DNA from: Clostridioides difficile ATCC 9689 = DSM 1296 | GTDB lineage: Bacteria > Bacillota > Clostridia > Peptostreptococcales > Peptostreptococcaceae | Reading direction: 5' to 3' | Length of the DNA: 64,000 nt | Assembly: GCF_001077535.1 (NCBI RefSeq) | Contig: NZ_CP011968.1 | Location: 1,302,001-1,366,000 of the forward strand | Shown here: in pieces, positions 1 through 64,000 of the stretch | Position numbering within the stretch: the first letter of the stretch is position 1 | Layout of the letters: each line of letters begins with the position of its first letter | Notes under the pieces: model-generated | The model's input: only the letters and a program-made list of their open reading frames with translations | Told to the model about the DNA's origin: nothing | The model's database searches: none | Translations under genes and position numbers: made by a program

Positions 1-387
1 TGTAGGGGACTACAAATTTTAAATGTAAGTTTAGGAGGAACTTTATATCAAGATAATAATCTTATAGAAGGAAGTTATATAAAACATACACAATCTTCTA
101 AAAGACATGTAGCTACTCATAAAGTTGATGTTAAAGAAGGAAGTATTTTAGAGGGAATTTTAGGAAAACAATTACTTACAAATAGTTATCATCATCAAAG
201 TGTCAATCAGCTTGGAAAAGGATTAAAAGCCATAGCATACTCAAAAGATGGTATGATAGAAGCTATTGAGAAAGAGGATGAAAATTTTGTAGTAGGAGTA
301 CAGTGGCATCCAGAAATGATGGTAGATTACTGTGATAAAATGGAAAAACTATTTAAATATTTTATAAATATTTGTTCGAATTTATAA
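1..387 (+). CDS. class I glutamine amidotransferase (peptidase C26, gamma-glutamyl hydrolase-like), 3' part
   Basis: The gene is cut by the left edge; 128 codons remain in frame 1. The first visible codons read C-R-G-L-Q, which matches the nucleophile elbow of the C26 family, so the first residue is probably the catalytic cysteine. The other two triad residues lie in the V-Q-W-H-P-E motif near position 300. This family (PuuD-like) hydrolyses gamma-glutamyl amides such as gamma-glutamyl-GABA. An amino-acid permease starts 22 nt downstream, so the two may handle the same imported amino compound; that is inference. The substrate cannot be read from the sequence. Confidence 0.85.
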   Translation, partial: CRGLQILNVSLGGTLYQDNNLIEGSYIKHTQSSKRHVATHKVDVKEGSILEGILGKQLLTNSYHHQSVNQLGKGLKAIAYSKDGMIEAIEKEDENFVVGVQWHPEMMVDYCDKMEKLFKYFINICSNL

Positions 388-408
388 TATACCTTGGGGG
401 GATTGAAC

Positions 409-1722
409 ATGAACGAAAAGAACAAAATGGGATTAATAAGTATTATACTTTTAGGTATTAATGCAGTAGTAGGAGCTGGAGTTTTTCTATTACCAGGAGA
501 TGCAATGAAATCATTTGGTGTAGCAAGTATATTTGTATATATATTTGATATGTTGTTAGTTTTATCTATGGCATTCTGTTTTGCTGAGGTTGCAGGTAAA
601 TTCAATAAAAATGGTGCTGCCTATGTATATACAAAAGAAGCTTTTGGAGATTTTTGTGGTTTTGAAGTAGGTCTTATGAAATGGGTAATAGGATGTATTT
701 CTTGGGGAGCTTTAATAGTAGGTTTTCCTACATCATTATCAGCAGTATGGGCTCCAGCAGGTGAACCACATATACAAAAAATTATAATTGTAGCCATGAT
801 AGTTGGGCTTACAATTATAAACTTATTAGGTGTATCTCTATCAAAAATTGTACAAAATGTTATAACTGTAGGTAAACTAATTCCATTAATACTATTTATA
901 GGAATAGGTATATTTTTTATAAAAGGAGTTAATTTTACTTCTTCAACAATGGTACCTCCAGGAGCTGGAGCAACAGAGTTTGGAGCAGCAGCACTTTTAA
1001 TGTTTTATTCATTTACAGGATTTGAATCTATAGCAGTTGCAGCAGAAGATATGGAGAATCCACAAAAAAATATACCAATAGCAATTATAAGTGTAATAGT
1101 AATTGCATCAATAATATATATATTAAATCAAGTTGTATGTGTTGGTATACTAGGAGATTCATTATCTAGTACATCTACACCAGTGGCAGATGCTGCAAGA
1201 ATATGCTTTGGAAATATGGGAGCTGGATTGGTTACCTTTGGAACATTGGTTTCTGTTGGTGGAATTTGTATGTGTGGTGCTTTTGTAAATCCAAGAAGTT
1301 GTGTAGCTTTAGCTGATGATAAAATGTTACCGAGAATATTTGCAAGAAAAGATAAAAAAGGTACACCATATGTAGCGATAATAGCTACTATGTTAATCAC
1401 TATACCAATAGCTCTATCTGGAAGTTTTGCTGAATTAGCAGCAATAAGTGCAGTTGCTAGATTCATACAATACATACCAACATCTTTATCCGTATTAGTG
1501 TTTAGAAAGAAAAGACCAGAATTAGTAGGTACTTTTAAAACTCCTTTTGGAGCAGTGATTCCTCTAATTGCTGTATGTGTTGGAACATGGTTATTATTCC
1601 AAGCATCTATGCATCAATTAATTATGGGATTAGGAGCTTTGGCAATTGGAGTACCATTATACTTTATAATGAAGTCTTATAATAGAAAAGTCTATGGTGA
1701 AAATTTAAAGAAAATAGTTTAA
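409..1722 (+). CDS. APC-superfamily amino acid permease
   Basis: A 438-residue integral membrane protein with about 12 hydrophobic segments. The N-terminal helix carries the APC glycine motif G-I-N-A-V-V-G-A-G-V-F, the substrate-contact region of this superfamily. I chose ATG 409 because a strong Shine-Dalgarno (GGGGGGA, about 397-402) precedes it; an in-frame TTG at 394 sits upstream of that SD. It is probably co-transcribed with the preceding amidotransferase. Family members are proton symporters or antiporters for amino acids or polyamines in the cytoplasmic membrane. The exact substrate is not readable. Confidence 0.85.
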   Translation: MNEKNKMGLISIILLGINAVVGAGVFLLPGDAMKSFGVASIFVYIFDMLLVLSMAFCFAEVAGKFNKNGAAYVYTKEAFGDFCGFEVGLMKWVIGCISWGALIVGFPTSLSAVWAPAGEPHIQKIIIVAMIVGLTIINLLGVSLSKIVQNVITVGKLIPLILFIGIGIFFIKGVNFTSSTMVPPGAGATEFGAAALLMFYSFTGFESIAVAAEDMENPQKNIPIAIISVIVIASIIYILNQVVCVGILGDSLSSTSTPVADAARICFGNMGAGLVTFGTLVSVGGICMCGAFVNPRSCVALADDKMLPRIFARKDKKGTPYVAIIATMLITIPIALSGSFAELAAISAVARFIQYIPTSLSVLVFRKKRPELVGTFKTPFGAVIPLIAVCVGTWLLFQASMHQLIMGLGALAIGVPLYFIMKSYNRKVYGENLKKIV

Positions 1723-1790
1723 TTATGTTATAACAGTTTATTGAGTTAAAGTTAGACATTGGCAGAAAATTAAATACAAATAAGTATCTA

Positions 1791-1838
1791 TAAGGCTATA
1801 TTAAAATATTATTAATTTTTTATTTTAATATAGCCTTA
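1791..1838. terminator. inverted repeat, probable terminator after the permease
   Basis: An 18-bp perfect inverted repeat (1791-1808 with 1821-1838) with a T-rich 12-nt loop. There is no long T-run after the right arm, so it may be a weak terminator or a processing hairpin. Confidence 0.55.
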
Positions 1839-1927
1839 AATTGTTATCAATAAGTGAAAAATATTGTAACAATAGAAGAACAATAGTATTATGTTTATAG
1901 ACAAAAAACTTATTAGGAGGTAAATTT

Positions 1928-2467
1928 ATGCCAACAATAACATTAAAAAATGGTGTAGACGTACTTATTAGAGAAGGAGTAAGGGAAGATGCTCAAAGCA
2001 TTATAGATTTTTATAATGAAGTGGGTGGAGAAACTCATTTTCTGTCATTTGGAAAGGATGAATATAAAATATCTTTGGAGGAACAAGAAAATGCTATAGA
2101 ATCAGCAAAAGCATCTGATAATTCTGTTAAACTGATTGCATTTATAGATGGTGAAATAGTTGGGATTGCAACGATTGATTCTAATCAAAAAGCAAAAGGA
2201 AAGCATGTTGGAGTATTAGGAATTGTTGTAAAAGAAAAATATTGGGGAATTGGATTGGGTAAAAGGCTTATGTTAGACCTTATAGAATGGTGTAAATCAA
2301 ATGGAATAACCAAGAAGATAACTCTTGTCACTAATGAAGAAAATTATAATGCTATAGGATTATACAAAAAAGTTGGATTTGAAGTAGAAAGCATACTAAA
2401 GAAAGAATGTTATTATAATGGTGTTTATACTGATTTAATAGGAATGTCACTTTTATTGGGAATATAA
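1928..2467 (+). CDS. GNAT-family N-acetyltransferase
   Basis: A 179-residue single-domain GNAT protein. The acetyl-CoA binding segment is visible around residues 100-120 (V-V-K-E-K-Y-W-G-I-G-L-G-K-R-L), matching the R/Q-x-x-G-x-G/A signature. A later N-x-x-A-I-x-L-Y-K-K-V-G-F motif is typical of motif B. ATG 1928 follows TTAGGAGG at a good distance. It stands alone between a hairpin and fbp. The acceptor is unknown. Confidence 0.85.
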   Translation: MPTITLKNGVDVLIREGVREDAQSIIDFYNEVGGETHFLSFGKDEYKISLEEQENAIESAKASDNSVKLIAFIDGEIVGIATIDSNQKAKGKHVGVLGIVVKEKYWGIGLGKRLMLDLIEWCKSNGITKKITLVTNEENYNAIGLYKKVGFEVESILKKECYYNGVYTDLIGMSLLLGI

Positions 2468-2555
2468 TTAGTGTACATTTTATCTCGAAAAAAGTATATT
2501 AAGTATGGTATAATTAAAAAAGAATATAACTTAATATAATTTTGGAGGACGAATT

Positions 2556-4541
2556 ATGAAAAATCTGTGTAAAATATCAGATGATTATTTAAACAGCAAG
2601 CTTAAGTATTTAAAGTTATTATCAAAACAATATCCAAGTATATCAAAAGCAAGTACAGAAATAATAAATTTAGAGGCTATATTAAATCTTCCAAAGGGAA
2701 CAGAGCATTTTATAACAGATGTACATGGTGAATATGAACCATTTGTACATGTATTAAAAAATGGTTCTGGTGTAATAAAGAGAAAAATAGAAGAATTGTT
2801 TTCAAATACAATAAGAGACAGCGAAAAAAAAATGTTAGCAACTCTTGTATATTATCCTGAACAAAAGTTAGACCTAATAATTAAGCAAGAGGAAAATATA
2901 GATGATTTTTATAGAATAAATATTTATAGACTTATAGAACTTTGTAAATATGCTTCTAGCAAATATACTAGGTCTAAAGTTAGAAAACTGTTACCAGAAA
3001 ATTTTAAATACATAATAGAAGAACTTTTGCATGAGCATGTTAAAAGTGAACATAAAGAAGAGTACTATAAAAGTATAGTTGAAACAATAGTTGACATAGG
3101 AATAGCTAAGGAGTTTATAATTGCTATTTCTACAGTTATACAAAAATTGGTTGTAGATAGACTTCATGTAATAGGAGATATTTATGATAGAGGTCCAAGA
3201 CCAGATATAATTGTCGATAAGCTTATTGAACATCATTGTGTAGATATTCAATGGGGAAATCATGATATATTGTGGATGGGTGCAGCCTCAGGTGAAAAAA
3301 CTTGTATAGCAAATGCACTGAGGATATCAGCTAGATATGCGAATTTAGACATTGTAGAAGACATATATGGAATAAATCTGTTGCCTTTGGCCACTTTTGC
3401 TATAGAAATGTATAAAGATGACCCTTGTAAAGAATTTATTCCAAAGGTTAATGACCAAAGTGTAACAACAACAGAAAAGTCTTTAATGGCAAAAATGCAC
3501 AAAGCAATAAGTATAATTCAATTTAAGCTTGAAGGTGAGGTTATAAGACGAAGACCTGAATTTGAAATGGAACATAGACTCTTGCTTAATATGATAAACT
3601 ATGATGAAGGTACGATTAATTTAAAAGGTAAAACATATAAATTAAAAGATACTTATTTACCTACAATAGACAAAAAAGACCCATATAAATTAACTATGGA
3701 AGAAAGAAATGTTATTGATAAATTAGTATCTTCATTTAGAGGTAGTGAAAAATTACAAAAACATGTTTCATTTTTGTTTTCTAAAGGAAGTATATATTTA
3801 AAGGCTAACTCAAATTTACTGATTCATGGATGTGTACCGTTAAATGAAGATGGAAGCTTTATGTCTATGAATATAATGGGAAAAGAGTATAAAGGTAAGG
3901 CTCTTATGGATAAGATGGAGTCTCTAGCAAGAGAAGGATTTTTCTTTAAAGATAAGGCAGAAGAAAAACTGTATGGCATGGATATTATGTGGTATTTATG
4001 GACTGGGAAATGTTCATCATTATTTGGTAAAGATGATATGACTACATTTGAAAGATACTTTATAGCTGAAAAAGAGACTCATAAAGAAAATAAGAACCCA
4101 TATTTTAAACTTAGAGAAAATGAGATGGCTTGTAAAAGATTATTTGAAGAATTTGATTTAGAACTTGATGAATCTCATATAATAAATGGTCATGTTCCTG
4201 TGGAGAGTAAAAATGGAGAGAGCCCAATAAAAGCTAATGGTAAAATTCTCGTTATAGATGGTGGTTTTTCTAGGGCTTACCAAAAAACTACTGGTATAGC
4301 TGGATACACTTTGATATACAATTCTAGAACTTTGCAATTAGTATCGCATGAACCATTTAATTCTGCTGAAGAAGCCATTGCAAATGAAAGTGATATCTTA
4401 TCGACAACTGTTGTAGTAGAGCATAAGGCAAAGAGAAAAATGGTGAGAGATACTGATGAAGGAGTAAAGATACAAGAGGAAATAGAAGATTTAAAACTAC
4501 TTTTAATGGCGTATAAGAAAGGGCTAATAAAAGAAATGTAG
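2556..4541 (+). CDS. fbp: class III fructose-1,6-bisphosphatase
   Basis: A 661-residue protein of the Firmicute-type FBPase (class 3). It converts fructose-1,6-bisphosphate to fructose-6-phosphate in gluconeogenesis. Calcineurin-like metal ligands are visible as D-V-H-G-E (about residues 55-59), G-D-I-Y-D-R-G (about 207), G-N-H-D (about 233) and N-G-H-V-P (about 541). The length fits the family. The ATG follows GGAGGA. Two terminator-like hairpins separate it from the sporulation operon downstream. Confidence 0.95.
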
Positions 4542-4550
4542 ATGTTATAG

Positions 4551-4579
4551 AGGCACTTCATGATTGAAGTGTCTTTTTG
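4551..4579 (+). terminator. rho-independent terminator of fbp
   Basis: A 10-bp stem (4551-4560 with 4565-4574, one G-U) with a TGAT loop, followed by a T-run. Confidence 0.85.
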
Positions 4580-4637
4580 TTAATACTTATTAAATATATT
4601 ATAAAGATTAATAATAGTAGTTTATATTATACTTACT

Positions 4638-4672
4638 AAGTGAATCCAAGATAAATGGGTTCACTTTTTTTA
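4638..4672 (+). terminator. second terminator-like hairpin between fbp and spoIIIAA
   Basis: Arms 4638-4647 and 4658-4667 pair over about 10 bp with one G-U, followed by a run of T. With the hairpin at 4551 it forms a tandem barrier in front of the spoIIIA operon. Confidence 0.75.
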
Positions 4673-4708
4673 TTTATAAACATTATTAAAAAAATATAGA
4701 TGTTTTGG

Positions 4709-4737
4709 TTATATTCCTTGTCCTTTATAAATAGAAT
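4709..4737 (+). promoter_or_regulatory. putative SigE-type promoter of the spoIIIA operon
   Basis: TTATATT (4709-4715), a 14-nt spacer, then AATAGAAT (4730-4737). This resembles the mother-cell SigE pattern (ATATT / CATACA-T) with two -10 mismatches. Predicted transcription start is near 4744, about 20 nt before the ATG. In Bacillus subtilis and C. difficile spoIIIA is a SigE operon; the exact site here is my reading. Confidence 0.5.
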
Positions 4738-4762
4738 TATATAAACAAAGGAGGAGGACAAG
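4717..4762 (+). promoter_or_regulatory. hairpin that can mask the spoIIIAA ribosome binding site in read-through RNA
   Basis: CTTGTCCT (4717-4724) is the exact complement of AGGACAAG (4755-4762), and two flanking G-U pairs can extend the stem. The right arm covers part of the SD region AGGAGG and the bases just before ATG 4765. The left arm lies in the -35/-10 spacer of the putative SigE promoter, so RNA started there would not contain it. Confidence 0.5.
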
Positions 4763-4764
4763 AG

Positions 4765-5733
4765 ATGAATAAACTTTCTGATGAAATAATAAACTCTCTT
4801 TCTACAACTATAAGAGAAAAGGTAGAAAAAGTCTCAAACAATAATCTGAACATAGAAGAAATTAGGTTACGCTCACAAAAACCATTGATACTAAATGCAA
4901 ACTCTAAAGATTATTTTTACAATCAAAAAACTATGACACTTGATTTAAATCAACAAAACTCATATGTAGTAACAAGAGAAGATGTAGAGCAAACTTTTCA
5001 AATAATATGTAAATATTCAATACATTCATTTATGGATGACATAAAAAAAGGATTCATAACTTTGAGAGGAGGTCATAGAGTAGGGTTAGTTGGAAAAGCA
5101 ATAGTAGAAGATGGACAAGTCAAAAATATAAAGCATATATCATCTTTAAATATAAGGGTATCAAGGGAAATTATTGGATGCTCGGATAAGATTTTAAGTC
5201 ATATCATAAAGGGAAAAAATCAGATTAATAATACTTTGATAATATCACCACCTCAATGTGGAAAAACAACTTTAATAAGAGATATAGTAAGAAATTTAAG
5301 TAATGGTAATGAAGATTATGGATTTAAAGGTTTAAAAGTGGCTTTAGTAGATGAGCGTAATGAGATAGCAGGATCTTATCTAGGTGTTCCACAAATGGAT
5401 GTGGGAATAAGGACTGATATAATAGAAACTTGCCCAAAAGACTTGGGTATTACAATGCTTTTAAGGTCTATGTCACCAAATGTTATTGTGACAGATGAAA
5501 TTGGAAGTGAAAAAGAAATAAAGGCATTATACACAGCATTAAATGGAGGTATAGGATTAATAACTACTGTGCATGGAGATTCAATAGAGGATATACAAAA
5601 TAGAAAAGAATTAAATAGACTTCTGGATAAAGAGTTATTTAAAAAGGTTATAATTCTTTCTGCAAAAAGAGGAGCAGGAACAATTGAAAAAATTTATGAT
5701 TTAGAAGAAAAGAGATGGTATTTTGCAAATTAA
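4765..5733 (+). CDS. spoIIIAA: stage III sporulation protein AA, ATPase of the feeding-tube channel
   Basis: A 322-residue secretion-type ATPase in the mother cell that powers the SpoIIIA-SpoIIQ complex across the forespore membranes. The Walker A motif P-P-Q-C-G-K-T-T-L is near residue 162, followed by A-L-V-D-E-R-N-E-I-A-G and V-T-D-E-I-G (Walker B-like). It is the first gene of an eight-gene operon and overlaps spoIIIAB by 11 nt. The ATG follows a very strong AAAGGAGGAGG. Confidence 0.97.
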   Translation: MNKLSDEIINSLSTTIREKVEKVSNNNLNIEEIRLRSQKPLILNANSKDYFYNQKTMTLDLNQQNSYVVTREDVEQTFQIICKYSIHSFMDDIKKGFITLRGGHRVGLVGKAIVEDGQVKNIKHISSLNIRVSREIIGCSDKILSHIIKGKNQINNTLIISPPQCGKTTLIRDIVRNLSNGNEDYGFKGLKVALVDERNEIAGSYLGVPQMDVGIRTDIIETCPKDLGITMLLRSMSPNVIVTDEIGSEKEIKALYTALNGGIGLITTVHGDSIEDIQNRKELNRLLDKELFKKVIILSAKRGAGTIEKIYDLEEKRWYFAN

Positions 5734-6244
5734 AATAATTATTATAGCTTTCTTGATAGGAAGTAGTTATTTGATAGGTGAACAAATATACAAAACTTAT
5801 ACTCGTAGACATAAACAATTAAACGATTTAATAAGAGTTTTAGAAATTTTGAGGATGGATTTATCTTTTGGACTTTATACATTAGAAGAAATCTTTAATA
5901 GGATAGGTGGAAATAAAGAGTTTTGTTTTTGGAAATTTTTCTATCAAATATCAGAAGGACTTCACAATGAACAAAGTAAAACTTTGGAAATAATAATATC
6001 AGAAAATATTGATGTATTAAGTAAAGAAACTTATCTAGGCAATAAAGAAATTGAGGAACTGAAAAATCTAATACTTACTTTAGGGAAAAGCGATATAGAG
6101 TCACAACAAAGAATGATAGATTTATCTATAGAAAATTTGAAAAAACAAACCTATGAGACAAAGGAAGATATAAACAAAAAAGGCGTATTGTATAAAAAAT
6201 TAGTGACATTCATAGGTATAGGTATATGTATTATATTGATTTAA
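5723..6244 (+). CDS. spoIIIAB: stage III sporulation protein AB
   Basis: A 173-residue protein with an N-terminal hydrophobic segment, an alpha-helical middle and a C-terminal membrane segment, as in the SpoIIIAB/GspF-like family. It is part of the mother-cell side of the SpoIIIA complex. It overlaps the end of spoIIIAA, suggesting translational coupling, and spoIIIAC follows after 16 nt. Confidence 0.95.
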   Translation: MQIKIIIIAFLIGSSYLIGEQIYKTYTRRHKQLNDLIRVLEILRMDLSFGLYTLEEIFNRIGGNKEFCFWKFFYQISEGLHNEQSKTLEIIISENIDVLSKETYLGNKEIEELKNLILTLGKSDIESQQRMIDLSIENLKKQTYETKEDINKKGVLYKKLVTFIGIGICIILI

Positions 6245-6260
6245 TATGGGGAGGTTTATT

Positions 6261-6458
6261 ATGGAAATATCATTGATATTAAAGGTTGCAGGTGTCGGTA
6301 TTCTAATATCAGTATTGAATATGATATTGGAAAAAACAGATAGAAAAGATTGGGCAGGTCTTACTACATTAGCAGGTGTAATAATCGTATTGGGTATGGT
6401 AATAACAGAAATAAGTGACTTGTTTAATACTGTAAGAACAATGTTTCAACTTTACTAA
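6261..6458 (+). CDS. spoIIIAC: stage III sporulation protein AC
   Basis: A 65-residue protein with two transmembrane helices, the usual length for SpoIIIAC. I chose ATG 6261 over an in-frame start at 6246 because GGGGAGG (6247-6253) provides the SD at correct spacing. It forms part of the membrane ring with SpoIIIAD. Confidence 0.95.
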   Translation: MEISLILKVAGVGILISVLNMILEKTDRKDWAGLTTLAGVIIVLGMVITEISDLFNTVRTMFQLY

Positions 6459-6473
6459 AGAGGAGGGAGTAAT

Positions 6474-6860
6474 TTGGAAATAATGCAATTAATAGGAATT
6501 GCAATCATTTCAACTACACTCTGTTTAGTAATTAAAAAAGATAGACCAGAGATAGCAAATTTCATAGCTATAATAACTGGAGTAATAATACTATTGTCAG
6601 TTATGTTTAAGCTAAATTTTATAGTAGATAGTATACAAGATTTGGCTAACAAGGCTAACATCCCGACTATGTATATATCATTAATAATAAAATTAATTGG
6701 GATAGCATACTTAATGGAATTTGCGATACAACTTTGTAAAGATTGTGGGGAAGGAAACATTGCTTCAAAACTAGAATTTGGAGGTAAAATAATAGTTATG
6801 TCAATGTCTTTCCCTATACTTTTGTCCATTGTAGAAATGGTGGTGAATATAATTCCATAG
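6474..6860 (+). CDS. spoIIIAD: stage III sporulation protein AD
   Basis: A 128-residue polytopic membrane protein of the SpoIIIAC/AD family. The start is TTG at 6474, seven nt after AGGAGGG. It lies 15 nt after spoIIIAC in the same operon. Confidence 0.95.
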   Translation: MEIMQLIGIAIISTTLCLVIKKDRPEIANFIAIITGVIILLSVMFKLNFIVDSIQDLANKANIPTMYISLIIKLIGIAYLMEFAIQLCKDCGEGNIASKLEFGGKIIVMSMSFPILLSIVEMVVNIIP

Positions 6861-6938
6861 ATGTGTATCTTGGAATGAATATAAGTATATTAGAGAGCTT
6901 TCGTTGTATTGAGGTTTATAGAGTGAAGAGAGGCATGG

Positions 6939-8150
6939 TTGCTTATGAAAAAAAGATTTTTACCAATGATTATAGGTTTTTTATTTACTTTCTTTTTTGT
7001 AAATATCTTTGCTATTATGATATTTGCTAATGAAGTACCAAGTAGTGAAGATAAAGAATATGGTGAAACAAAAAATAGCATAGATAAGTATATAGATGGT
7101 CAATTAGACAAGCTAGATATAAATGAGATTCAAGACTATATAAATAAAGAAATAGTTATTAATGATGTTAATTTAAAATCATTTGTAAAAGATTTAATTA
7201 GTGGAGAAAAAAATATCTTAGATTTATTCAATAAAGATGGATTGAAGATATTGATGTTTGATGAATTTAAAGCAAGTTTAAAGGTAGTAGCAGTAATTTT
7301 GGTACTGGCTCTGCTATCATCTATTTTAAAGAGTCTGGAAAACTCTTTTTCATCAGGTGCAGTAAGTCAAATAGCAACATATATAATATTTATCACAATG
7401 GTATCACTTACACTTATTGGTTTTAAAGATGTATTACAGATTTGCTATGATGCAATAGACCATACTGTAGGTCTTATGCAAGTTATAATGCCAATATTAA
7501 TAACATTTTTACTTTTAATTGGATTCCCAATAACGTCGACTACTTTGAATCCTATCTTCATAGGAGGAGTAACATTTATAAATGTATTTTTTAAAAATTT
7601 TCTATTTGTATCTATTACTGTTGCATTTGGAATTTTAATAATAAACAATTTATCAAAAAATATAAGGCTAAAGAGATTTTTCTCCTTTGTAAAACAAATA
7701 AATTATGTTTCTATTGGAGCTATGTTTACTGTTTACTTAGGTCTTGTATCCATACAAGGACTGTATGTAACCAGTTTTGATAAATTCAGTGTGAAGACTG
7801 CTAAATTTGCTATAGGTAATTTTATTCCTGTTGTAGGTGGATTTGTATCTGACTCTGTGGATATTTTATTATCTTCATCTCAGCTTATAAAAAATATATT
7901 TGGAGGAATAGGGCTTATCTTACTTGTTGGAATTTGCTTACTTCCAGTAATAAAAATTTTATCAGTAATAGTAGTGTACAAATTAGCAGCAATAATTGTA
8001 GAACCTGTTGGAGAGGATGGAATATCTAATTTTTTAAATGAAGTGGCAAATTTAATGATAATAATGCTAGCATCAGTAATTGCTATAACAGTAATGTTCT
8101 TTGTAACTGTAGCTATCTTGACCTCGATAAGTGTCGTAAGTCAAGGGTAA
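6939..8150 (+). CDS. spoIIIAE: stage III sporulation protein AE
   Basis: A 403-residue membrane protein with an N-terminal signal-like segment, a hydrophilic region (about residues 30-105) and several C-terminal transmembrane helices, as in SpoIIIAE. Start is either TTG 6939 or ATG 6945, two codons apart; the SD AGAGAGG (about 6927-6933) serves both. It is thought to be a core membrane channel part of the SpoIIIA complex. Confidence 0.95.
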   Translation: MLMKKRFLPMIIGFLFTFFFVNIFAIMIFANEVPSSEDKEYGETKNSIDKYIDGQLDKLDINEIQDYINKEIVINDVNLKSFVKDLISGEKNILDLFNKDGLKILMFDEFKASLKVVAVILVLALLSSILKSLENSFSSGAVSQIATYIIFITMVSLTLIGFKDVLQICYDAIDHTVGLMQVIMPILITFLLLIGFPITSTTLNPIFIGGVTFINVFFKNFLFVSITVAFGILIINNLSKNIRLKRFFSFVKQINYVSIGAMFTVYLGLVSIQGLYVTSFDKFSVKTAKFAIGNFIPVVGGFVSDSVDILLSSSQLIKNIFGGIGLILLVGICLLPVIKILSVIVVYKLAAIIVEPVGEDGISNFLNEVANLMIIMLASVIAITVMFFVTVAILTSISVVSQG

Positions 8151-8209
8151 TTTATATATCAGTGAAAAATAATTACATTTAATCTAATATTTTTAGAGAG
8201 GAGGATGCT

Positions 8210-8827
8210 ATGTTAGAGGGCATAAAGGCATGGATAGTTAGTGTTTTGATAGGAGCATTTATAGTAAATATAGTAGATATGATTTTACCAAGTTCTAAGA
8301 TAAAACCTTATGTCAACCTAGTTTTAAACTTTATGTTTGTATTTATTGTAATAACTCCAGTAGTAGGATTTTTTTCAAAAGATATGAGTTTAGAAGATAG
8401 AATATTAAAATCTATGGGAAACTACAACAAGCAGTATGTAGATAGTACAAATGCTTTGGCAAAAGAGACTGGAAATAATAGTCTATCCAAGGGATATGAG
8501 GATGGGTTAAAAGAAGTACTTAAATTAAAACTTGATGAATATGGTTATGATTTAGAAGATATAGAGCTTAATGGGGCAAATATAAATAATATAAAAATAA
8601 AAGAAAAGAATAATAGTGCAAAAAGTAATAACAGTTCCAATGAAGAAAATAAAAATAATAGTACTAAAAGAGAGGAAGAAAACATAAACTCTAATGACAA
8701 AGAAAATTCTAAACAAGTCTTCAAAAAAGGTACAGAGTATGGGTTGAACCTAAATGAAGAAAAATTAAAAAACGACTTAATAAAGGTGCTGGATGTTTCT
8801 ATAGAAGATATACAAATTGATAAATAG
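8210..8827 (+). CDS. spoIIIAF: stage III sporulation protein AF
   Basis: 205 residues: two N-terminal transmembrane helices, then a soluble domain. Residues about 130-170 form a low-complexity Asn/Lys/Glu/Ser-rich insert that splits the soluble part. ATG 8210 follows GAGAGGAGG. The next gene starts 11 nt downstream. Confidence 0.93.
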   Translation: MLEGIKAWIVSVLIGAFIVNIVDMILPSSKIKPYVNLVLNFMFVFIVITPVVGFFSKDMSLEDRILKSMGNYNKQYVDSTNALAKETGNNSLSKGYEDGLKEVLKLKLDEYGYDLEDIELNGANINNIKIKEKNNSAKSNNSSNEENKNNSTKREEENINSNDKENSKQVFKKGTEYGLNLNEEKLKNDLIKVLDVSIEDIQIDK

Positions 8828-8838
8828 GAGTTGGGAGA

Positions 8839-9393
8839 ATGTTGAAAAACTTAAATGACAAAGATAAGAGAAAGGTATATTCACTAATAACTATAGCAGG
8901 AATATGTGTGGTTTCATTAGTATTATTATCTTGTTTTCCTAGTAGCAAAAGCGATAAACAAGTTGGAAAAACAGAGACTAATAAAAATGCTGAAAAGCAA
9001 GTCACTAAAGAACAAGAAAAAGATGATTTAGAGTCAAAATTAACAGCAATACTATCTAAAATTGATGGTGCAGGAGACGTTGATGTAATGGTTACATTTG
9101 AATCAAGTGAAGAAATACAACCTGCTTTTAATTCAAATAATACAACAGAAACAACAGAGGAAAAAGATGCACAAGGTGGAGAAAGAACAGTTACGACTTC
9201 TAGTGAAAATAAAACAATGATAACTTCAAATTCAAGTGACCCTGTAGTTATAAAAACTACAGAGCCAAAGATAAAGGGAGTGATAGTGGTAGCAAGTGGA
9301 GCAAGTGACCCAAGTGTTAAAGAGACACTTTATAGTGCAGTACAAACATCATTACAAGTAGCTGGTCATCAAGTAGAAATATATTCTAAATAA
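8839..9393 (+). CDS. spoIIIAG: stage III sporulation protein AG
   Basis: 184 residues with one N-terminal transmembrane helix (about 13-33), a charged linker and a C-terminal ring-building domain ending in a conserved G-V-I-V-V-A-S-G-A-S-D segment. SpoIIIAG forms a large ring in the space between mother cell and forespore. Confidence 0.95.
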   Translation: MLKNLNDKDKRKVYSLITIAGICVVSLVLLSCFPSSKSDKQVGKTETNKNAEKQVTKEQEKDDLESKLTAILSKIDGAGDVDVMVTFESSEEIQPAFNSNNTTETTEEKDAQGGERTVTTSSENKTMITSNSSDPVVIKTTEPKIKGVIVVASGASDPSVKETLYSAVQTSLQVAGHQVEIYSK

Positions 9394-9419
9394 ATACATA
9401 TAACCGGGGGGATAAATGA

Positions 9420-10109
9420 ATGAAGTTTAATTATAAGGGAAGAGGATTTGTAATAATAACTTTAACTGCAATGTTAGTGGTAGTAGGAACAGTGAATTAT
9501 CAATTAAGTAAGAAATCTTTATTAGAAACATCAAAAGAGTTTAAGGCATATGAAGAAGCACAGTTACAAAAAAATACTGATGAGAGTGATAGTAGTAAGA
9601 CAGAGGATTCTAGTAATATAGATAAACAAGATGGTAAGGAAAGTGCTGATATTGATATAGTTGATAGCAAAGCTAGTAAAGTAAAAGAAAAGGCAACTGA
9701 GACAAGTAAGGAAATAAAAGCTCAATTATCATCAGAGAAAAATATGAAAAAGGCATCTTATATTTTAGATATGAAAATGAATAGAGAAAAACAAAGAAAT
9801 GAGTTAGTTCAAGATTTAAATGAAATGATAAATAATCCATCTACAACAGAAGAATCTAGAAAAGAAGCTTCTAATATGAAATTAAATATAGTTAAAATTC
9901 AAGAAAAAGAACTTCAAATAGAAAACCTTTTGAGTACAAAAGGGTATGAAGAAGCGTTAGTTTATATAAGCGATAACAAAGTTAATGTAGTTGTAAATGA
10001 AGCTAAATTAGAAAAGAAAGATGCAGCAAAAATATTTGATTTAGTTGCAGAACAAGCCAATGTGAAGTATGAAAATATTAAACTTACAAATAATAATAGT
10101 AATAAGTAA
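9420..10109 (+). CDS. spoIIIAH: stage III sporulation protein AH, partner of SpoIIQ
   Basis: 229 residues: short N-terminus, one membrane helix, long charged and probably coiled linker, then a C-terminal domain of the YscJ/FliF-like ring type. It is the mother-cell partner of forespore SpoIIQ. ATG 9420 follows CGGGGGG. It is the last gene of the operon, with a terminator directly after. Confidence 0.95.
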   Translation: MKFNYKGRGFVIITLTAMLVVVGTVNYQLSKKSLLETSKEFKAYEEAQLQKNTDESDSSKTEDSSNIDKQDGKESADIDIVDSKASKVKEKATETSKEIKAQLSSEKNMKKASYILDMKMNREKQRNELVQDLNEMINNPSTTEESRKEASNMKLNIVKIQEKELQIENLLSTKGYEEALVYISDNKVNVVVNEAKLEKKDAAKIFDLVAEQANVKYENIKLTNNNSNK

Positions 10110-10114
10110 AGTAT

Positions 10115-10143
10115 AAACCTCAGAATTAACTGAGGTTATTTTC
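10115..10143 (+). terminator. terminator of the spoIIIA operon
   Basis: 8-bp perfect stem (10116-10123 with 10130-10137), 6-nt loop, followed by TATTTTCTT. Confidence 0.85.
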
Positions 10144-10218
10144 TTGCAAAGTAGACTTGTATTTGGTATTATTATACTTATAAAAATAGTTCCTTAAAAT
10201 CAGGAGGTAAGTTTTAAT

Positions 10219-10581
10219 ATGGAAGATAATAAATTTGGACAAGTAAAAATATCTAATGATGTAATAGCTACAATAGCTGGTTTAGCAGCATTAGAAGTTG
10301 AAGGCATAGAAACTACAGCAACATTAACAGATAAGTTGTTAAAAAATAATGGAGTAAAAATACAAATCGAAGAAGAGGATGTTAATTTAGATGTAATGGT
10401 TACGATAAAGTATGGAATGTCAATACCAGATACAGCTTTTAAAGTTCAAGAAAATGTAAAAAATACTGTTGAGACAATGACAGGACTGAAGGTTTCTCAA
10501 GTAAATATACACATTCAAGGAATCAGCTTTAAGAAGGATAAAGTTGATAAAGAAGAAGCAAAAGCAACTAAGAAAAATTAA
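10219..10581 (+). CDS. Asp23/Gls24 family protein (YqhY-like)
   Basis: A 120-residue Asp23-domain protein. The repeat-like segment V-I-A-T-I-A-G-L-A-A-L-E-V-E-G-I is the usual start of the domain. In Bacillus the homologue YqhY lies directly before nusB, as here, and has been tied to control of lipid synthesis; the role in this organism is not shown. A terminator separates it from nusB. Confidence 0.9.
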   Translation: MEDNKFGQVKISNDVIATIAGLAALEVEGIETTATLTDKLLKNNGVKIQIEEEDVNLDVMVTIKYGMSIPDTAFKVQENVKNTVETMTGLKVSQVNIHIQGISFKKDKVDKEEAKATKKN

Positions 10582-10586
10582 TATTA

Positions 10587-10613
10587 GCCCTCTGAAAAGT
10601 CAGAGGGTTTTTT
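10587..10613 (+). terminator. terminator between the Asp23 gene and nusB
   Basis: 8-bp perfect stem (10588-10595 with 10600-10607) followed by six T. Confidence 0.9.
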
Positions 10614-10665
10614 GCTGGTAATTGATTTTATATGGATAATTAAACTTAAAGGAGAATTTTGATTG

Positions 10666-11172
10666 ATGAAAAAAGATAGGGCACAAAAGAGTACAACAAG
10701 AGAATATATAATGAAACTTATATACCAAATAAATATTAATAAAGAAGATTTTGAAACTTTAGAAGATAAAGTAGATAATTTTTTAAAAGATAATTCAGAA
10801 CATATTATAAATAGATATAAAGAACTTGCACTTCAATACTCAAAAAATACAAATTTAAAGTTAGAAGATACTGAAATTGAAGATGTTATAGACAAAAAAT
10901 ATATAAATACAGTATGCAAAGCATTGAAAGAAAATCATGACAAAATAGATGAGTTAATAAATAAGCATGCTAAAAACTGGACAGTAGATAGAATGCCAAA
11001 GGTAGATGTTTCTATACTTAGATTGTCTGTGTGTGAAATACTTTATCTAGACACTCCTAATAAAGTATCAATAAATGAAGCAGTAGAACTTGCAAAAATA
11101 TATTGTGATGATAAGTCTCCTAAATTTATAAATGGTATATTGGGAAGTGTTGTTGATGAAATTGGGAAATAA
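10666..11172 (+). CDS. nusB: transcription antitermination factor NusB
   Basis: A 168-residue helical NusB-fold protein. The N-terminal [10 protein letters not shown] and the C-terminal [13 protein letters not shown] block are typical. It binds boxA RNA with S10 in rRNA antitermination. ATG 10666 is preferred over TTG 10663 from SD AAAGGAGA. The 3' end overlaps the next gene by 17 nt. Confidence 0.95.
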
Positions 11173-12226
11173 TATAATAATTGGAATTGATACTAGCTGC
11201 TATACTACTTCTATAGCAGCTATCTCTTTAGATAAGAAAGTTATATTAAATGAAAAAATAATGTTAGAAGTAAGGGATAATTCAAAAGGTTTAAGGCAAA
11301 GTGAAGCTGTATTTCAACATATCAATAATTTAGGGATTCTTAGTGATAGGATAAAATCTTTTAAAGATAAGTTTAATGTAGAAGGAGTTTGCTCATCAAA
11401 AAAACCGAGACCTGTTGAAAACTCATATATGCCTGTATTCAATGTAGGTCATAATTTTGGAAAATTATTGTCTAGTATATATGGTTGTAGGTTTTATGAG
11501 ACTACTCATCAAGAGAATCATATTGAAGCAAGTTTATTAAATAGTAAATTAAAAAATAATAATAAATTTATTTCTGTTCATATGTCTGGTGGTACTACAG
11601 AGATACTTTTAACAAGCAAACAAGATAGTCATCACAATGTATGTGATACTAATTTAGGTAAAATTGCCAAAATAAGTATTAAAAAAGATGATAAAAGTAA
11701 GTTATACAATAATTTTGGATATAATATAGATATAATTGGAGGAAGTAAAGATATTAGCTTTGGTCAACTTATAGATAGAGTAGGAATTAAGCTTGGATAT
11801 AAATTTCCTTCAGGAAAGTATTTGGATGAAAATGCTTTAAATTGTAATATTAAAATAGAAAGTGGTCTGAAAACTTCTGTAAGAGATGGGTATATGAATT
11901 TATCAGGATTAGAAAATCAGGTAAATAAGATTATAAATGATAATGGAGATAATACTAATCAAAAAGAATATATATCTAAATTGGTATTAGATTCAGTAGT
12001 TAGAAATATGTTTAAATCTTTAGTGTATTTATGTGAAACTTATAATGTAAATGAAGTAGTATTTGCTGGTGGAGTTTCTGCAAGTAAGTATATTCTTAGA
12101 GAATTAAGCATGAAGTTAAGAAAAAAGCATATAGAAGCTTATTTTACAGAACCACAATATTCAACTGATAATGCTGTCGGGTGTGCTATAATAGGATTGA
12201 ATAACTTTTTAGGAGAAAGAGTATGA
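11156..12226 (+). CDS. TsaD/Kae1-like ASKHA protein, probable paralogue of the tRNA t6A enzyme
   Basis: About 356 residues of the Kae1/TsaD ASKHA fold. Visible are the N-terminal I-G-I-D-T-S, the metal-binding H-x-x-x-H motif (H-Q-E-N-H), the G-G-T-T-E-I loop and a C-terminal G-G-V-S-A-S-K. In Bacillus this slot between nusB and xseA holds folD, so the location is unusual for a TsaD family member. The canonical tsaD usually sits with tsaB and rimI; I infer that this is a clostridial paralogue of unknown role. It overlaps both nusB and xseA. Confidence 0.8.
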
Positions 12227-13428
12227 AACTAAGAGCTTTAGATATAAGTGAAGCAAACTCATATATTAAAAGAATTTTAATAAACGACCCAATACTTTCT
12301 AATCTTAAAGTTAAAGGAGAAATTTCTAATTTTAAGGTTCATAGTAGTGGGAATGTATATTTATCACTTAAAGATGAAACATCAAAGTTAAACTGTGTAA
12401 TTTTTAAAAGTAATTTTAATCGCAATTTAAAATTAGATAATGGTGTAAAAATTATAGCTAATGGATATATATCAGTCTATGAAAGAGATGGTGCGTATCA
12501 ATTATACATTAATGAAATTGAAATAGAGGGAATAGGAAATTTACACATAGAGTTTAATAGATTAAAGGAAAAACTTAATAAAGAAGGATTATTTGACCCT
12601 AAATACAAGATACCTATACCTAAAATGCCAAACTCAATTGGCGTTATAACATCTCCAACAGGTGCTGTTATAAGAGATATAATAAATGTAATAAAAAGAA
12701 GATATCCGAAAGTTAATATAAAGCTTTATCCAGTAACGGTTCAAGGAGATAAATCAGCTGAAGAAATCTGTGAAGCAATTAGATTTTTCAATCATATGAA
12801 GAATGTTGATACACTTATAGTTGGTAGAGGTGGGGGTTCAATAGAAGAACTTTGGTCTTTTAATGATGAAATGGTAGCAAGAGAGGTTTTTAATTCTCAA
12901 ATTCCGATAATATCAGCAGTTGGGCATGAAACGGATTTTACTATTTGTGACTTTGTGTCTGATATGAGAGCCCCAACGCCATCAGCAGCAGCTGAGATTG
13001 CTACTCCATCATTGGATGATATAAACTATAAACTTGGAAACATAAAAAGTAGGATGAGTAAGTCTCTTACAAATCAAATAGAGCTAGACCAATATAGGTT
13101 AGAAACAGTATTTAATAAGATAAATAACTATTTAGATTCGTACACAATAAAAGATAAAGTTATACAATTAGACAAAATATATGATAAAATAATTTTTGGA
13201 ATAGAAAATAATTTAAAATTAGAAGATGAAAAATTAGTAAAAATTGGAGCATTACTCCATAATTTAAGTCCATTAGCTACTATGGATAGAGGTTATAGTA
13301 TAACTCAAAAAAATGGAAAAGTAATAAATAGTATAAAAGGATTAAAAGTAAAGGATAGTATAGATATAGTATTAAAAGATGGAAATTTAGAATGTATGAT
13401 AGATAAAATTGAAAATAAAGAGGGATAG
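12223..13428 (+). CDS. xseA: exodeoxyribonuclease VII large subunit
   Basis: 401 residues: N-terminal OB-fold (about 1-100), then the catalytic region with [20 protein letters not shown] and S-A-V-G-H-E-T-D, and a C-terminal helical part. It degrades single-stranded DNA with XseB. Starts within the stop codon of the preceding gene (ATGA), so the two are coupled. Confidence 0.97.
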
Positions 13429-13429
13429 T

Positions 13430-13645
13430 ATGAATTTAACCTACGAAGAAGCTTATAAAAGATTAGAAAGTATTTTAAGTGAATTAGAATCTAAAAATGC
13501 TAGCTTGGATGAATCTTTAAGCCTATATGAAGAAGGTATAAGCCTTTATAAACATTGTAATAAGCTTTTAGATGATGCTAAATTGAAAATAAGTAAATTT
13601 AATCAATTGGGAATAGAAGAAGACTTTAAAATAGAGGAGGAATAA
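13430..13645 (+). CDS. xseB: exodeoxyribonuclease VII small subunit
   Basis: 71 residues, with the family pattern [11 protein letters not shown] and L-x-L-Y-E-E-G. The ATG lies one nt after the xseA stop; the SD is inside the xseA end (AGAGGGA). It caps the large subunit. Confidence 0.95.
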
Positions 13646-13647
13646 AA

Positions 13648-14535
13648 TTGGAATTTAAACAATGTCTAAAAGAAAAAGCAAGTTTTGTAGAAAAAGTACT
13701 TAAAGAATATATGCCTAAAGAAGAAGGGTATCAAAAAACTGTTATTGAAGCTATGAACTATAGCTTAAGTGCTGGAGGTAAAAGATTAAGACCAATACTT
13801 ACATTGGAGGCTTGTAAAATAGTTGGAGGTAATGAAGATGAAGCTATTCCTTTTGCTATTGCAATTGAAATGATACATACATATTCACTAATACATGATG
13901 ATTTGCCAGCTCTTGACAATGATGATTTAAGAAGAGGAAGACCAACAAATCATAAAGTATATGGAGAAGCTATGGGGATTTTAGCAGGAGATGCTTTGTT
14001 AAACTATGCTTTTGAAGTAATGCTTGCAGGCTCAATCAATAAAGAAAATCCAGAAAAGTATCTAAAAGCTATAAATGAAATTGCCAAAGGTGCTGGTATA
14101 TATGGAATGATAGGTGGTCAAGTAGTAGATGTAGAAAGCGAAAATAAACAAATTGAAAAAGAAAAATTAGATTATATACATATGAATAAAACTGCTGCAA
14201 TGATGGTAGGCTGTATGAGAGCAGGAGCTACTATAGGTGGAGCAAATTCTGAACAAATGGAAGAAATAACTAAATATGCAAAAAATATCGGATTATCATT
14301 CCAGATAGTAGATGATATACTAGACATAGTAGGAGATGAAGCTAAGTTAGGTAAAAAGGTTGGAAGTGATATAGAAAATCATAAATCAACATACCCATCT
14401 CTTTTAGGTTTAGATAAATCTAAAGAAATTGCACATAATTTGATTGATGAAGCAAAGAAAAGTATAGAAAAATTATCTGATGATGTAGATTTTTTAAAGG
14501 GATTGGCTGAATATATAATAGATAGAGAATACTAA
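13648..14535 (+). CDS. ispA: geranylgeranyl/farnesyl diphosphate synthase
   Basis: A 295-residue trans-prenyl synthase. First Asp-rich motif D-D-L-P-A-L-D-N-D-D (about residue 85-95) and second V-D-D-I-L-D (about 220) are intact, as is the G-G-K-R-L-R-P substrate loop. It chain-elongates isoprenoid diphosphates for quinone-like lipids and undecaprenyl precursors. TTG start after GAGGAGG, two nt after xseB; dxs lies two genes on, so supply and use of C5 units are in one unit. Confidence 0.93.
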   Translation: MEFKQCLKEKASFVEKVLKEYMPKEEGYQKTVIEAMNYSLSAGGKRLRPILTLEACKIVGGNEDEAIPFAIAIEMIHTYSLIHDDLPALDNDDLRRGRPTNHKVYGEAMGILAGDALLNYAFEVMLAGSINKENPEKYLKAINEIAKGAGIYGMIGGQVVDVESENKQIEKEKLDYIHMNKTAAMMVGCMRAGATIGGANSEQMEEITKYAKNIGLSFQIVDDILDIVGDEAKLGKKVGSDIENHKSTYPSLLGLDKSKEIAHNLIDEAKKSIEKLSDDVDFLKGLAEYIIDREY

Positions 14536-14564
14536 AATATACAGCTAAAATCGAGGAGGGAAAA

Positions 14565-15002
14565 ATGGATTTTTTTTCGGAGATTTTTAACAATGGGGCT
14601 TTGGGAATAAGTCTGATTGCTTGTTTCTTAGCACAATTTATAAAAATATTTACTGGTAAGGAAAAAAGAATTGAGTTATCAAGAATACTTATTTCAGGAG
14701 GTATGCCTAGTTCCCATAGTTCTTTTGTTACAAGTTTAGCTACAGTGGTAGGTATTGAAAAAGGGTTTAATTCTACTGATTTTGCTATAATTACCGTGCT
14801 TGCCTTAATTATAATGTATGATGCAGCAGGTGTTAGACGGGCTGTTGGTAAACAAGCTACTATATTAAATCAAATGGTGGCAGATATACAGCATGGAAAG
14901 CATATAGAGCAGAAGAAATTAAAAGAATTAATAGGTCATACACCACTAGAAGTTTGGTTTGGAGCTTTACTTGGAATAGTAACAGCTTTAATATTGATGT
15001 AA
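14565..15002 (+). CDS. divergent PAP2-family membrane protein (DUF212, YuiD-like)
   Basis: 145 residues, four or five hydrophobic segments and the family signature G-M-P-S-S-H-S, a reduced acid-phosphatase (PAP2) motif. Located between ispA and dxs, so a role with polyprenyl phosphates is possible but only inferred. SD GGAGGG. Confidence 0.85.
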   Translation: MDFFSEIFNNGALGISLIACFLAQFIKIFTGKEKRIELSRILISGGMPSSHSSFVTSLATVVGIEKGFNSTDFAIITVLALIIMYDAAGVRRAVGKQATILNQMVADIQHGKHIEQKKLKELIGHTPLEVWFGALLGIVTALILM

Positions 15003-15035
15003 ATTGAAAATTTACAGAATAAAGGTGAGGATAAT

Positions 15036-16901
15036 ATGTATAAATATTTAGATAAAGTAAATTCTCCAAAGGATATAAAAAATATGAGTATAGAAGAAAT
15101 GGATTTACTTGCAAAGGATATAAGAAAGTTCTTAGTAAAATCTGTTTCAAAGACAGGAGGACACTTAGCTTCTAATCTAGGAGTGGTTGAGTTAACATTA
15201 GCACTTCATAAAGTATTTGATAGCCCTAAAGATAAGATTGTATGGGATGTAGGGCATCAATCTTATGTTCATAAAATAGTTACTGGAAGAAAAGATTGTT
15301 TTGTATCTTTGAGACAGTTTAATGGACTAAGTGGTTTTCCAAAGGAGAATGAAAGTCCTCATGATATTTTTGATACAGGACATAGCAGTACATCTATTTC
15401 TATAGCTACAGGTATTGCCTGTGCTAGGGATATAAAAAAAGAAAACTATAGTGTTATATCTGTGATAGGAGATGGTTCTATAACAGGAGGTATGGCACTT
15501 GAAGCTTTAAATCAATTAGGATATATAGATACCAATATGATAGTAATCCTTAATGATAATGAGATGTCCATAGATAAAAATGTTGGAGGAATGTCTAAAT
15601 ATCTGTCAAGTATTATAAGAAACTCAACAGTTGAGAAAATGACAGATGAAGTTGATAAAATTTTAAATGTTACACAAACAGGTGAAATTTTATCTAAGAC
15701 TGCACATAGATTTAAAGATAAACTAATGTATAGCTTTTCTCCTCAGGACTGTTCATTTTTTGATTCATTAGGTATAAGATATTATGGACCTATAGATGGC
15801 CATAATACTAAAGAACTAATAGATATATTGAGAAAAGCTAAACACAAAAAAGGGCCTGTTCTTTTACATGTAATTACGAAAAAAGGAAAAGGGTACAGAT
15901 TTGCAGAAGAACAACCTGATAAATATCATGGAGTATCAAAGTTTGATATAAAGACAGGTGTTACATCTGCAAAAGTTAAGTCTATGTCAATTAGTGTTGG
16001 AGAAAAACTTGTTGATATGGCTAATAGTAATGAAAATATAGTAGCAATAACAGCTGCAATGCCATCTGGTACAGGGCTAAACCTGTTTGAAAGTGCATAT
16101 CCAAAAAGATATTATGATGTTGGTATAGCTGAACAACATGCAACAGGATTTGCAGCAGGTCTTGCAAAAAATGGTATGAAACCTTACTTTGCTGTGTACT
16201 CATCATTTTTGCAAAGGGCATATGACCAAGTTATTCATGATGTATGCATAACAAAAAAGCCAGTTACTTTTCTTATAGATAGAGCTGGATTAGTTGGAAA
16301 TGATGGAGAAACTCATCATGGTATGTTTGATTTAAGTTACTTAAATTCTATTCCAAATATTGTAGTAATGGCTCCAAAAGACACAAGAGAGATGGAGCTT
16401 ATGATGGATTTGTCATTAAAATTAGATTGTCCACTAGCAATTAGATACCCAAGAGGAAGTAGTTATTACCTAGATAAGGGAGAGTATGGAGAGATTGTAC
16501 TGGGTAAATATGAGGTATTAGATGACGGTCAAGATACAGTCATACTTTGTATTGGAAGTATGGTAAAACATGCTTTAGAGGCTAAAGAAATATTATCAAG
16601 AGAAGGAATAAATCCGACAATAGTTAATGCTAGATTCTTAAAGCCAATTGATGAAGGTATGTTAAAAGCATTATTAAAAAATCATAAAAATGTAGTTACT
16701 ATAGAGGATAATATTGTAACTGGAGGATTTGGAAGTAGAATAAATAAGTTTATTATAGATAATGAATATAACGTAAATATACTTAATATAGCAATACCAG
16801 AAGAATTTGTAAAACATGGCAATATAGATGAATTATATGATTTTGTAGGATTATCGCCAAAAAGTATTGCTGATAAGATAAGGAAATTAGTTATTGAGTA
16901 A
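15036..16901 (+). CDS. dxs: 1-deoxy-D-xylulose-5-phosphate synthase
   Basis: 621 residues, a full-length thiamine-diphosphate enzyme that condenses pyruvate and glyceraldehyde-3-phosphate, the first step of the MEP isoprenoid route. The TPP motif G-D-G-S-I-T-G-G is near residue 144 with the matching N-D-N-E-M-S-I. The transketolase central domain has G-I-A-E-Q-H-A. Follows ispA in the same operon. Confidence 0.97.
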
Positions 16902-16984
16902 AAGTCTAATGTAGATATTGTAAATTAAAATTTATATAAAATATAGAATTTATCAATTAGAATAAATATCAAGTGTGTTACTTC

Positions 16985-17017
16985 AAGCTACTTTAGTTAT
17001 CATTAAAGTAGCTTTTA
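16985..17017 (+). terminator. hairpin between dxs and tlyA
   Basis: 11-bp perfect stem (16985-16995 with 17004-17014) followed by a short T-run, only 20 nt before the tlyA start. It could be a terminator or a read-through attenuator. Confidence 0.7.
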
Positions 17018-17033
17018 ACAGAAAGGTAATTGT

Positions 17034-17846
17034 ATGAAAAAAAGAATAGATTTATTATTAGTAGAACAAGGGTACTTTGAAAGTAGAGAAAGAGCCAAAA
17101 AAGCAATAATGGCTGGATTGGTTTTTGTTGATAATCAAAGGTGTGATAAGGCTGGTACAGAAGTAAAAGAAGATTGTAGTATAGAAGTAAAAGGAAATCC
17201 AATACCATATGTCAGTAGAGGTGGTTTAAAACTTGAAAAAGCAATGAAAAACTTTGATTTGACTATTGATGGAAAGGTATGTATGGATATAGGGGCATCC
17301 ACAGGTGGTTTTACAGATTGTATGCTCAAAAATGGAGCAATAAAAGTATTTTCTATAGATGTTGGTTATGGTCAACTTGCATGGAAATTGAGACAAGATG
17401 ATAGGGTTGTGTGTATGGAAAGAACCAATATAAGAAATGTGACAATAGAAGATACAAAGCAGTTTGCTGATTTTGCGTCAATTGATGTGTCTTTTATATC
17501 GTTAAAGTTAGTACTTCCAAAGGCAAAGGAGTTAGTACGTCATGATGGGGAAGTTGTCGCTTTAATTAAACCTCAATTTGAAGCAGGAAGAGAAAAAGTA
17601 GGTAAAAAAGGAGTAGTTAGAGAAAAATCTACACATATAGAAGTTATAAAAATGATTTCTGATTTCTCAGTCGAAAATGGATTTGAGATTTTAGGGTTAG
17701 ATTTTTCTCCTATTAAAGGTCCTGAAGGTAATATAGAATATCTAATTCATTTGAGAAATGGAAATGAAGGATATGAATTTGATGGTGAGACATACAATAA
17801 CAAAATAGTAGAAGTTGTTGAAGCTTCTCATAATTTAGACAAATAG
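17034..17846 (+). CDS. tlyA: TlyA-family rRNA 2'-O-methyltransferase (hemolysin-like)
   Basis: 270 residues: N-terminal S4 RNA-binding domain (about 1-60) and a FtsJ-type Rossmann domain with S-adenosylmethionine loop D-I-G-A-S-T-G-G-F-T-D. TlyA in mycobacteria methylates 16S and 23S rRNA; the Firmicute homologue YqxC is less studied. Usually argR/ahrC separates it from recN; here recN follows after 19 nt. Confidence 0.88.
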   Translation: MKKRIDLLLVEQGYFESRERAKKAIMAGLVFVDNQRCDKAGTEVKEDCSIEVKGNPIPYVSRGGLKLEKAMKNFDLTIDGKVCMDIGASTGGFTDCMLKNGAIKVFSIDVGYGQLAWKLRQDDRVVCMERTNIRNVTIEDTKQFADFASIDVSFISLKLVLPKAKELVRHDGEVVALIKPQFEAGREKVGKKGVVREKSTHIEVIKMISDFSVENGFEILGLDFSPIKGPEGNIEYLIHLRNGNEGYEFDGETYNNKIVEVVEASHNLDK

Positions 17847-17865
17847 GTTAAAAGGGGGCTTAGAT

Positions 17866-19545
17866 TTGATCCTCGAATTATATATGAAAAATTGTGCCTT
17901 AGTTGAAGAACTAAGGTTGAATATTGATAAAAACTTAAATATACTTACAGGTGAAACTGGTTCAGGAAAATCTATAATAATAGATGCACTTGGACTTTGT
18001 TTAGGTGATAAATATGATAGGTCTTTTTTAAGAAAAGGAACAGATAAGGGACTTGTTGAGGCTGTATTTTTTTCAGACAATAGATATCTTAAAAAAATAT
18101 TAGAAGAAAATGATATAAGTATGGAAGATGATAATTTATTGGTAATAACTAGGTTGATATACTCAGATGGTAAGAGTACTGCTAGAGTAAATGGAAGGAC
18201 TGTTAAAGTGTCTCTTCTTAAAGAAATTGCATCTACACTTATAGATATACATGGTCAACATCAAAATCAAGCTTTGTTTAATAAAGATACTCATTTAAAA
18301 TTTCTAGACCTTTTTGGAGAAAATGAATTGGAAGAGTTTAAAATTGCTTATAAAAAGGTGTACCATAAGTATAGTGAAGTAAAAAAAGCTTTAAATTGCT
18401 TGACAGAAAATAAAGATGAGATGCAAATTCAACGAGAAATAGATTTATTAAGATTTCAAATAAATGAAATTGAAGCTGCAAATCTAAATAAGAATGAATA
18501 TGAAGATTTATTAAAACAAAGAGAAGTTTATAGAAATAGTGAAAAGATATATAATAATCTAAATTCGAGTTATAGCAAGTTACATAATGGTGAGTATAAT
18601 GTTATTGACCTAATAGGTCTTGCATCTAAGGAACTTAATGACATATCTAAATATGACAGTGTTTTAAGTGAATATAGTGATACTGTAGAAAGAATCATGT
18701 ATGAGTTACAAGACATATCTGGTGAGATAAGAAATTACAAAGATAATATAGACTTTGAACCTTATGAGCTAGAGCAGATTGAGCTTAGAATCGACGAGAT
18801 TAATAACTTAAGAAGAAAATATGGAGACAGTATAGATGATATATTTGAGTATTATGGAAAAATTAAAGATAGATTAGATGAAATATTAAACAGAGATGAA
18901 AGAGTTGAACAGTTAAGAAGCAAACTGATGAATATAGAAGAAGATTTAAAAATAAAAGCCAGTAAATTGACTAAAGCAAGAATAGAAGTAGCAACTACTT
19001 TAGAAAAAATACTTCTTGATGAATTAAAAAGCTTAAATATGAAAAATGTAATGTTCAAGGTTAATTTTGAAAAAGGTCCATTTACTTTAGATGGAGTAGA
19101 TGATATTGAATTTATGATATCTTTTAACTTAGGAGAAGATATTAAGCCTATATATAAAGTTGCATCAGGTGGTGAGATGTCCAGATTTATGTTAGCGTTT
19201 AAAACCATATTGGCTGATATAGATGATATTGATACATTAGTGTTTGACGAGATAGATACTGGAATAAGTGGGATAGCAGCACAGATAGTTGGTGAGAAAT
19301 TGAGTGATATAGCAAAGAAAAAACAGATAATATGTATAACTCATTTACCTCAAATTGCTGCAAATGCAGACACTCATTATTGTATAGAGAAAGATACTTC
19401 AAATAATAGGACGTTTACCAATGTTAGTAAGTTAAATGAATCTCAACGAAAAAATGAAATTGCCAGACTTATAGCAGGTAATAATATAACAGAAAAAACT
19501 ATTGAACATGCAAGTGAAATCATTGAATTGGCTAAAAAATGTTAG
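17866..19545 (+). CDS. recN: DNA repair protein RecN
   Basis: A 559-residue SMC-like ATPase. Walker A G-E-T-G-S-G-K-S (about 29-36), coiled-coil arms in the middle, signature A-S-G-G-E-M-S-R and Walker B L-V-F-D-E-I-D-T-G-I near the C-terminus. It acts in double-strand break repair. TTG start after AAAGGGGG. Terminator follows. Confidence 0.97.
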   Translation: MILELYMKNCALVEELRLNIDKNLNILTGETGSGKSIIIDALGLCLGDKYDRSFLRKGTDKGLVEAVFFSDNRYLKKILEENDISMEDDNLLVITRLIYSDGKSTARVNGRTVKVSLLKEIASTLIDIHGQHQNQALFNKDTHLKFLDLFGENELEEFKIAYKKVYHKYSEVKKALNCLTENKDEMQIQREIDLLRFQINEIEAANLNKNEYEDLLKQREVYRNSEKIYNNLNSSYSKLHNGEYNVIDLIGLASKELNDISKYDSVLSEYSDTVERIMYELQDISGEIRNYKDNIDFEPYELEQIELRIDEINNLRRKYGDSIDDIFEYYGKIKDRLDEILNRDERVEQLRSKLMNIEEDLKIKASKLTKARIEVATTLEKILLDELKSLNMKNVMFKVNFEKGPFTLDGVDDIEFMISFNLGEDIKPIYKVASGGEMSRFMLAFKTILADIDDIDTLVFDEIDTGISGIAAQIVGEKLSDIAKKKQIICITHLPQIAANADTHYCIEKDTSNNRTFTNVSKLNESQRKNEIARLIAGNNITEKTIEHASEIIELAKKC

Positions 19546-19562
19546 TGAAAAACAAGCATTTT

Positions 19563-19608
19563 AATAGGTGTAAAGAATTTTTATAGAAATGCTTTACACC
19601 TATTTTTT
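19563..19608 (+). terminator. terminator of recN
   Basis: Stem of about 11-13 bp (19563-19575 with 19592-19604), 16-nt loop, followed by a T-run. Confidence 0.88.
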
Positions 19609-19695
19609 ATAATGAAATTATTTTAAAATATCTAGTGCCTATATTGAAGAAAAGTAGGTTTGAAAATGGAATAAAATTTGTATAACTTTGTAACT

Positions 19696-19723
19696 TTGAA
19701 ATTTCTAAATGCTTAAGTATAAT
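19696..19723 (+). promoter_or_regulatory. putative SigA promoter for the membrane-anchored hypothetical gene
   Basis: TTGAAA, 16-nt spacer, TATAAT at 19718-19723, 37 nt before the ATG. Confidence 0.5.
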
Positions 19724-19759
19724 ATTATTTATTAAGGTAGTAGTGAGGGGAGGCATAAA

Positions 19760-20626
19760 ATGAATAAAAAAGATACTATGCACTTAATTTTTATAATTGT
19801 AATTTTTATTTTATTATGGTATATTGTGGTAGCAGTAAGTGAGATTAATAAAAATATTGAAAGTTGTAGTAACAAATTAGATTATTTGTCACAAGAGCTT
19901 ATGAGTACTAAGTCGGATATTAGTAATACTATAAATGAAGAAATGTCAAAAAGTTATATAACAAAAAGTATTGACTTAAAAGTAAAAAAAATCGAGAAAA
20001 AAGAATGTATTATTGATGTAGATGTTCAATTAAGTAAACTTGGAAAAAATGGAAAAGTATTTTTTATGTATAAAGAAGATAGTGATAAATGGAATGAAAC
20101 TGAGATGACAAAATATGGAGAATTATCATATGCATGTGAAATAAAGATAAATACAGGAAGTGAATATGACTATAAAGTAGTTACAAGTGGAGCTATATCT
20201 GAAAGTTCTGATGTGCAAAAATTTACTAAATCTGATTATATGCCTGAACAACCCATATTTAATTCTGGGATAAGAGATAATAGAGAATACTTTATTGAAA
20301 TAGTAGAAAATAGTAATCTTTTCAATCATGAGAGTGAAAAGTCAAAAAATAAAGCTTACGATAATATTAGATTAGAAAAAGTAGATATTATTGTAAATGA
20401 AGGAAAAAAAGACACTATATACAAAGCCAAATTAGCTGAAGGCTTAGATGATGGCAAAACTAATAATTCAAATAGAAATCAAGTGAATTATGAAGTAAGT
20501 TTTCCTAAAAGGGATATTGATGACATAATTTATATTAAAGCTAAACTTACATACAATAATGGAGTAGAATATACAAAGGATATAACTGAAGATATAACTA
20601 TGGGATTACAAGATTTAGAAAAATAA
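19760..20626 (+). CDS. membrane-anchored extracytoplasmic protein of unknown function
   Basis: 288 residues. One N-terminal hydrophobic helix (about 8-28) is followed by a short helical region and a long hydrophilic part rich in Lys, Asp and beta-strand-like stretches. No motif I recognise. I predict a single-pass protein with the C-terminal part outside. SD GGGGAGG before ATG 19760. It has its own promoter and a shared terminator, so it is monocistronic. Confidence 0.75.
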   Translation: MNKKDTMHLIFIIVIFILLWYIVVAVSEINKNIESCSNKLDYLSQELMSTKSDISNTINEEMSKSYITKSIDLKVKKIEKKECIIDVDVQLSKLGKNGKVFFMYKEDSDKWNETEMTKYGELSYACEIKINTGSEYDYKVVTSGAISESSDVQKFTKSDYMPEQPIFNSGIRDNREYFIEIVENSNLFNHESEKSKNKAYDNIRLEKVDIIVNEGKKDTIYKAKLAEGLDDGKTNNSNRNQVNYEVSFPKRDIDDIIYIKAKLTYNNGVEYTKDITEDITMGLQDLEK

Positions 20627-20667
20627 ATACATATTTAAATAAATATTCAAATAGATTTGTTCAATAA

Positions 20668-20712
20668 AATAGAGTATAAATAAAACTGTAGTAGTTTTAC
20701 TTATACTCTATT
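20668..20712. terminator. bidirectional terminator between convergent genes
   Basis: 19-bp stem with one mismatch (20668-20686 with 20694-20712), 7-nt loop, A-run on one side and T-run on the other, so it serves the + strand hypothetical gene and the - strand acetyltransferase. Confidence 0.85.
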
Positions 20713-20718
20713 AAAAAA

Positions 20719-21210
20719 TTATAATTTTAATTCCATATATCTAGCCCCTTCAATTGGATTATAAGTATAAGGTTCTATATCATAAAAACCAAACTTTTCA
20801 TATAATCCTTGTGCACTTTTCATGCTTGGAAGAGTATCTAATCTCATGTGTGTATATCCAAATTTTTTAGCTTCTTCAATGATTTCTTCCAATAGTATTT
20901 TTCCTATTTTTAATCCTCTAAATTGATTTCTTACATATAATCTTTTTAATTCACATATTTTACCTTCAAGTTTTTTTAAAGCAACACAACCTGCCAAATT
21001 TTCATCAACAAATGCCAATATCAATGAGCCTGAAGGTTTTTTATATTTTCCTGGAAGTGTTTTTAATTCATTATTAAAGTCTTGAAAACATAAGTCTATA
21101 TTTAGAGAATTTGAATATTCAGTAAATAGAAGTTTTACATTTTCAAGGTTTTCTAAATCTTTTTCTTCAACAAATTGTAAAGTTATATTTTGAGCCATTT
21201 TATCCGCCAT
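20719..21210 (-). CDS. GNAT-family N-acetyltransferase
   Basis: A GNAT protein with the acetyl-CoA motif [12 protein letters not shown] and the C-terminal [10 protein letters not shown]. The start is uncertain. The frame is open to 21240, where a GTG overlaps a perfect AAGGAGGTG SD, which is too close to be used. GTG 21219 or ATG 21210 are in frame but 20-30 nt away. I list ATG 21210. The acceptor substrate is unknown. Confidence 0.75.
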
Positions 21211-21270
21211 TATATACACATGTTTATATAATGACTTCACCTCCTTGATATATGTATATTTTTCTTAATA

Positions 21271-21711
21271 TCAATTAGATTTTAATACCATTACTTTTTC
21301 ACCACCATAGTCAAGCTCTCCATTAAACTCAAATCCAAAATCTTTATAAAGCTTAATAGCCATTTTATTGTCTTCGAATATACTAAGATATAGTTCATCA
21401 CAGTTATATTCATTTTTAAGATGATTTACAAGAAAATCTAATGATGCTTTTCCATATCCTTTACCTTGATATTTTGAATCAATCATAAATCTATCAAGCC
21501 AAACTCTATCATCTTCTAAACGACCATACATAGCAAATCCTATTAAAGAATTTTCATCATATATTCCAACAGGTACCCAAGCTGTTATAAATTTAGATTC
21601 AGCAATAGAAAGTGCATTGCTTTCTATATAATCTAACTGACTTTTATCTACAGACAAACTAACTAAATCATGCCAATTATTTATGTCTGCAATTCTTACA
21701 TTTAATTTCAA
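21271..21711 (-). CDS. GNAT-family N-acetyltransferase
   Basis: About 146 residues. Acetyl-CoA loop Y-Q-G-K-G-Y-G-K-A-S-L and C-terminal N-K-M-A-I-K-L-Y-K-D-F-G-F are intact. TTG 21711 is preferred because GGGCGGT lies just upstream; an in-frame TTG at 21729 precedes that SD. It is in tandem with the second acetyltransferase gene and probably co-transcribed, 31 nt apart. Confidence 0.82.
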   Translation of the reverse strand: MKLNVRIADINNWHDLVSLSVDKSQLDYIESNALSIAESKFITAWVPVGIYDENSLIGFAMYGRLEDDRVWLDRFMIDSKYQGKGYGKASLDFLVNHLKNEYNCDELYLSIFEDNKMAIKLYKDFGFEFNGELDYGGEKVMVLKSN

Positions 21712-21871
21712 GATATTACCGCCCTTCAAACTTTTTGTTACAATCTAATACTATCATATTATGTATTAAAAATCACTTATTAAGATTTTAAATAAACTTT
21801 TTAAATGAATAAATTCTCAGGAAAAAGGAATTATAAATACATAATAATACAGCATAGGAGTAGATGGATAT

Positions 21872-22930
21872 ATGAACAAAATAAATAAAAATTTCAAAAA
21901 TATTTGGATAATATTAGGAGCTGTATCGATTTTTACCATGGTTATAATTTTTAATAAAAATTGTAATGTTAATAAAGAGACTCAAATAGAAGCTTTTGCA
22001 ATTAAGAATCATGATAAAAAATTTGTATATCCTATGGGAAATATAATTGGAGTAAAAGCAAATACAGATGGTGTATTGGTCTTAGGATATGAGGAAGAGG
22101 ATGTAGACTATATTGGAGGCATACAAATCGGTGATAATATAGTAAAAATAGATAATAAAAGGATAAAAAATAGTCAAGATGTATCAGAGATTTTGAATAA
22201 GATTAAAAAAAGTAAAGTTGAAGTGACTTTTGAGAGAAAAAATAAGTATAAAACAGAAGTAATAGAGACTAAAAAAGAAAATGGCAAGTATAAACTTGGA
22301 TTATGGGTAAGAGATAAAATATCTGGAATTGGAACTATGACTTTTTACGACCCTAGTATGGAAAAGTTCAAAGCAATCGGTCATGCCATAAAAGATTCGG
22401 ATACTAATGAACTATTAAAGATAAAGCAAGGATATATATATAAGCCAGAACAATTAAAAATAGTAAAAGCTAGTAATGAAAAAGTAGGTAAAATAAAAGG
22501 AGATTTTAATGACAGCAATTTAATGGGTAATTTCTCAAATAATTCAGAGCTAGGTATAAGTGGTAATATTACAGAAAACCATAATAAAGAGTTTAATGTA
22601 GCAAATAAAGAAAAGCAATTAATAGAAGTTGGAAGGCCGCAAGATGTAAAAATAGGAGATGCAGTAATTCTTTTTGAGGATAAAAACAAAAATATAACAA
22701 GCTATGATATAAAAATAGAAAGTATAGTATATGATAAAGGAAATTATAGAGATATGGTAATAAAAGTAGTAGATGACAAGTTATTGGAATACACAGGAGG
22801 TATCGTACAGGGGATGAGTGGAGCTCCAATAATACAAAATAATAAAATTATTGGTGCAATAACTCATGTTTTTAGAGATAATCCGAAAAAAGGATATGGT
22901 ATTTTTATAGATGAAATGATAAAATTGTAG
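21872..22930 (+). CDS. spoIVB: SpoIVB serine peptidase (S55)
   Basis: 352 residues: N-terminal signal/membrane segment (about 10-27), PDZ domain (about 70-130) and an S55 peptidase domain with A-I-G-H-A catalytic His and the G-M-S-G-A-P active-site serine. In Bacillus, SpoIVB from the forespore cleaves SpoIVFA to start pro-SigK processing. Here sigK has no pro-sequence (39877-40518), so this protease must have another target in this organism; that follows from the sequence plus inference. It lies just upstream of spo0A, the conserved order. Confidence 0.95.
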   Translation: MNKINKNFKNIWIILGAVSIFTMVIIFNKNCNVNKETQIEAFAIKNHDKKFVYPMGNIIGVKANTDGVLVLGYEEEDVDYIGGIQIGDNIVKIDNKRIKNSQDVSEILNKIKKSKVEVTFERKNKYKTEVIETKKENGKYKLGLWVRDKISGIGTMTFYDPSMEKFKAIGHAIKDSDTNELLKIKQGYIYKPEQLKIVKASNEKVGKIKGDFNDSNLMGNFSNNSELGISGNITENHNKEFNVANKEKQLIEVGRPQDVKIGDAVILFEDKNKNITSYDIKIESIVYDKGNYRDMVIKVVDDKLLEYTGGIVQGMSGAPIIQNNKIIGAITHVFRDNPKKGYGIFIDEMIKL

Positions 22931-22970
22931 GTGAGGCATTAAAAAATTTTATTATTTTATCAATTATCTA

Positions 22971-22998
22971 GGAGGAATATAATTTTGGAGTGTCGAAT
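22971..22998 (+). promoter_or_regulatory. SigH-type promoter of spo0A
   Basis: GGAGGAATAT (22971-22980), 11-nt spacer, GTCGAAT (22992-22998). This fits the SigH consensus RnAGGAWWW-N11/12-RnnGAAT at nearly all positions. SigH is known to drive spo0A in C. difficile and Bacillus. The start codon of spo0A is about 90 nt downstream. Confidence 0.75.
22991..22997 (+). promoter_or_regulatory. 0A box overlapping the SigH -10 element
   Basis: TGTCGAA matches the Spo0A box (TGnCGAA) exactly and covers the first bases of the SigH -10. Spo0A binding here would compete with polymerase at this promoter, implying self-repression, or mark a different autoregulation. Confidence 0.6.
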
Positions 22999-23086
22999 AT
23001 GCTTTAGAGTAGATAATTAGGAAGCAATTGTGTAAAAAGTTTAGTTTTCTGTAATAAGAAGATGTTTTTTAATGGGGGGATTTTTA

Positions 23087-23896
23087 GTGGAAAAAATCAA
23101 AATAGTTTTAGCAGATGACAATAAGGATTTTTGTCAGGTATTAAAAGAGTATTTGTCTAATGAAGATGATATCGATATATTAGGCATAGCTAAGGATGGA
23201 ATTGAAGCATTAGACTTAGTAAAAAAGACACAACCGGACTTATTAATACTAGATGTAATAATGCCACATCTAGATGGATTAGGTGTAATTGAAAAATTGA
23301 ATACTATGGATATACCTAAAATGCCAAAAATAATAGTACTATCAGCAGTAGGTCAAGATAAGATAACTCAAAGCGCAATAAATCTAGGAGCAGATTACTA
23401 CATAGTAAAGCCATTTGATTTTGTTGTGTTTATAAACAGAATTAGAGAGCTAGTTTCTAATAGAGTTACACAAGTTGAGCCAAAACCTAGACCAGTTCAA
23501 GAGACTCAAATGACTAGAAGTGATTTTGTTAAGAATGTAGGAAATATAGAGACAGAAATCACAAATATAATACATGAAATAGGAGTACCAGCTCATATAA
23601 AAGGATATTTATATTTAAGAGAAGCAATGAAAATGGTTATTGATAATGTTGAGCTTTTAGGTGCAGTAACAAAAGAGTTATATCCAAGTATAGCTAAAAA
23701 ATTCAATACAACACCAAGTAGAGTTGAAAGAGCAATAAGACATGCAATAGAGGTTGCATGGAGTAGAGGAAAAGTTGACACAATAAATCAATTATTTGGA
23801 TATACGGTACACAATACTAAAGGAAAACCAACTAATTCAGAATTTATAGCAATGATTGCTGATAAATTAAGACTAGAACATAGTATGGTTAAATAA
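23087..23896 (+). CDS. spo0A: sporulation master regulator Spo0A
   Basis: Response regulator with an N-terminal receiver (D-D acid pocket, L-I-L-D-V phosphoacceptor Asp, K-P-F near residue 105) and a C-terminal SpoOA DNA-binding domain with recognition helix [12 protein letters not shown] choose GTG 23087 because GGGGGGA precedes it; an in-frame ATG at 23072 would give a 274-residue form with the SD inside it. With GTG 23087 the phosphoacceptor is Asp56, the number used in the C. difficile literature. A strong terminator follows. Confidence 0.97.
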
Positions 23897-23957
23897 ACAA
23901 GACATAAAAAGTAAGGCTTTTTAATTAAGGCATTGGCTATAAATGCGTATTACAAGC

Positions 23958-24001
23958 AGCGAAACGGTATAACCACTAGGGTTATACCGTTTCGCTATTT
24001 T
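23958..24001 (+). terminator. strong terminator of spo0A
   Basis: 17-bp perfect stem (23958-23974 with 23980-23996), 5-nt loop, then ATTTTAAT. It is GC-rich for this genome. Confidence 0.92.
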
Positions 24002-24308
24002 AATAAATATAAAAATTTTCTTTATTATTTGCTTACTATATCAATATAATAATTTTATTATACTATGGATATAGTATGTGTCTTTACAAGTTGTAAACTG
24101 ACAGTGGTTTATTTTTTAATATAAATATTGACTTTGATGCAGGTAAACTTTGTATTTTTAAGCGTATTATGGAATATGTTAAATAAAAAAATGATGAAAT
24201 ATAGTATTGTAAATGCCAAAGATGCAAAACAAACTTAAAACATTTATTTTATTGTTAAGTAATGCTATAATATAATGTGATTTTAATAATGATAGTGGAG
24301 GTTTAAAT
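24002..24308. other. 307-nt gap between the spo0A terminator and steA-like gene
   Basis: AT-rich. I see no ORF of note, no riboswitch and no clear -35; a TATAAT at about 24267 may belong to the steA-like promoter. The last bases hold the SD GTGGAGG. Confidence 0.5.
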
Positions 24309-25430
24309 ATGAGAGTCGAGGCCCCTATAAAAGTAGATCGAAAAACCAAAAAACTTGCTAAAAGAGTTGAAAGTGGGGAAATAGCAGTTATAAATCATAT
24401 AGACATAGATGAAGTTGCTGCAAACTCTTTAGTAGAAGCTAAAATAAAACTTGTCATAAATGCGGCTCCTTCTATAAGTGGTAGGTATCCCAATAAAGGT
24501 CCAGGGATATTAACTGAAAATAATATACTAATAATTGATAATGTTGGAGAAGAGTTATTTGAAGAATTAAAAGAAGGAGAAACTATAGAAGTTGTAGATG
24601 GAAAGATATATAGAAAAGGAAAATTTTTAGGTGCAGGAGAAGTTTTAGACAAGTATGAGGTTTCACACCAAATAAAGGCTGCCTATGAGAATTTAGCTGT
24701 AGAATTGGATAGATTTATAGATAATACTATAGATTATGCTAAAAAAGAAAAAGGATTTATACTTGGAGAAGTAGAAATTCCAAAAGTGAAAACTAATTAT
24801 GCTAATAAACATGTATTGATAGTTGTAAGAGGTCAGGACTACAAAGAAGATTTAAGTACTATGCTTTCTTATATAGAAGAGGTAAAGCCAGTATTGGTTG
24901 GTGTTGATGGAGGAGCAGACGCTTTAATTGAGTTTGGATATACTCCAGATGTGATTGTAGGTGATATGGATAGTGTAAGTGATGAAGCTTTAAAAAAGGC
25001 TAGTGAAATAGTAGTACATGCTTATACAGATGGAAGAGCACCAGGTCTTAAGAGGGTTGAGGAATTAGGCTTAGATGCAGTTGTATTTCCTGCGCCAGGA
25101 ACTAGTGAAGATATAGCTATGCTTATCGCCTATGAGTATAAGGCTGAGTTAATAGTAGCAGTTGGTACACATTCAAATATGATTGATTTTCTTGAAAAAG
25201 GAAGAAAAGGTATGGCAAGTACTTTTTTAGTTAGACTAAAAATAGGTTCAAAGCTTATAGATGCTAAAGGCGTTAATTTGTTATACAGAAGTAAATTAAA
25301 AATAAAGTACATATGGGCATTAATAGCAACAGCATTATTTCCTGTGTTGGTAGTTGCATCATTGTCACCAGGAGTTCAACAGTTCATACAACTAATGCAA
25401 TTAAAGTTTAGAGTATTATTACAGATGTAA
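24309..25430 (+). CDS. steA: SteA-like septation regulator (putative cytokinetic ring protein)
   Basis: 373 residues. The N-terminal part contains D-I-D-E-V-A-A and G-R-Y-P-N-K-G-P; the middle has a thiamine-pyrophosphokinase-like core with V-G-V-D-G-G-A-D-A-L and V-G-D-M-D-S-V-S-D; the C-terminus has one membrane helix near residue 340. This is the SteA family, which in actinobacteria works with membrane-bound SteB in cell separation. The next gene encodes a SteB/MctB-like protein, which supports the call. The cellular role here is inferred. Confidence 0.82.
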   Translation: MRVEAPIKVDRKTKKLAKRVESGEIAVINHIDIDEVAANSLVEAKIKLVINAAPSISGRYPNKGPGILTENNILIIDNVGEELFEELKEGETIEVVDGKIYRKGKFLGAGEVLDKYEVSHQIKAAYENLAVELDRFIDNTIDYAKKEKGFILGEVEIPKVKTNYANKHVLIVVRGQDYKEDLSTMLSYIEEVKPVLVGVDGGADALIEFGYTPDVIVGDMDSVSDEALKKASEIVVHAYTDGRAPGLKRVEELGLDAVVFPAPGTSEDIAMLIAYEYKAELIVAVGTHSNMIDFLEKGRKGMASTFLVRLKIGSKLIDAKGVNLLYRSKLKIKYIWALIATALFPVLVVASLSPGVQQFIQLMQLKFRVLLQM

Positions 25431-25447
25431 ATTTTAGGAGGATAAAT

Positions 25448-26323
25448 ATGCATATTAATATGAAATATTATATAGTCACTATAGGGGCTATATTTATAGC
25501 TTTGGGTATAGGCATGTTAGTAGGATTTAATTTAAATAATAATCAACAATTAAGTGAACAACAAGCAAATATAATAAATGATTTGGATGATAAGTTTGAT
25601 ATCTTAAAAGAAAAAAATGATAAACTTGACAGTGACTTAGCAAGTGTAAATAGAGATTATGAAGAGGCAGTTAATTTTATAAATAAAAATGTAGATAAGA
25701 TTTTAGCTGGTTCGCTGAATGGTAAAAGTATAGGAATAATATCTGCTAATGAAAATGACGATTATACAAAAAATATAGAAGACATAATAAATAAATCTAA
25801 TGGAAGCATTGCATTTAATATAATATTAAAAGAAAACATAACAAATCCAGAAAAGTTAAAGGAAATGTCAACTAAACTAGGTACAGATGTAAAAAATGCA
25901 AATGATGCAGTTAATTATATAATTGACACTCTTAAAAAGGAAGATGCAAGTGACATTTTAACATATCTTCAAGAACTAGATGTAATAAAGTTTAATTTTA
26001 TTGGAGATACATATCTAAAATATGATTCCGTTGTAATAGCTGGTGGAAATGATGCAAAAGACAGTACAAAACAGTTTGAAAAAATAGAAAAATTTGTAGT
26101 TTCAAAACTTAAATCAGAGAATAAATATTTAGTAGAAGTTCAAAATACAGGAGTTAAAACTTCTTATGTAGAACTATATTCTAAAAACAAAGTTGCAACT
26201 ATAGACAATATTGATGAAGGTATAGGAAGTATATCTCTAGCGATTCTTCTACAACAAGGTAATATAGTTGGTAATTTTGGTAGATTGGATACTGCAACTT
26301 CATTGTTGCCATCTATTAAATAG
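25448..26323 (+). CDS. MctB/SteB-like single-pass membrane protein (copper transporter family)
   Basis: 291 residues. One N-terminal membrane helix (Y-Y-I-V-T-I-G-A-I-F-I-A-L-G-I-G-M-L-V-G) is followed by a coiled-coil region (about 35-75) and a folded domain. The Pfam name comes from mycobacterial MctB, but no metal motif is visible. The pairing with the SteA-like gene suggests a SteA-SteB complex. SD TAGGAGG. Confidence 0.75.
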   Translation: MHINMKYYIVTIGAIFIALGIGMLVGFNLNNNQQLSEQQANIINDLDDKFDILKEKNDKLDSDLASVNRDYEEAVNFINKNVDKILAGSLNGKSIGIISANENDDYTKNIEDIINKSNGSIAFNIILKENITNPEKLKEMSTKLGTDVKNANDAVNYIIDTLKKEDASDILTYLQELDVIKFNFIGDTYLKYDSVVIAGGNDAKDSTKQFEKIEKFVVSKLKSENKYLVEVQNTGVKTSYVELYSKNKVATIDNIDEGIGSISLAILLQQGNIVGNFGRLDTATSLLPSIK

Positions 26324-26346
26324 AAATAATTTTAAGGAGAGAAAAA

Positions 26347-27039
26347 ATGGATTCTTATATAAGTATAATAATACCAGCTTATAATGAAGAAAGTAGAATA
26401 AAATATACATTAGAAAGCATATTGGACATTAAGCAAATAAATGAAATAATAGTTGTGGATGATGGTTCAATTGACAATACTGCTAAGGTTGTATCTGAGC
26501 TAGAAAATGAAAAGATTAAATTTTTTAAGTTAGATAAAAATAGAGGTAAAGGATATGCTTTAAATTATGGTATCAAATTAGCAATGAAAAATGCAGATAT
26601 TATAGGTTTTCTGGATGGAGATTTAGGAAGTTCTGCTAAAGAAGTTGAAAAATTAATAGTACCTATATTAAATGGTGAGGCAGATGTTACAATAGCCAAG
26701 TTTCCTCCTGCAAAGAGAAAAGGAGGTTTGGGATTTGTAAAAGGTTTAGCTAAAAATTCTGTGTTTGAGATGACTGGTGTTGAGTTAGATGCAACTTTGT
26801 CAGGTCAAAGAATATTTAAAAGAGAAGTTTTAGAAAAGTTTGATGAAATACCTTTTGGATATGGAGTAGAAGTTGGAATGACCATTGATATATTAAAGTA
26901 TGGATTTAAAATTAAAGAAGTATTAGTAAATATGACTCATAATGAAACAGGAAGAAATTTAAAAGGTTTTATTCATAGAGGGAAACAGTATTATCACATA
27001 AAAAAGGTTTTAGGACAAAAAAAGAAAGAATGGAGGTAA
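26347..27039 (+). CDS. family 2 glycosyltransferase
   Basis: 230 residues of a GT-A fold without obvious membrane helices. Start I-I-I-P-A-Y-N-E-E-S, nucleotide site V-V-D-D-G-S and metal-binding D-G-D are typical of GT2 enzymes close to dolichyl-phosphate mannosyltransferases. Eight nt separate it from a MraY/WecA-like gene, so the two may build a lipid-linked sugar. Confidence 0.85.
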   Translation: MDSYISIIIPAYNEESRIKYTLESILDIKQINEIIVVDDGSIDNTAKVVSELENEKIKFFKLDKNRGKGYALNYGIKLAMKNADIIGFLDGDLGSSAKEVEKLIVPILNGEADVTIAKFPPAKRKGGLGFVKGLAKNSVFEMTGVELDATLSGQRIFKREVLEKFDEIPFGYGVEVGMTIDILKYGFKIKEVLVNMTHNETGRNLKGFIHRGKQYYHIKKVLGQKKKEWR

Positions 27040-27046
27040 TATCTTA

Positions 27047-27871
27047 GTGAAAGATTATATACTTTATACCATTTTATTATTAACTGGATTATTTGGAACC
27101 TATGCTGTAATTCCACTATTTAAAAATTTATTGATAAATGGAAATGTACTTAGACCAAACTATAAAAAAGATATGATACCAGTAAGTATGGGAATTGTAT
27201 TTTTGCCTATGATTGTAATCAATGGAATAATACTTGCTTTCTTTACTACAGAATTTAAGGATTTAGCGTATATATTTATGTTTATGTTTGGTATGATATC
27301 CATGTTTTTTGCAGGGATACTAGATGATGTCATTGGAAATAGAGATGTAAGTGGTTTAAAGGGGCATTTTAAAAGTTTATTTAAAGGAAGTCTTACAACA
27401 GGAGGTTTTAAAGCTTTATTTGGTGGATTTGTAGGGCTTATAGTTTCTGTTGCTATATCAAAAGACATAATTGATATAATAGTAAATACACTAATAATAG
27501 CTCTATCAACTAATTTAATGAATCTTTTGGATTTAAGACCAGGAAGGGCAATAAAAGCATATTTATTCATAATGGTAATTATATTTTTAACATTGACAGG
27601 ATTTGTTCAAGTTCTTCCATTACTTATAGTACCAAATGTACTTGCATACTTTAATTATGATTTAAAAGCAAGGGCTATGATGGGAGATACTGGTTCAAAC
27701 GTCCTTGGAATATCTATTGGAATGCTCATTTCTTTTGGGTATCCATTTAACATTAGATTAGGATGGTTAATATTTGTAGTTATTATGCATATATTCACTG
27801 AGAAATACTCATTAACTAAGATAATAGAAAAAAATAAACTATTAAATTTTATAGATAAATTGGGAAGGTAG
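27047..27871 (+). CDS. MraY/WecA-like glycosyl-1-phosphate transferase
   Basis: A 274-residue polytopic membrane protein, shorter than MraY. Family motifs are visible: the cytosolic L-D-D-V-I-G, an N-L-M-N-L-L-D-L-R-P-G-R region in place of the usual N-x-x-N-x-x-D-G, and G-D-T-G-S-N. This class transfers a sugar-1-phosphate to polyprenyl phosphate. The donor sugar cannot be told. Likely operon with the genes on both sides. Confidence 0.8.
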   Translation: MKDYILYTILLLTGLFGTYAVIPLFKNLLINGNVLRPNYKKDMIPVSMGIVFLPMIVINGIILAFFTTEFKDLAYIFMFMFGMISMFFAGILDDVIGNRDVSGLKGHFKSLFKGSLTTGGFKALFGGFVGLIVSVAISKDIIDIIVNTLIIALSTNLMNLLDLRPGRAIKAYLFIMVIIFLTLTGFVQVLPLLIVPNVLAYFNYDLKARAMMGDTGSNVLGISIGMLISFGYPFNIRLGWLIFVVIMHIFTEKYSLTKIIEKNKLLNFIDKLGR

Positions 27872-27875
27872 TATT

Positions 27876-28943
27876 ATGATAAGCAAAAGAGTGGGGATTG
27901 TTGAATCAATAGTAAGTCAAACTGAAACTCTAGATGATATAAGAGTAAATATAAATGGAGAAATACAAAGGGCATATAATTATCCCAAAATATCTGGAAC
28001 TATAAATATAGGTGACGAAGTGGTTTTAAATACAACAGCAGTAGAACTGAGCTTAGGTACAGGTGGATACCATTTTGTAATAACTAATTTAAATAATATA
28101 GAATCTACTTTAACTGAAGGTGGACATATAATGAAACTTAGATATACGCCTCTTCAAATAAAAGTGGATTCTGTTGAGGAACAAGAAAGTATTTATCATG
28201 ATAAATTTGCGAATTTTAAAGGATTAGAAGGTCTTTCTGTTGTAGTAGGGACTCTTCATAGTATGTTAACTCCATTTGCAGCTTCATTTAAAAGAAATAA
28301 TCCAAATAAAAAATTAGTGTATATAATGACTGATGGAGCATCTCTTCCAATTTATTTAAGTAAAAATGTGGATACTTTAAAAGAAAAAAAATTAATAGAT
28401 AGTACAATAACTATAGGAAATGCGTTTGGTGGAGATTATGAATGTATAAATATATATACTGCATTAATTACAGCAAAAGAAATACTAAAAGCGGATGCAG
28501 TATTTGTCAGTATGGGACCTGGAATTGCTGGGACAGGAACAAAATATGGATTTACAGGGATTGAACAAGGCTCTATTCTTGATGCCGTAAAAAAACTTGA
28601 AGGAAGAGCAATTGCAATTCCAAGAATTAGTTTTGCTGACAAACGAGAAAGACATCAAGGTATTTCACATCATAGTATGACTGTATTTAAAGAAATTGTA
28701 AATGTAAATGTAGACATACCAATAACTATATATGATGATGAAAAATTGAACTTTATAAAAGAGCAAATCAATTTAAATGGTTTAGACAAAAAGCATAATA
28801 TAATTTATATAGATAATAATAAAACGAAAGAGGATTTAGACTATTTTAATCTAAAAGTAAAGAGTATGGGAAGAAATTATGAACAAGATGAGGCATTTTT
28901 CAAAGCTGCAAGCACAGCAGCATATTACTTAATGGAGGTTTAA
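27876..28943 (+). CDS. DUF3866 family protein
   Basis: A 355-residue soluble protein found in the same place next to nudF and spoIIM in many Clostridia. It has a Gly-rich G-P-G-I-A-G-T-G-T stretch and conserved H-Q-G-I-S-H-H. No known function. It starts four nt after the previous stop and ends one nt before the NUDIX gene, so coupling is tight. Confidence 0.8.
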   Translation: MISKRVGIVESIVSQTETLDDIRVNINGEIQRAYNYPKISGTINIGDEVVLNTTAVELSLGTGGYHFVITNLNNIESTLTEGGHIMKLRYTPLQIKVDSVEEQESIYHDKFANFKGLEGLSVVVGTLHSMLTPFAASFKRNNPNKKLVYIMTDGASLPIYLSKNVDTLKEKKLIDSTITIGNAFGGDYECINIYTALITAKEILKADAVFVSMGPGIAGTGTKYGFTGIEQGSILDAVKKLEGRAIAIPRISFADKRERHQGISHHSMTVFKEIVNVNVDIPITIYDDEKLNFIKEQINLNGLDKKHNIIYIDNNKTKEDLDYFNLKVKSMGRNYEQDEAFFKAASTAAYYLMEV

Positions 28944-28944
28944 G

Positions 28945-29481
28945 ATGGTATTAGAAGAAAAAACTATTAGTAGTGATAGGGTTTATACAGGTAAAGTAAT
29001 TACTTTAAAGGTTGATACTGTTGAAATTCCAGGGCAAGGATATCAAAAAAGGGAGTTAGTAGAAGTTGGTGGAGCAGTAGGAATAGTTGCAATCACAGAT
29101 GATAATAAAGTTGTGTTAGTTAAGCAATTTAGAAAACCTATAGAAAAGCCAATCTTTGAAATTCCAGCTGGTAAACTAGAAAAAAATGAAAGTCCAAAAG
29201 AATGTGCTGAAAGAGAATTAAAAGAAGAAACTGGGTATAGTGCAAAAAATATTAAGCTAATACATAAATTTTTCACTTCAGCAGGTTTTTCTAATGAGAT
29301 AATGTTTGTATATTTAGCAACAGGTCTTACTCCAGGAGAGAATAATTTAGATGCAGATGAGTTTTTAGATGTCTATGAAATTGAGCTTGAAGAAGCATAT
29401 AACATGGTATTAAAAAATGACGTTGAAGATGCAAAAACATCTATTGGATTATTATTAGTAAAAGATATGTTTAAAAATTAA
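28945..29481 (+). CDS. nudF: NUDIX hydrolase, ADP-ribose pyrophosphatase
   Basis: 178 residues. NUDIX box G-K-L-E-x5-E-x-A-x-R-E-L-x-E-E-T-G is complete (about residues 75-100). It hydrolyses ADP-ribose and related nucleoside diphosphate sugars. SD TGGAGG inside the end of the previous gene. It is the last gene before spoIIM. Confidence 0.92.
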   Translation: MVLEEKTISSDRVYTGKVITLKVDTVEIPGQGYQKRELVEVGGAVGIVAITDDNKVVLVKQFRKPIEKPIFEIPAGKLEKNESPKECAERELKEETGYSAKNIKLIHKFFTSAGFSNEIMFVYLATGLTPGENNLDADEFLDVYEIELEEAYNMVLKNDVEDAKTSIGLLLVKDMFKN

Positions 29482-29493
29482 TATTTATAAAAT

Positions 29494-29522
29494 GAATAAC
29501 CCTTTGTCCTAAAGCATACTAT
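29494..29522 (+). promoter_or_regulatory. putative SigE-type promoter of spoIIM
   Basis: GAATAAC (29494-29500), 14-nt spacer, CATACTAT (29515-29522). The -10 matches the mother-cell SigE consensus CATACA-T except at one base. Expected start near 29529, about 20 nt before the TTG. Confidence 0.6.
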
Positions 29523-29540
29523 TTTATAAAGGACAAGGGG
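29500..29540 (+). promoter_or_regulatory. hairpin masking the spoIIM ribosome binding site in read-through RNA
   Basis: 11-bp stem: CCCTTTGTCCT (29500-29510) with AGGACAAGGGG (29530-29540), one G-U, 19-nt loop. The right arm is the SD of spoIIM. The left arm lies in the spacer of the SigE-like promoter, and the -10 lies in the loop. No T-run follows, so it is not a terminator. Confidence 0.6.
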
Positions 29541-29548
29541 GAATTAAA

Positions 29549-30154
29549 TTGAGAAGAACATATAGAAAAAATGATTTTAGAGAATTAAATAGACAAATAA
29601 TTATTATAGGATTGTTGTTTATGATGTCTATTGTTATTGGGTCTTACATAAATAAAATATTGCCAGGTTCTAGTAACAATATATTAAACAATATAAATCC
29701 TGCTGTAGAGTATTATAATCTAAATATAAGCATAAAAGATACAGTGATACAAAATTTAAAATCAGATGCAATCTTTATGGGCTCAATAGCTCTATTAAGT
29801 CTATTTGTAGTAACAATTCCAGCAGTGTTGGTAGCTTTTGTATTAAAAGGGATGTCAATTGGTTATACAATAAATAGCTGTATATTGGCATTAAAATTTA
29901 AAAGTATAAAAATGATTTTAATAATATTATTTAAAAATTTGATTATTATTCCATGTGCAATCATATTAGCATTAATTAGTTTAAGTTATTTTAAAGAAAT
30001 GGTTTATGAATTTAAAAAGAAAAATAGAAAAAATATGCAATTTTTAATTAAGAGGTATATACTAAATATTATAATTATAATAGCACTATCATTGGGGTTG
30101 CAATTAATATTAAATACTGCAAGTATTGGTATTATTAAGTTCCTAGCTAAATAA
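29549..30154 (+). CDS. spoIIM: stage II sporulation protein M
   Basis: 201 residues with five membrane helices, the SpoIIM family shape. With SpoIID and SpoIIP it drives engulfment in the mother cell; SpoIIM is the membrane scaffold. TTG start after AAGGGGG. The next gene begins 11 nt downstream. Its place between nudF and xerD-like follows the Bacillus order. Confidence 0.93.
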   Translation: MRRTYRKNDFRELNRQIIIIGLLFMMSIVIGSYINKILPGSSNNILNNINPAVEYYNLNISIKDTVIQNLKSDAIFMGSIALLSLFVVTIPAVLVAFVLKGMSIGYTINSCILALKFKSIKMILIILFKNLIIIPCAIILALISLSYFKEMVYEFKKKNRKNMQFLIKRYILNIIIIIALSLGLQLILNTASIGIIKFLAK

Positions 30155-30165
30155 AGGAGTTTATA

Positions 30166-31080
30166 ATGGATATTATAGAGGGATATATAGATTACATAAA
30201 AGATAAAAAAAAATTATCAGAGAATACAGTGGCATCATACTTTATGGATATAAAAAAATATATGGAATATATAAATCAAAAAAGCATTAAACTAGTAGAT
30301 ATAGTAGAAAATGATATTATAAGTTACTTAATAAAGTTGGAAAAAGATAATGTATCAATAGCTACAATAGCGAGGATGATATCCTCTATAAAATCTTTTC
30401 ATGATTATTTATTTTTAAATCATATATGTGCAAATAATCCTGCAAAGGATATAAAAAAACCTAAAATAAAAAAAGAAAATATAAATATACTTACAGAAGA
30501 AGAAATTGAAAGACTATTAAATTTTCCAAAGTTAACAACGCCTAAATTGATTAGGGACAAGGCTATTTTTGAAGTATTATATGGTACTGGTATAAAAGTA
30601 TCTGAATTAGTAGAGATGAATATAGAGGATATTGACCTAGATATTGATTATATATATTGTAATTCATGTTGTAAAAATCAAAGAGTGATACCACTTTGTG
30701 ATATTACAAAACTTTACTTAGAAAAGTATCTAAAAGAAGCAAGACCTAAAATGGCTGTAGAAGGTGAAAAATCATTATTCGTAAGTTCATTAGGTCAAAG
30801 GTTTACACGACAAGGTCTTTGGAAAGTCATAAAAAAATATTCTAATCTAGCCAATATAGATAAAAATATAAATCCTACAATGCTTAGACATTCATTTGCT
30901 ATTCATTTGTTAAATGAAGGTGCTAACATTGCTGTTGTAAGTAAAATTTTAGGAAATGTTAATTTATCTAGTTTGCAAGTATATTTAAATCATATAGATA
31001 AAAACGTGAGAAGAGAAATAAAGGAGAAACATCCTAGAAATGATGTTGATGTAGAATTACAAAAAGCAGAAGCTAAATAG
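30166..31080 (+). CDS. XerD-like tyrosine recombinase homologue with degenerate active site
   Basis: 304 residues: N-terminal SAM-like core-binding domain (1-100) and a full C-terminal catalytic domain fold. It aligns end to end with XerD and sits in the xerD (ripX) position between spoIIM and deoB. By my alignment to E. coli XerD, Arg-I is Lys144 (G-I-K-V-S-E-L), the catalytic Lys is Cys168, the His of H-x-x-R is Thr238 and the second His is Asn264. Only Arg241 and the nucleophile Tyr273 remain. Strand exchange activity is therefore doubtful; it may be a structural or DNA-binding protein. Confidence 0.85.
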   Translation: MDIIEGYIDYIKDKKKLSENTVASYFMDIKKYMEYINQKSIKLVDIVENDIISYLIKLEKDNVSIATIARMISSIKSFHDYLFLNHICANNPAKDIKKPKIKKENINILTEEEIERLLNFPKLTTPKLIRDKAIFEVLYGTGIKVSELVEMNIEDIDLDIDYIYCNSCCKNQRVIPLCDITKLYLEKYLKEARPKMAVEGEKSLFVSSLGQRFTRQGLWKVIKKYSNLANIDKNINPTMLRHSFAIHLLNEGANIAVVSKILGNVNLSSLQVYLNHIDKNVRREIKEKHPRNDVDVELQKAEAK

Positions 31081-31121
31081 ACTATATAGCAAATTTTATA
31101 ATTTAGAAGGAGCATATTTAT

Positions 31122-32294
31122 ATGAGCAGAGTAATTTGGATTGTAATTGATAGTGTTGGGATAGGAGCATTGCCTGATGCTGAAAAATTTGGTGATAGTA
31201 AGGATGTAAGTACCCTTGGAAATATATTTAAGGAATATCCAGATATTCAGATTCCTAATATGAGAAATTTAGGTATAGGAAACATAGATGGTATAGATTT
31301 TTTTGAAAGTATAAAAGAACCAATAGGTTGTTTTGGAAAGTGTAAGGAAATGTCTCAGGGAAAAGATACTACTACAGGTCATTGGGAAATGACTGGTATA
31401 ATAGTTGACAAACCATTTAAGACATTTGAACATGGATTCTCTAAGGAGATAATAGAAGAGTTTGAGAAAAAAACTGGAAGAAAAGTAGTAGGAAATAAAC
31501 CAGCTTCAGGAACTGTAATAATAGATGAGTATGGAGAGCATCAAATAAAAACTGGAGATGTAATAGTATATACATCAGCTGATAGTGTATTTCAGATTGC
31601 TGCTAATGAAGAAGTAATTCCCCTAGAAGAACTCTATAATATGTGCAAAATCGCTAGGGAAATAATGATGGGGGATAATGCAGTAGCTAGAGTAATTGCT
31701 AGACCATTCATAGGTAAGAAAAAAGGTGAGTTTGTGAGGACTTCAAATAGAAGAGATTATTCACTAGACCCATTTGAACCAACAGTTCTTGATAATATAA
31801 AAGAATCAGGACTTGATGTTTTAGCAGTTGGAAAAATAGAAGATATTTTTAATGGAAAAGGAATTACAGATGCTATCCACACTAAAAGCAATATGGATGG
31901 AGTGGATGAAACTTTAAATTATATGAAACAAGATAATAAAGGTCTAATATATTCAAATCTCGTTGATTTTGATTCTAAATATGGTCATAGGAGAGACCCA
32001 GAAGGATATAAGAAAGCTCTTGAAGAGTTTGATAGTAGACTTCCTGAAATAATGGCTAATATGAGAGAAGATGATATTTTAATAATCAATGCAGACCATG
32101 GAAATGACCCAACATATAAAGGTACAGACCATACAAGAGAATATATACCTGTTATGATTTATGGCAATAAGATTAAAAAAGGTTTTAATTTAGGAGTAAA
32201 AGATACTTTTGCTGATATTGGAGCAACTGTTGCAGATATACTAAATGTAAAGTTGCCTAAACATGGGTCAAGCTTTAAAGAAGATTTATTTTAA
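31122..32294 (+). CDS. deoB: phosphopentomutase
   Basis: 390 residues of the alkaline phosphatase superfamily. D-S-V-G-I-G (about 10-15), catalytic Thr in T-T-T-G-H-W-E-M-T-G (about 85) and the metal ligands N-A-D-H-G-N-D and D-H-T-R-E-Y are present. It interconverts (deoxy)ribose-1-phosphate and -5-phosphate, taking the products of the next two enzymes. SD AGAAGGAG. Confidence 0.97.
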   Translation: MSRVIWIVIDSVGIGALPDAEKFGDSKDVSTLGNIFKEYPDIQIPNMRNLGIGNIDGIDFFESIKEPIGCFGKCKEMSQGKDTTTGHWEMTGIIVDKPFKTFEHGFSKEIIEEFEKKTGRKVVGNKPASGTVIIDEYGEHQIKTGDVIVYTSADSVFQIAANEEVIPLEELYNMCKIAREIMMGDNAVARVIARPFIGKKKGEFVRTSNRRDYSLDPFEPTVLDNIKESGLDVLAVGKIEDIFNGKGITDAIHTKSNMDGVDETLNYMKQDNKGLIYSNLVDFDSKYGHRRDPEGYKKALEEFDSRLPEIMANMREDDILIINADHGNDPTYKGTDHTREYIPVMIYGNKIKKGFNLGVKDTFADIGATVADILNVKLPKHGSSFKEDLF

Positions 32295-32340
32295 ACTATA
32301 AAATGATAAAAACTTAGCTTAATAGGATGGAGAGATTGGA

Positions 32341-33153
32341 ATGTTTGAAAAGATAGCACAAAGTAGTAAATTTATAAATTCTAAAAGTAATATAAAACCT
32401 AAGATTGGTTTGATATTAGGTTCTGGACTAGGTGATTTAGCAAATGATATAGAAGACCCTGTCACAATTAAATATAGTGAAATTCCAAACTTCCCTGTAT
32501 CAACAGTAGCAGGACATGCTGGACAACTTGTAATTGGAAAACTTGAAGGAAAAGAAGTTATTGCTATGCAAGGTAGATTTCATTACTATGAAGGATATTC
32601 TCAGAAAGAAGCTACTTTTCCAGTAAGGGTTATGAAAGAATTAGGAGTCGAGATTCTTATAGTAACTAACGCTGCTGGAGGCGTAAATAAAGAATTTAAA
32701 GCAGGAGATTTGATGCTTATAAGAGACCATATAAACTTTAGTGGAAGTAATCCATTAGTAGGAAAAAATGATGACAGATTTGGTGCTAGATTTCCAGATA
32801 TGTCAGATGCATATTCTTCTAAATATGTAGATGTAGTTAAAAACTGCGCTAAAGAATGTAATATAGATGTCAAAGAAGGCGTTTATATGTTTTTTAGTGG
32901 TCCAAACTATGAAACACCAGCAGAAGTGAGAATGGCACAAATTTTGGGAGCTGATGCTGTAGGTATGTCTACTGTTCCAGAAGTCATAGTGGCTTCTCAC
33001 TCTAATATAGGAGTTATTGGTATATCTTGTATAACAAATATGGCTGCTGGCATCTTAAATCAACCACTAAGTCATGAGGAAGTAATAGAAACTACTCAAA
33101 AAGTTAAATCAGAATTTATGAATTTAGTTAAAACAACGGTTAAAAATTTATAA
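32341..33153 (+). CDS. punA: purine-nucleoside phosphorylase
   Basis: 270 residues of the trimeric PNP type. Phosphate loop G-S-G-L-G-D-L-A near residue 30, the H-Y-Y-E-G motif near 82 and V-G-M-S-T-V-P-E are typical. It splits purine nucleosides to base and ribose-1-phosphate, which deoB then uses. Lies 46 nt after deoB. Confidence 0.96.
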   Translation: MFEKIAQSSKFINSKSNIKPKIGLILGSGLGDLANDIEDPVTIKYSEIPNFPVSTVAGHAGQLVIGKLEGKEVIAMQGRFHYYEGYSQKEATFPVRVMKELGVEILIVTNAAGGVNKEFKAGDLMLIRDHINFSGSNPLVGKNDDRFGARFPDMSDAYSSKYVDVVKNCAKECNIDVKEGVYMFFSGPNYETPAEVRMAQILGADAVGMSTVPEVIVASHSNIGVIGISCITNMAAGILNQPLSHEEVIETTQKVKSEFMNLVKTTVKNL

Positions 33154-33227
33154 GTTAAAGCTTATTATAGATTTTTTGAGGAAGTTTATAATAAAATAGT
33201 TAATGTTTAATTTGAAAAGAATTAATA

Positions 33228-33278
33228 AAAAGCTGTCTTGATATAGAAAGTTATTTCTAATAAAGGACAGTTTTTTTA
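33228..33278 (+). terminator. terminator between punA and pdp
   Basis: About 10-bp stem (arms near 33228-33239 and 33262-33272, with G-U pairs) followed by seven T. Confidence 0.8.
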
Positions 33279-33356
33279 TAATACTACAACATTTGAAAGT
33301 GTTTTAAAGTTTAATATTTATTTAAATTATTATAGGTTAGAATGGAGATTTCAATT

Positions 33357-34682
33357 ATGAGAATGTATGATATTATAAAAAAAAAGAGAGATAACCTAGA
33401 GCTTAGTAAAAAAGAGATAAACTACTTTATAGAAAACTATTCAAAGGGAGATATACCTGACTATCAAGCTTCTGCACTATTAATGTCGATTTACTTAAAT
33501 AAGATGAATAAACAGGAAACTGTACATCTTACAGAAGCAATGATGAACTCTGGAGACATGATAAACCTATCTGAGATAGATGGAATAAAGGTAGATAAGC
33601 ATAGTACTGGTGGTGTTGGAGATAAGACTACCATAGCTCTTATACCTTTGGTTGCTTCATGTGGAGCACCAGTTGCAAAGATGTCAGGTAGAGGTCTTGG
33701 TCATACTGGTGGTACTATTGATAAATTGGAGTCTATACCAGGTTTTTCGACAGAAATGGAGATAAGTAAATTTATTGATTCTGTAAATAAGTCTAAAATA
33801 GCAGTTTGTGGTCAAAGTGCAAAGGTAGCAATTGCAGATAAGAAAATATATGCTCTTAGAGATGTTACAGCAACTGTTGATAATATATCATTGATATCAT
33901 CAAGTGTAATGTCTAAAAAGTTAGCTTCAGGAGCTGATGCAATTGTGCTAGATGTAAAAACTGGTGATGGAGCATTTATGAAGACATTAGAAGAGTCTTT
34001 TGAGTTAGCTAAATCTATGGTTGATATAGGTACTGGTATGAATAGAGATACAATAGGGATTGTAACAGATATGGATGAACCTTTAGGTTTTGCAGTGGGA
34101 AACTCTTTAGAAGTTATAGAGGCAATTGAGACATTAAAAGGAAATGGACCTAAAGACCTTGTTGAGCTATGCGAAGTATTAGGAGCATATATGTTGGTTT
34201 TATCAAAGGTAGCACATGATTTTGAAGATGGTGTTGAAAAAATAAGAGAATCAATAAAATCTGGTACTGCTATACAAAAACTCAAAGAGTTTATAGAGAA
34301 TCAAGGTGGTAATAAAGATGTAGTAGATGATTATTCTTTATTCAAAAAATCAAAGTATAAATATCCAGTTAAATCAACTAAATCAGGTTATATAAGCAAA
34401 ATTAAAGCTGAAGATGTTGGTGTATCGGCTATGATTCTTGGAGCAGGTAGAGAAACTAAAGATGATATTTTAGATTTATCAGCAGGGATAATTTTAGAAA
34501 AGAAAGTAGGAGATTATGTAAATGAAGGTGAAGTTTTAGCTTACATGTATTATAATGATGAACAAAAGCTTTCATTGGCAAAGGGAAGATTTATTGATTC
34601 CTACTCTATTGTAGATTCAAAAATAGAAAAAAATAAATTAATATATGGTATTGTAACTAAAGAAGAGATTAAAAAGTTTTAG
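33357..34682 (+). CDS. pdp: pyrimidine-nucleoside phosphorylase
   Basis: 441 residues. K-H-S-T-G-G-V-G-D-K-T-T is the phosphate-binding loop and the N-terminus M-R-M-Y-D-I-I agrees with Bacillus Pdp, so ATG 33357 is preferred to 33342. It uses uridine and thymidine. The C-terminal alpha/beta domain is complete. Own terminator on each side, so it is a separate unit next to deoB-punA. Confidence 0.96.
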   Translation: MRMYDIIKKKRDNLELSKKEINYFIENYSKGDIPDYQASALLMSIYLNKMNKQETVHLTEAMMNSGDMINLSEIDGIKVDKHSTGGVGDKTTIALIPLVASCGAPVAKMSGRGLGHTGGTIDKLESIPGFSTEMEISKFIDSVNKSKIAVCGQSAKVAIADKKIYALRDVTATVDNISLISSSVMSKKLASGADAIVLDVKTGDGAFMKTLEESFELAKSMVDIGTGMNRDTIGIVTDMDEPLGFAVGNSLEVIEAIETLKGNGPKDLVELCEVLGAYMLVLSKVAHDFEDGVEKIRESIKSGTAIQKLKEFIENQGGNKDVVDDYSLFKKSKYKYPVKSTKSGYISKIKAEDVGVSAMILGAGRETKDDILDLSAGIILEKKVGDYVNEGEVLAYMYYNDEQKLSLAKGRFIDSYSIVDSKIEKNKLIYGIVTKEEIKKF

Positions 34683-34698
34683 AAAAGTGATTATAAAA

Positions 34699-34733
34699 GG
34701 CCTAACATGTCAAAAATAATGTTAGGTTTTTTA
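34699..34733 (+). terminator. terminator of pdp
   Basis: 8-bp perfect stem (34701-34708 with 34719-34726) followed by TTTTTTATTTTTT. Confidence 0.9.
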
Positions 34734-34884
34734 TTTTTTGATAAACTATAAATTATACCAAAAATATATATTTTAAAACATTTTTTACAATATAAATAAG
34801 TTTATTCTACAAGATGATTGAAAATTAAAGTATCTAGTTTTATAATAGAAAATGGATAAATATACATAAGGAGTAGATTATATT

Positions 34885-35964
34885 ATGAACTTTAAAGAAA
34901 ATAGATTGAAAATAGCAGTATTAATAATTGTTATTTTGATTATCTTAGCAGGTATATTTGTGTTTATACAAATAGGTCCTTATGATAAAAATAACAAAAA
35001 AGATGTAATTATCGACGTTCCAAGTGGAGCATCTGTTGGAAAAATATCTGACATATTATATGAAAATAAATTAATAAAGAATGAACTATTATTTAAACTT
35101 TTGGTAAAGGTTAGCAATAAAGCTCCGTCTATAAAATCAGGAACATACTTACTTAATCAATCGTATTCAAACAATGATATAATAAGTCTTTTAGTTTCAG
35201 GTAAAATATATCAGGATGGTATAAAAGTGACTATTCCAGAGGGAGCTACATCTAAAGAAATTATAGCAATGTTAGTAAGTAAAAATTTAGGAGATAAAGC
35301 TACTTTTGAAAATTTAATAAAAAAACCTCAAGAATTTTATGATAAATTTCCATATTTGAAGGAAGATGGAATAACCTCTTTAGAAGGGTTCTTGTATCCA
35401 GAAACTTATTATTTTAATTCAAAGAAACAATCAGAAGAAGATATTTTAAGCGAAATGTTAAAAGTATTTGACAGTAAATACACGGACAAGTTTAAAAAGA
35501 AACAAAAAGAATTAAATATGACTCTTCAAGAAGTAATGGAAATGGCATCAATAATTGAGAAAGAAGCTGTTCTTGACAAAGACAGACCTATAATAGCAAG
35601 TGTGTTTTATAATAGACTTAAGGTAGGTATGCCTCTTCAATCAGATGCTACAATACAATATATATTTGAAGAGAGAAAGAAAATTGTAACATATGATGAT
35701 TTAAAAATTGATTCACCATATAATAGTTATAAAAATAAGGGATTACCTCCTACACCAATATCAAATCCTGGTATAAAATCTATTGAAGCAGCATTATATC
35801 CAGAGAAAACAGACTATTTATATTTTGTAGCTAAGATTGATGGTGGAAATAATTATAGTACAAACTATCAAGACCATTTAAAATACGTTAAAGAATATAA
35901 AGAAGCAAGGGATAAACAATCAAAAGATACAAAAGCAACAAATAAAGAAAATACAAAAAAATAA
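34885..35964 (+). CDS. mltG: endolytic murein transglycosylase MltG
   Basis: 359 residues: N-terminal membrane helix (about 8-28), a LysM-like subdomain and the YceG catalytic domain with E-K-E-A (catalytic Glu), the V-F-Y-N-R-L segment and S-D-A-T-I-Q-Y. It cuts nascent glycan strands at the membrane. Gene order mltG-trmR-trhP is conserved in Bacillus. SD AAGGAG. Confidence 0.95.
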   Translation: MNFKENRLKIAVLIIVILIILAGIFVFIQIGPYDKNNKKDVIIDVPSGASVGKISDILYENKLIKNELLFKLLVKVSNKAPSIKSGTYLLNQSYSNNDIISLLVSGKIYQDGIKVTIPEGATSKEIIAMLVSKNLGDKATFENLIKKPQEFYDKFPYLKEDGITSLEGFLYPETYYFNSKKQSEEDILSEMLKVFDSKYTDKFKKKQKELNMTLQEVMEMASIIEKEAVLDKDRPIIASVFYNRLKVGMPLQSDATIQYIFEERKKIVTYDDLKIDSPYNSYKNKGLPPTPISNPGIKSIEAALYPEKTDYLYFVAKIDGGNNYSTNYQDHLKYVKEYKEARDKQSKDTKATNKENTKK

Positions 35965-35975
35965 ACCATGATTAT

Positions 35976-36016
35976 AAAAAGTCTAACAGGGTAAGAATAA
36001 TGTTGGGCTTTTTTAT
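35976..36016 (+). terminator. terminator of mltG
   Basis: 11-bp stem with G-U pairs (35978-35988 with 36001-36011) and T-run. Confidence 0.85.
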
Positions 36017-36135
36017 TGAAAATTGTTATTCTTAGATTTATAATAAAGAAAGTGTAAATATATATAACAATATGAATTTAAAAAATAATAAATTAATATA
36101 AAACTTGAATATTTATTATTTTAGGGAGTGTTTTT

Positions 36136-36810
36136 ATGAGTAATATAGTTAATGATTTGGTTGAAGATTATATAAGAGTGACATTAAAAGAAAAAGAAGG
36201 ATTTTTAAAAGATTTAGAAATTTATGCAGAGGAAAATAGTGTTCCTATAATACATAAAGAAGTTTCAGATTTATTAAAAGTCTTGTTAAAGGTTCAAAAA
36301 CCAAAGAGAATTTTAGAAGTAGGATGTGCAATTGGTTATTCTTCTATTTTTTTTGCAACTATTATAGGAAAAGATGCAGATATAATAACTGTTGAGAGAA
36401 ATGAAAAAATGATAGAAAAAGCAAAAGAAAACATAAAATTAGCTGGATTTGACAATAACATAACTATACTAGAAGGAGATGCAGAAGAAAAACTTAGTCA
36501 AGTCCAAGGTGAATTTGACCTTATATTTATAGATGCAGCCAAAGGTCAATATAAGCTATTTTTTGATTTAGTTATAGATAAATTAAAAGATGGGGGACTT
36601 TTAGTATCTGATAATATTTTGTATAAAGGTATGGTTGCTCATGATGATTTTGTTGTAAGAAGAAAAAAGACTATAGTTAAAAGAATGAGAAATTATTTAG
36701 ATTATATATGTAATTGTGACTATTTAAGCACATCATTGGTACCAATAGGTGATGGTGTAGCACTAAGTTATAAAGAAAGTAAAAGAGGTGATGTAGATGG
36801 AATTAAATAA
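36136..36810 (+). CDS. trmR: tRNA 5-hydroxyuridine methyltransferase (TrmR, YrrM-like)
   Basis: 224 residues, class I O-methyltransferase. SAM loop E-V-G-C-A-I-G-Y-S and metal ligands in F-I-D-A-A-K-G and S-D-N-I are present. In Bacillus TrmR methylates ho5U34 of tRNA to mo5U; the trhP-type gene that makes ho5U overlaps its end by 14 nt, which supports the call over a generic catechol methyltransferase. Confidence 0.85.
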   Translation: MSNIVNDLVEDYIRVTLKEKEGFLKDLEIYAEENSVPIIHKEVSDLLKVLLKVQKPKRILEVGCAIGYSSIFFATIIGKDADIITVERNEKMIEKAKENIKLAGFDNNITILEGDAEEKLSQVQGEFDLIFIDAAKGQYKLFFDLVIDKLKDGGLLVSDNILYKGMVAHDDFVVRRKKTIVKRMRNYLDYICNCDYLSTSLVPIGDGVALSYKESKRGDVDGIK

Positions 36811-38044
36811 AGTAGAACTTTTAGCTCCAGCAGGTGATTTGGAGAGATTGAAAATAGCTATAACATATGGAGCAGATGCCGTTTATATAGGTGGAGAAAT
36901 TTTTGGAATGAGGTCTGCAGCGAAGAATTTTAGTAAGGAAGATATGGCAGAGGGAGTAGCTTTTGCACATGAAAGAGGCAAGAAAGTATTCGTAACAGTA
37001 AATATAATACCTCATAATGAAGATTTTCTACAATTAGAAGACTATTTGTTGGAACTAGAAGAGATAGGAATAGATGCAGTTATAATAGCTGACCCAGGAG
37101 TGCTTAGTGTCATTAAAAAAGTAATTCCGAATATGGAAATACATTTAAGTACACAAGCAAATACAACCAATTATCTAAGTGCAAACTTCTGGTACGAGCA
37201 TGGAATAAAAAGAGTTGTAGTGGCAAGAGAATTATCTTTTGATGAAATATCTGAGATAAGAGCAAAAACACCTTTAGATATGGATATAGAAGCGTTTATG
37301 CATGGTGCTATGTGTATTTCTTATTCTGGCAGATGTTTAATAAGCAACTATATGACTGGAAGAGATGCAAACAAAGGTTCTTGTGCTCAATCTTGTAGAT
37401 GGCAATATCATTTGGTGGAAGAAAAAAGACCTGGTGAGTATTTTCCAATATACGAAGATGAAAGGGGTACATTCTTCTTTAACTCAAAAGATTTATGTAT
37501 GATAGAGTATATACCAGAGTTAATCAAATCTGGTATAACAAGTTTAAAAATAGAAGGTAGAATGAAGACTGCATACTATGTAGCTACTGTTGTAAGAGCA
37601 TACAGAATGGCAATAGATGAATTTTACAGAGACCCAGAAAACTGGAAGTTCAATCCAATGTGGATGGAAGAACTAAAAAAAGGTAGTCATAGACATTTTA
37701 CATCAGGTTTTTACTTGAATAAACCAACAACAGAAGACCAAAATTATCAATCAGCATCATATGTTAGAAACTATGATTTTATAGGTATAGTTAGAGAAAC
37801 AGAAGATGAAGATGGTCTTATTGTTGTTGAGCAAAGAAATAAAATGTGTGTTGGTGATGAAATAGAAGTTATGGGACCATATAAAGAAACTATGTTTACT
37901 AAAATTGAAGAAATGTACAATGAAGAAGGAGAAGCTATAGAATCAGCTCCTCATCCTAGACAAATAGTGAAGTTAAAACTATCAGTAAAAGTTGGTAAAG
38001 ATTATATGCTTAGAAAAGTTATAGAAGAAAAGGTTGAAGAATAA
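36797..38044 (+). CDS. trhP: U32-family tRNA hydroxylation protein (TrhP)
   Basis: 415 residues of peptidase family U32: E-L-L-A-P-A-G-D-L-E at the N-terminus and the signature E-A-F-M-H-G-A-M-C-I-S-Y-S-G-R-C near residue 165-180, with Cys clusters for an Fe-S site. Homologues make 5-hydroxyuridine at the tRNA wobble position. Overlaps trmR, so the two steps are coupled. Confidence 0.88.
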   Translation: MELNKVELLAPAGDLERLKIAITYGADAVYIGGEIFGMRSAAKNFSKEDMAEGVAFAHERGKKVFVTVNIIPHNEDFLQLEDYLLELEEIGIDAVIIADPGVLSVIKKVIPNMEIHLSTQANTTNYLSANFWYEHGIKRVVVARELSFDEISEIRAKTPLDMDIEAFMHGAMCISYSGRCLISNYMTGRDANKGSCAQSCRWQYHLVEEKRPGEYFPIYEDERGTFFFNSKDLCMIEYIPELIKSGITSLKIEGRMKTAYYVATVVRAYRMAIDEFYRDPENWKFNPMWMEELKKGSHRHFTSGFYLNKPTTEDQNYQSASYVRNYDFIGIVRETEDEDGLIVVEQRNKMCVGDEIEVMGPYKETMFTKIEEMYNEEGEAIESAPHPRQIVKLKLSVKVGKDYMLRKVIEEKVEE

Positions 38045-38070
38045 TAAAAAATTGATAAAAATAGTATTAG

Positions 38071-38109
38071 CCCCTTAGAAATTGTCAATAATGAAATTAT
38101 CTAAGGGGT
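38071..38109 (+). promoter_or_regulatory. hairpin masking the ribosome binding site of the sporulation PBP gene
   Basis: 9-bp perfect stem: CCCCTTAGA (38071-38079) with TCTAAGGGG (38100-38108), plus one outer G-U, 20-nt loop. The right arm is the SD of the PBP (ATG 38116). No T-run follows. The loop contains CAATAAT (38086-38092), at the place where the SigE-type -10 lies in the spoIIM and spoIIIAA hairpins. Confidence 0.6.
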
Positions 38110-38115
38110 GATTTC

Positions 38116-39780
38116 ATGTCAAAAAAGAAGACTCCATTTTTGAAAAAAGTGGGAAAGAGAAGCTGGTGTATATTTACTATAATTTTAATAATTTATAGTG
38201 TTTTAATTTATAGGCTAGTTGATATACAAGTATTAAAAGGTGATAAATACAAACAAAGTGTTGAATCACAAAGCGTTGAGAAAGTCGAGTTAAATAGTGG
38301 AAGAGGAATAATCTATGATAGAAACAACAAGAAGCTTACAGATACAAGTAAATCTCAGATATTAATTGTTGAAAAAGAAAAATTAAATAATAACTATAAA
38401 ATTTTGGAACTTATTAAGAAAGCTACTAAGATGAATGATTTAGATATATATAAAGCTGTACAAGAGCAATTGACACGCCCTATAATACAGATTCAGACTA
38501 AAAATATCGATAAGAGTATGAAAAAAGAACTTGAGAAAAATGGAATAATGGTAGAAGAAAAAACTATGAGGTACGCAAAAGATGGTTTATTATCACATAC
38601 AATAGGATATATAAAAGAAGATGATAAATCAGGTCAATCAGGAATTGAAAAGAGTATGGATAGTGTACTTAGAAATTCAAATGAAAAGTATATAAGTGCT
38701 TTTAAAGCTGGAGATGCAGGAAATGAAAAATCTCTAAACATACTAAAGGGAAGTGTAAAAACTGTTGATAATAAGGATAAAGATAGACATCTAAAAACTA
38801 CTATTGATTATAACATTCAAAAAAAATTAGAACAAATACTAAATAAAGAAGAAAATCCTACAGCAGCAATAATCTCGGAAGCATCTACAGGTGAAATTCT
38901 TGCAATGTGCTCTAGACCTAATTTTGACCAAAATGACATATCAAAAAGTTTAAAAGGAAAAAATGGAGAATTTGAAAATAGAGTTATAAAAGCGACATAT
39001 CCACCAGGGTCTGTATTTAAGATGGTAGTTTTATTTTCTGCACTTGAAAATGGTGTTATAGATGAGAACTATACTTACAACTGTACAGGTAAGACTAAAG
39101 TTGGGAATACTAATGAAATACTGCGATGTAATAAAAGAGATGGTCATGGTTTTCAAAACTTAAGACAAGCTTTTTCTAATTCATGCAATCCTGCATTTTT
39201 AGATATAGCTATGAAACTTGGAAAAGAAAAGATACTCAAATCTGCTGAAAAATTACATTTATTTGAAAAGGTTGATATTGGTCTTGATGAAGAAAAAATT
39301 AGAGAAGCTCCAAAAAACATATCAATAAGAAATTTAGCTATAGGTCAAGAAAATATAGAATTTACACCACTTCAAATAAATCAAATGACTCAAATAATAG
39401 CTAATAATGGAACATTCAAACCACTATACTTATATAAAAGTCTTGTGGACAATAATATGAATACAATAAAAACTTATAAGTCTTCAAAAAAAGAAGAACT
39501 TATTTCTCCTTATGTGTGTACACAAGTTAAAGAATATATGAAGTCTGTATCTAGGACTGGTACAGCTAAAGACCTAAAAGATATTGAAGGTGGTTGTGGA
39601 GTTAAAACTGGTACAGCTCAAAGTAGTTTAAATAAAAAAGCTATAGACCACGGATGGATAACAGGATTTTATCCTGAAGAAAGACCTAAGTATGTAATAA
39701 CTGTGTTAGTAGAAGGAACTCAAAAAGGAAATAAATCTGCAACACCTATATTTAAGGAAATATGTGAAAGTATAAAATAA
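38116..39780 (+). CDS. class B penicillin-binding protein, probably sporulation-linked
   Basis: 554 residues: N-terminal cytoplasmic tail, membrane helix (about 17-38), dimerisation domain, and a transpeptidase domain with S-V-F-K (catalytic Ser), S-C-N and K-T-G. It is shorter than FtsI/SpoVD and has no PASTA domain. In C. difficile 630 the PBP next to sigK is known as CD1229. Being convergent with sigK suggests a role in spore cortex or septum, which is inference. SD AAGGGGTG. Confidence 0.88.
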   Translation: MSKKKTPFLKKVGKRSWCIFTIILIIYSVLIYRLVDIQVLKGDKYKQSVESQSVEKVELNSGRGIIYDRNNKKLTDTSKSQILIVEKEKLNNNYKILELIKKATKMNDLDIYKAVQEQLTRPIIQIQTKNIDKSMKKELEKNGIMVEEKTMRYAKDGLLSHTIGYIKEDDKSGQSGIEKSMDSVLRNSNEKYISAFKAGDAGNEKSLNILKGSVKTVDNKDKDRHLKTTIDYNIQKKLEQILNKEENPTAAIISEASTGEILAMCSRPNFDQNDISKSLKGKNGEFENRVIKATYPPGSVFKMVVLFSALENGVIDENYTYNCTGKTKVGNTNEILRCNKRDGHGFQNLRQAFSNSCNPAFLDIAMKLGKEKILKSAEKLHLFEKVDIGLDEEKIREAPKNISIRNLAIGQENIEFTPLQINQMTQIIANNGTFKPLYLYKSLVDNNMNTIKTYKSSKKEELISPYVCTQVKEYMKSVSRTGTAKDLKDIEGGCGVKTGTAQSSLNKKAIDHGWITGFYPEERPKYVITVLVEGTQKGNKSATPIFKEICESIK

Positions 39781-39798
39781 ATTATGTACTATAAAATT

Positions 39799-39866
39799 TA
39801 AGGATATATCGTAACTTTGATTTTAGATAGAAAATTTTGTCTAATGATGTACGATATATCCTTTTA
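39799..39866. terminator. bidirectional terminator between the PBP gene and sigK
   Basis: 15-bp stem (39799-39813 with 39850-39864) enclosing a 36-nt loop, A/T-runs on each side. Confidence 0.75.
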
Positions 39867-39876
39867 AAATATAGTA

Positions 39877-40518
39877 TTAACTTTCTTGAACAAGCTCTTT
39901 TTCTAGTTTTTTAAGAGCTTTTTTTTCGATTCTAGATACATATGACCTTGATATATCGAGTTTTTGTGCAATTTCTCTTTGTGTCTTATAGCCATAAGGA
40001 GTTAACCCATATCTTAACTGGACAATTTCTCTTTCTCTAGGAGTAAGAATTTTGTTTAGTTGTTCGTAAAGTTTTCCAACTTGAACTTTTAGTTCAACTT
40101 CATCAAGAACATAGTTAGCCTCTGTACCAAGTATATCTAAAAGACTTATTTCATTACCTTCTTTATCTGTTCCGATAGGGTCTTGTAGAGATACTTGAGT
40201 TTTATTTTTTTTGTTAGATCTAATATTCATTAAAATCTCATTTTCAATACATCTAGAAGCATATGTTGCTAATCGAGTTCCTTTATCTATGTTATAAGTT
40301 TCTATAGCTTTAATTAATCCTATTGTACCTATGGATATTAAATCATCCTGATCTTCCGTTGAATTATTATATTTCTTTGCTATATAAGCTACTAATCTCA
40401 TGTTTCTTTCAATTAATGTATCTTTTGCACTTTTATCGTTTTCTATTTTAAATTTAGTTAAATACTCAATCTCTTCTTCAGGGGTTAAGGGTTTTTCAAA
40501 AGATTTAAGAGCTGCCAA
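39877..40518 (-). CDS. sigK: mother-cell sigma factor SigK, uninterrupted
   Basis: 213 residues of the sigma-70 family: region 2 with D-L-I-S-I-G-T-I-G-L-I-K and region 4 with a C-terminal helix-turn-helix (K-T-Q-R-E-I-A-Q-K-L-D-I-S-R-S-Y-V-S). TTG start after GGGGGTG. Two features matter. The frame is continuous, with no skin element inside it, unlike strain 630. There is also no N-terminal pro-sequence: residue 9 already aligns with mature Bacillus SigK. Both follow directly from the sequence. Confidence 0.96.
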   Translation of the reverse strand: MAALKSFEKPLTPEEEIEYLTKFKIENDKSAKDTLIERNMRLVAYIAKKYNNSTEDQDDLISIGTIGLIKAIETYNIDKGTRLATYASRCIENEILMNIRSNKKNKTQVSLQDPIGTDKEGNEISLLDILGTEANYVLDEVELKVQVGKLYEQLNKILTPREREIVQLRYGLTPYGYKTQREIAQKLDISRSYVSRIEKKALKKLEKELVQES

Positions 40519-41084
40519 TAGGTCACCCCCTTTTCAACGGTCACTTTAAATTATATGAAGGAGACTTATCCAAGTTGACTGTTATCTAATAAAATAATAT
40601 GCATATTTTTAGAATTTAAAACATATATTTGCAAACTTTTGAATGGAATATGACATAAAGAGTGGGAATTTAAATTTAAGTTTTTGTTGTATATATATGA
40701 AACAAGGCGAAGAAATTATTGATTTATAAAGTATAAATTGGAATTGAGGTGTCAATAAATATAAAAGGAAATAGTATTTATATATGTTTTGGTGTTGAAG
40801 TAAAAGATTAATGCAAAGTATTAGAGTCTATAAAAATATGAATATAGGAGGTGTAATTTTACAATATTTAAAAAAGTAAATGTAATTAATTGTTTGTATA
40901 AAGTTGATTACAAGCAAAAGTATCAGTCATAGTTAATACTGTTAAGGATGAAGGTGGTGTGTTAATTTATATATGTATGGGAAGAAATTTTGATTACAAT
41001 GAAAAAACTTACAAAAGATATTTACAAAAAAACTTATAGTTAAATGTTTATATATAAAATACTATTTAGGGGTTGTTTTTATTA
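40519..41084. other. 566-nt region upstream of sigK and the pilin genes, with several short decayed-looking reading frames
   Basis: On the minus strand a CATATAAT (40550-40557) could be the SigE-type -10 of sigK. On the plus strand a series of short frames follows: a GTG-led one at 40749-40811 (20 residues, S-I-N-I-K-G-N-S-I-Y-I) and an open stretch at about 40910-41039 coding V-N-T-V-K-D-E-G-G-V-L-I-Y-I. They have coding-like composition but are broken by stops and frame changes. They may be the remains of a gene linked to the pilins downstream. I cannot name it. Confidence 0.3.
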
Positions 41085-41447
41085 TTGAAAATAAGAAAGA
41101 GTGGTTTTATATCAATCGAATGTATAATAAGTATTGCTATATTATATGTGGCTGTTTATTTAGTTTCTACATCATTGTATAATTGTTATAGTTTTATCAG
41201 TAGAAATATATCTGACAGAGAAATGTTAAGTACAGCAAAAAAATATATAGAAGATGAGAAGTATAGAATACAAAATAGTAAGTATGAGTTAATTGAAGAT
41301 AAGATAGAAAAAAATTACATAAATGGATATGAAATTAACAGTAGAATAGAGCAAATTTTAGATTATTATCAATGCTATGAAATAAATATAGAGATAAAAA
41401 ATGAATTTAAAAAACTGAGGTTTAATAGCTATGTTACTAGAAAATAA
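41085..41447 (+). CDS. type IV prepilin-like protein (PilV/GspI-like minor pilin)
   Basis: About 120 residues. Leader M-K-I-R-K-S-G is followed by F-I-S-I-E-C-I-I-S-I-A-I, the prepilin motif with Gly at -1 and Glu at +5. A single N-terminal helix precedes a small globular part. I chose TTG 41085; TTG 41073 is too close to the SD AGGGG (41068-41072). First of four pilin-like genes that overlap. Confidence 0.8.
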   Translation: MKIRKSGFISIECIISIAILYVAVYLVSTSLYNCYSFISRNISDREMLSTAKKYIEDEKYRIQNSKYELIEDKIEKNYINGYEINSRIEQILDYYQCYEINIEIKNEFKKLRFNSYVTRK

Positions 41448-42147
41448 AGGCTCTATATTAATAATAACATTGATAATATTTTCTATTATAAGTACTGTGT
41501 GCATTATGTGTATAGGTTTAATTTATACACATAATAATATGTTTGAGTTAGGATACAAAGACATTCAACTAAAAGAAATTTCTTTAAGTGGAATAGAAAT
41601 ATCAGTAAGTAATGTACTTTCTTGTGTTGAGGAAGCTATTGATGTATCTAATAATGAAGACGAATTTAGAGAATATTTCTTAGGAAATAATATGATTGAA
41701 TGTATAAAAAAAATAAAAGATACATCTTATAGTAGTTTAGAAGAACTTTCTTTAAAAGTAGAAAATAATACTATTTATGACAGAGGAGATTTTTTTGAAT
41801 TTGATATAGAAAGTAATGTTAGAGAAAAAGAATTTTTAAAAGCAATAAAAGTAAGAGTGAAAATCAAAAATCCATGGATAGGAATTGACATTGAAGATTA
41901 TATGGATAAATCTAATAACAATAAAATTGATGACAAAACATTCAATAATTATAAAGCATCTGAAAATAATGAAATTCTAAATCAATTTAAAAATGAAAGT
42001 GAAAATATAAGGAATCAAGAGGTTGGTGGATTTACAGAAGAAGATGAAGAATATGAAGAAGAACTTAAACAAAACATAATTGAAAATATAAAGAAGAATT
42101 TTGATGAAAAAAACCTAGTACAGGTATATAAGTATAGGGGTGTATAA
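41431..42147 (+). CDS. PilX/GspK-like minor pilin component
   Basis: 238 residues. Leader L-L-E-N-K-G and hydrophobic stretch S-I-L-I-I-T-L-I-I-F without Glu at +5, which is the hallmark of PilX/GspK types that cap a pilus. The rest is hydrophilic and rich in Asn, Glu and Lys. It overlaps the previous gene by 17 nt and the next by 8 nt. Confidence 0.65.
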   Translation: MLLENKGSILIITLIIFSIISTVCIMCIGLIYTHNNMFELGYKDIQLKEISLSGIEISVSNVLSCVEEAIDVSNNEDEFREYFLGNNMIECIKKIKDTSYSSLEELSLKVENNTIYDRGDFFEFDIESNVREKEFLKAIKVRVKIKNPWIGIDIEDYMDKSNNNKIDDKTFNNYKASENNEILNQFKNESENIRNQEVGGFTEEDEEYEEELKQNIIENIKKNFDEKNLVQVYKYRGV

Positions 42148-42586
42148 CTTTGAAAAAAGAAGGAATGTGACTGTAATAGAATTAATAGTATCTATCAGTA
42201 TAATACTCTTGATAGTTACATTATCTTTTCCAAAAGATAATCTTGAAAATCATAAAATAAATTTATTTGCACGTCAACTTTGTTCAGATATAAGGTATGT
42301 TAGGCGAATTAATATGTTTAGTAACTACAATACATATATATATTATATAAATCAAGGTAAACACGAAGGTTATGTATTGAGAAAAGATGGTAAAAACATT
42401 AAATCAATAATGCTACCTAAAAATGCAAAAATAGCTAGGAGTATTGAAATAATAAAGTTTAAATCTGATGGGTCGCCTCAAAAGGCGTCTACAATAGAGA
42501 TATATAATAATAGATTAAGAAAAACTATAACAATAACACCTGTAAGTGGAAGAGTACTTCTGAAAGAGGGAAAATATGAAACATAA
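42140..42586 (+). CDS. GspH/FimT-like prepilin with atypical cleavage site
   Basis: 148 residues with a short basic leader then V-T-V-I-E-L-I-V-S-I-S-I, a prepilin N-terminus with Glu at +5. The residue at -1 is Asn instead of the near-invariant Gly (R-R-N before V-T-V-I-E). The GTG start overlaps the preceding gene and follows AGGGG with almost no spacing, so the start is uncertain. The C-terminal part ends in a beta-rich G-R-V-L-L-K-E-G, typical of GspH. Confidence 0.7.
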   Translation: MYNFEKRRNVTVIELIVSISIILLIVTLSFPKDNLENHKINLFARQLCSDIRYVRRINMFSNYNTYIYYINQGKHEGYVLRKDGKNIKSIMLPKNAKIARSIEIIKFKSDGSPQKASTIEIYNNRLRKTITITPVSGRVLLKEGKYET

Positions 42587-43100
42587 ATATGGTTACTTGC
42601 TTTTGGAAAGTGTAGTATCATTGTCTTCAATGGTGATAATTATACTAGTTTTATATTCTATATTTTTGTCTACAATAAACTTAAAGTTAAAAGTAGAAGA
42701 TAAGATAGAACTACAACAACAAAGTCTTGAAATCATAAAATCTATGGAAGGAATTATTGGCAATTCTATGGGAATAATGAATATATCTAATTATGAAGAA
42801 ACATTTAAAAAGACAACGTCTATAAAATGTAGATATGTAGATGAAAATAATAATGAAGAAGGCATAAGTAATAAAGAAATTATATTGAATGAAAGACGAA
42901 ATAAGTTATTTGTAAATTCTTTAAATGGCGAAAGTAGTCAAGCAGGTGGTTATGAAATTGGAGATTATGTAGATGAAATGTATGTATCAATTACTAATAA
43001 TGGTCAATATGTTAATATTAAATTGAAATTATCAAAACGTAGTCAAAAATATGAGACTGATTTCAAAATAAAAGTATGGAATTTTAGTGAAAGTATATAA
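42576..43100 (+). CDS. type IV prepilin-like protein (PilW/GspJ-like)
   Basis: 174 residues. Leader M-K-H-K-Y-G then Y-L-L-L-E-S-V-V-S-L: Gly at -1 and Glu at +5, a classical prepilin site. Overlaps the previous gene by 11 nt; ATG follows GAGGGA. Last of the cluster. No assembly ATPase or PilD gene is near, so export must use components encoded elsewhere. Confidence 0.78.
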   Translation: MKHKYGYLLLESVVSLSSMVIIILVLYSIFLSTINLKLKVEDKIELQQQSLEIIKSMEGIIGNSMGIMNISNYEETFKKTTSIKCRYVDENNNEEGISNKEIILNERRNKLFVNSLNGESSQAGGYEIGDYVDEMYVSITNNGQYVNIKLKLSKRSQKYETDFKIKVWNFSESI

Positions 43101-43411
43101 AAATACATAAATTTAAGAGAAAGAAATGACATCAATAAGTCATATAAAATATAATTATTGAGAACTATATAACTAAATAATATCAATATGTAAAGTGTAT
43201 AGATTAAGAATATAGAGGATAATAATAAAAATATAGAATAAGTAATTTGCCAAATACTTGTTTATATTGTATAACTTATGATATTATGATATTAGTAAAA
43301 ATTTGTAATCCTGACTTGACAGAATTCAAGTAAGAGATATAATTTTAAAGGCATAGTAATGTAAAATTTACTAAAAAATAAGAAATTTATTTTAATATGG
43401 AGGAACAAAAA
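43101..43411. other. 311-nt gap before efp
   Basis: AT-rich, with no ORF or hairpin of note apart from the efp promoter at 43316-43343. Confidence 0.6.
43316..43343 (+). promoter_or_regulatory. SigA promoter of efp
   Basis: TTGACA, 16-nt spacer, TATAAT (43338-43343). 5' leader is about 60 nt. Confidence 0.75.
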
Positions 43412-43969
43412 ATGGTATCAGCAGGTGATTTTAGAAAAGGTGTTACATTTGAAAAAGATGGACAACCATGTTTAGTAGTTGATTTTCAACACGTTAAGCC
43501 AGGTAAAGGAGCTGCTTTCGTTAGAACTAAATACAAAAACTTAAAAACAGGAGCTATAAGAGAAGAAAGTTTCAATCCAAGTGAAAAATTCCCTAAGGCT
43601 GTTATAGATACAAGACAAATGCAATATCTATACAATGATGGTGAGTTATATTATTTTATGGATCAAGAAAATTTTGAACAAATACCATTAAACTATGAGC
43701 AAGTTGAAGATGCAATTAAGTTCTTAAAAGAAAATGAAGTTGCTACAATAAGATTTTACCAAGGACAACCATTCCAAGTGGAAGCGCCAAACTTTGCAGA
43801 GCTAGAAGTTACAGATACAGAGCCAGGTATAAAAGGTGATACAGCAAGTAATGTAACTAAAGCAGCTACAGTTGAAACTGGAGCAGTTGTTCAAGTTCCA
43901 TTATTTATAAATACTGGAGATAAAGTAAAGATAGATACTAGAACAGGTGAATATTTATCAAGAGTATAA
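43412..43969 (+). CDS. efp: translation elongation factor P
   Basis: 185 residues, the normal length. KOW-like domain I with R-K-G, then two OB domains ending in D-T-R-T-G-E-Y. It rescues ribosomes stalled at poly-proline. ATG 43412 is chosen since GGAGGA precedes it; the frame is open from 43397. The tip residue lies in the loop K-P-G-K-G-A-A, so Lys modification is possible. Confidence 0.97.
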
Positions 43970-43983
43970 AAATTTATGTATAT

Positions 43984-44030
43984 AAAAGCTTATATGTCTT
44001 AATAATATAAGATATATGAGCTTTTAGTTT
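43984..44030 (+). terminator. hairpin terminator after efp
   Basis: 17-bp stem with G-U pairs (43984-44000 with 44009-44025). The T-run after it is short. Confidence 0.7.
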
Positions 44031-44060
44031 ATATATAAAAAAGAAAGCGAGGGGTGTTAC

Positions 44061-44516
44061 ATGAAACATTTATATGAAGAAGTTGCATACTTAAAAGGCC
44101 TAGCAGAAGGACTAGAAATAAGTGCTGAAAGTAAAGAAGGGAAAATGATACATAAAATAGTTGATGCATTAGAAGTATTTGCAGATGCTATTGTAACATT
44201 GGATGAAGAACAAGAAGAACTTCAAGATTTTGTTGAATCTATAGATGAAGATTTAGCAGATTTAGAAGAAGATATTGCTGACATGGAAGAAGATCTTTAT
44301 GAAGAAGATGACGATGAGGATGATGAGGACTTCAGCTATATAGAAATGGAATGCCCAAATTGTGGAGAGTTAGTAGAAATAGACGAAGATTTGTTATATG
44401 ATGATGAAGTAGATGTTGTTTGTCCTGATTGTAAGGCTGTGATATTATCATCAGAAGATGATTGTGATGATGATTGTACATGTGGTGGTTGTTCAAGTTA
44501 TGATGATAGAGAGTAA
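44061..44516 (+). CDS. CD1247-type protein, acidic, with zinc ribbon
   Basis: 151 residues. The N-terminal helical part (1-60) is the CD1247 domain named after the C. difficile protein. A very acidic segment (about 55-93) follows, then C-P-N-C and C-P-D-C, spaced as a zinc ribbon, and a further Cys-rich end (C-T-C-G-G-C). A regulatory or nucleic-acid partner role is possible, but none is shown. It has its own terminator and sits between efp and rnc. Confidence 0.8.
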   Translation: MKHLYEEVAYLKGLAEGLEISAESKEGKMIHKIVDALEVFADAIVTLDEEQEELQDFVESIDEDLADLEEDIADMEEDLYEEDDDEDDEDFSYIEMECPNCGELVEIDEDLLYDDEVDVVCPDCKAVILSSEDDCDDDCTCGGCSSYDDRE

Positions 44517-44530
44517 AAATTCATAAGAAT

Positions 44531-44588
44531 TAAAACTGCCTATGATGCCTATGAGATATTTTGCTTCATAGGTAGTTTTATTTTTATG
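44531..44588 (+). terminator. terminator of the CD1247-type gene
   Basis: 14-bp stem with one G-U (44532-44545 with 44566-44579), followed by ATTTTTATG. Confidence 0.85.
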
Positions 44589-44678
44589 AGGAAGGGTATT
44601 ATGTATTTTGGTTTTGCAATACTTGGACAAAAATAGTACACTAGAATTTATAGAATAGGATTTTGGAGGGATGTAAAT

Positions 44679-45389
44679 ATGAAAATAAGTAAAAAATTAC
44701 TAGATAATATACAAAGATTTGAAAATGTTATAAATTATAAATTTAAAAATAAAGAATATATACTAGAAGCTCTTACTCATAGTTCATATTCTAATGAAAA
44801 TAAAAAATATAATTTTAACGAAAGATTGGAATTTTTAGGGGATTCGGTTTTAGGCATAGTGATAAGTGATTATTTATTTAATGAAGAAGCTAATCTGCCC
44901 GAAGGGGAACTAACTAAACTTAGAGCAAATATAGTCTGTGAAGATTCATTAAGTGAAGTAGCTAATGATATAAATTTAGGTATTCACATGTTATTAGGTA
45001 GAGGAGAAGAAGCAACAGGAGGAAGACATAGGACTTCAATATTAGCAGACGCATTTGAAGCTGTAATAGCTGCTATATATCTTGATGGAGGTTTTGAAAG
45101 TGCAAGACAGTTTATACTTCATCATATGGAAAATATAATTTATGATTCAAGAAAAGGAAATATATTTAGAGACTACAAAACGCATCTTCAAGAGGTGTTA
45201 CAAGGGAATGGAGAAAATAATATCTGGTACAGGCTTATAGAAGAAAAAGGACCAGACCATAATAAAAGATTTGTAATGGAAGTTGGAATTAATGACGATG
45301 TACTTGGTATAGGAGAAGGCAAGAGTAAAAAAGAAGCTGAACAGTTAGCTGCTAAAATAGCTTTAAAGAAAAAATTATGGGAAAAATAA
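44679..45389 (+). CDS. rnc: ribonuclease III
   Basis: 236 residues: endonuclease domain with the signature E-R-L-E-F-L-G-D-S (about 48-56) and a C-terminal dsRNA-binding domain. It processes rRNA precursors and other structured RNA. SD TGGAGG. First gene of the rnc-smc-ftsY block found in many Firmicutes. Confidence 0.97.
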   Translation: MKISKKLLDNIQRFENVINYKFKNKEYILEALTHSSYSNENKKYNFNERLEFLGDSVLGIVISDYLFNEEANLPEGELTKLRANIVCEDSLSEVANDINLGIHMLLGRGEEATGGRHRTSILADAFEAVIAAIYLDGGFESARQFILHHMENIIYDSRKGNIFRDYKTHLQEVLQGNGENNIWYRLIEEKGPDHNKRFVMEVGINDDVLGIGEGKSKKEAEQLAAKIALKKKLWEK

Positions 45390-45442
45390 ATATAATATGT
45401 AAAAATATAAAAAGAAATATTTATATTAGAAGGATGTTGTAG

Positions 45443-46513
45443 ATGAAAAAGAGAATTATACCTATATTTGTTCCTCACAAAGGATGTCCTCATGATTGCA
45501 TATTTTGTAATCAAAAAAAAATAACAGGTGTGAGTACTGATGTTACTAGTGAAGATGCAAGAAATATAATTGAGGAATGTTTAGAGACTATAGATAAAGA
45601 TGCAGATGTAGAAATAGCATTTTTTGGTGGTAGCTTTACTGCTATAGATATTGATATACAAAAAAGTTTATTATCAGTTGCTAAAGAATATGTAGAAAAA
45701 GGTCTTGTAAAAGATATTAGAATGTCTACAAGACCAGATTGTATTGATGAAGATATATTAAGTATGTTAAAAGAATATAAGACAAGTATAATTGAACTAG
45801 GAGTACAATCCTTAGATGAAAAAGTATTATTAGATAGTATAAGAGGTCATCAATCTGAAATTGTATACAAGAGTTCAAAGATGATAAAAAATAGTGGAAT
45901 CAAACTTGGATTACAGATGATGATTGGTCTTCCAGCTGACACAGAAGAAAAGTGTATATTTACAGCAAAAAAATTTGTAGAGCTAAAACCAGATTGTGTT
46001 AGAGTCTATCCAACTTTGGTAGTAAAAGATACAGGTCTTGAAAAGTTAATGGAACAAAATAAATATAATCCATTTACTCTTGAAGAGAGTGTAAATATAG
46101 TAAAAAAAGTTCTTGTACTGTTTTATGTTAATAATATCAATGTAATAAGAGTTGGGCTTCAAGCTACTGATGATATACAAATTGGAAAAGCTGTTTTAGC
46201 AGGACCATATCATCCTGCATTTAGAGAGTTGGTAGAAGCAGATATGATAAAAGATTATTTAGAATTTGTTATTTTTCAAAATAAAAATATAAAGCAAATG
46301 TTGGTCAAATCTAATAAAAAGAATATTTCTAAAATCATAGGAAATAAAAAAACAAATGTTAAATATATGGAAGAAAAATTTGGTGTGCTTTTAAAAACAC
46401 AAGAATCAGATTTAGATATAAATCAATTAGAAATTGTGTTAGATGGGAAAAGTTTAATTAGTGCTAATATGAGAGACATTCATAGAAAATTGTATGACAT
46501 TTATGACCTTTAG
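45443..46513 (+). CDS. radical SAM protein (Elp3/HemN-like)
   Basis: 356 residues. C-P-H-D-C-I-F-C (about 15-22) is the C-x3-C-x2-C [4Fe-4S] motif, with F-F-G-G-S-F-T near 60 as the SAM contact. Commonly annotated as an oxygen-independent coproporphyrinogen oxidase-like or Elp3-related protein. The substrate is unknown; the location between rnc and smc is typical for clostridia. Confidence 0.85.
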   Translation: MKKRIIPIFVPHKGCPHDCIFCNQKKITGVSTDVTSEDARNIIEECLETIDKDADVEIAFFGGSFTAIDIDIQKSLLSVAKEYVEKGLVKDIRMSTRPDCIDEDILSMLKEYKTSIIELGVQSLDEKVLLDSIRGHQSEIVYKSSKMIKNSGIKLGLQMMIGLPADTEEKCIFTAKKFVELKPDCVRVYPTLVVKDTGLEKLMEQNKYNPFTLEESVNIVKKVLVLFYVNNINVIRVGLQATDDIQIGKAVLAGPYHPAFRELVEADMIKDYLEFVIFQNKNIKQMLVKSNKKNISKIIGNKKTNVKYMEEKFGVLLKTQESDLDINQLEIVLDGKSLISANMRDIHRKLYDIYDL

Positions 46514-46540
46514 TTTTAATAATGAAGGGAGAGAAAAGAT

Positions 46541-49500
46541 TTGTATTTAAAAAGACTAGAGTTAAAGGGATTTAAATCCTTTCCAGTAAAAACAGATATT
46601 ATTTTTAAAGAAGGAATAACAGCCATAGTAGGACCAAATGGGAGTGGAAAAAGTAATATATCTGATGCTGTAAGATGGGTATTAGGAGAACAGAGTATTA
46701 AGAGTCTTAGAGGGGATAAACTCGAAGATGTAATATTTGCAGGTACAGATACAAAAAAACCTATGAATTATTGTGAAGTGGCTCTTACTATTGATAATTC
46801 TGAAAATCAATTGGAATTAGATTTTACAGAAGTAACTATAAGAAGAAGGGCTTATAGAAATGGTGAAAGTGAATTTTTTCTAAATAATAAAAGTTGTAGA
46901 TTAAAAGATATAAAAGAAGTCTTTTTAGATACTGGTATTGGAAAAGATGGTTATTCAATCATAGAACAAGGAAAAGTAGATGAAATATTAAGTAATAATC
47001 CTTTAAGCAGAAGAAAAGTTTTTGATGAAGCTTGTGGCATATCAAAATATAGATATAAAAAACAGGAAGCAGAAAGGAATTTAAGTAATACAAAGGAAAA
47101 TTTAGAAAGAATAGATGATGTATATATAGAAATTGAAAATCAATTAAAGCCTCTTTTTAATCAACAGACAAAGGCAAAAAAGTACTTGGAAATAAGTGAA
47201 AAATTAAAGACACTTGAAGTAAATAGCTTTATAAGAGAAATTGAAGGAATAGAAAAAGAATTAAGTGAGGTTAATGAACATCGTAATGTTATTGAAAAGG
47301 AGCTCAATGAAAAAGAAGAACAAAAAAATGTTGTAGAGAAAAAGCAAGAAGATATTAATAAAGAGGTAGAGGTATTACAAGATGTAATTGAAAAATCTGT
47401 AGATTATATAAATTCAATTAAAGGAGTTATATCAAAAAAAGAATCCCAAATAAATTTAATTAAGGAAAGAATAAGAAATTTTACGAATGAAATTAGTAGA
47501 AAAAATTTAGAAATAAAGGATATAAAAGAGAAGCTAAATGAAAATAAGCAATACATAAAAGAATTAGAAAGCAATAAATTATCAGGTAGTGAAGAACTAT
47601 CTACCTTGCAGGAAAATATAAAAGTATTGGAAGGAAGTAAAGATAAACAAAAAATTAAGTTAGAATCCCTAAATAATGAGATAGAATTATTGAAAGAAAG
47701 TATAATTGATATATTAAATAAGAAACAAGAGTTTAGTAATAAGCTGTCTACTTTAAACGCAAATAAAGAAAATATGAATATCAGAGATGAAAATATAAAT
47801 TCAGAGATAACAGAGTTAAACAAAAATATTGAAATAAAATCATCTGAATTAGATACTATAAATAAAGAATTTAATATGCAAAATGAAAATTTAAAGAATG
47901 TAAATAATAGACATAAAGAATTATCAATTAATTTGCAGGATTCAATTAGTGAACACAATAAACTAGAAGATGAAATACAGAAAAGTAAATATAATTTAAA
48001 TGGATATAATTCAAAGTTAAATGTCTATATAGATATGGAAAATCATTATGAAGGATTTAATAGAGGAGTAAAAGAAGTACTAAAAAATAAAAATTTAAAA
48101 GGAGTTCATGGAGCATTAGGACAGATTATAAATGTACCTGAAAAGTATGAGAAATCTATAGAAGCAGCTCTTGGTGCTTATATGCAAAATATAATAACTG
48201 ATAATGAGTTTAGTGCTAAGTCTGCAATAAACTATCTAAAACAGAATAATTTAGGTAGAGTAACATTTCTTCCATTAAATATAATTAAATCAAATAAAAT
48301 AAGTCTAGGAAATTTAAAAGCAAATACTAAGTTCATAGGAATAGCAAGTGATTTAATTACATTTGATGAAAAGTATAGAAATATAATTGAAAATATACTT
48401 GGAAGAACAATACTTATAAATAATATAGATGAGGGCATAAAATTTGCAAAAGAAACTGGTCATAGGTTTAAAATAGTAACTTTAGATGGTGAAATCTTAA
48501 ATCCAGGAGGTTCTTTGACTGGGGGAAGTCTAAAAACTAATGGGAATATACTATCGAGAAAAAGATACATTAATGAATATACAGAAAAGATAAGTAATAT
48601 CAAGAATGAAATTTCACATCTAGAATTAAAAAGAGAATCTTTAGACAAAGATGTGAAAAATATCAAAAATGAAATTGATTCACATGAAAGTAAAATAAAA
48701 GATTTAGAAAAAAGTATAATAATAAAAAGTACAAGTATAAAGAATGTTGAGTCTGAAATTGAATCGTTAAAAGGTAGTATTACTAAATTAGAAAATGAGA
48801 AGAATGATTTAAATTCTAACCTAAATTATACACTTGAAAAAAGTGATGATGTTAGAAAAGATATGGAAGAGTTAGATGATTTATACAATAAAAATAAAGA
48901 AAAAATTGATGCATTGAATGAGGAAATAAAAAGATACAATGATTTATATGATAAAGAAAAATCTGAATTTGATGAATTGAACTTAAGTTTAGTGAAGAAA
49001 ACAGAAGTTTACAATAGTATAGTTAGAGATATAAAAAGAATATCTGGTGAAAATTGTGAGCTAGAAGAAAAAAATAAACAATTAGAAGAGTCATTAAATT
49101 ATGAAGAACATGAAATAATTAAATTACAAGATTCTATACTCACTGAAGAAAAAGAAAAAGAAAATTTAACAAAACAACTAGGGGATAGTAATAGAAATCT
49201 TGAAACTAGAAAAATAGCAAAAGATGATTTAAAAAATAGTTTTGATGAAATTAATAAAGAATTAAAAACTATAGATAGACAGCATATAGAACTTAAAGAA
49301 AGTTTATTTAAAGTTGGTGGAAGATTAGAAAGATTAAAAACTAGTCAAGACACATATATAAATAAGTTGTTTGAGCAATATGATATGACCTTAGTACAAG
49401 CATTGGAAATTAAAGATGAAGATTTGGATATAGATAGAAAATTCTTAGAAAGTCTAAAGAGAGAAATAAGAAGTCTTGGAAATATAAATATAGACTCTAT

Positions 49501-50095
49501 AAAGGAATATGAGGAAATAAAAGAAAGATACGATTTTTATAGCGAACAAAAGCAAGATTTAGAAGAGTCTATGGAAGAGATAGAAAAACTTATACATACT
49601 TTAGAAGAAAATATGAAATCTGAATTTGAAATTAAGTTTGAAGAAATAAGTAAAAATTTTAAATATGTATATAAGAGATTATTTGGTGGAGGTTGTGGAG
49701 AATTAACTATTTTAGATAAAGAAAATTTATTAGAAAGTGATATACTAATAACAGCTCAACCCCCAGGTAAAAAAATGAAAAATTTAAACCTATTATCTGG
49801 TGGAGAGAAAGCTTTAACGGCAATAAGTATATTATTTGCTATATTGATTACAAAGCCAACACCATTTTGTATATTAGATGAGATTGAAGCGCCACTTGAT
49901 GACGCAAATATATTTAGATTTGGAGAATTTTTGAAGGATTTATCTAAAGAGACTCAATTTATATCAGTAACTCATAGGAGAGGAACTATGGAAGCTGCTG
50001 ATTATATCTACGGAGTTACAATGCAAGAAAAAGCCATTTCAAAAGTTATTAGTTTAAAATTAAAAGAAGCTCAGGAAATAACAGATATTATATAA
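46541..50095 (+). CDS. smc: chromosome segregation protein SMC
   Basis: 1184 residues, full length. Walker A G-P-N-G-S-G-K-S-N (about 32-40), long coiled coils, hinge (about 510-640), C-terminal signature L-S-G-G-E-K-A-L and Walker B I-L-D-E-I-E-A-P-L-D-D. With ScpA and ScpB it condenses DNA from parS. TTG start after GGGAGAG. ftsY follows after 26 nt. Confidence 0.98.
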   Translation: MYLKRLELKGFKSFPVKTDIIFKEGITAIVGPNGSGKSNISDAVRWVLGEQSIKSLRGDKLEDVIFAGTDTKKPMNYCEVALTIDNSENQLELDFTEVTIRRRAYRNGESEFFLNNKSCRLKDIKEVFLDTGIGKDGYSIIEQGKVDEILSNNPLSRRKVFDEACGISKYRYKKQEAERNLSNTKENLERIDDVYIEIENQLKPLFNQQTKAKKYLEISEKLKTLEVNSFIREIEGIEKELSEVNEHRNVIEKELNEKEEQKNVVEKKQEDINKEVEVLQDVIEKSVDYINSIKGVISKKESQINLIKERIRNFTNEISRKNLEIKDIKEKLNENKQYIKELESNKLSGSEELSTLQENIKVLEGSKDKQKIKLESLNNEIELLKESIIDILNKKQEFSNKLSTLNANKENMNIRDENINSEITELNKNIEIKSSELDTINKEFNMQNENLKNVNNRHKELSINLQDSISEHNKLEDEIQKSKYNLNGYNSKLNVYIDMENHYEGFNRGVKEVLKNKNLKGVHGALGQIINVPEKYEKSIEAALGAYMQNIITDNEFSAKSAINYLKQNNLGRVTFLPLNIIKSNKISLGNLKANTKFIGIASDLITFDEKYRNIIENILGRTILINNIDEGIKFAKETGHRFKIVTLDGEILNPGGSLTGGSLKTNGNILSRKRYINEYTEKISNIKNEISHLELKRESLDKDVKNIKNEIDSHESKIKDLEKSIIIKSTSIKNVESEIESLKGSITKLENEKNDLNSNLNYTLEKSDDVRKDMEELDDLYNKNKEKIDALNEEIKRYNDLYDKEKSEFDELNLSLVKKTEVYNSIVRDIKRISGENCELEEKNKQLEESLNYEEHEIIKLQDSILTEEKEKENLTKQLGDSNRNLETRKIAKDDLKNSFDEINKELKTIDRQHIELKESLFKVGGRLERLKTSQDTYINKLFEQYDMTLVQALEIKDEDLDIDRKFLESLKREIRSLGNINIDSIKEYEEIKERYDFYSEQKQDLEESMEEIEKLIHTLEENMKSEFEIKFEEISKNFKYVYKRLFGGGCGELTILDKENLLESDILITAQPPGKKMKNLNLLSGGEKALTAISILFAILITKPTPFCILDEIEAPLDDANIFRFGEFLKDLSKETQFISVTHRRGTMEAADYIYGVTMQEKAISKVISLKLKEAQEITDII

Positions 50096-50121
50096 CTTAG
50101 ATTGACATAGGAGGAATAACA

Positions 50122-51402
50122 GTGTTAAAAAAATTATTTGGTTTTGGAAAAGACAAGGAAAAGGAAATAGAAAAAAAAGATGCTGAAGAAGAAATAGAAG
50201 TTGAAGACAGTGTTGATAATTTAGAAAACTTGGAAGAAACTATTTTTTCAGGATTTGAAGAAGAAGTGATAGATAAAGTGGAAGATGTTGAAGAAAAAAA
50301 TGAGGAAAGTGTCAATAATGAAGGCACTGAAGAAATCGAAAACTTTGAAAAAATAGAAGTTGAGATGGATAGTAATGGAAAAGAGGTAGAAAATATTTCA
50401 AATAATGATTCTCAAGAAGAGATAGTCGAAGAATTAGAAAATTATGATGAAATTGAGTCTAAAGAGATAGAAGATAAAGAAGATAAGAAAGTTAACTTGT
50501 TTGAAAGACTAAAACAAGGATTGACAAAAGCAAAGCAAGGAATAACTGATAGAATAGATGAAGTTTTAAAATCATATACAAAGATAGATGAAGAATTACT
50601 TGAAGATTTAGAGGAAATTTTAATAACAGCAGATGTTGGTGTAAATACAACTATGGATATAATTGAAAGACTAAGAGATAAAATAAAGCAAAAAGGTATT
50701 ACTGAACCAATAAAGGTAAGAGAAGAACTTAAATCTATAGTTGAAGATATTCTTACAAATGAAAACTCTACACTAGATATAGAACCAGCACCATGTATAA
50801 TATTAATGGTGGGTGTAAATGGGGTCGGTAAGACTACTACAATAGGTAAACTAGCAAATAGATACAAAAAAGATGGTAAAAAAGTTTTATTAGCAGCAGC
50901 AGATACATTTAGAGCAGCAGCAACAGAGCAATTAGAAATTTGGGCAAATAGAACCAATGTAGACATAATAAAACATCAAGAGGGAGCAGACCCTGGAGCT
51001 GTAGTATTTGATGCTATAAAAGCTGCAAAAGCTAGAAAAACAGATGTATTAATATGTGATACAGCAGGAAGATTACACAATAAGGCTAATCTTATGAATG
51101 AACTTGGAAAAGTATTTAAAATAGTAGATAGAGAATTTCCAGAAGCAAAACGTGAAGTACTTCTTGTGGTGGATGCTACAACAGGTCAAAATGCAGTTGT
51201 TCAAGCAAAGACATTTAAAGAAGTTGCAGATATAACAGGTATAGTACTTACAAAACTTGATGGAACTGCAAAAGGTGGAGTAGTCCTTGCAGTAAAATCA
51301 GAAGTAGATGTACCTGTAAAACTTATTGGAGTTGGAGAAAGTGTAGAAGACCTACAAGATTTCAATGCAAAATCATTTTCAGATGCATTATTTGGTAACT
51401 AA
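50122..51402 (+). CDS. ftsY: signal recognition particle receptor FtsY
   Basis: 426 residues: an acidic N-terminal region (about 1-120, very Glu-rich) and the NG GTPase with G-V-N-G-V-G-K-T-T-T (about 233), D-T-A-G-R and T-K-L-D-G. It docks SRP at the membrane. GTG start after AGGAGGA. Partner Ffh is two genes downstream. Confidence 0.97.
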   Translation: MLKKLFGFGKDKEKEIEKKDAEEEIEVEDSVDNLENLEETIFSGFEEEVIDKVEDVEEKNEESVNNEGTEEIENFEKIEVEMDSNGKEVENISNNDSQEEIVEELENYDEIESKEIEDKEDKKVNLFERLKQGLTKAKQGITDRIDEVLKSYTKIDEELLEDLEEILITADVGVNTTMDIIERLRDKIKQKGITEPIKVREELKSIVEDILTNENSTLDIEPAPCIILMVGVNGVGKTTTIGKLANRYKKDGKKVLLAAADTFRAAATEQLEIWANRTNVDIIKHQEGADPGAVVFDAIKAAKARKTDVLICDTAGRLHNKANLMNELGKVFKIVDREFPEAKREVLLVVDATTGQNAVVQAKTFKEVADITGIVLTKLDGTAKGGVVLAVKSEVDVPVKLIGVGESVEDLQDFNAKSFSDALFGN

Positions 51403-51422
51403 TGTTCTTTTAAAAATAATGG

Positions 51423-51451
51423 TTGACAAGAGTGTTGTTATGATATAAAAT
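51423..51451 (+). promoter_or_regulatory. putative SigA promoter for ylxM-ffh
   Basis: TTGACA (51423-51428) with TATAAA (51444-51449), or TAAAAT at 17-nt spacing. The 15-nt spacing to TATAAA is short. Confidence 0.45.
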
Positions 51452-51504
51452 ACAATAGTGTAAAGTAAATAACCTTTACAGTATACTGCTAGGAAGTGTA
51501 AGAT

Positions 51505-51873
51505 ATGAATATAGAAAAAATGGTCGAAATTGGATTGTTATTTGAACAGTATAAAGAATTATTAACTGACAAGCAGAAAGAAATAGTTGCTCTATACTAT
51601 GAAGAAGATTATTCTTTAGGTGAAATTAGTGAAAATCTGAATGTATCAAGACAAGGTGTTTATGATACCTTAAAGCGTTCAGAAAAAATACTAAGAGATT
51701 ATGAAGAAAAGTTACACTTAGTATCAAAGATTCAAGAGCAGGAAAAAAATATTAAGATTATAAAAGATAAAATTATTGACATTAAAGAAGATTTATTGCA
51801 CAATAAAGATTGTGCTAATTTAATCCCTAAGCTAGAAAATATAGAAGATGTATGTAGGGAGATGATAAAATGA
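51505..51873 (+). CDS. ylxM: YlxM/p13-like DNA-binding protein
   Basis: 122 residues. Helix-turn-helix similar to sigma region 4 (Y-S-L-G-E-I-S-E-N-L-N-V-S-R-Q-G-V). In Gram-positive bacteria it associates with the SRP pathway. Overlaps ffh by 4 nt, so translation is coupled. Confidence 0.93.
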   Translation: MNIEKMVEIGLLFEQYKELLTDKQKEIVALYYEEDYSLGEISENLNVSRQGVYDTLKRSEKILRDYEEKLHLVSKIQEQEKNIKIIKDKIIDIKEDLLHNKDCANLIPKLENIEDVCREMIK

Positions 51874-53222
51874 TATTTGAAGGATTGTCTGATAAACTAC
51901 AAGGGGCATTTAGTAAGTTAAAATCTAAAGGAAAACTTACAGAAGTAGATGTAAAAAATGCTATGAGAGAAGTTAAACTTGCTCTTCTTGAGGCAGATGT
52001 TAACTTTAAAGTAGTTAAAGATTTCATAAAAAAAGTTCAAGAGAGATGTGTTGGGCAAGAAGTTATGCAAAGCTTAACTCCAGCTCAGCATGTAATCAAA
52101 ATTGTAAATGAAGAGCTTACAAGTTTAATGGGAGATGTACAAAGTAAAGTAATGATTTCCTCAAAGCCTCCTACAATTTTAATGATGGTTGGATTGCAAG
52201 GTGCAGGTAAGACTACTACAGCAGGAAAACTTGGAGGATATTTTAAAAAGCAAGGTAAAAAACCTCTATTAGTAGCTTGTGATATTTATAGACCGGCAGC
52301 TATAAAGCAACTTCAAGTTGTTGGAGAAAAATTGGATATACCTGTATTCAATATGGGAGATAAAGAAAATCCAGTAAATATTGCGAAAGCAGGTTTAAGT
52401 CATGCGATTAAAAATGCTAATGATTTAGTTATTATAGATACAGCTGGTAGACTTCATATAGATGAAGTACTTATGGATGAGTTAAAGTCTATTAAATCAG
52501 AAGTTAAGCCACATGAGATACTTTTGGTTGTAGATTCTATGACAGGTCAAGATGCTGTAAATGTTGCAGAAAGCTTCAATGAGGCACTTGGTGTTGATGG
52601 AGTAGTATTAACTAAATTGGATGGAGATACTAGAGGTGGTGCTGCACTTTCAATAAGAGCAGTTACACAAAAGCCTATAAAATTTATGGGGATGGGAGAA
52701 AAGCTAGATGATATAGAACCTTTCCACCCAGATAGAATGGCATCAAGAATATTAGGTATGGGAGATGTCTTAAGTTTAATAGAAAAAGCACAAGAAAATA
52801 TAGACTTAGAGAAAGCTAAAGAATTAGAGCAAAAAATTAAAAAACAAGAGCTTGATTTTGAAGATTTCTTACAACAAATGGAACAAATACAAAATATGGG
52901 ACCTCTTGACAAGATACTTGGTATGATACCTGGTATGGGAAATGTAAAAGACCAACTTGGAGATGTAGATTTGAATGGCAAAGAAATGAAGAGAACAAAA
53001 GCCATAATTCAGTCAATGACTACATATGAGAGAAGAAACCCAGGAGTATTAAATGCTTCAAGAAAGAAAAGAATAGCTAAAGGCAGTGGAACTAGTGTAC
53101 AAGATGTAAATAGACTTATAAAACAACTTAATGAAATGAAAAAAATGATGAAGATGTTTGCTGGTTCACAAAAGAGTATGAAGAAAAGGGGCGGCTTAGG
53201 CGGTTTACCTTTTTTTAAATAA
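51870..53222 (+). CDS. ffh: signal recognition particle protein Ffh
   Basis: 450 residues: NG domain with G-L-Q-G-A-G-K-T-T-T (about 107), D-T-A-G-R and T-K-L-D-G, then the methionine-rich M domain that binds 4.5S RNA and signal sequences. Starts in the ATGA of ylxM. Confidence 0.98.
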   Translation: MIFEGLSDKLQGAFSKLKSKGKLTEVDVKNAMREVKLALLEADVNFKVVKDFIKKVQERCVGQEVMQSLTPAQHVIKIVNEELTSLMGDVQSKVMISSKPPTILMMVGLQGAGKTTTAGKLGGYFKKQGKKPLLVACDIYRPAAIKQLQVVGEKLDIPVFNMGDKENPVNIAKAGLSHAIKNANDLVIIDTAGRLHIDEVLMDELKSIKSEVKPHEILLVVDSMTGQDAVNVAESFNEALGVDGVVLTKLDGDTRGGAALSIRAVTQKPIKFMGMGEKLDDIEPFHPDRMASRILGMGDVLSLIEKAQENIDLEKAKELEQKIKKQELDFEDFLQQMEQIQNMGPLDKILGMIPGMGNVKDQLGDVDLNGKEMKRTKAIIQSMTTYERRNPGVLNASRKKRIAKGSGTSVQDVNRLIKQLNEMKKMMKMFAGSQKSMKKRGGLGGLPFFK

Positions 53223-53259
53223 AATATAAAAAAGTAAAAATTATTCGGAGGTGACTGTA

Positions 53260-53532
53260 ATGGCAGTTAAAATAAGATTAAAAAGAATGGGAGCTAACAA
53301 AAAACCTTTCTACAGAATAGTAGTAGCTGATTCAAGAGCTCCAAGAGATGGAAAATTTATAGAAGAAATAGGATACTATAATCCAATTTCTGAACCTAAA
53401 CAAGTAAGAATAAATGATGAAAAAGCTATAAAATGGTTAGCTACTGGTGCTCAGCCAACAGAAGTAGTTAAAAAATTACTTGTAAAAAACGGAGTAATAG
53501 AAAAATTCGAAGCTTCTAAACAAGCAAAATAA
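53260..53532 (+). CDS. rpsP: 30S ribosomal protein S16
   Basis: 90 residues. [11 protein letters not shown] fits S16. ATG 53260 is chosen over 53251 because of the SD GGAGGTG. Confidence 0.98.
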
Positions 53533-53596
53533 TTTTTTCTTGGCAATTAGTTTAAGTAAGGGCTCATTGCTAAGGTTACTTTAGGAGATGAAATAT

Positions 53597-53824
53597 ATGA
53601 AAGAGCTAGTTGTAGATATAGCTAAGGCTCTAGTTGATAATCCTGACTCAGTTGTTGTTGAGGAATTTGAAGATAATGATGGTATCGTCTTAAAGCTTAC
53701 AGTTGCTCAAGAGGATATGGGTAAGGTTATTGGGAAGCAGGGAAGAATAGCTAAAGCTATAAGAACTGTCGTAAGATCTGTTGCAAATAGAGAAAATATA
53801 AAAGTTTCTCTTGAGATAGTATAA
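53597..53824 (+). CDS. khpA: KhpA, small KH-domain RNA-binding protein
   Basis: 75 residues. The KH loop G-K-V-I-G-K-Q-G-R is visible near residue 42. ATG 53597 preferred because an earlier ATG (53588) is one nt after the SD AGGAG. KhpA with KhpB binds small and messenger RNAs in Gram-positives. Lies between rpsP and rimM as usual. Confidence 0.94.
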   Translation: MKELVVDIAKALVDNPDSVVVEEFEDNDGIVLKLTVAQEDMGKVIGKQGRIAKAIRTVVRSVANRENIKVSLEIV

Positions 53825-53830
53825 AATAGG

Positions 53831-53860
53831 AGGATTAGGTATAATGCCTAGTCCTTTTTA
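53831..53860 (+). terminator. terminator between khpA and rimM
   Basis: 9-bp stem with one G-U (53831-53839 with 53847-53855), 7-nt loop, followed by T-run. Confidence 0.85.
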
Positions 53861-53931
53861 TATAAATGCGTAGTTTAAGATTTTATGATGATATGACCAC
53901 ATAAGATTAAATTTTTTAAGAAGGTGATAAC

Positions 53932-54447
53932 ATGAAAGAAAAATTAACTCATTTTAAGGTAGGTCAAATAGTAAATACACAAGGTTTAAAAGGTGAAGTA
54001 AGAGTTTATCCGCTTACTGATGATATAGAGAGGTTTGATGAATTAAAAGATTTCTATCTGGGAAAAGATTTAAATAATAAATTGGCTGTTGAAAAAGTAA
54101 GATACAAAGGTTCTATGGTTATAATGAAGATAAAAGGCATAGACAGCATAGAGAAAGCAGAAAAACTAAAAAATAAATTTATGTATGTAGCTAGAGAAGA
54201 TAGCAGAGAGCTTGAAGAAGGCGAATTTTTTATAGCAGATATGATTGGAATGGAAGTTTTAACTGTAGATGGAAAATATGTAGGGATACTAGAAGATGTT
54301 CTTCAATACTCAGCAAATGATGTCTATGTAGTAAAAGGTGAGGAAGATAAAGAATTTATGATACCAGCTATAAAAAAATTTGTACCTACAATAGATATTG
54401 ATGAAAGAAAAATGATTATAGACCCTATTAAGGGAATGATAGATTAG
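53932..54447 (+). CDS. rimM: ribosome maturation factor RimM
   Basis: 171 residues: N-terminal RimM domain (V-G-Q-I-V-N-T-Q-G-L-K-G-E-V) and a C-terminal PRC barrel. It assists 30S head assembly. trmD starts 8 nt after the stop. Confidence 0.97.
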   Translation: MKEKLTHFKVGQIVNTQGLKGEVRVYPLTDDIERFDELKDFYLGKDLNNKLAVEKVRYKGSMVIMKIKGIDSIEKAEKLKNKFMYVAREDSRELEEGEFFIADMIGMEVLTVDGKYVGILEDVLQYSANDVYVVKGEEDKEFMIPAIKKFVPTIDIDERKMIIDPIKGMID

Positions 54448-54455
54448 GTGGTAAT

Positions 54456-55151
54456 ATGAGATTTCATATAATGACACTTTTTCCAGAAATATTTAATTCG
54501 TACATGGATGAAAGTATAATGAAGAGAGCAGTTGAAAAAGGTATAATTGAGGTTCATATATATAATATAAGAGATTTTTCTAATAATAAACATAAAAAAG
54601 TAGATGATTATCCATTTGGAGGAGGAGCGGGGATGGTAATGACTCCTCAACCTATATATGACACATATAAGCATATAATAACAACTCATAATATAAATAA
54701 CCCAAGTGTAATTTATCTTACTCCAAAAGGTAAGGTATACAATCAATCTATGGCAAAGCAGATGTCTTTAAAAGAAGATATAATACTACTATGTGGTCAT
54801 TATGAAGGAATAGATGAGAGAATCATTGATTTAATAGTTACTGATGAAATTTCAATTGGAGATTATGTATTAACTGGGGGAGAGCTCCCAGCACTTATAA
54901 TGATAGATTCTATATCGAGATTAATACCAGGTGTATTAAACCAAGAAGAATCATTTGAAGAAGAATCATTTAAAGATAACTTATTGGAATATCCTCATTA
55001 CACTAGACCTAGAGATTTTGAAGGATTAAAAGTACCAGAAGTGCTTTTATCAGGGAATCATAAGAAGATAGATGAGTGGAGAAGAGAAGAATCTATAAGG
55101 ATAACCAAAGAAAGACGATTTGATTTATATAAAAAATCTAATGAAAAATAA
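54456..55151 (+). CDS. trmD: tRNA (guanine-N1)-methyltransferase
   Basis: 231 residues of the SPOUT class with G-G-G-A-G-M-V, L-L-C-G-H-Y-E-G-I-D-E-R and G-D-Y-V-L-T-G-G-E-L-P knot motifs. It makes m1G37, guarding against frameshift. Confidence 0.98.
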   Translation: MRFHIMTLFPEIFNSYMDESIMKRAVEKGIIEVHIYNIRDFSNNKHKKVDDYPFGGGAGMVMTPQPIYDTYKHIITTHNINNPSVIYLTPKGKVYNQSMAKQMSLKEDIILLCGHYEGIDERIIDLIVTDEISIGDYVLTGGELPALIMIDSISRLIPGVLNQEESFEEESFKDNLLEYPHYTRPRDFEGLKVPEVLLSGNHKKIDEWRREESIRITKERRFDLYKKSNEK

Positions 55152-55223
55152 AAATCTAATGAAAAATTAATATATATGTATACAATAAAGTACCTATAAA
55201 TGGAATTAAAAACATAAAAGTGC

Positions 55224-55252
55224 TTGTAATAACTATTGAAGTATAGTATAAT
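55224..55252 (+). promoter_or_regulatory. SigA promoter of rplS
   Basis: TTGTAA, 17-nt spacer, TATAAT (55247-55252). The L19 leader begins about 10 nt after the expected start. Confidence 0.65.
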
Positions 55253-55267
55253 ATAAAATGTTGAAAA

Positions 55268-55318
55268 TACGGGCGTTCCTCTGTTTACACTGGTCGGGTA
55301 GTTAAGAACGTCTATGAT
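55268..55318 (+). ncRNA. ribosomal protein L19 leader
   Basis: A compact structured leader just upstream of rplS. GGCGTTC (55272-55278) pairs with GAACGTC (55306-55312) around a GC-richer core with GGTCGGG. Position, size and closing stem agree with the L19 leader family of Firmicutes, in which L19 is thought to limit its own synthesis. A covariance-model search would settle it. Confidence 0.7.
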
Positions 55319-55335
55319 ATCTAGGAGGAAGAAAG

Positions 55336-55686
55336 ATGAATGAAATGCTAAGAGCAATTGAGCAAGAACAATTAAAAAATGAAGTTCCTAATTTTGGACC
55401 TGGGGACACAGTTAAAGTACACGTTAGAATTATAGAAGGAAAAAGAGAAAGAATACAAGTATTCGAAGGTGTAGTATTAAAGAGACAAGGTGGAGGAGCA
55501 AGAGAAACTTTCACAGTTAGAAAAATGTCTTTCAATGTTGGTGTAGAAAGAACTTTCCCAGTTCACTCTCCAAAAATAGAAAAAATAGAAGTTACTAGAA
55601 AAGGTAAAGTAAGAAGAGCTAAACTAAACTACTTAAGAGGTAGAGTAGGTAAAGCTGCTAAGATAAAAGAAGCTAGAAATAAATAA
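55336..55686 (+). CDS. rplS: 50S ribosomal protein L19
   Basis: 116 residues, KOW-type fold with G-D-T-V-K-V-H-V and [10 protein letters not shown] at the end. SD TAGGAGG. L19 leader upstream. Confidence 0.98.
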
Positions 55687-55707
55687 TTAAAAACTTTACT
55701 TATAAAT

Positions 55708-55738
55708 GGGGGGCTGATTTATCAGTCCTCTTTCTATT
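55708..55738 (+). terminator. terminator of rplS
   Basis: GC-rich stem near 55708-55730 with some G-U, followed by pyrimidine-rich CTCTTTCTATTTT. Confidence 0.65.
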
Positions 55739-56006
55739 TTAATGAAAATTACATCAAAAAATTATACTAGAAATAAATAGAAATATTTGTTGAAAATATA
55801 CATTATTTATCTATGAATTTATAGCTTTTAAAATGAAAAATAAAATTGGTAAATATTGCATTATATTTTGTAACAATATTAAAAATAAGAGAACAGTATT
55901 ATGTAAAGTATGACGTTAAAAAGATGACAATATTATAGCTTGTTAAGATAGATTTTTTAAGTGGAATTAGGATATAATAATATAATATTAATAAGGAGTG
56001 ATACAT

Positions 56007-56903
56007 GTGTCAAATGAATACGAAGAGTATCTTATGAATGACAATCTACATATAAACTGGTATCCAGGTCATATGAAAAAAACTAAGGAGTTAGTAAAAA
56101 ATAACTTAAAATTGATTGATGTAGTAATTGAACTTTTGGATGCTAGAATCCCGTTTAGTAGTAAAAATCCAGACATAGACAGGCTTGTAGGAGATAAGCC
56201 AAGAGTTGTCGTACTTAATAAGAGTGATATGGCAGATAGGGATAAATTGAATCAATGGATTGAATACTATAAGAAAATTAATATCAAAGCTATACCAGTA
56301 GATACAATAAAAGGCGTTGGTATAAATAAGATAATCGAAGAATGTAAAAATGTAACTAGAGAAAAAATGAGTTCTTTAAAAGACAAAGGGAGAAAAGAAA
56401 GAGCTATACGAATAATGATAGTTGGAGTTCCAAACGTTGGTAAATCGTCTCTTATAAACAAATTAACAGGTAGAAAAAGCACTCAAACTGGAGATAAGCC
56501 AGGAGTAACGAAAGGGAAACAATGGGTTAGATTAAAGGGAAATCTTGAACTTTTAGATACACCTGGAATACTTTGGCCTAAGTTTGAAGACCAAGAAGTT
56601 GCATTAAATTTAGCATTTAGTAGAGCTATAAAGGATGAGATTTTAGATACTGAAACTTTGGCTTTAAGACTTATAGAGAAACTTATGAAAATAGAACCTG
56701 AGAAGTTGAAAGCCAGATATAAGTTAGATTGTCTAGGAGAAACTCCAATTGAAACTATGGATATGATTGGCCATAAAAGAGGGTTTATAACAGGTAAAAA
56801 AGAACTAGATTATACACGCATAGCCACAACTGTATTAAATGAATTTAGAGATGGAAAAATAGGAAATATAACATTGGAAGTTCCAGAAAACGTTAAAAGA
56901 TAG
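56007..56903 (+). CDS. rbgA: ribosome biogenesis GTPase RbgA (YlqF)
   Basis: 298 residues of the circularly permuted GTPase family: N-K-S-D (G4) comes before G-V-P-N-V-G-K-S (G1) and D-T-P-G (G3). It acts in late 50S assembly. GTG 56007 preferred over GTG 55998, which lies inside the SD AAGGAG. Confidence 0.95.
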   Translation: MSNEYEEYLMNDNLHINWYPGHMKKTKELVKNNLKLIDVVIELLDARIPFSSKNPDIDRLVGDKPRVVVLNKSDMADRDKLNQWIEYYKKINIKAIPVDTIKGVGINKIIEECKNVTREKMSSLKDKGRKERAIRIMIVGVPNVGKSSLINKLTGRKSTQTGDKPGVTKGKQWVRLKGNLELLDTPGILWPKFEDQEVALNLAFSRAIKDEILDTETLALRLIEKLMKIEPEKLKARYKLDCLGETPIETMDMIGHKRGFITGKKELDYTRIATTVLNEFRDGKIGNITLEVPENVKR

Positions 56904-56941
56904 ATTTTAAAACAAAATCAAAAATTTAATGTTAAAAATTT

Positions 56942-56976
56942 AAAAAAGCCTTTTAGCAAAGGCTTTTTTATTTTTT
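56942..56976 (+). terminator. terminator of rbgA
   Basis: 12-bp perfect stem (56942-56953 with 56958-56969), TAGC loop, then ATTTTTTT. Confidence 0.92.
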
Positions 56977-57060
56977 TGAAATATAGACAAATATCTCCAT
57001 ATAAAAGTATAAATTAGGTTAGAAAACCTTTAAAAATATTAATTTAAGACAAATATACCT

Positions 57061-57075
57061 AATATTTTGAAAATT
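57061..57075 (+). promoter_or_regulatory. candidate CodY box upstream of brnQ-1
   Basis: AATATTTTGAAAATT matches the CodY consensus AATTTTCWGAAAATT at 13 of 15 positions. It lies 34 nt upstream of the -35 of the brnQ-1 promoter. CodY senses branched-chain amino acids and GTP, which fits the transporter. Confidence 0.6.
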
Positions 57076-57108
57076 AAAATGAGTGTGATTATTTAAAATT
57101 TTAGCATA

Positions 57109-57138
57109 TTGACTTGCTTGTTTCGTATAATATATAAT
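57109..57138 (+). promoter_or_regulatory. promoter of brnQ-1
   Basis: TTGACT, 18-nt spacer, TATAAT (57133-57138). The leader to ATG 57292 is about 145 nt and contains an 8-bp inverted repeat (57208-57215 with 57238-57245). No T-box sequence is seen. Confidence 0.6.
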
Positions 57139-57291
57139 AAGCACAAATAAATACAATATATTAAAAATTTAATTTATTTAATTTTATTAATTTAATAATA
57201 AGTTCTTATTGTTTAATTCAACTTACTTATGCAAGCGTAAACAATCGAGACATTTTATTAATTTAATAAGGTTAAAAAGGGGGATTTTATA

Positions 57292-58584
57292 ATGGGTAAG
57301 ACCAAGGATGTTATAGTATTTGGATTTGCGTTATTTGCAATGTTCTTTGGAGCAGGTAACTTAATATTTCCACCTTACTTGGGAATAATTACAGGTCCAG
57401 AATGGTTAATTGCCTTCTTAGGATTTACGTTTGCTGATGCTGGATTGGCACTTCTAGCAGTAATGGCTACAGCTAAATTCGATGGAAACGTAGTTGAAAT
57501 GTTTAAAAGATGTGGTATGAAGTTAGGAATTCTTATAGGTTGTGCAGATATTTTATGTATAGGACCATTCTTAGCTATACCAAGAACAGGTGCAACAACT
57601 TATGAAATGGGTATAATGCCTTTGTTTGGAACTTCAATTCCAGTGTTATTATTCTGTATACTTTTTTTTGCGATTTCATATGTACTAACAATAAGACCTT
57701 CTAAGGTCGTAGATATAGTTGGACAGTTTTTAACTCCAGCTCTTCTAATAGCTTTAGCATTTATAATTATAAAAGGTATTATATCACCTCTTGGAGATAT
57801 AGTAGATAAACCTATGATACCTAATGTATTTGCAGAAGGTATAGGTCAAGGATATCAGACAATGGATGCTTTTGCAGCAATAGCACTTGCATCAGTGCTA
57901 ATAGTATCTTTAAATGATAAAGGATATTCTACTATTAGTGACAAGTTGAAAATGATTGGTAAGGCGGGTGTTCTTGCTTGTGGAGGATTAGCTCTAGTTT
58001 ATGGAGGATTATGTTTCCTTGGGGCAACTGTATCAACAATGTATGGAACAGATGCAGTACAATCACAAGTAATAGTAAATATAACTGAAGGATTGCTTGG
58101 AAATGTTGGGAAAGCGATTTTAGCAGTAGTAGTATCATTAGCATGTTTAACTACATCTATAGGTCTTACATCTGCCACAGGTCAATATTTCTCTAGACTT
58201 ACAAAAGGTAAATTGAGTTATGAAAAAATAGTATTAGCTGTATCTGTATTCAGTGCAGTAGTAGCATCTTTTGGTGTTGGAACTATAATAAAGATAGCAT
58301 CTCCTATACTAAGTATAGTTTATCCACCATCAATTGTTTTAATAATTTTAGCTTTCTTCAATGAAAAAATTAAGAATGATAATGTATACAAAGGAGCAGT
58401 ATATATGTCATTGCTTGTAAGTATACTAACAGTTATATCTAGTTATGGAGTAGCTGTTCCAGTAGTAAATTCTTTACCTCTTAATTCATTAGGATTTAAC
58501 TGGGTGGTGCCAGTTATAATAGCTGGAATAATTGGTAATTTTATACCATCAAAGAGTCAATCTAATACACTTGGAACAAACTAA
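57292..58584 (+). CDS. brnQ: branched-chain amino acid transport carrier BrnQ
   Basis: 430 residues with about 12 membrane helices. F-G-A-G-N-L-I-F-P-P near residue 20 is the family signature. It imports Leu, Ile and Val with Na+ or H+. A close paralogue follows at 59703. SD AAGGGGG. Confidence 0.95.
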   Translation: MGKTKDVIVFGFALFAMFFGAGNLIFPPYLGIITGPEWLIAFLGFTFADAGLALLAVMATAKFDGNVVEMFKRCGMKLGILIGCADILCIGPFLAIPRTGATTYEMGIMPLFGTSIPVLLFCILFFAISYVLTIRPSKVVDIVGQFLTPALLIALAFIIIKGIISPLGDIVDKPMIPNVFAEGIGQGYQTMDAFAAIALASVLIVSLNDKGYSTISDKLKMIGKAGVLACGGLALVYGGLCFLGATVSTMYGTDAVQSQVIVNITEGLLGNVGKAILAVVVSLACLTTSIGLTSATGQYFSRLTKGKLSYEKIVLAVSVFSAVVASFGVGTIIKIASPILSIVYPPSIVLIILAFFNEKIKNDNVYKGAVYMSLLVSILTVISSYGVAVPVVNSLPLNSLGFNWVVPVIIAGIIGNFIPSKSQSNTLGTN

Positions 58585-58634
58585 GTTTTGTTTAATTAAA
58601 ATATAATCAATTGTAAATAAATGAGTTAACTAAA

Positions 58635-58672
58635 AGTAAAAGGAGTTATTTGTACAAATAACTCCTTTTATT
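58635..58672. terminator. bidirectional terminator of brnQ-1
   Basis: Perfect palindrome centred at 58653/58654 with 16-bp half-sites (58638-58653 and 58654-58669), flanked by T-run and A-run. Confidence 0.9.
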
Positions 58673-59073
58673 TTTAGATTCTATATTTAATTATTTGTAT
58701 TTAATATGGAAAAAGTATAAGAAAATATCAAAAAAATATATGGTTTATTTTTTAACAATAATAGAGATTAAAAAAGAATTTTAGAGTAATTTTATAAATT
58801 TAAGTATACATATTAAATGATTTTTACAAAAATATAATATAAATAAAATTGTGACAATAATAAAATAATAAAACAAAATTTAAGACATATGATTATATAA
58901 ATGTATTAAATAAATGAGTAAATTGTTTTCATTGAGAGATATATTAAGAATTTTTAGTTAATTATGACATATAAGTATGTAAACGTGAATACTAGCAACT
59001 GCAAAGTTTAAGTAAGTTGGAAGTTAGAGAGTAATTGTTATGAAGAAAAATAAGTTGATAAATCATAATAAGG

Positions 59074-59088
59074 AATTTTCAGAAAAAA
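59074..59088 (+). promoter_or_regulatory. candidate CodY box upstream of brnQ-2
   Basis: AATTTTCAGAAAAAA matches the CodY consensus at 13 of 15 positions. It is about 190 nt upstream of the distal promoter, so its effect is unclear. A shorter palindromic AATTTTGAAAATT is at 59244-59256, just upstream of that promoter. Confidence 0.5.
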
Positions 59089-59275
59089 TGGTTTTAAGAG
59101 TAAAAAACAAGAGGCAAATCTATGCAAGTAGAATAAAAATTGAATAAAGTTAACTGTCAATTTAGCAAAATAAATACAAAATACTACAAGAATTAACGTA
59201 AATAGGTGTTATGATAAAAGGAAAACGATTTTTTAAGAATCATAATTTTGAAAATTAAAAAAATTAAAAATGCTA

Positions 59276-59304
59276 TTGACTGCTTTTTTTTCAGATTATA
59301 TAAT
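59276..59304 (+). promoter_or_regulatory. distal promoter of the brnQ-2 region
   Basis: TTGACT, 17-nt spacer, TATAAT (59299-59304). The bases TATTGACT at the -35 and TATATAATAA at the -10 are the same as at brnQ-1, so the two regions look duplicated. It lies about 390 nt before the gene. Confidence 0.6.
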
Positions 59305-59580
59305 AAACACAAAATATTTAAAATTTAAATTGAATTAAAAAGATTATATGAATGTAAAAAAGGAGAGTGATATATACAGTATATAAAGCAATACAACTTA
59401 ATAATAAATCGAATAATCTAAAAAGTCTTAATATTTTAATTATTCGGAATAGTTAATTTTATCAAGAAAAATTAGAGAAAAAACAAAAAACCAACTATGT
59501 TTAAAGTATACAGGTTGATTTTGTTTAATTAAGAAAGTTGTATTAAATATTGTGAAGATTTTATAAATTATGAAACATAA

Positions 59581-59609
59581 TTGACAAATTTAAGTCAAAA
59601 ATGTATAAT
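59581..59609 (+). promoter_or_regulatory. proximal consensus promoter of brnQ-2
   Basis: TTGACA, 17-nt spacer, TATAAT: full match to the SigA consensus. The leader to ATG 59703 is about 85 nt. Confidence 0.75.
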
Positions 59610-59702
59610 TAAATAAAATCTCGTCAAAAGGTTTTCATTTAATTAAGAGATTGGACTTATTTTTTAGTAAAAGGTAGTAAAATTCAAATGGGGGTGCTTT
59701 AA

Positions 59703-60995
59703 ATGGGTGAGAAACAAATCAATTTTAAAGATGTAATTGTAATTGGATTTGCACTATTTGCAATGTTTTTTGGTGCAGGGAACTTAATCTTCCCTCCATA
59801 TCTAGGAGTTTTATCTGGAAGTAGTTGGCTAGTAGCTTTCATAGGATTCCTTTTTGCAGATGGTGGTTTGGCATTATTAGCAGTTATAGCAGCAACTAAG
59901 TTCAATGGAGACACATCGAAGATGTTCTCAAGAGCAGGCAAAGGATTAAGTATTGCATTAGGATGTGCAATGGTAATCTGTATAGGGCCACTTTTAGCAA
60001 TACCTAGAACAGCAGCAACAACTTATGAAATGGGTATATTACCTACAATAGGTTCTGGAATAAGCCCAGTAATATTCTCTATAGTATTCTTTGCTCTAGT
60101 ATTGGTTTTAACAATAAGACCATCAAAAGTTGTAGATATAGTTGGGTCAATATTAACTCCAGCTTTACTTATAGCTTTGGCAGTATTAATAGTTAAAGGT
60201 ATCGTATCTCCATTAGGAGAAATAAGAGACAGTTCTTTAATACAAAATGTATTTGCAGAAGGTATAACTCAAGGTTATCAAACAATGGATGCATTGGCAG
60301 CTAGTGTATTTGCATCAATTATAATCATGTCAGTAATAGCTAAAGGTTATACAGGTGAGAAAGAAAAGATGAAAGCCACAATAAGTGCAGGTGTAATTGC
60401 AGTAATAGGAATGGCATTAGTTTATGGTGGATTATGTTATCTTGGAGCAACTGTGTCTCAACAATATGGACAAGATGTTCAACAAACAGCTTTAATAGTT
60501 GCAATAACAGCAGCTTTACTTGGAACTACAGGTAAAATTTTATTGGCTATTATAGTTGCATTAGCATGTTTAACAACAGCTATAGGTCTTTCTTCAGCAG
60601 CTGGTCAATATTTCTCAACACTTACAGATGGAAAATTAAAGTATGAGCATATAGTTATAGTAGTTTGTGTATTTAGTGCAATCATATCAAACTTTGGAGT
60701 AAGTACAATAATACAATTCTCTTCTCCTATACTAAGTATGGTATATCCAGCAACTATAACTCTAGTTATACTAGCATTATTTAGTAATAAAATTAAAAAT
60801 AACAACGTGTTCAAATGTGCTGCATACATGGCATTATTAGTAAGTGTATTAACAGTTGCAACAAGTTTTGGTGTAAAAATTCCTCTAGTTAATAGCTTAC
60901 CATTTGCTTCATTAGGATTTAACTGGATAGTTCCAGTTGTAATAGCAGGAATAATAGGAAACTTTATTCCATCTAAAAGCAGTAAAACTGCATAA
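59703..60995 (+). CDS. brnQ: branched-chain amino acid transport carrier BrnQ (second copy)
   Basis: 430 residues, the same length as the first copy and alignable throughout, including F-G-A-G-N-L-I-F-P-P, I-R-P-S-K-V-V-D-I-V-G and G-I-I-G-N-F-I-P-S-K at the end. Loops differ clearly, so the duplication is not recent. The two have separate promoters and terminators. SD GGGGG. Confidence 0.95.
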   Translation: MGEKQINFKDVIVIGFALFAMFFGAGNLIFPPYLGVLSGSSWLVAFIGFLFADGGLALLAVIAATKFNGDTSKMFSRAGKGLSIALGCAMVICIGPLLAIPRTAATTYEMGILPTIGSGISPVIFSIVFFALVLVLTIRPSKVVDIVGSILTPALLIALAVLIVKGIVSPLGEIRDSSLIQNVFAEGITQGYQTMDALAASVFASIIIMSVIAKGYTGEKEKMKATISAGVIAVIGMALVYGGLCYLGATVSQQYGQDVQQTALIVAITAALLGTTGKILLAIIVALACLTTAIGLSSAAGQYFSTLTDGKLKYEHIVIVVCVFSAIISNFGVSTIIQFSSPILSMVYPATITLVILALFSNKIKNNNVFKCAAYMALLVSVLTVATSFGVKIPLVNSLPFASLGFNWIVPVVIAGIIGNFIPSKSSKTA

Positions 60996-61019
60996 TAATA
61001 AAAACTAATTGATAATTAT

Positions 61020-61056
61020 GGAATTGCCTTTAAATTATATAGGCAATTCCTTTTTA
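61020..61056 (+). terminator. terminator of brnQ-2
   Basis: 10-bp perfect stem (61020-61029 with 61041-61050), 11-nt loop, then TTTTT. Confidence 0.9.
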
Positions 61057-61568
61057 TATTTAAAAGAATTATTAAATTATTGTAGATAAAAGAACATTAT
61101 TAATCCTATTTGATAAATTTAAAAATTTATTTTTGGAGTAGTATGATTTATAAAGATAATAAAATAAAAAAGATTCATTTATAATTATAAATAAAATTAA
61201 ATTATATATTATAAGTGTTTAGTATTAATATAAAAACACTAATACATATTTTTGTAAAGAAAAAATAAAGAATTTATTTTCTAAATACTTATTAATTAAT
61301 CAAAGTTAAAATGAAAAAAATATAAAAAAATAAAGTATATAAGAGTATAATTTGACTTTTATATACTTTTTTATATTATTTTTGAGTTTTTTAGGAAGAT
61401 ATTTTACAAGTTAAGAAAACTATAAGGAGTGTTATATTGAATATAAAATAGTATAATATATATTATGTTAGATAATTAATATGAAAATATACAAATATAT
61501 AAAAAGTTTGTTTAGAGTTATAGTTAATGTGTGTATTAATTTAATACTAATTTATTGGAGGTTTAAAA
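61057..61568. other. 512-nt gap before nrdJ
   Basis: Very AT-rich. It contains a 14-bp stem with T-run (61332-61375), a smaller repeat (61214-61220 with 61234-61240) and a 13-codon frame with SD (TGGAG, ATG about 61142). No cobalamin riboswitch or NrdR box that I can see, although nrdJ needs B12. Confidence 0.55.
61332..61375 (+). terminator. terminator-like hairpin in the nrdJ upstream region
   Basis: 14-bp stem with one G-U (61332-61345 with 61356-61369), 10-nt loop, followed by TTTTATATT. It has no gene directly before it. Confidence 0.6.
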
Positions 61569-63758
61569 ATGAAGTACATAATAAAAAGAGATGGTACAAA
61601 AGAACTTTTTAGTAAAAGTAAGATTGAAGATGCTGTCTATAAAGCTAGTATAAATAGTGAAGGTGGCGTAGATAGAGAGTTGGCATATGATATATCAAGA
61701 AAAATAGCTAATGACTATAATTCTATGGAAAAATGCTTATCCGTAGAAGAAATACAAGATATAGTTGAAGTACTACTTATGGAATCAAATAGAAAAGATA
61801 TAGCAAAACACTACATATTATATAGAGAAAGACGCTCTGAAATAAGGACTAAAGCTTGGGAGTTTGATGAATTACAAAAATCAATATGGAAGAACAAGTA
61901 TAGACATAATGGTGAGAGTTTTGATGAATGGATAAAGAGAATTTCAAATAATAGTTCAAGAATATCAAAACTAATAAGACAAAAAAGATTTCTATTTGCT
62001 GGAAGAATTTTAGCAAATAGAGGATTACAGAAAGAGGGAAAAAAAGTAACATATTCTAATTGTTATGTAATAGAACCACCAAAAGATAGCATAGAAGATA
62101 TATTTGATACTGCAAAAAAACTTGCTAGAACTTTTAGTTATGGTGGAGGAGTTGGAATTGATATTTCAAAGCTAAGACCAAAAGGAGCGAAAGTTAACAA
62201 TGCTGCAAAACATACGACTGGAGCAGTCTCTTTTATGGAACTTTACAGTATGACAACTGGCTTAATTGGTCAAAGAGGGAGAAGAGGAGCTCTTATGATT
62301 TCTATGGATGTAAATCATCCAGAGATAGAAGACTTTATAGATATAAAAACAGATTTGGAGAAGGTTACTAAAGCAAATATTTCTGTAAGAGTAACAGATG
62401 AATTTATGCAAGCTGTAAGAGAAAAAAAGTTATATAATTGTACTTTTGAAGTTGAAACTACTGGAGAAAAAATAGTTAAGATAGTAAATGCTTATGATTT
62501 ATTTAATAAATTTGTGAAAAATAACTGGGATTATGCAGAACCAGGTATATTGTTTTGGGATAAAATAAAAACATATAATTTTATGAGTGAAGATAAGAAC
62601 TTTTGCTTTTCAGGAGTAAATCCTTGTGCAGAAGAACCACTTCCAAGTGGAGGAAGTTGTCTACTTGGCTCAATAAACTTGTCAGAGTTTATAATACAAC
62701 CATTTGGTGAACATGCTACTTTTGATATTAATAAATTAAAATCTTGCGTTAGAGAAGCTGTAGTAGCTTTAAATGATGTCTTAGATGAGGGATTGAACTT
62801 GCATCCATTACAAGAACAAAGAGATAGTGTACATAAGTATAGACAGATAGGTTTAGGTGTAATGGGTATAGCTGATATGCTTATAAAAATGGGAATAAGA
62901 TATGGTTCTGATGAATCTTTAGAACTATGTGATTTAATTGGTAAGACTATGTTAAATGAAGCTGTGAAGCAATCAGCATTAATTGCTAAAGAATATGGAA
63001 CATTTAGTGAGTATAAATATGAAAATATTTCTAAATCTAAGTTTTTTATAGAAAATCTAAATGAAGACACTAAGGAAATGGTTAAAAAGTATGGGCTTAG
63101 AAATTCACAACTTTTAACCATACCTCCTACAGGTTCCATATCTACAATGATAGGTATCAGTGGTGGAATAGAACCTATATTTAATCTTTCATATATAAGA
63201 AAAACTGAAAGCTTGCATGATGAGGATGTGTATTATAAAGTATATACTCCAATTGTTAAAGAGTATATGGACAAGAAAGGTATTACAGATGAAGAATGTT
63301 TACCAGATTTTTTTGTTACTGCTATGAATATAGGATATGAAGAAAGAATAAACATGCAAAAAGTATGGCAAAAGTATATTGATGCTTCTATATCATCTAC
63401 AATAAATATACCTTTTGAAACTACAGTTGAAGATGTTTTCAATATATATATTAAGGCATGGGAGGCTGGTCTTAAAGGAGTAACAATATTTAGAGATGGA
63501 TGTAAAAGGAGTGGAATTTTAATAAATGAAAAAAAGGAAGAAAATAATAAAGAAGATAAAAAAGAAAATAGTAAAAAAGAATATTATAAAAATAATAAAA
63601 AAGAAAAAGATAATAAAGATGAAAAAGCCAAAGAAATAATAAATAAAAATTTTGAAGAAGATGAAAAATTTGTGTGCCCTGAGTGTGGAAGTGAAGGAAT
63701 TGCACATACAGGTGGATGTAGTATATGTTTAAAATGTGGCTATAGTGGATGCAATTAA
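61569..63758 (+). CDS. nrdJ: adenosylcobalamin-dependent ribonucleotide reductase (class II)
   Basis: 729 residues. N-terminal ATP-cone (Y-I-I-K-R-D-G-T-K-E), Cys in Y-S-N-C-Y, the active-site loop N-P-C-A-E-E-P and P-P-T-G-S-I-S-T-M, then a Lys/Asn/Glu-rich linker of about 50 residues (about 645-690) and a Cys-rich tail C-P-E-C-G ... C-L-K-C-G. The tail resembles the reducing or Zn tail of class II enzymes. It makes deoxyribonucleotides without oxygen. SD TGGAGG. Confidence 0.95.
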   Translation: MKYIIKRDGTKELFSKSKIEDAVYKASINSEGGVDRELAYDISRKIANDYNSMEKCLSVEEIQDIVEVLLMESNRKDIAKHYILYRERRSEIRTKAWEFDELQKSIWKNKYRHNGESFDEWIKRISNNSSRISKLIRQKRFLFAGRILANRGLQKEGKKVTYSNCYVIEPPKDSIEDIFDTAKKLARTFSYGGGVGIDISKLRPKGAKVNNAAKHTTGAVSFMELYSMTTGLIGQRGRRGALMISMDVNHPEIEDFIDIKTDLEKVTKANISVRVTDEFMQAVREKKLYNCTFEVETTGEKIVKIVNAYDLFNKFVKNNWDYAEPGILFWDKIKTYNFMSEDKNFCFSGVNPCAEEPLPSGGSCLLGSINLSEFIIQPFGEHATFDINKLKSCVREAVVALNDVLDEGLNLHPLQEQRDSVHKYRQIGLGVMGIADMLIKMGIRYGSDESLELCDLIGKTMLNEAVKQSALIAKEYGTFSEYKYENISKSKFFIENLNEDTKEMVKKYGLRNSQLLTIPPTGSISTMIGISGGIEPIFNLSYIRKTESLHDEDVYYKVYTPIVKEYMDKKGITDEECLPDFFVTAMNIGYEERINMQKVWQKYIDASISSTINIPFETTVEDVFNIYIKAWEAGLKGVTIFRDGCKRSGILINEKKEENNKEDKKENSKKEYYKNNKKEKDNKDEKAKEIINKNFEEDEKFVCPECGSEGIAHTGGCSICLKCGYSGCN

Positions 63759-63825
63759 ACTCTAATTAAAAAATTTTAATATATTTAAAAATTAAATTTT
63801 TAAAAACGAAAGATGAGGGAATGGT

Positions 63826-64000
63826 ATGCAGGATAAAAGTGTGAGGGAGATTAAAGAAATAATAGAGACTTTAGAAGTAGAAAAATATATGGAATATATA
63901 GAGCTGTTAAGAGTTGATGAAAGAAAATCTGTACAAGGTCTAGCTATAAAACTGGCAAAAAAGCTGGATAATATTAGAAAAGAAGAAGAAAGATTGGAAA
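63826..64000 (+). CDS. rnhB: ribonuclease HII, 5' part
   Basis: 58 codons before the right edge. The helical N-terminus with V-R-E-I-K-E-I-I-E-T-L and D-E-R-K-S-V-Q-G-L is the extension found in Firmicute RNase HII. The catalytic domain lies outside the window. In Bacillus rnhB follows rbgA; here brnQ genes and nrdJ are inserted between. ATG 63826 after GAGGGA. Confidence 0.75.
   Translation, partial: MQDKSVREIKEIIETLEVEKYMEYIELLRVDERKSVQGLAIKLAKKLDNIRKEEERLE

What the first reader, a model, noticed from the sequence alone, without database searches (positions are those of the whole stretch)
29494..29551. SpoIIM ribosome binding site is masked by a hairpin whose left arm sits inside its own promoter
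The 11-bp stem 29500-29510/29530-29540 locks the SD of spoIIM. The left arm is in the -35/-10 spacer and the -10 (CATACTAT) is in the loop. RNA read through from nudF carries the full hairpin and should not be translated. RNA started at the SigE-like promoter begins near 29529, lacks the left arm and exposes the SD. This would keep an engulfment gene silent in vegetative cells even though its operon neighbour is active. Bacteriophage T4 late genes (lysozyme e) are a known precedent for the logic. I know of no description for sporulation genes.
Basis: partly seen in the sequence, partly recalled or inferred. Interest (0 to 1): 0.8.

Follow-up and report, generated by a model that had tools for sequence, protein, structure and literature searches.

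The report
Spore-gene promoters that hide ribosome sites
In Clostridioides difficile and its relatives, the on-switch of a spore gene also carries a patch that folds back and hides the gene's ribosome-binding site in any RNA run through from the neighbour gene, so in all likelihood only RNA started at the gene's own switch is translated.

Summary
The hairpin is real and placed as described. In 55 of 55 family genomes with spoIIM, the promoter core ATA lies exactly 16 nt before CATA, and the hairpin covers the Shine-Dalgarno (SD). Of 20 SpoIIM loci from other families of the order, 14 show both; 9 of 15 class-level loci have an SD-covering duplex. Arms co-evolve: 0 of 20,000 permutations pair as well. 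A published C. difficile 5'-end map prints this promoter as a 42-mer ending at 29528, so its start lies 3' of the left arm. Predicted SD-opening cost falls from 11.3 to 0.2 kcal/mol. Four other sporulation-linked genes (a PBP, a SASP, yabP, sigK) have like leaders, and presence tracks exposure to read-through. Against: published work saw no SigE or SigF dependence of spoIIM and assigns SigH or Spo0A; spoIIIAA breaks the correlation; read-through and translation were not measured. The logic is known from T4 lysozyme. Ten literature searches showed no description for sporulation genes.

The parts
28945..29481 (+). nudF-like NUDIX hydrolase, upstream gene of the presumed operon
   Evidence: PF00293, NudE/AdpP-type matches below cut-off; a relative also precedes xerD in 4 spoIIM-less genomes
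29494..29498 (+). -35-like element GAATA of the spoIIM promoter
   Evidence: ATA exactly 16 nt before CATA in 55 of 55 family loci
29500..29510 (+). left (anti-SD) arm, inside the promoter spacer 29499-29514
   Evidence: duplex with the downstream region in 45 of 45 distinct leaders, at least half of the SD core paired in 55 of 55
29515..29522 (+). -10-like element CATACTAT in the hairpin loop
29487..29528 (+). 42-mer printed for CD1221 in the published C. difficile 630 5'-end map; the mapped TSS is underlined in the original, and by position lies between the -10 and the end of the 42-mer
   Evidence: PMC7438776 Table 3; letters equal to the window
29530..29540 (+). right arm containing the SD
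29537..29541 (+). Shine-Dalgarno G-run
   Evidence: sequence; opening cost 11.3 versus 0.2 kcal/mol in long versus short RNA
29549..30154 (+). spoIIM, TTG start (201 aa)
   Evidence: PF01944, TIGR02831 below its cut-off
30166..31080 (+). xerD, start 11 nt after the spoIIM stop
   Evidence: TIGR02225 below its cut-off
38064..38108 (+). second case: leader of the penicillin-binding protein gene 38116-39780; SigF-like promoter GTATT 38064-38068 / GTCAATAATG 38084-38093 (recalled consensus); left arm 38071-38079 in the spacer, right arm 38100-38108
   Evidence: published SigF assignment of CD1229 (that CD1229 is this gene is inferred)
40519..40580 (-). leader of sigK (39877-40518, minus strand); only a weak duplex here (-10.5), but a strong hairpin in relatives where sigK lies downstream of the PBP gene
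4709..4762 (+). spoIIIAA leader: promoter-like TTATATT 4709-4715 / AATAGAAT 4730-4737, arms 4717-4723 and 4756-4762
   Evidence: this stem in the 8 Clostridioides loci of 30 examined

Best explanation
The spoIIM promoter and the spoIIM translation switch are the same piece of DNA. RNA that runs through from nudF includes the promoter spacer, which folds onto the SD and blocks ribosome loading, while the RNA goes on to serve xerD. RNA started at the spoIIM promoter begins at or just before 29528, after the left arm, so the SD is free. The cell can therefore keep spoIIM inside a growth operon and make its protein only when its own promoter is used. Shown here or in print: the hairpin, its covariation, the promoter geometry, the start site 3' of the left arm, no terminator found before it, and like leaders at other sporulation-linked genes exposed to read-through. 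Inferred: that nudF read-through RNA is made, that it is not translated, and that the sigma factor is SigE.
For: (hairpin; SD opening 11.3 versus 0.2 kcal/mol; in 55 of 55 leaders the long RNA costs more, mean 13.3 versus 0.9). (ATA-N16-CATA in 55 of 55). (duplex -14.0 to -25.9 kcal/mol in 45 distinct leaders; own arms -19.4 versus swapped -15.7). (SD-covering hairpin in 55 of 55). (32 representatives, 0 of 20,000 permutations as good). (14 of 20 loci from other families have the motif and an SD-covering duplex). (published TSS). (nudF directly before xerD in 4 spoIIM-less genomes). (PBP gene: hairpin in 27 of 27 exposed loci and 0 of 3 with divergent or terminated upstream gene). (sigK: 17 of 19 when downstream of the PBP gene, 0 of 4 when in opposite orientation); spoIIM signal unchanged in sigE and sigF mutants, as expected if read-through RNA dominates the signal.
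Against: No read-through, ribosome-profiling or reporter data were available. PMC3789822 found no SigE or SigF dependence, PMC7438776 files the promoter under SigH, and a review says Spo0A-dependent. spoIIIAA has a hairpin in 14 of 30 loci and none of those 14 was scored exposed. The own left arm is the best partner for only 4 of 32 right arms, since CCTCCTCTT is a generally good anti-SD. Within a 15-leader subset the left arm is nearly invariant, so no compensatory change is seen there. RNAalifold on the plain MAFFT alignment found only 4 pairs, because the right arm is mis-registered.
Confidence: 0.82

Rival explanations
1. Translational coupling: ribosomes ending nudF open the hairpin, so spoIIM is translated only together with nudF.
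For: In 54 of 55 loci the nudF stop is 5-29 nt before the spacer, and a terminating ribosome covers about 10 nt beyond the stop (recalled), so it could partly melt the left arm in many relatives.
Against: In C. difficile the gap is 17 nt and in L014 106 nt, yet the hairpin stays. Coupling gives no reason for the left arm to sit between -35 and -10 in 55 of 55 loci, nor for a TSS that removes it. At the PBP gene the upstream stop lies about 50-88 nt before the start.
Confidence: 0.08
2. An RNA thermometer, ligand switch or sRNA target acting on RNA that starts upstream of the hairpin.
For: A strong SD-sequestering stem is what such elements use.
Against: No Rfam match at gathering in the window and none at the hairpin; the printed TSS lies 3' of the left arm; stem letters vary widely between clades while pairing is kept.
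Confidence: 0.04
3. A DNA dyad bound by a regulator such as SpoIIID, overlapping the promoter.
For: An inverted repeat flanks the -10.
Against: Letters of the arms differ between clades (TTGTCC, CTCCTCT, CCCCTT) while pairing is kept; G-U pairs occur; at least half of the SD core is covered in 55 of 55.
Confidence: 0.03
4. The stem is a 3'-end protector or weak terminator for nudF RNA.
For: A stem of this strength just after a stop codon can halt 3' exonucleases (recalled).
Against: No T-run follows it and the terminator search found none in 55 of 55 loci. This does not explain the fixed position in the promoter spacer, or the loss at the PBP gene when the upstream gene is divergent or terminated.
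Confidence: 0.03

Closest known systems
Bacteriophage T4 gene e (lysozyme), also soc, 49 and I-TevI: RBS hairpin in early RNA, late promoter inside it
   Same: Upstream-started RNA sequesters the RBS; RNA from a stage-specific promoter next to the gene lacks the 5' arm and is well translated (about 100-fold for e; PMC3014915 passages).
   Different: Here the gene is a bacterial sporulation gene in a growth operon, the left arm lies in the -35/-10 spacer in 55 of 55 loci, and several genes of the same genomes have like leaders. The effect on translation is not measured.
Yeast long undecoded transcript isoforms (LUTI)
   Same: A longer RNA isoform from an upstream promoter is not decoded; a developmental promoter makes the decoded one (recalled).
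   Different: LUTIs act through upstream reading frames and promoter repression (recalled), not SD masking. Of 18 papers holding the term together with bacteri-, 15 were listed; none shows a bacterial case by its title or the shown start of its abstract.
Translational coupling hairpins in bacterial operons
   Same: An SD-masking stem between two genes of an operon (recalled).
   Different: Coupling hairpins are opened by upstream translation; here the left arm is removed by the choice of start site.
RNA thermometers and translational riboswitches
   Same: SD sequestration by a stem.
   Different: No Rfam match at gathering; the RNA from the mapped start lacks the stem.

Membership tests
T4 gene e-type control (RBS hairpin removed by an internal stage-specific promoter) | Longer RNA forms a helix that sequesters the SD | tested here: met
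   Predicted; 55 of 55 relatives
T4 gene e-type control (RBS hairpin removed by an internal stage-specific promoter) | The 5' arm lies upstream of the TSS of a promoter just before the gene | tested here: met
   Published TSS inside a 42-mer ending at 29528; left arm ends at 29510
T4 gene e-type control (RBS hairpin removed by an internal stage-specific promoter) | Pairing kept by selection in relatives | tested here: met
   relatedness not fully removed
T4 gene e-type control (RBS hairpin removed by an internal stage-specific promoter) | The upstream-started RNA is made | tested here: inconclusive
   No terminator found, operon layout; RNA not seen
T4 gene e-type control (RBS hairpin removed by an internal stage-specific promoter) | Long RNA is poorly translated, short RNA well | not testable with these tools
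   Only folding energies
SigE-dependent sporulation promoter | -35/-10 of SigE type | tested here: inconclusive
   [GT][AC]ATA-N16-CATA fits the recalled SigE consensus; a published assignment to SigH exists
SigE-dependent sporulation promoter | Expression lost in a sigE mutant | not tested
   Not tested here; a published transcriptome saw no change
Riboswitch or RNA thermometer | Match to a described family | tested here: not met
   Rfam: none at gathering in the window; one weak match (E 0.39) in 29300-29800, not at the hairpin
Intrinsic terminator | Stem followed by a T-run | tested here: not met
   Stem is followed by GAATTAAATTG

The most novel reading that the evidence does not exclude
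Spore-forming Clostridia use the promoter region as a general insulation code: developmental genes lying downstream of a gene active in another stage or another cell carry an anti-SD arm 5' of their own start site, so that only RNA started by the right sigma factor is translated. This would separate growth from sporulation (spoIIM, yabP, a SASP) and also forespore from mother cell (sigK behind the SigF-type PBP gene). The arm is lost when a terminator or an inversion removes the read-through.
Probability: 0.5. Interest if true: 0.9.

Novelty: new variant of a known kind. Interest (0 to 1): 0.82.

Why it matters
If true, RNA level is a misleading readout for a set of sporulation genes. spoIIM RNA does not change in sigE or sigF mutants, and a review reads this as a different role of SpoIIM in C. 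difficile and Bacillus; it may only reflect untranslated read-through RNA. It would show how developmental genes can live inside growth operons, give a sequence rule for finding such genes, and offer a test of whether compartment-specific expression is guarded at translation as well as transcription. The natural losses at the PBP gene and sigK make the rule testable by comparison.

Tried and rejected
Plain covariation on a MAFFT alignment of the first 30 leaders gave only 4 pairs: the right arm is shifted by 3 columns in Clostridioides. I replaced it by per-sequence duplexes anchored on ATA-N16-CATA and an arm-swap permutation. A 15-leader subset showed no compensatory change.

yqfC, which I had expected to carry the design as another SigE gene in a growth operon, has none: 0 of 30. 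In 27 of its 30 loci the script scored it as not exposed; in 3 it is exposed without a hairpin.

spoIIIAA looked like a further case, but its clear stem is confined to the 8 Clostridioides loci of 30 examined. By the energy rule 14 of 30 have a duplex and none of the 14 is scored exposed: 13 have a terminator, and L067 has no upstream ORF end within 260 nt. I count it against the correlation.

Not every SD-masking duplex in the genome sample is of this kind. At -14 kcal/mol or below there were 22 of 680 genes versus 10, 11 and 12 with swapped left regions, and hits include PdxR-like, DppA-like and ABC-transporter genes. The covariance model R1 hit all 55 spoIIM leaders; its weaker hits elsewhere in the family genomes were not examined, and that list was cut.

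Rows dropped before counts: SASP locus L170 (no start found); sigK loci L095, L096 and L098 (starts that I judged false from their leaders; all three had no hairpin), L097 and L099 (no start), L100 and L102 (no sigK); 15 of 30 class-level loci, all with frames of 283 aa or more. For spoIIIAA, the PBP gene, SASP, yabP and yqfC I looked at the 30 loci returned, not at all 53-55 genomes with a match. One search was a script that failed; one search is its mended repeat.

Full report
What is there. Window 28945-31080 holds nudF, spoIIM and xerD in one direction, with gaps of 67 and 11 nt. Between nudF and spoIIM lies an 11-bp stem, 29500-29510 with 29530-29540, that covers the SD of spoIIM. It folds at -18.3 kcal/mol, z -3.41. 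GAATA (29494-29498) and CATACTAT (29515-29522) are 16 nt apart, and the left arm is in that spacer.

Conservation in the family. A SpoIIM search found the gene in 55 of 71 family genomes. In 55 of 55 leaders ATA lies exactly 16 nt before CATA. In all 45 distinct leaders the ATA plus spacer pairs with the stretch between the -10 and the start codon, at -14.0 to -25.9 kcal/mol, median -20.0; by a separate rule (-12 or better, at least half of the SD core paired) 55 of 55 have an SD-covering hairpin. Stems differ by clade: TTGTCC or CTGTCC, CTCCTCT, CCCCTT and single types.

Test of co-evolution. Own arms pair at -19.4 on average versus -15.7 when swapped. With one leader per genus plus 14 order-level loci (32 in all), own pairing is -17.5 versus a permuted mean of -13.7, and 0 of 20,000 permutations reach it; the family-only and order-only sets give 0 of 20,000 each. 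Relatedness is not fully removed. The own left arm is the single best partner for only 4 of 32 right arms, because one common arm type pairs well with most SDs. A plain alignment and a 15-leader subset gave no useful covariation.

Beyond the family. Of 20 SpoIIM loci fetched from other families of the order (21 genomes there had a match), 14 have ATA-N16-CATA with a pairing spacer, and all 14 also pass the SD-covering rule; by that rule alone 16 of 20 pass (L287 and L290 too; not L281, L282, L292, L294). At class level, of 30 loci fetched (142 genomes had a match) I examined the 15 with SpoIIM-sized frames: 11 have a duplex of -12 or better, 8 of them with ATA 15-17 nt before CATA, and 9 of 15 pass the SD-covering rule. 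Six of the 15 are one family, f33, where the arm includes the -10 and covers only a third to a little over half of the SD core.

Start site. Table 3 of PMC7438776 (section 17 read) lists CD1221 with the 42-mer 29487-29528. Its footnote says the mapped TSS is underlined; formatting is lost in the text held, but the start must be 3' of the -10 and no later than 29528. RNA from there lacks the left arm. Opening the SD costs 11.3 kcal/mol in RNA begun at 29300-29480 and 0.2 in RNA begun at 29528; across 55 leaders 13.3 versus 0.9 on average, long above short in 55 of 55, with the start of the relatives taken as 6 nt after the -10.

Which sigma factor. The motif fits the recalled SigE consensus, but the paper assigns it to SigH, with a sigH ratio of 0.5 and a score of 3.41. 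PMC3789822 reports no difference in sigE or sigF mutants (passage), and PMC6934232 says Spo0A-dependent (passage). Read-through RNA would hide SigE dependence; equally, the promoter may be served by another factor. The masking logic does not depend on which.

Why the operon matters. In 4 of the 16 family genomes without spoIIM (L304-L307; 7 of 16 have a XerD match, the other three without a nudF match in the fetched stretch) nudF directly precedes xerD, so nudF RNA may normally have to pass through spoIIM to reach xerD. No terminator was found between nudF and spoIIM in 55 of 55 loci.

Other genes. A scan of 864 kb of the genome (680 genes with an SD) put spoIIM second and surfaced a penicillin-binding protein (PBP) gene (38116), a SASP-type gene (PF00269), spoIIIAA, yabP and spoVE, together with non-sporulation genes. 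The PBP gene has a SigF-like promoter, GTATT-N15-GTCAATAATG (recalled consensus); CD1229, which I take to be this gene, is listed as SigF-dependent. Its hairpin is in 27 of 30 loci examined. The three without it (L118, L119, L121) have a divergent upstream gene or a terminator; the 27 with it are all exposed. sigK, next to the PBP gene, has the hairpin in 17 of 19 loci where it follows the PBP gene and in 0 of 4 where it is inverted. yabP has it in 30 of 30 loci and the SASP gene in 25 of 29; four more SASP loci have a short local stem. In the PBP and sigK leaders the arm lies in the spacer or just before the -10; in the SASP leaders it spans the -35, and for yabP the promoter is unclear. Published start sites of these four were not seen, so that the arm lies 5' of the start is my reading there. 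yqfC has no hairpin in 30 of 30.

Exposure. Exposed means a co-directional ORF ending within 260 nt and no terminator found. Over six genes (sigK not included) the count is 134 hairpin and exposed, 17 hairpin and not exposed (14 of them spoIIIAA), 5 exposed without hairpin, 48 neither. The Fisher p printed there ignores relatedness and the fact that five of the six genes came to notice through their hairpins; the terminator rule was loosened after one search had missed the terminator at L121. With the first rule the PBP gene gave 27 exposed with hairpin, 1 exposed without and 2 neither. The within-gene contrasts at the PBP gene and sigK are the fair part. Among other ORF starts in the same loci, 32 of 404 have such a duplex, and 17 of those 32 are sigK.

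Literature. T4 gene e works this way: the review (passages) says longer early RNAs sequester the RBS, about 100-fold, and late promoters just upstream make RNA without the 5' strand. It also notes relatives whose late promoter lies in the region encoding the 5' strand. Ten searches (listings, some cut) showed no description for sporulation genes; most subscription journals are not held. Passages of six papers were seen, one section of PMC7438776, and a seventh paper, PMC3738446, held none of the terms asked. SpoIIM is dispensable in C. difficile (PMC6221140, passages).

Conclusion. It is a T4-type switch built into a sporulation promoter, conserved well beyond C. difficile and seen at several genes. 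Translation and read-through remain to be measured.

Noticed in passing
window 39877-40518 (-): sigK appears intact here (both sigma-70 regions) and lies opposite to the PBP gene; in some other Clostridioides loci the start is missing, as if the gene were interrupted.
   Followed up: partly
SASP matches in G022, G028, G086-G089: The SASP-like gene has one in-frame TAG in two genera, g16 and g22.
   Followed up: no
L155:6079-6324 (-): SASP-type gene abuts a methyltransferase-like gene and follows an M20 peptidase gene; CD3221, an M20D peptidase and presumably the same gene, is listed as SigH-controlled (ratio 0.16).
   Followed up: partly
window 4540-4680: Terminator-like stems between the 661-aa upstream gene and spoIIIAA, although spoIIIAA still has an SD hairpin in Clostridioides.
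   Followed up: partly
L145, yqfC leader of the own genome: A long inverted repeat (AGGTATTTAT / ATAAATACCT) lies upstream of the yqfC SD and does not cover it.
   Followed up: no
L156:15893-17308, L139:14954-15748, L135:14067-15794: Non-sporulation genes (PdxR-like, DppA-like, ABC transporter) with strong SD-masking duplexes.
   Followed up: no
window 17034 leader: Strong stem just upstream of the gene at 17034 that looks like a terminator of the preceding gene.
   Followed up: no
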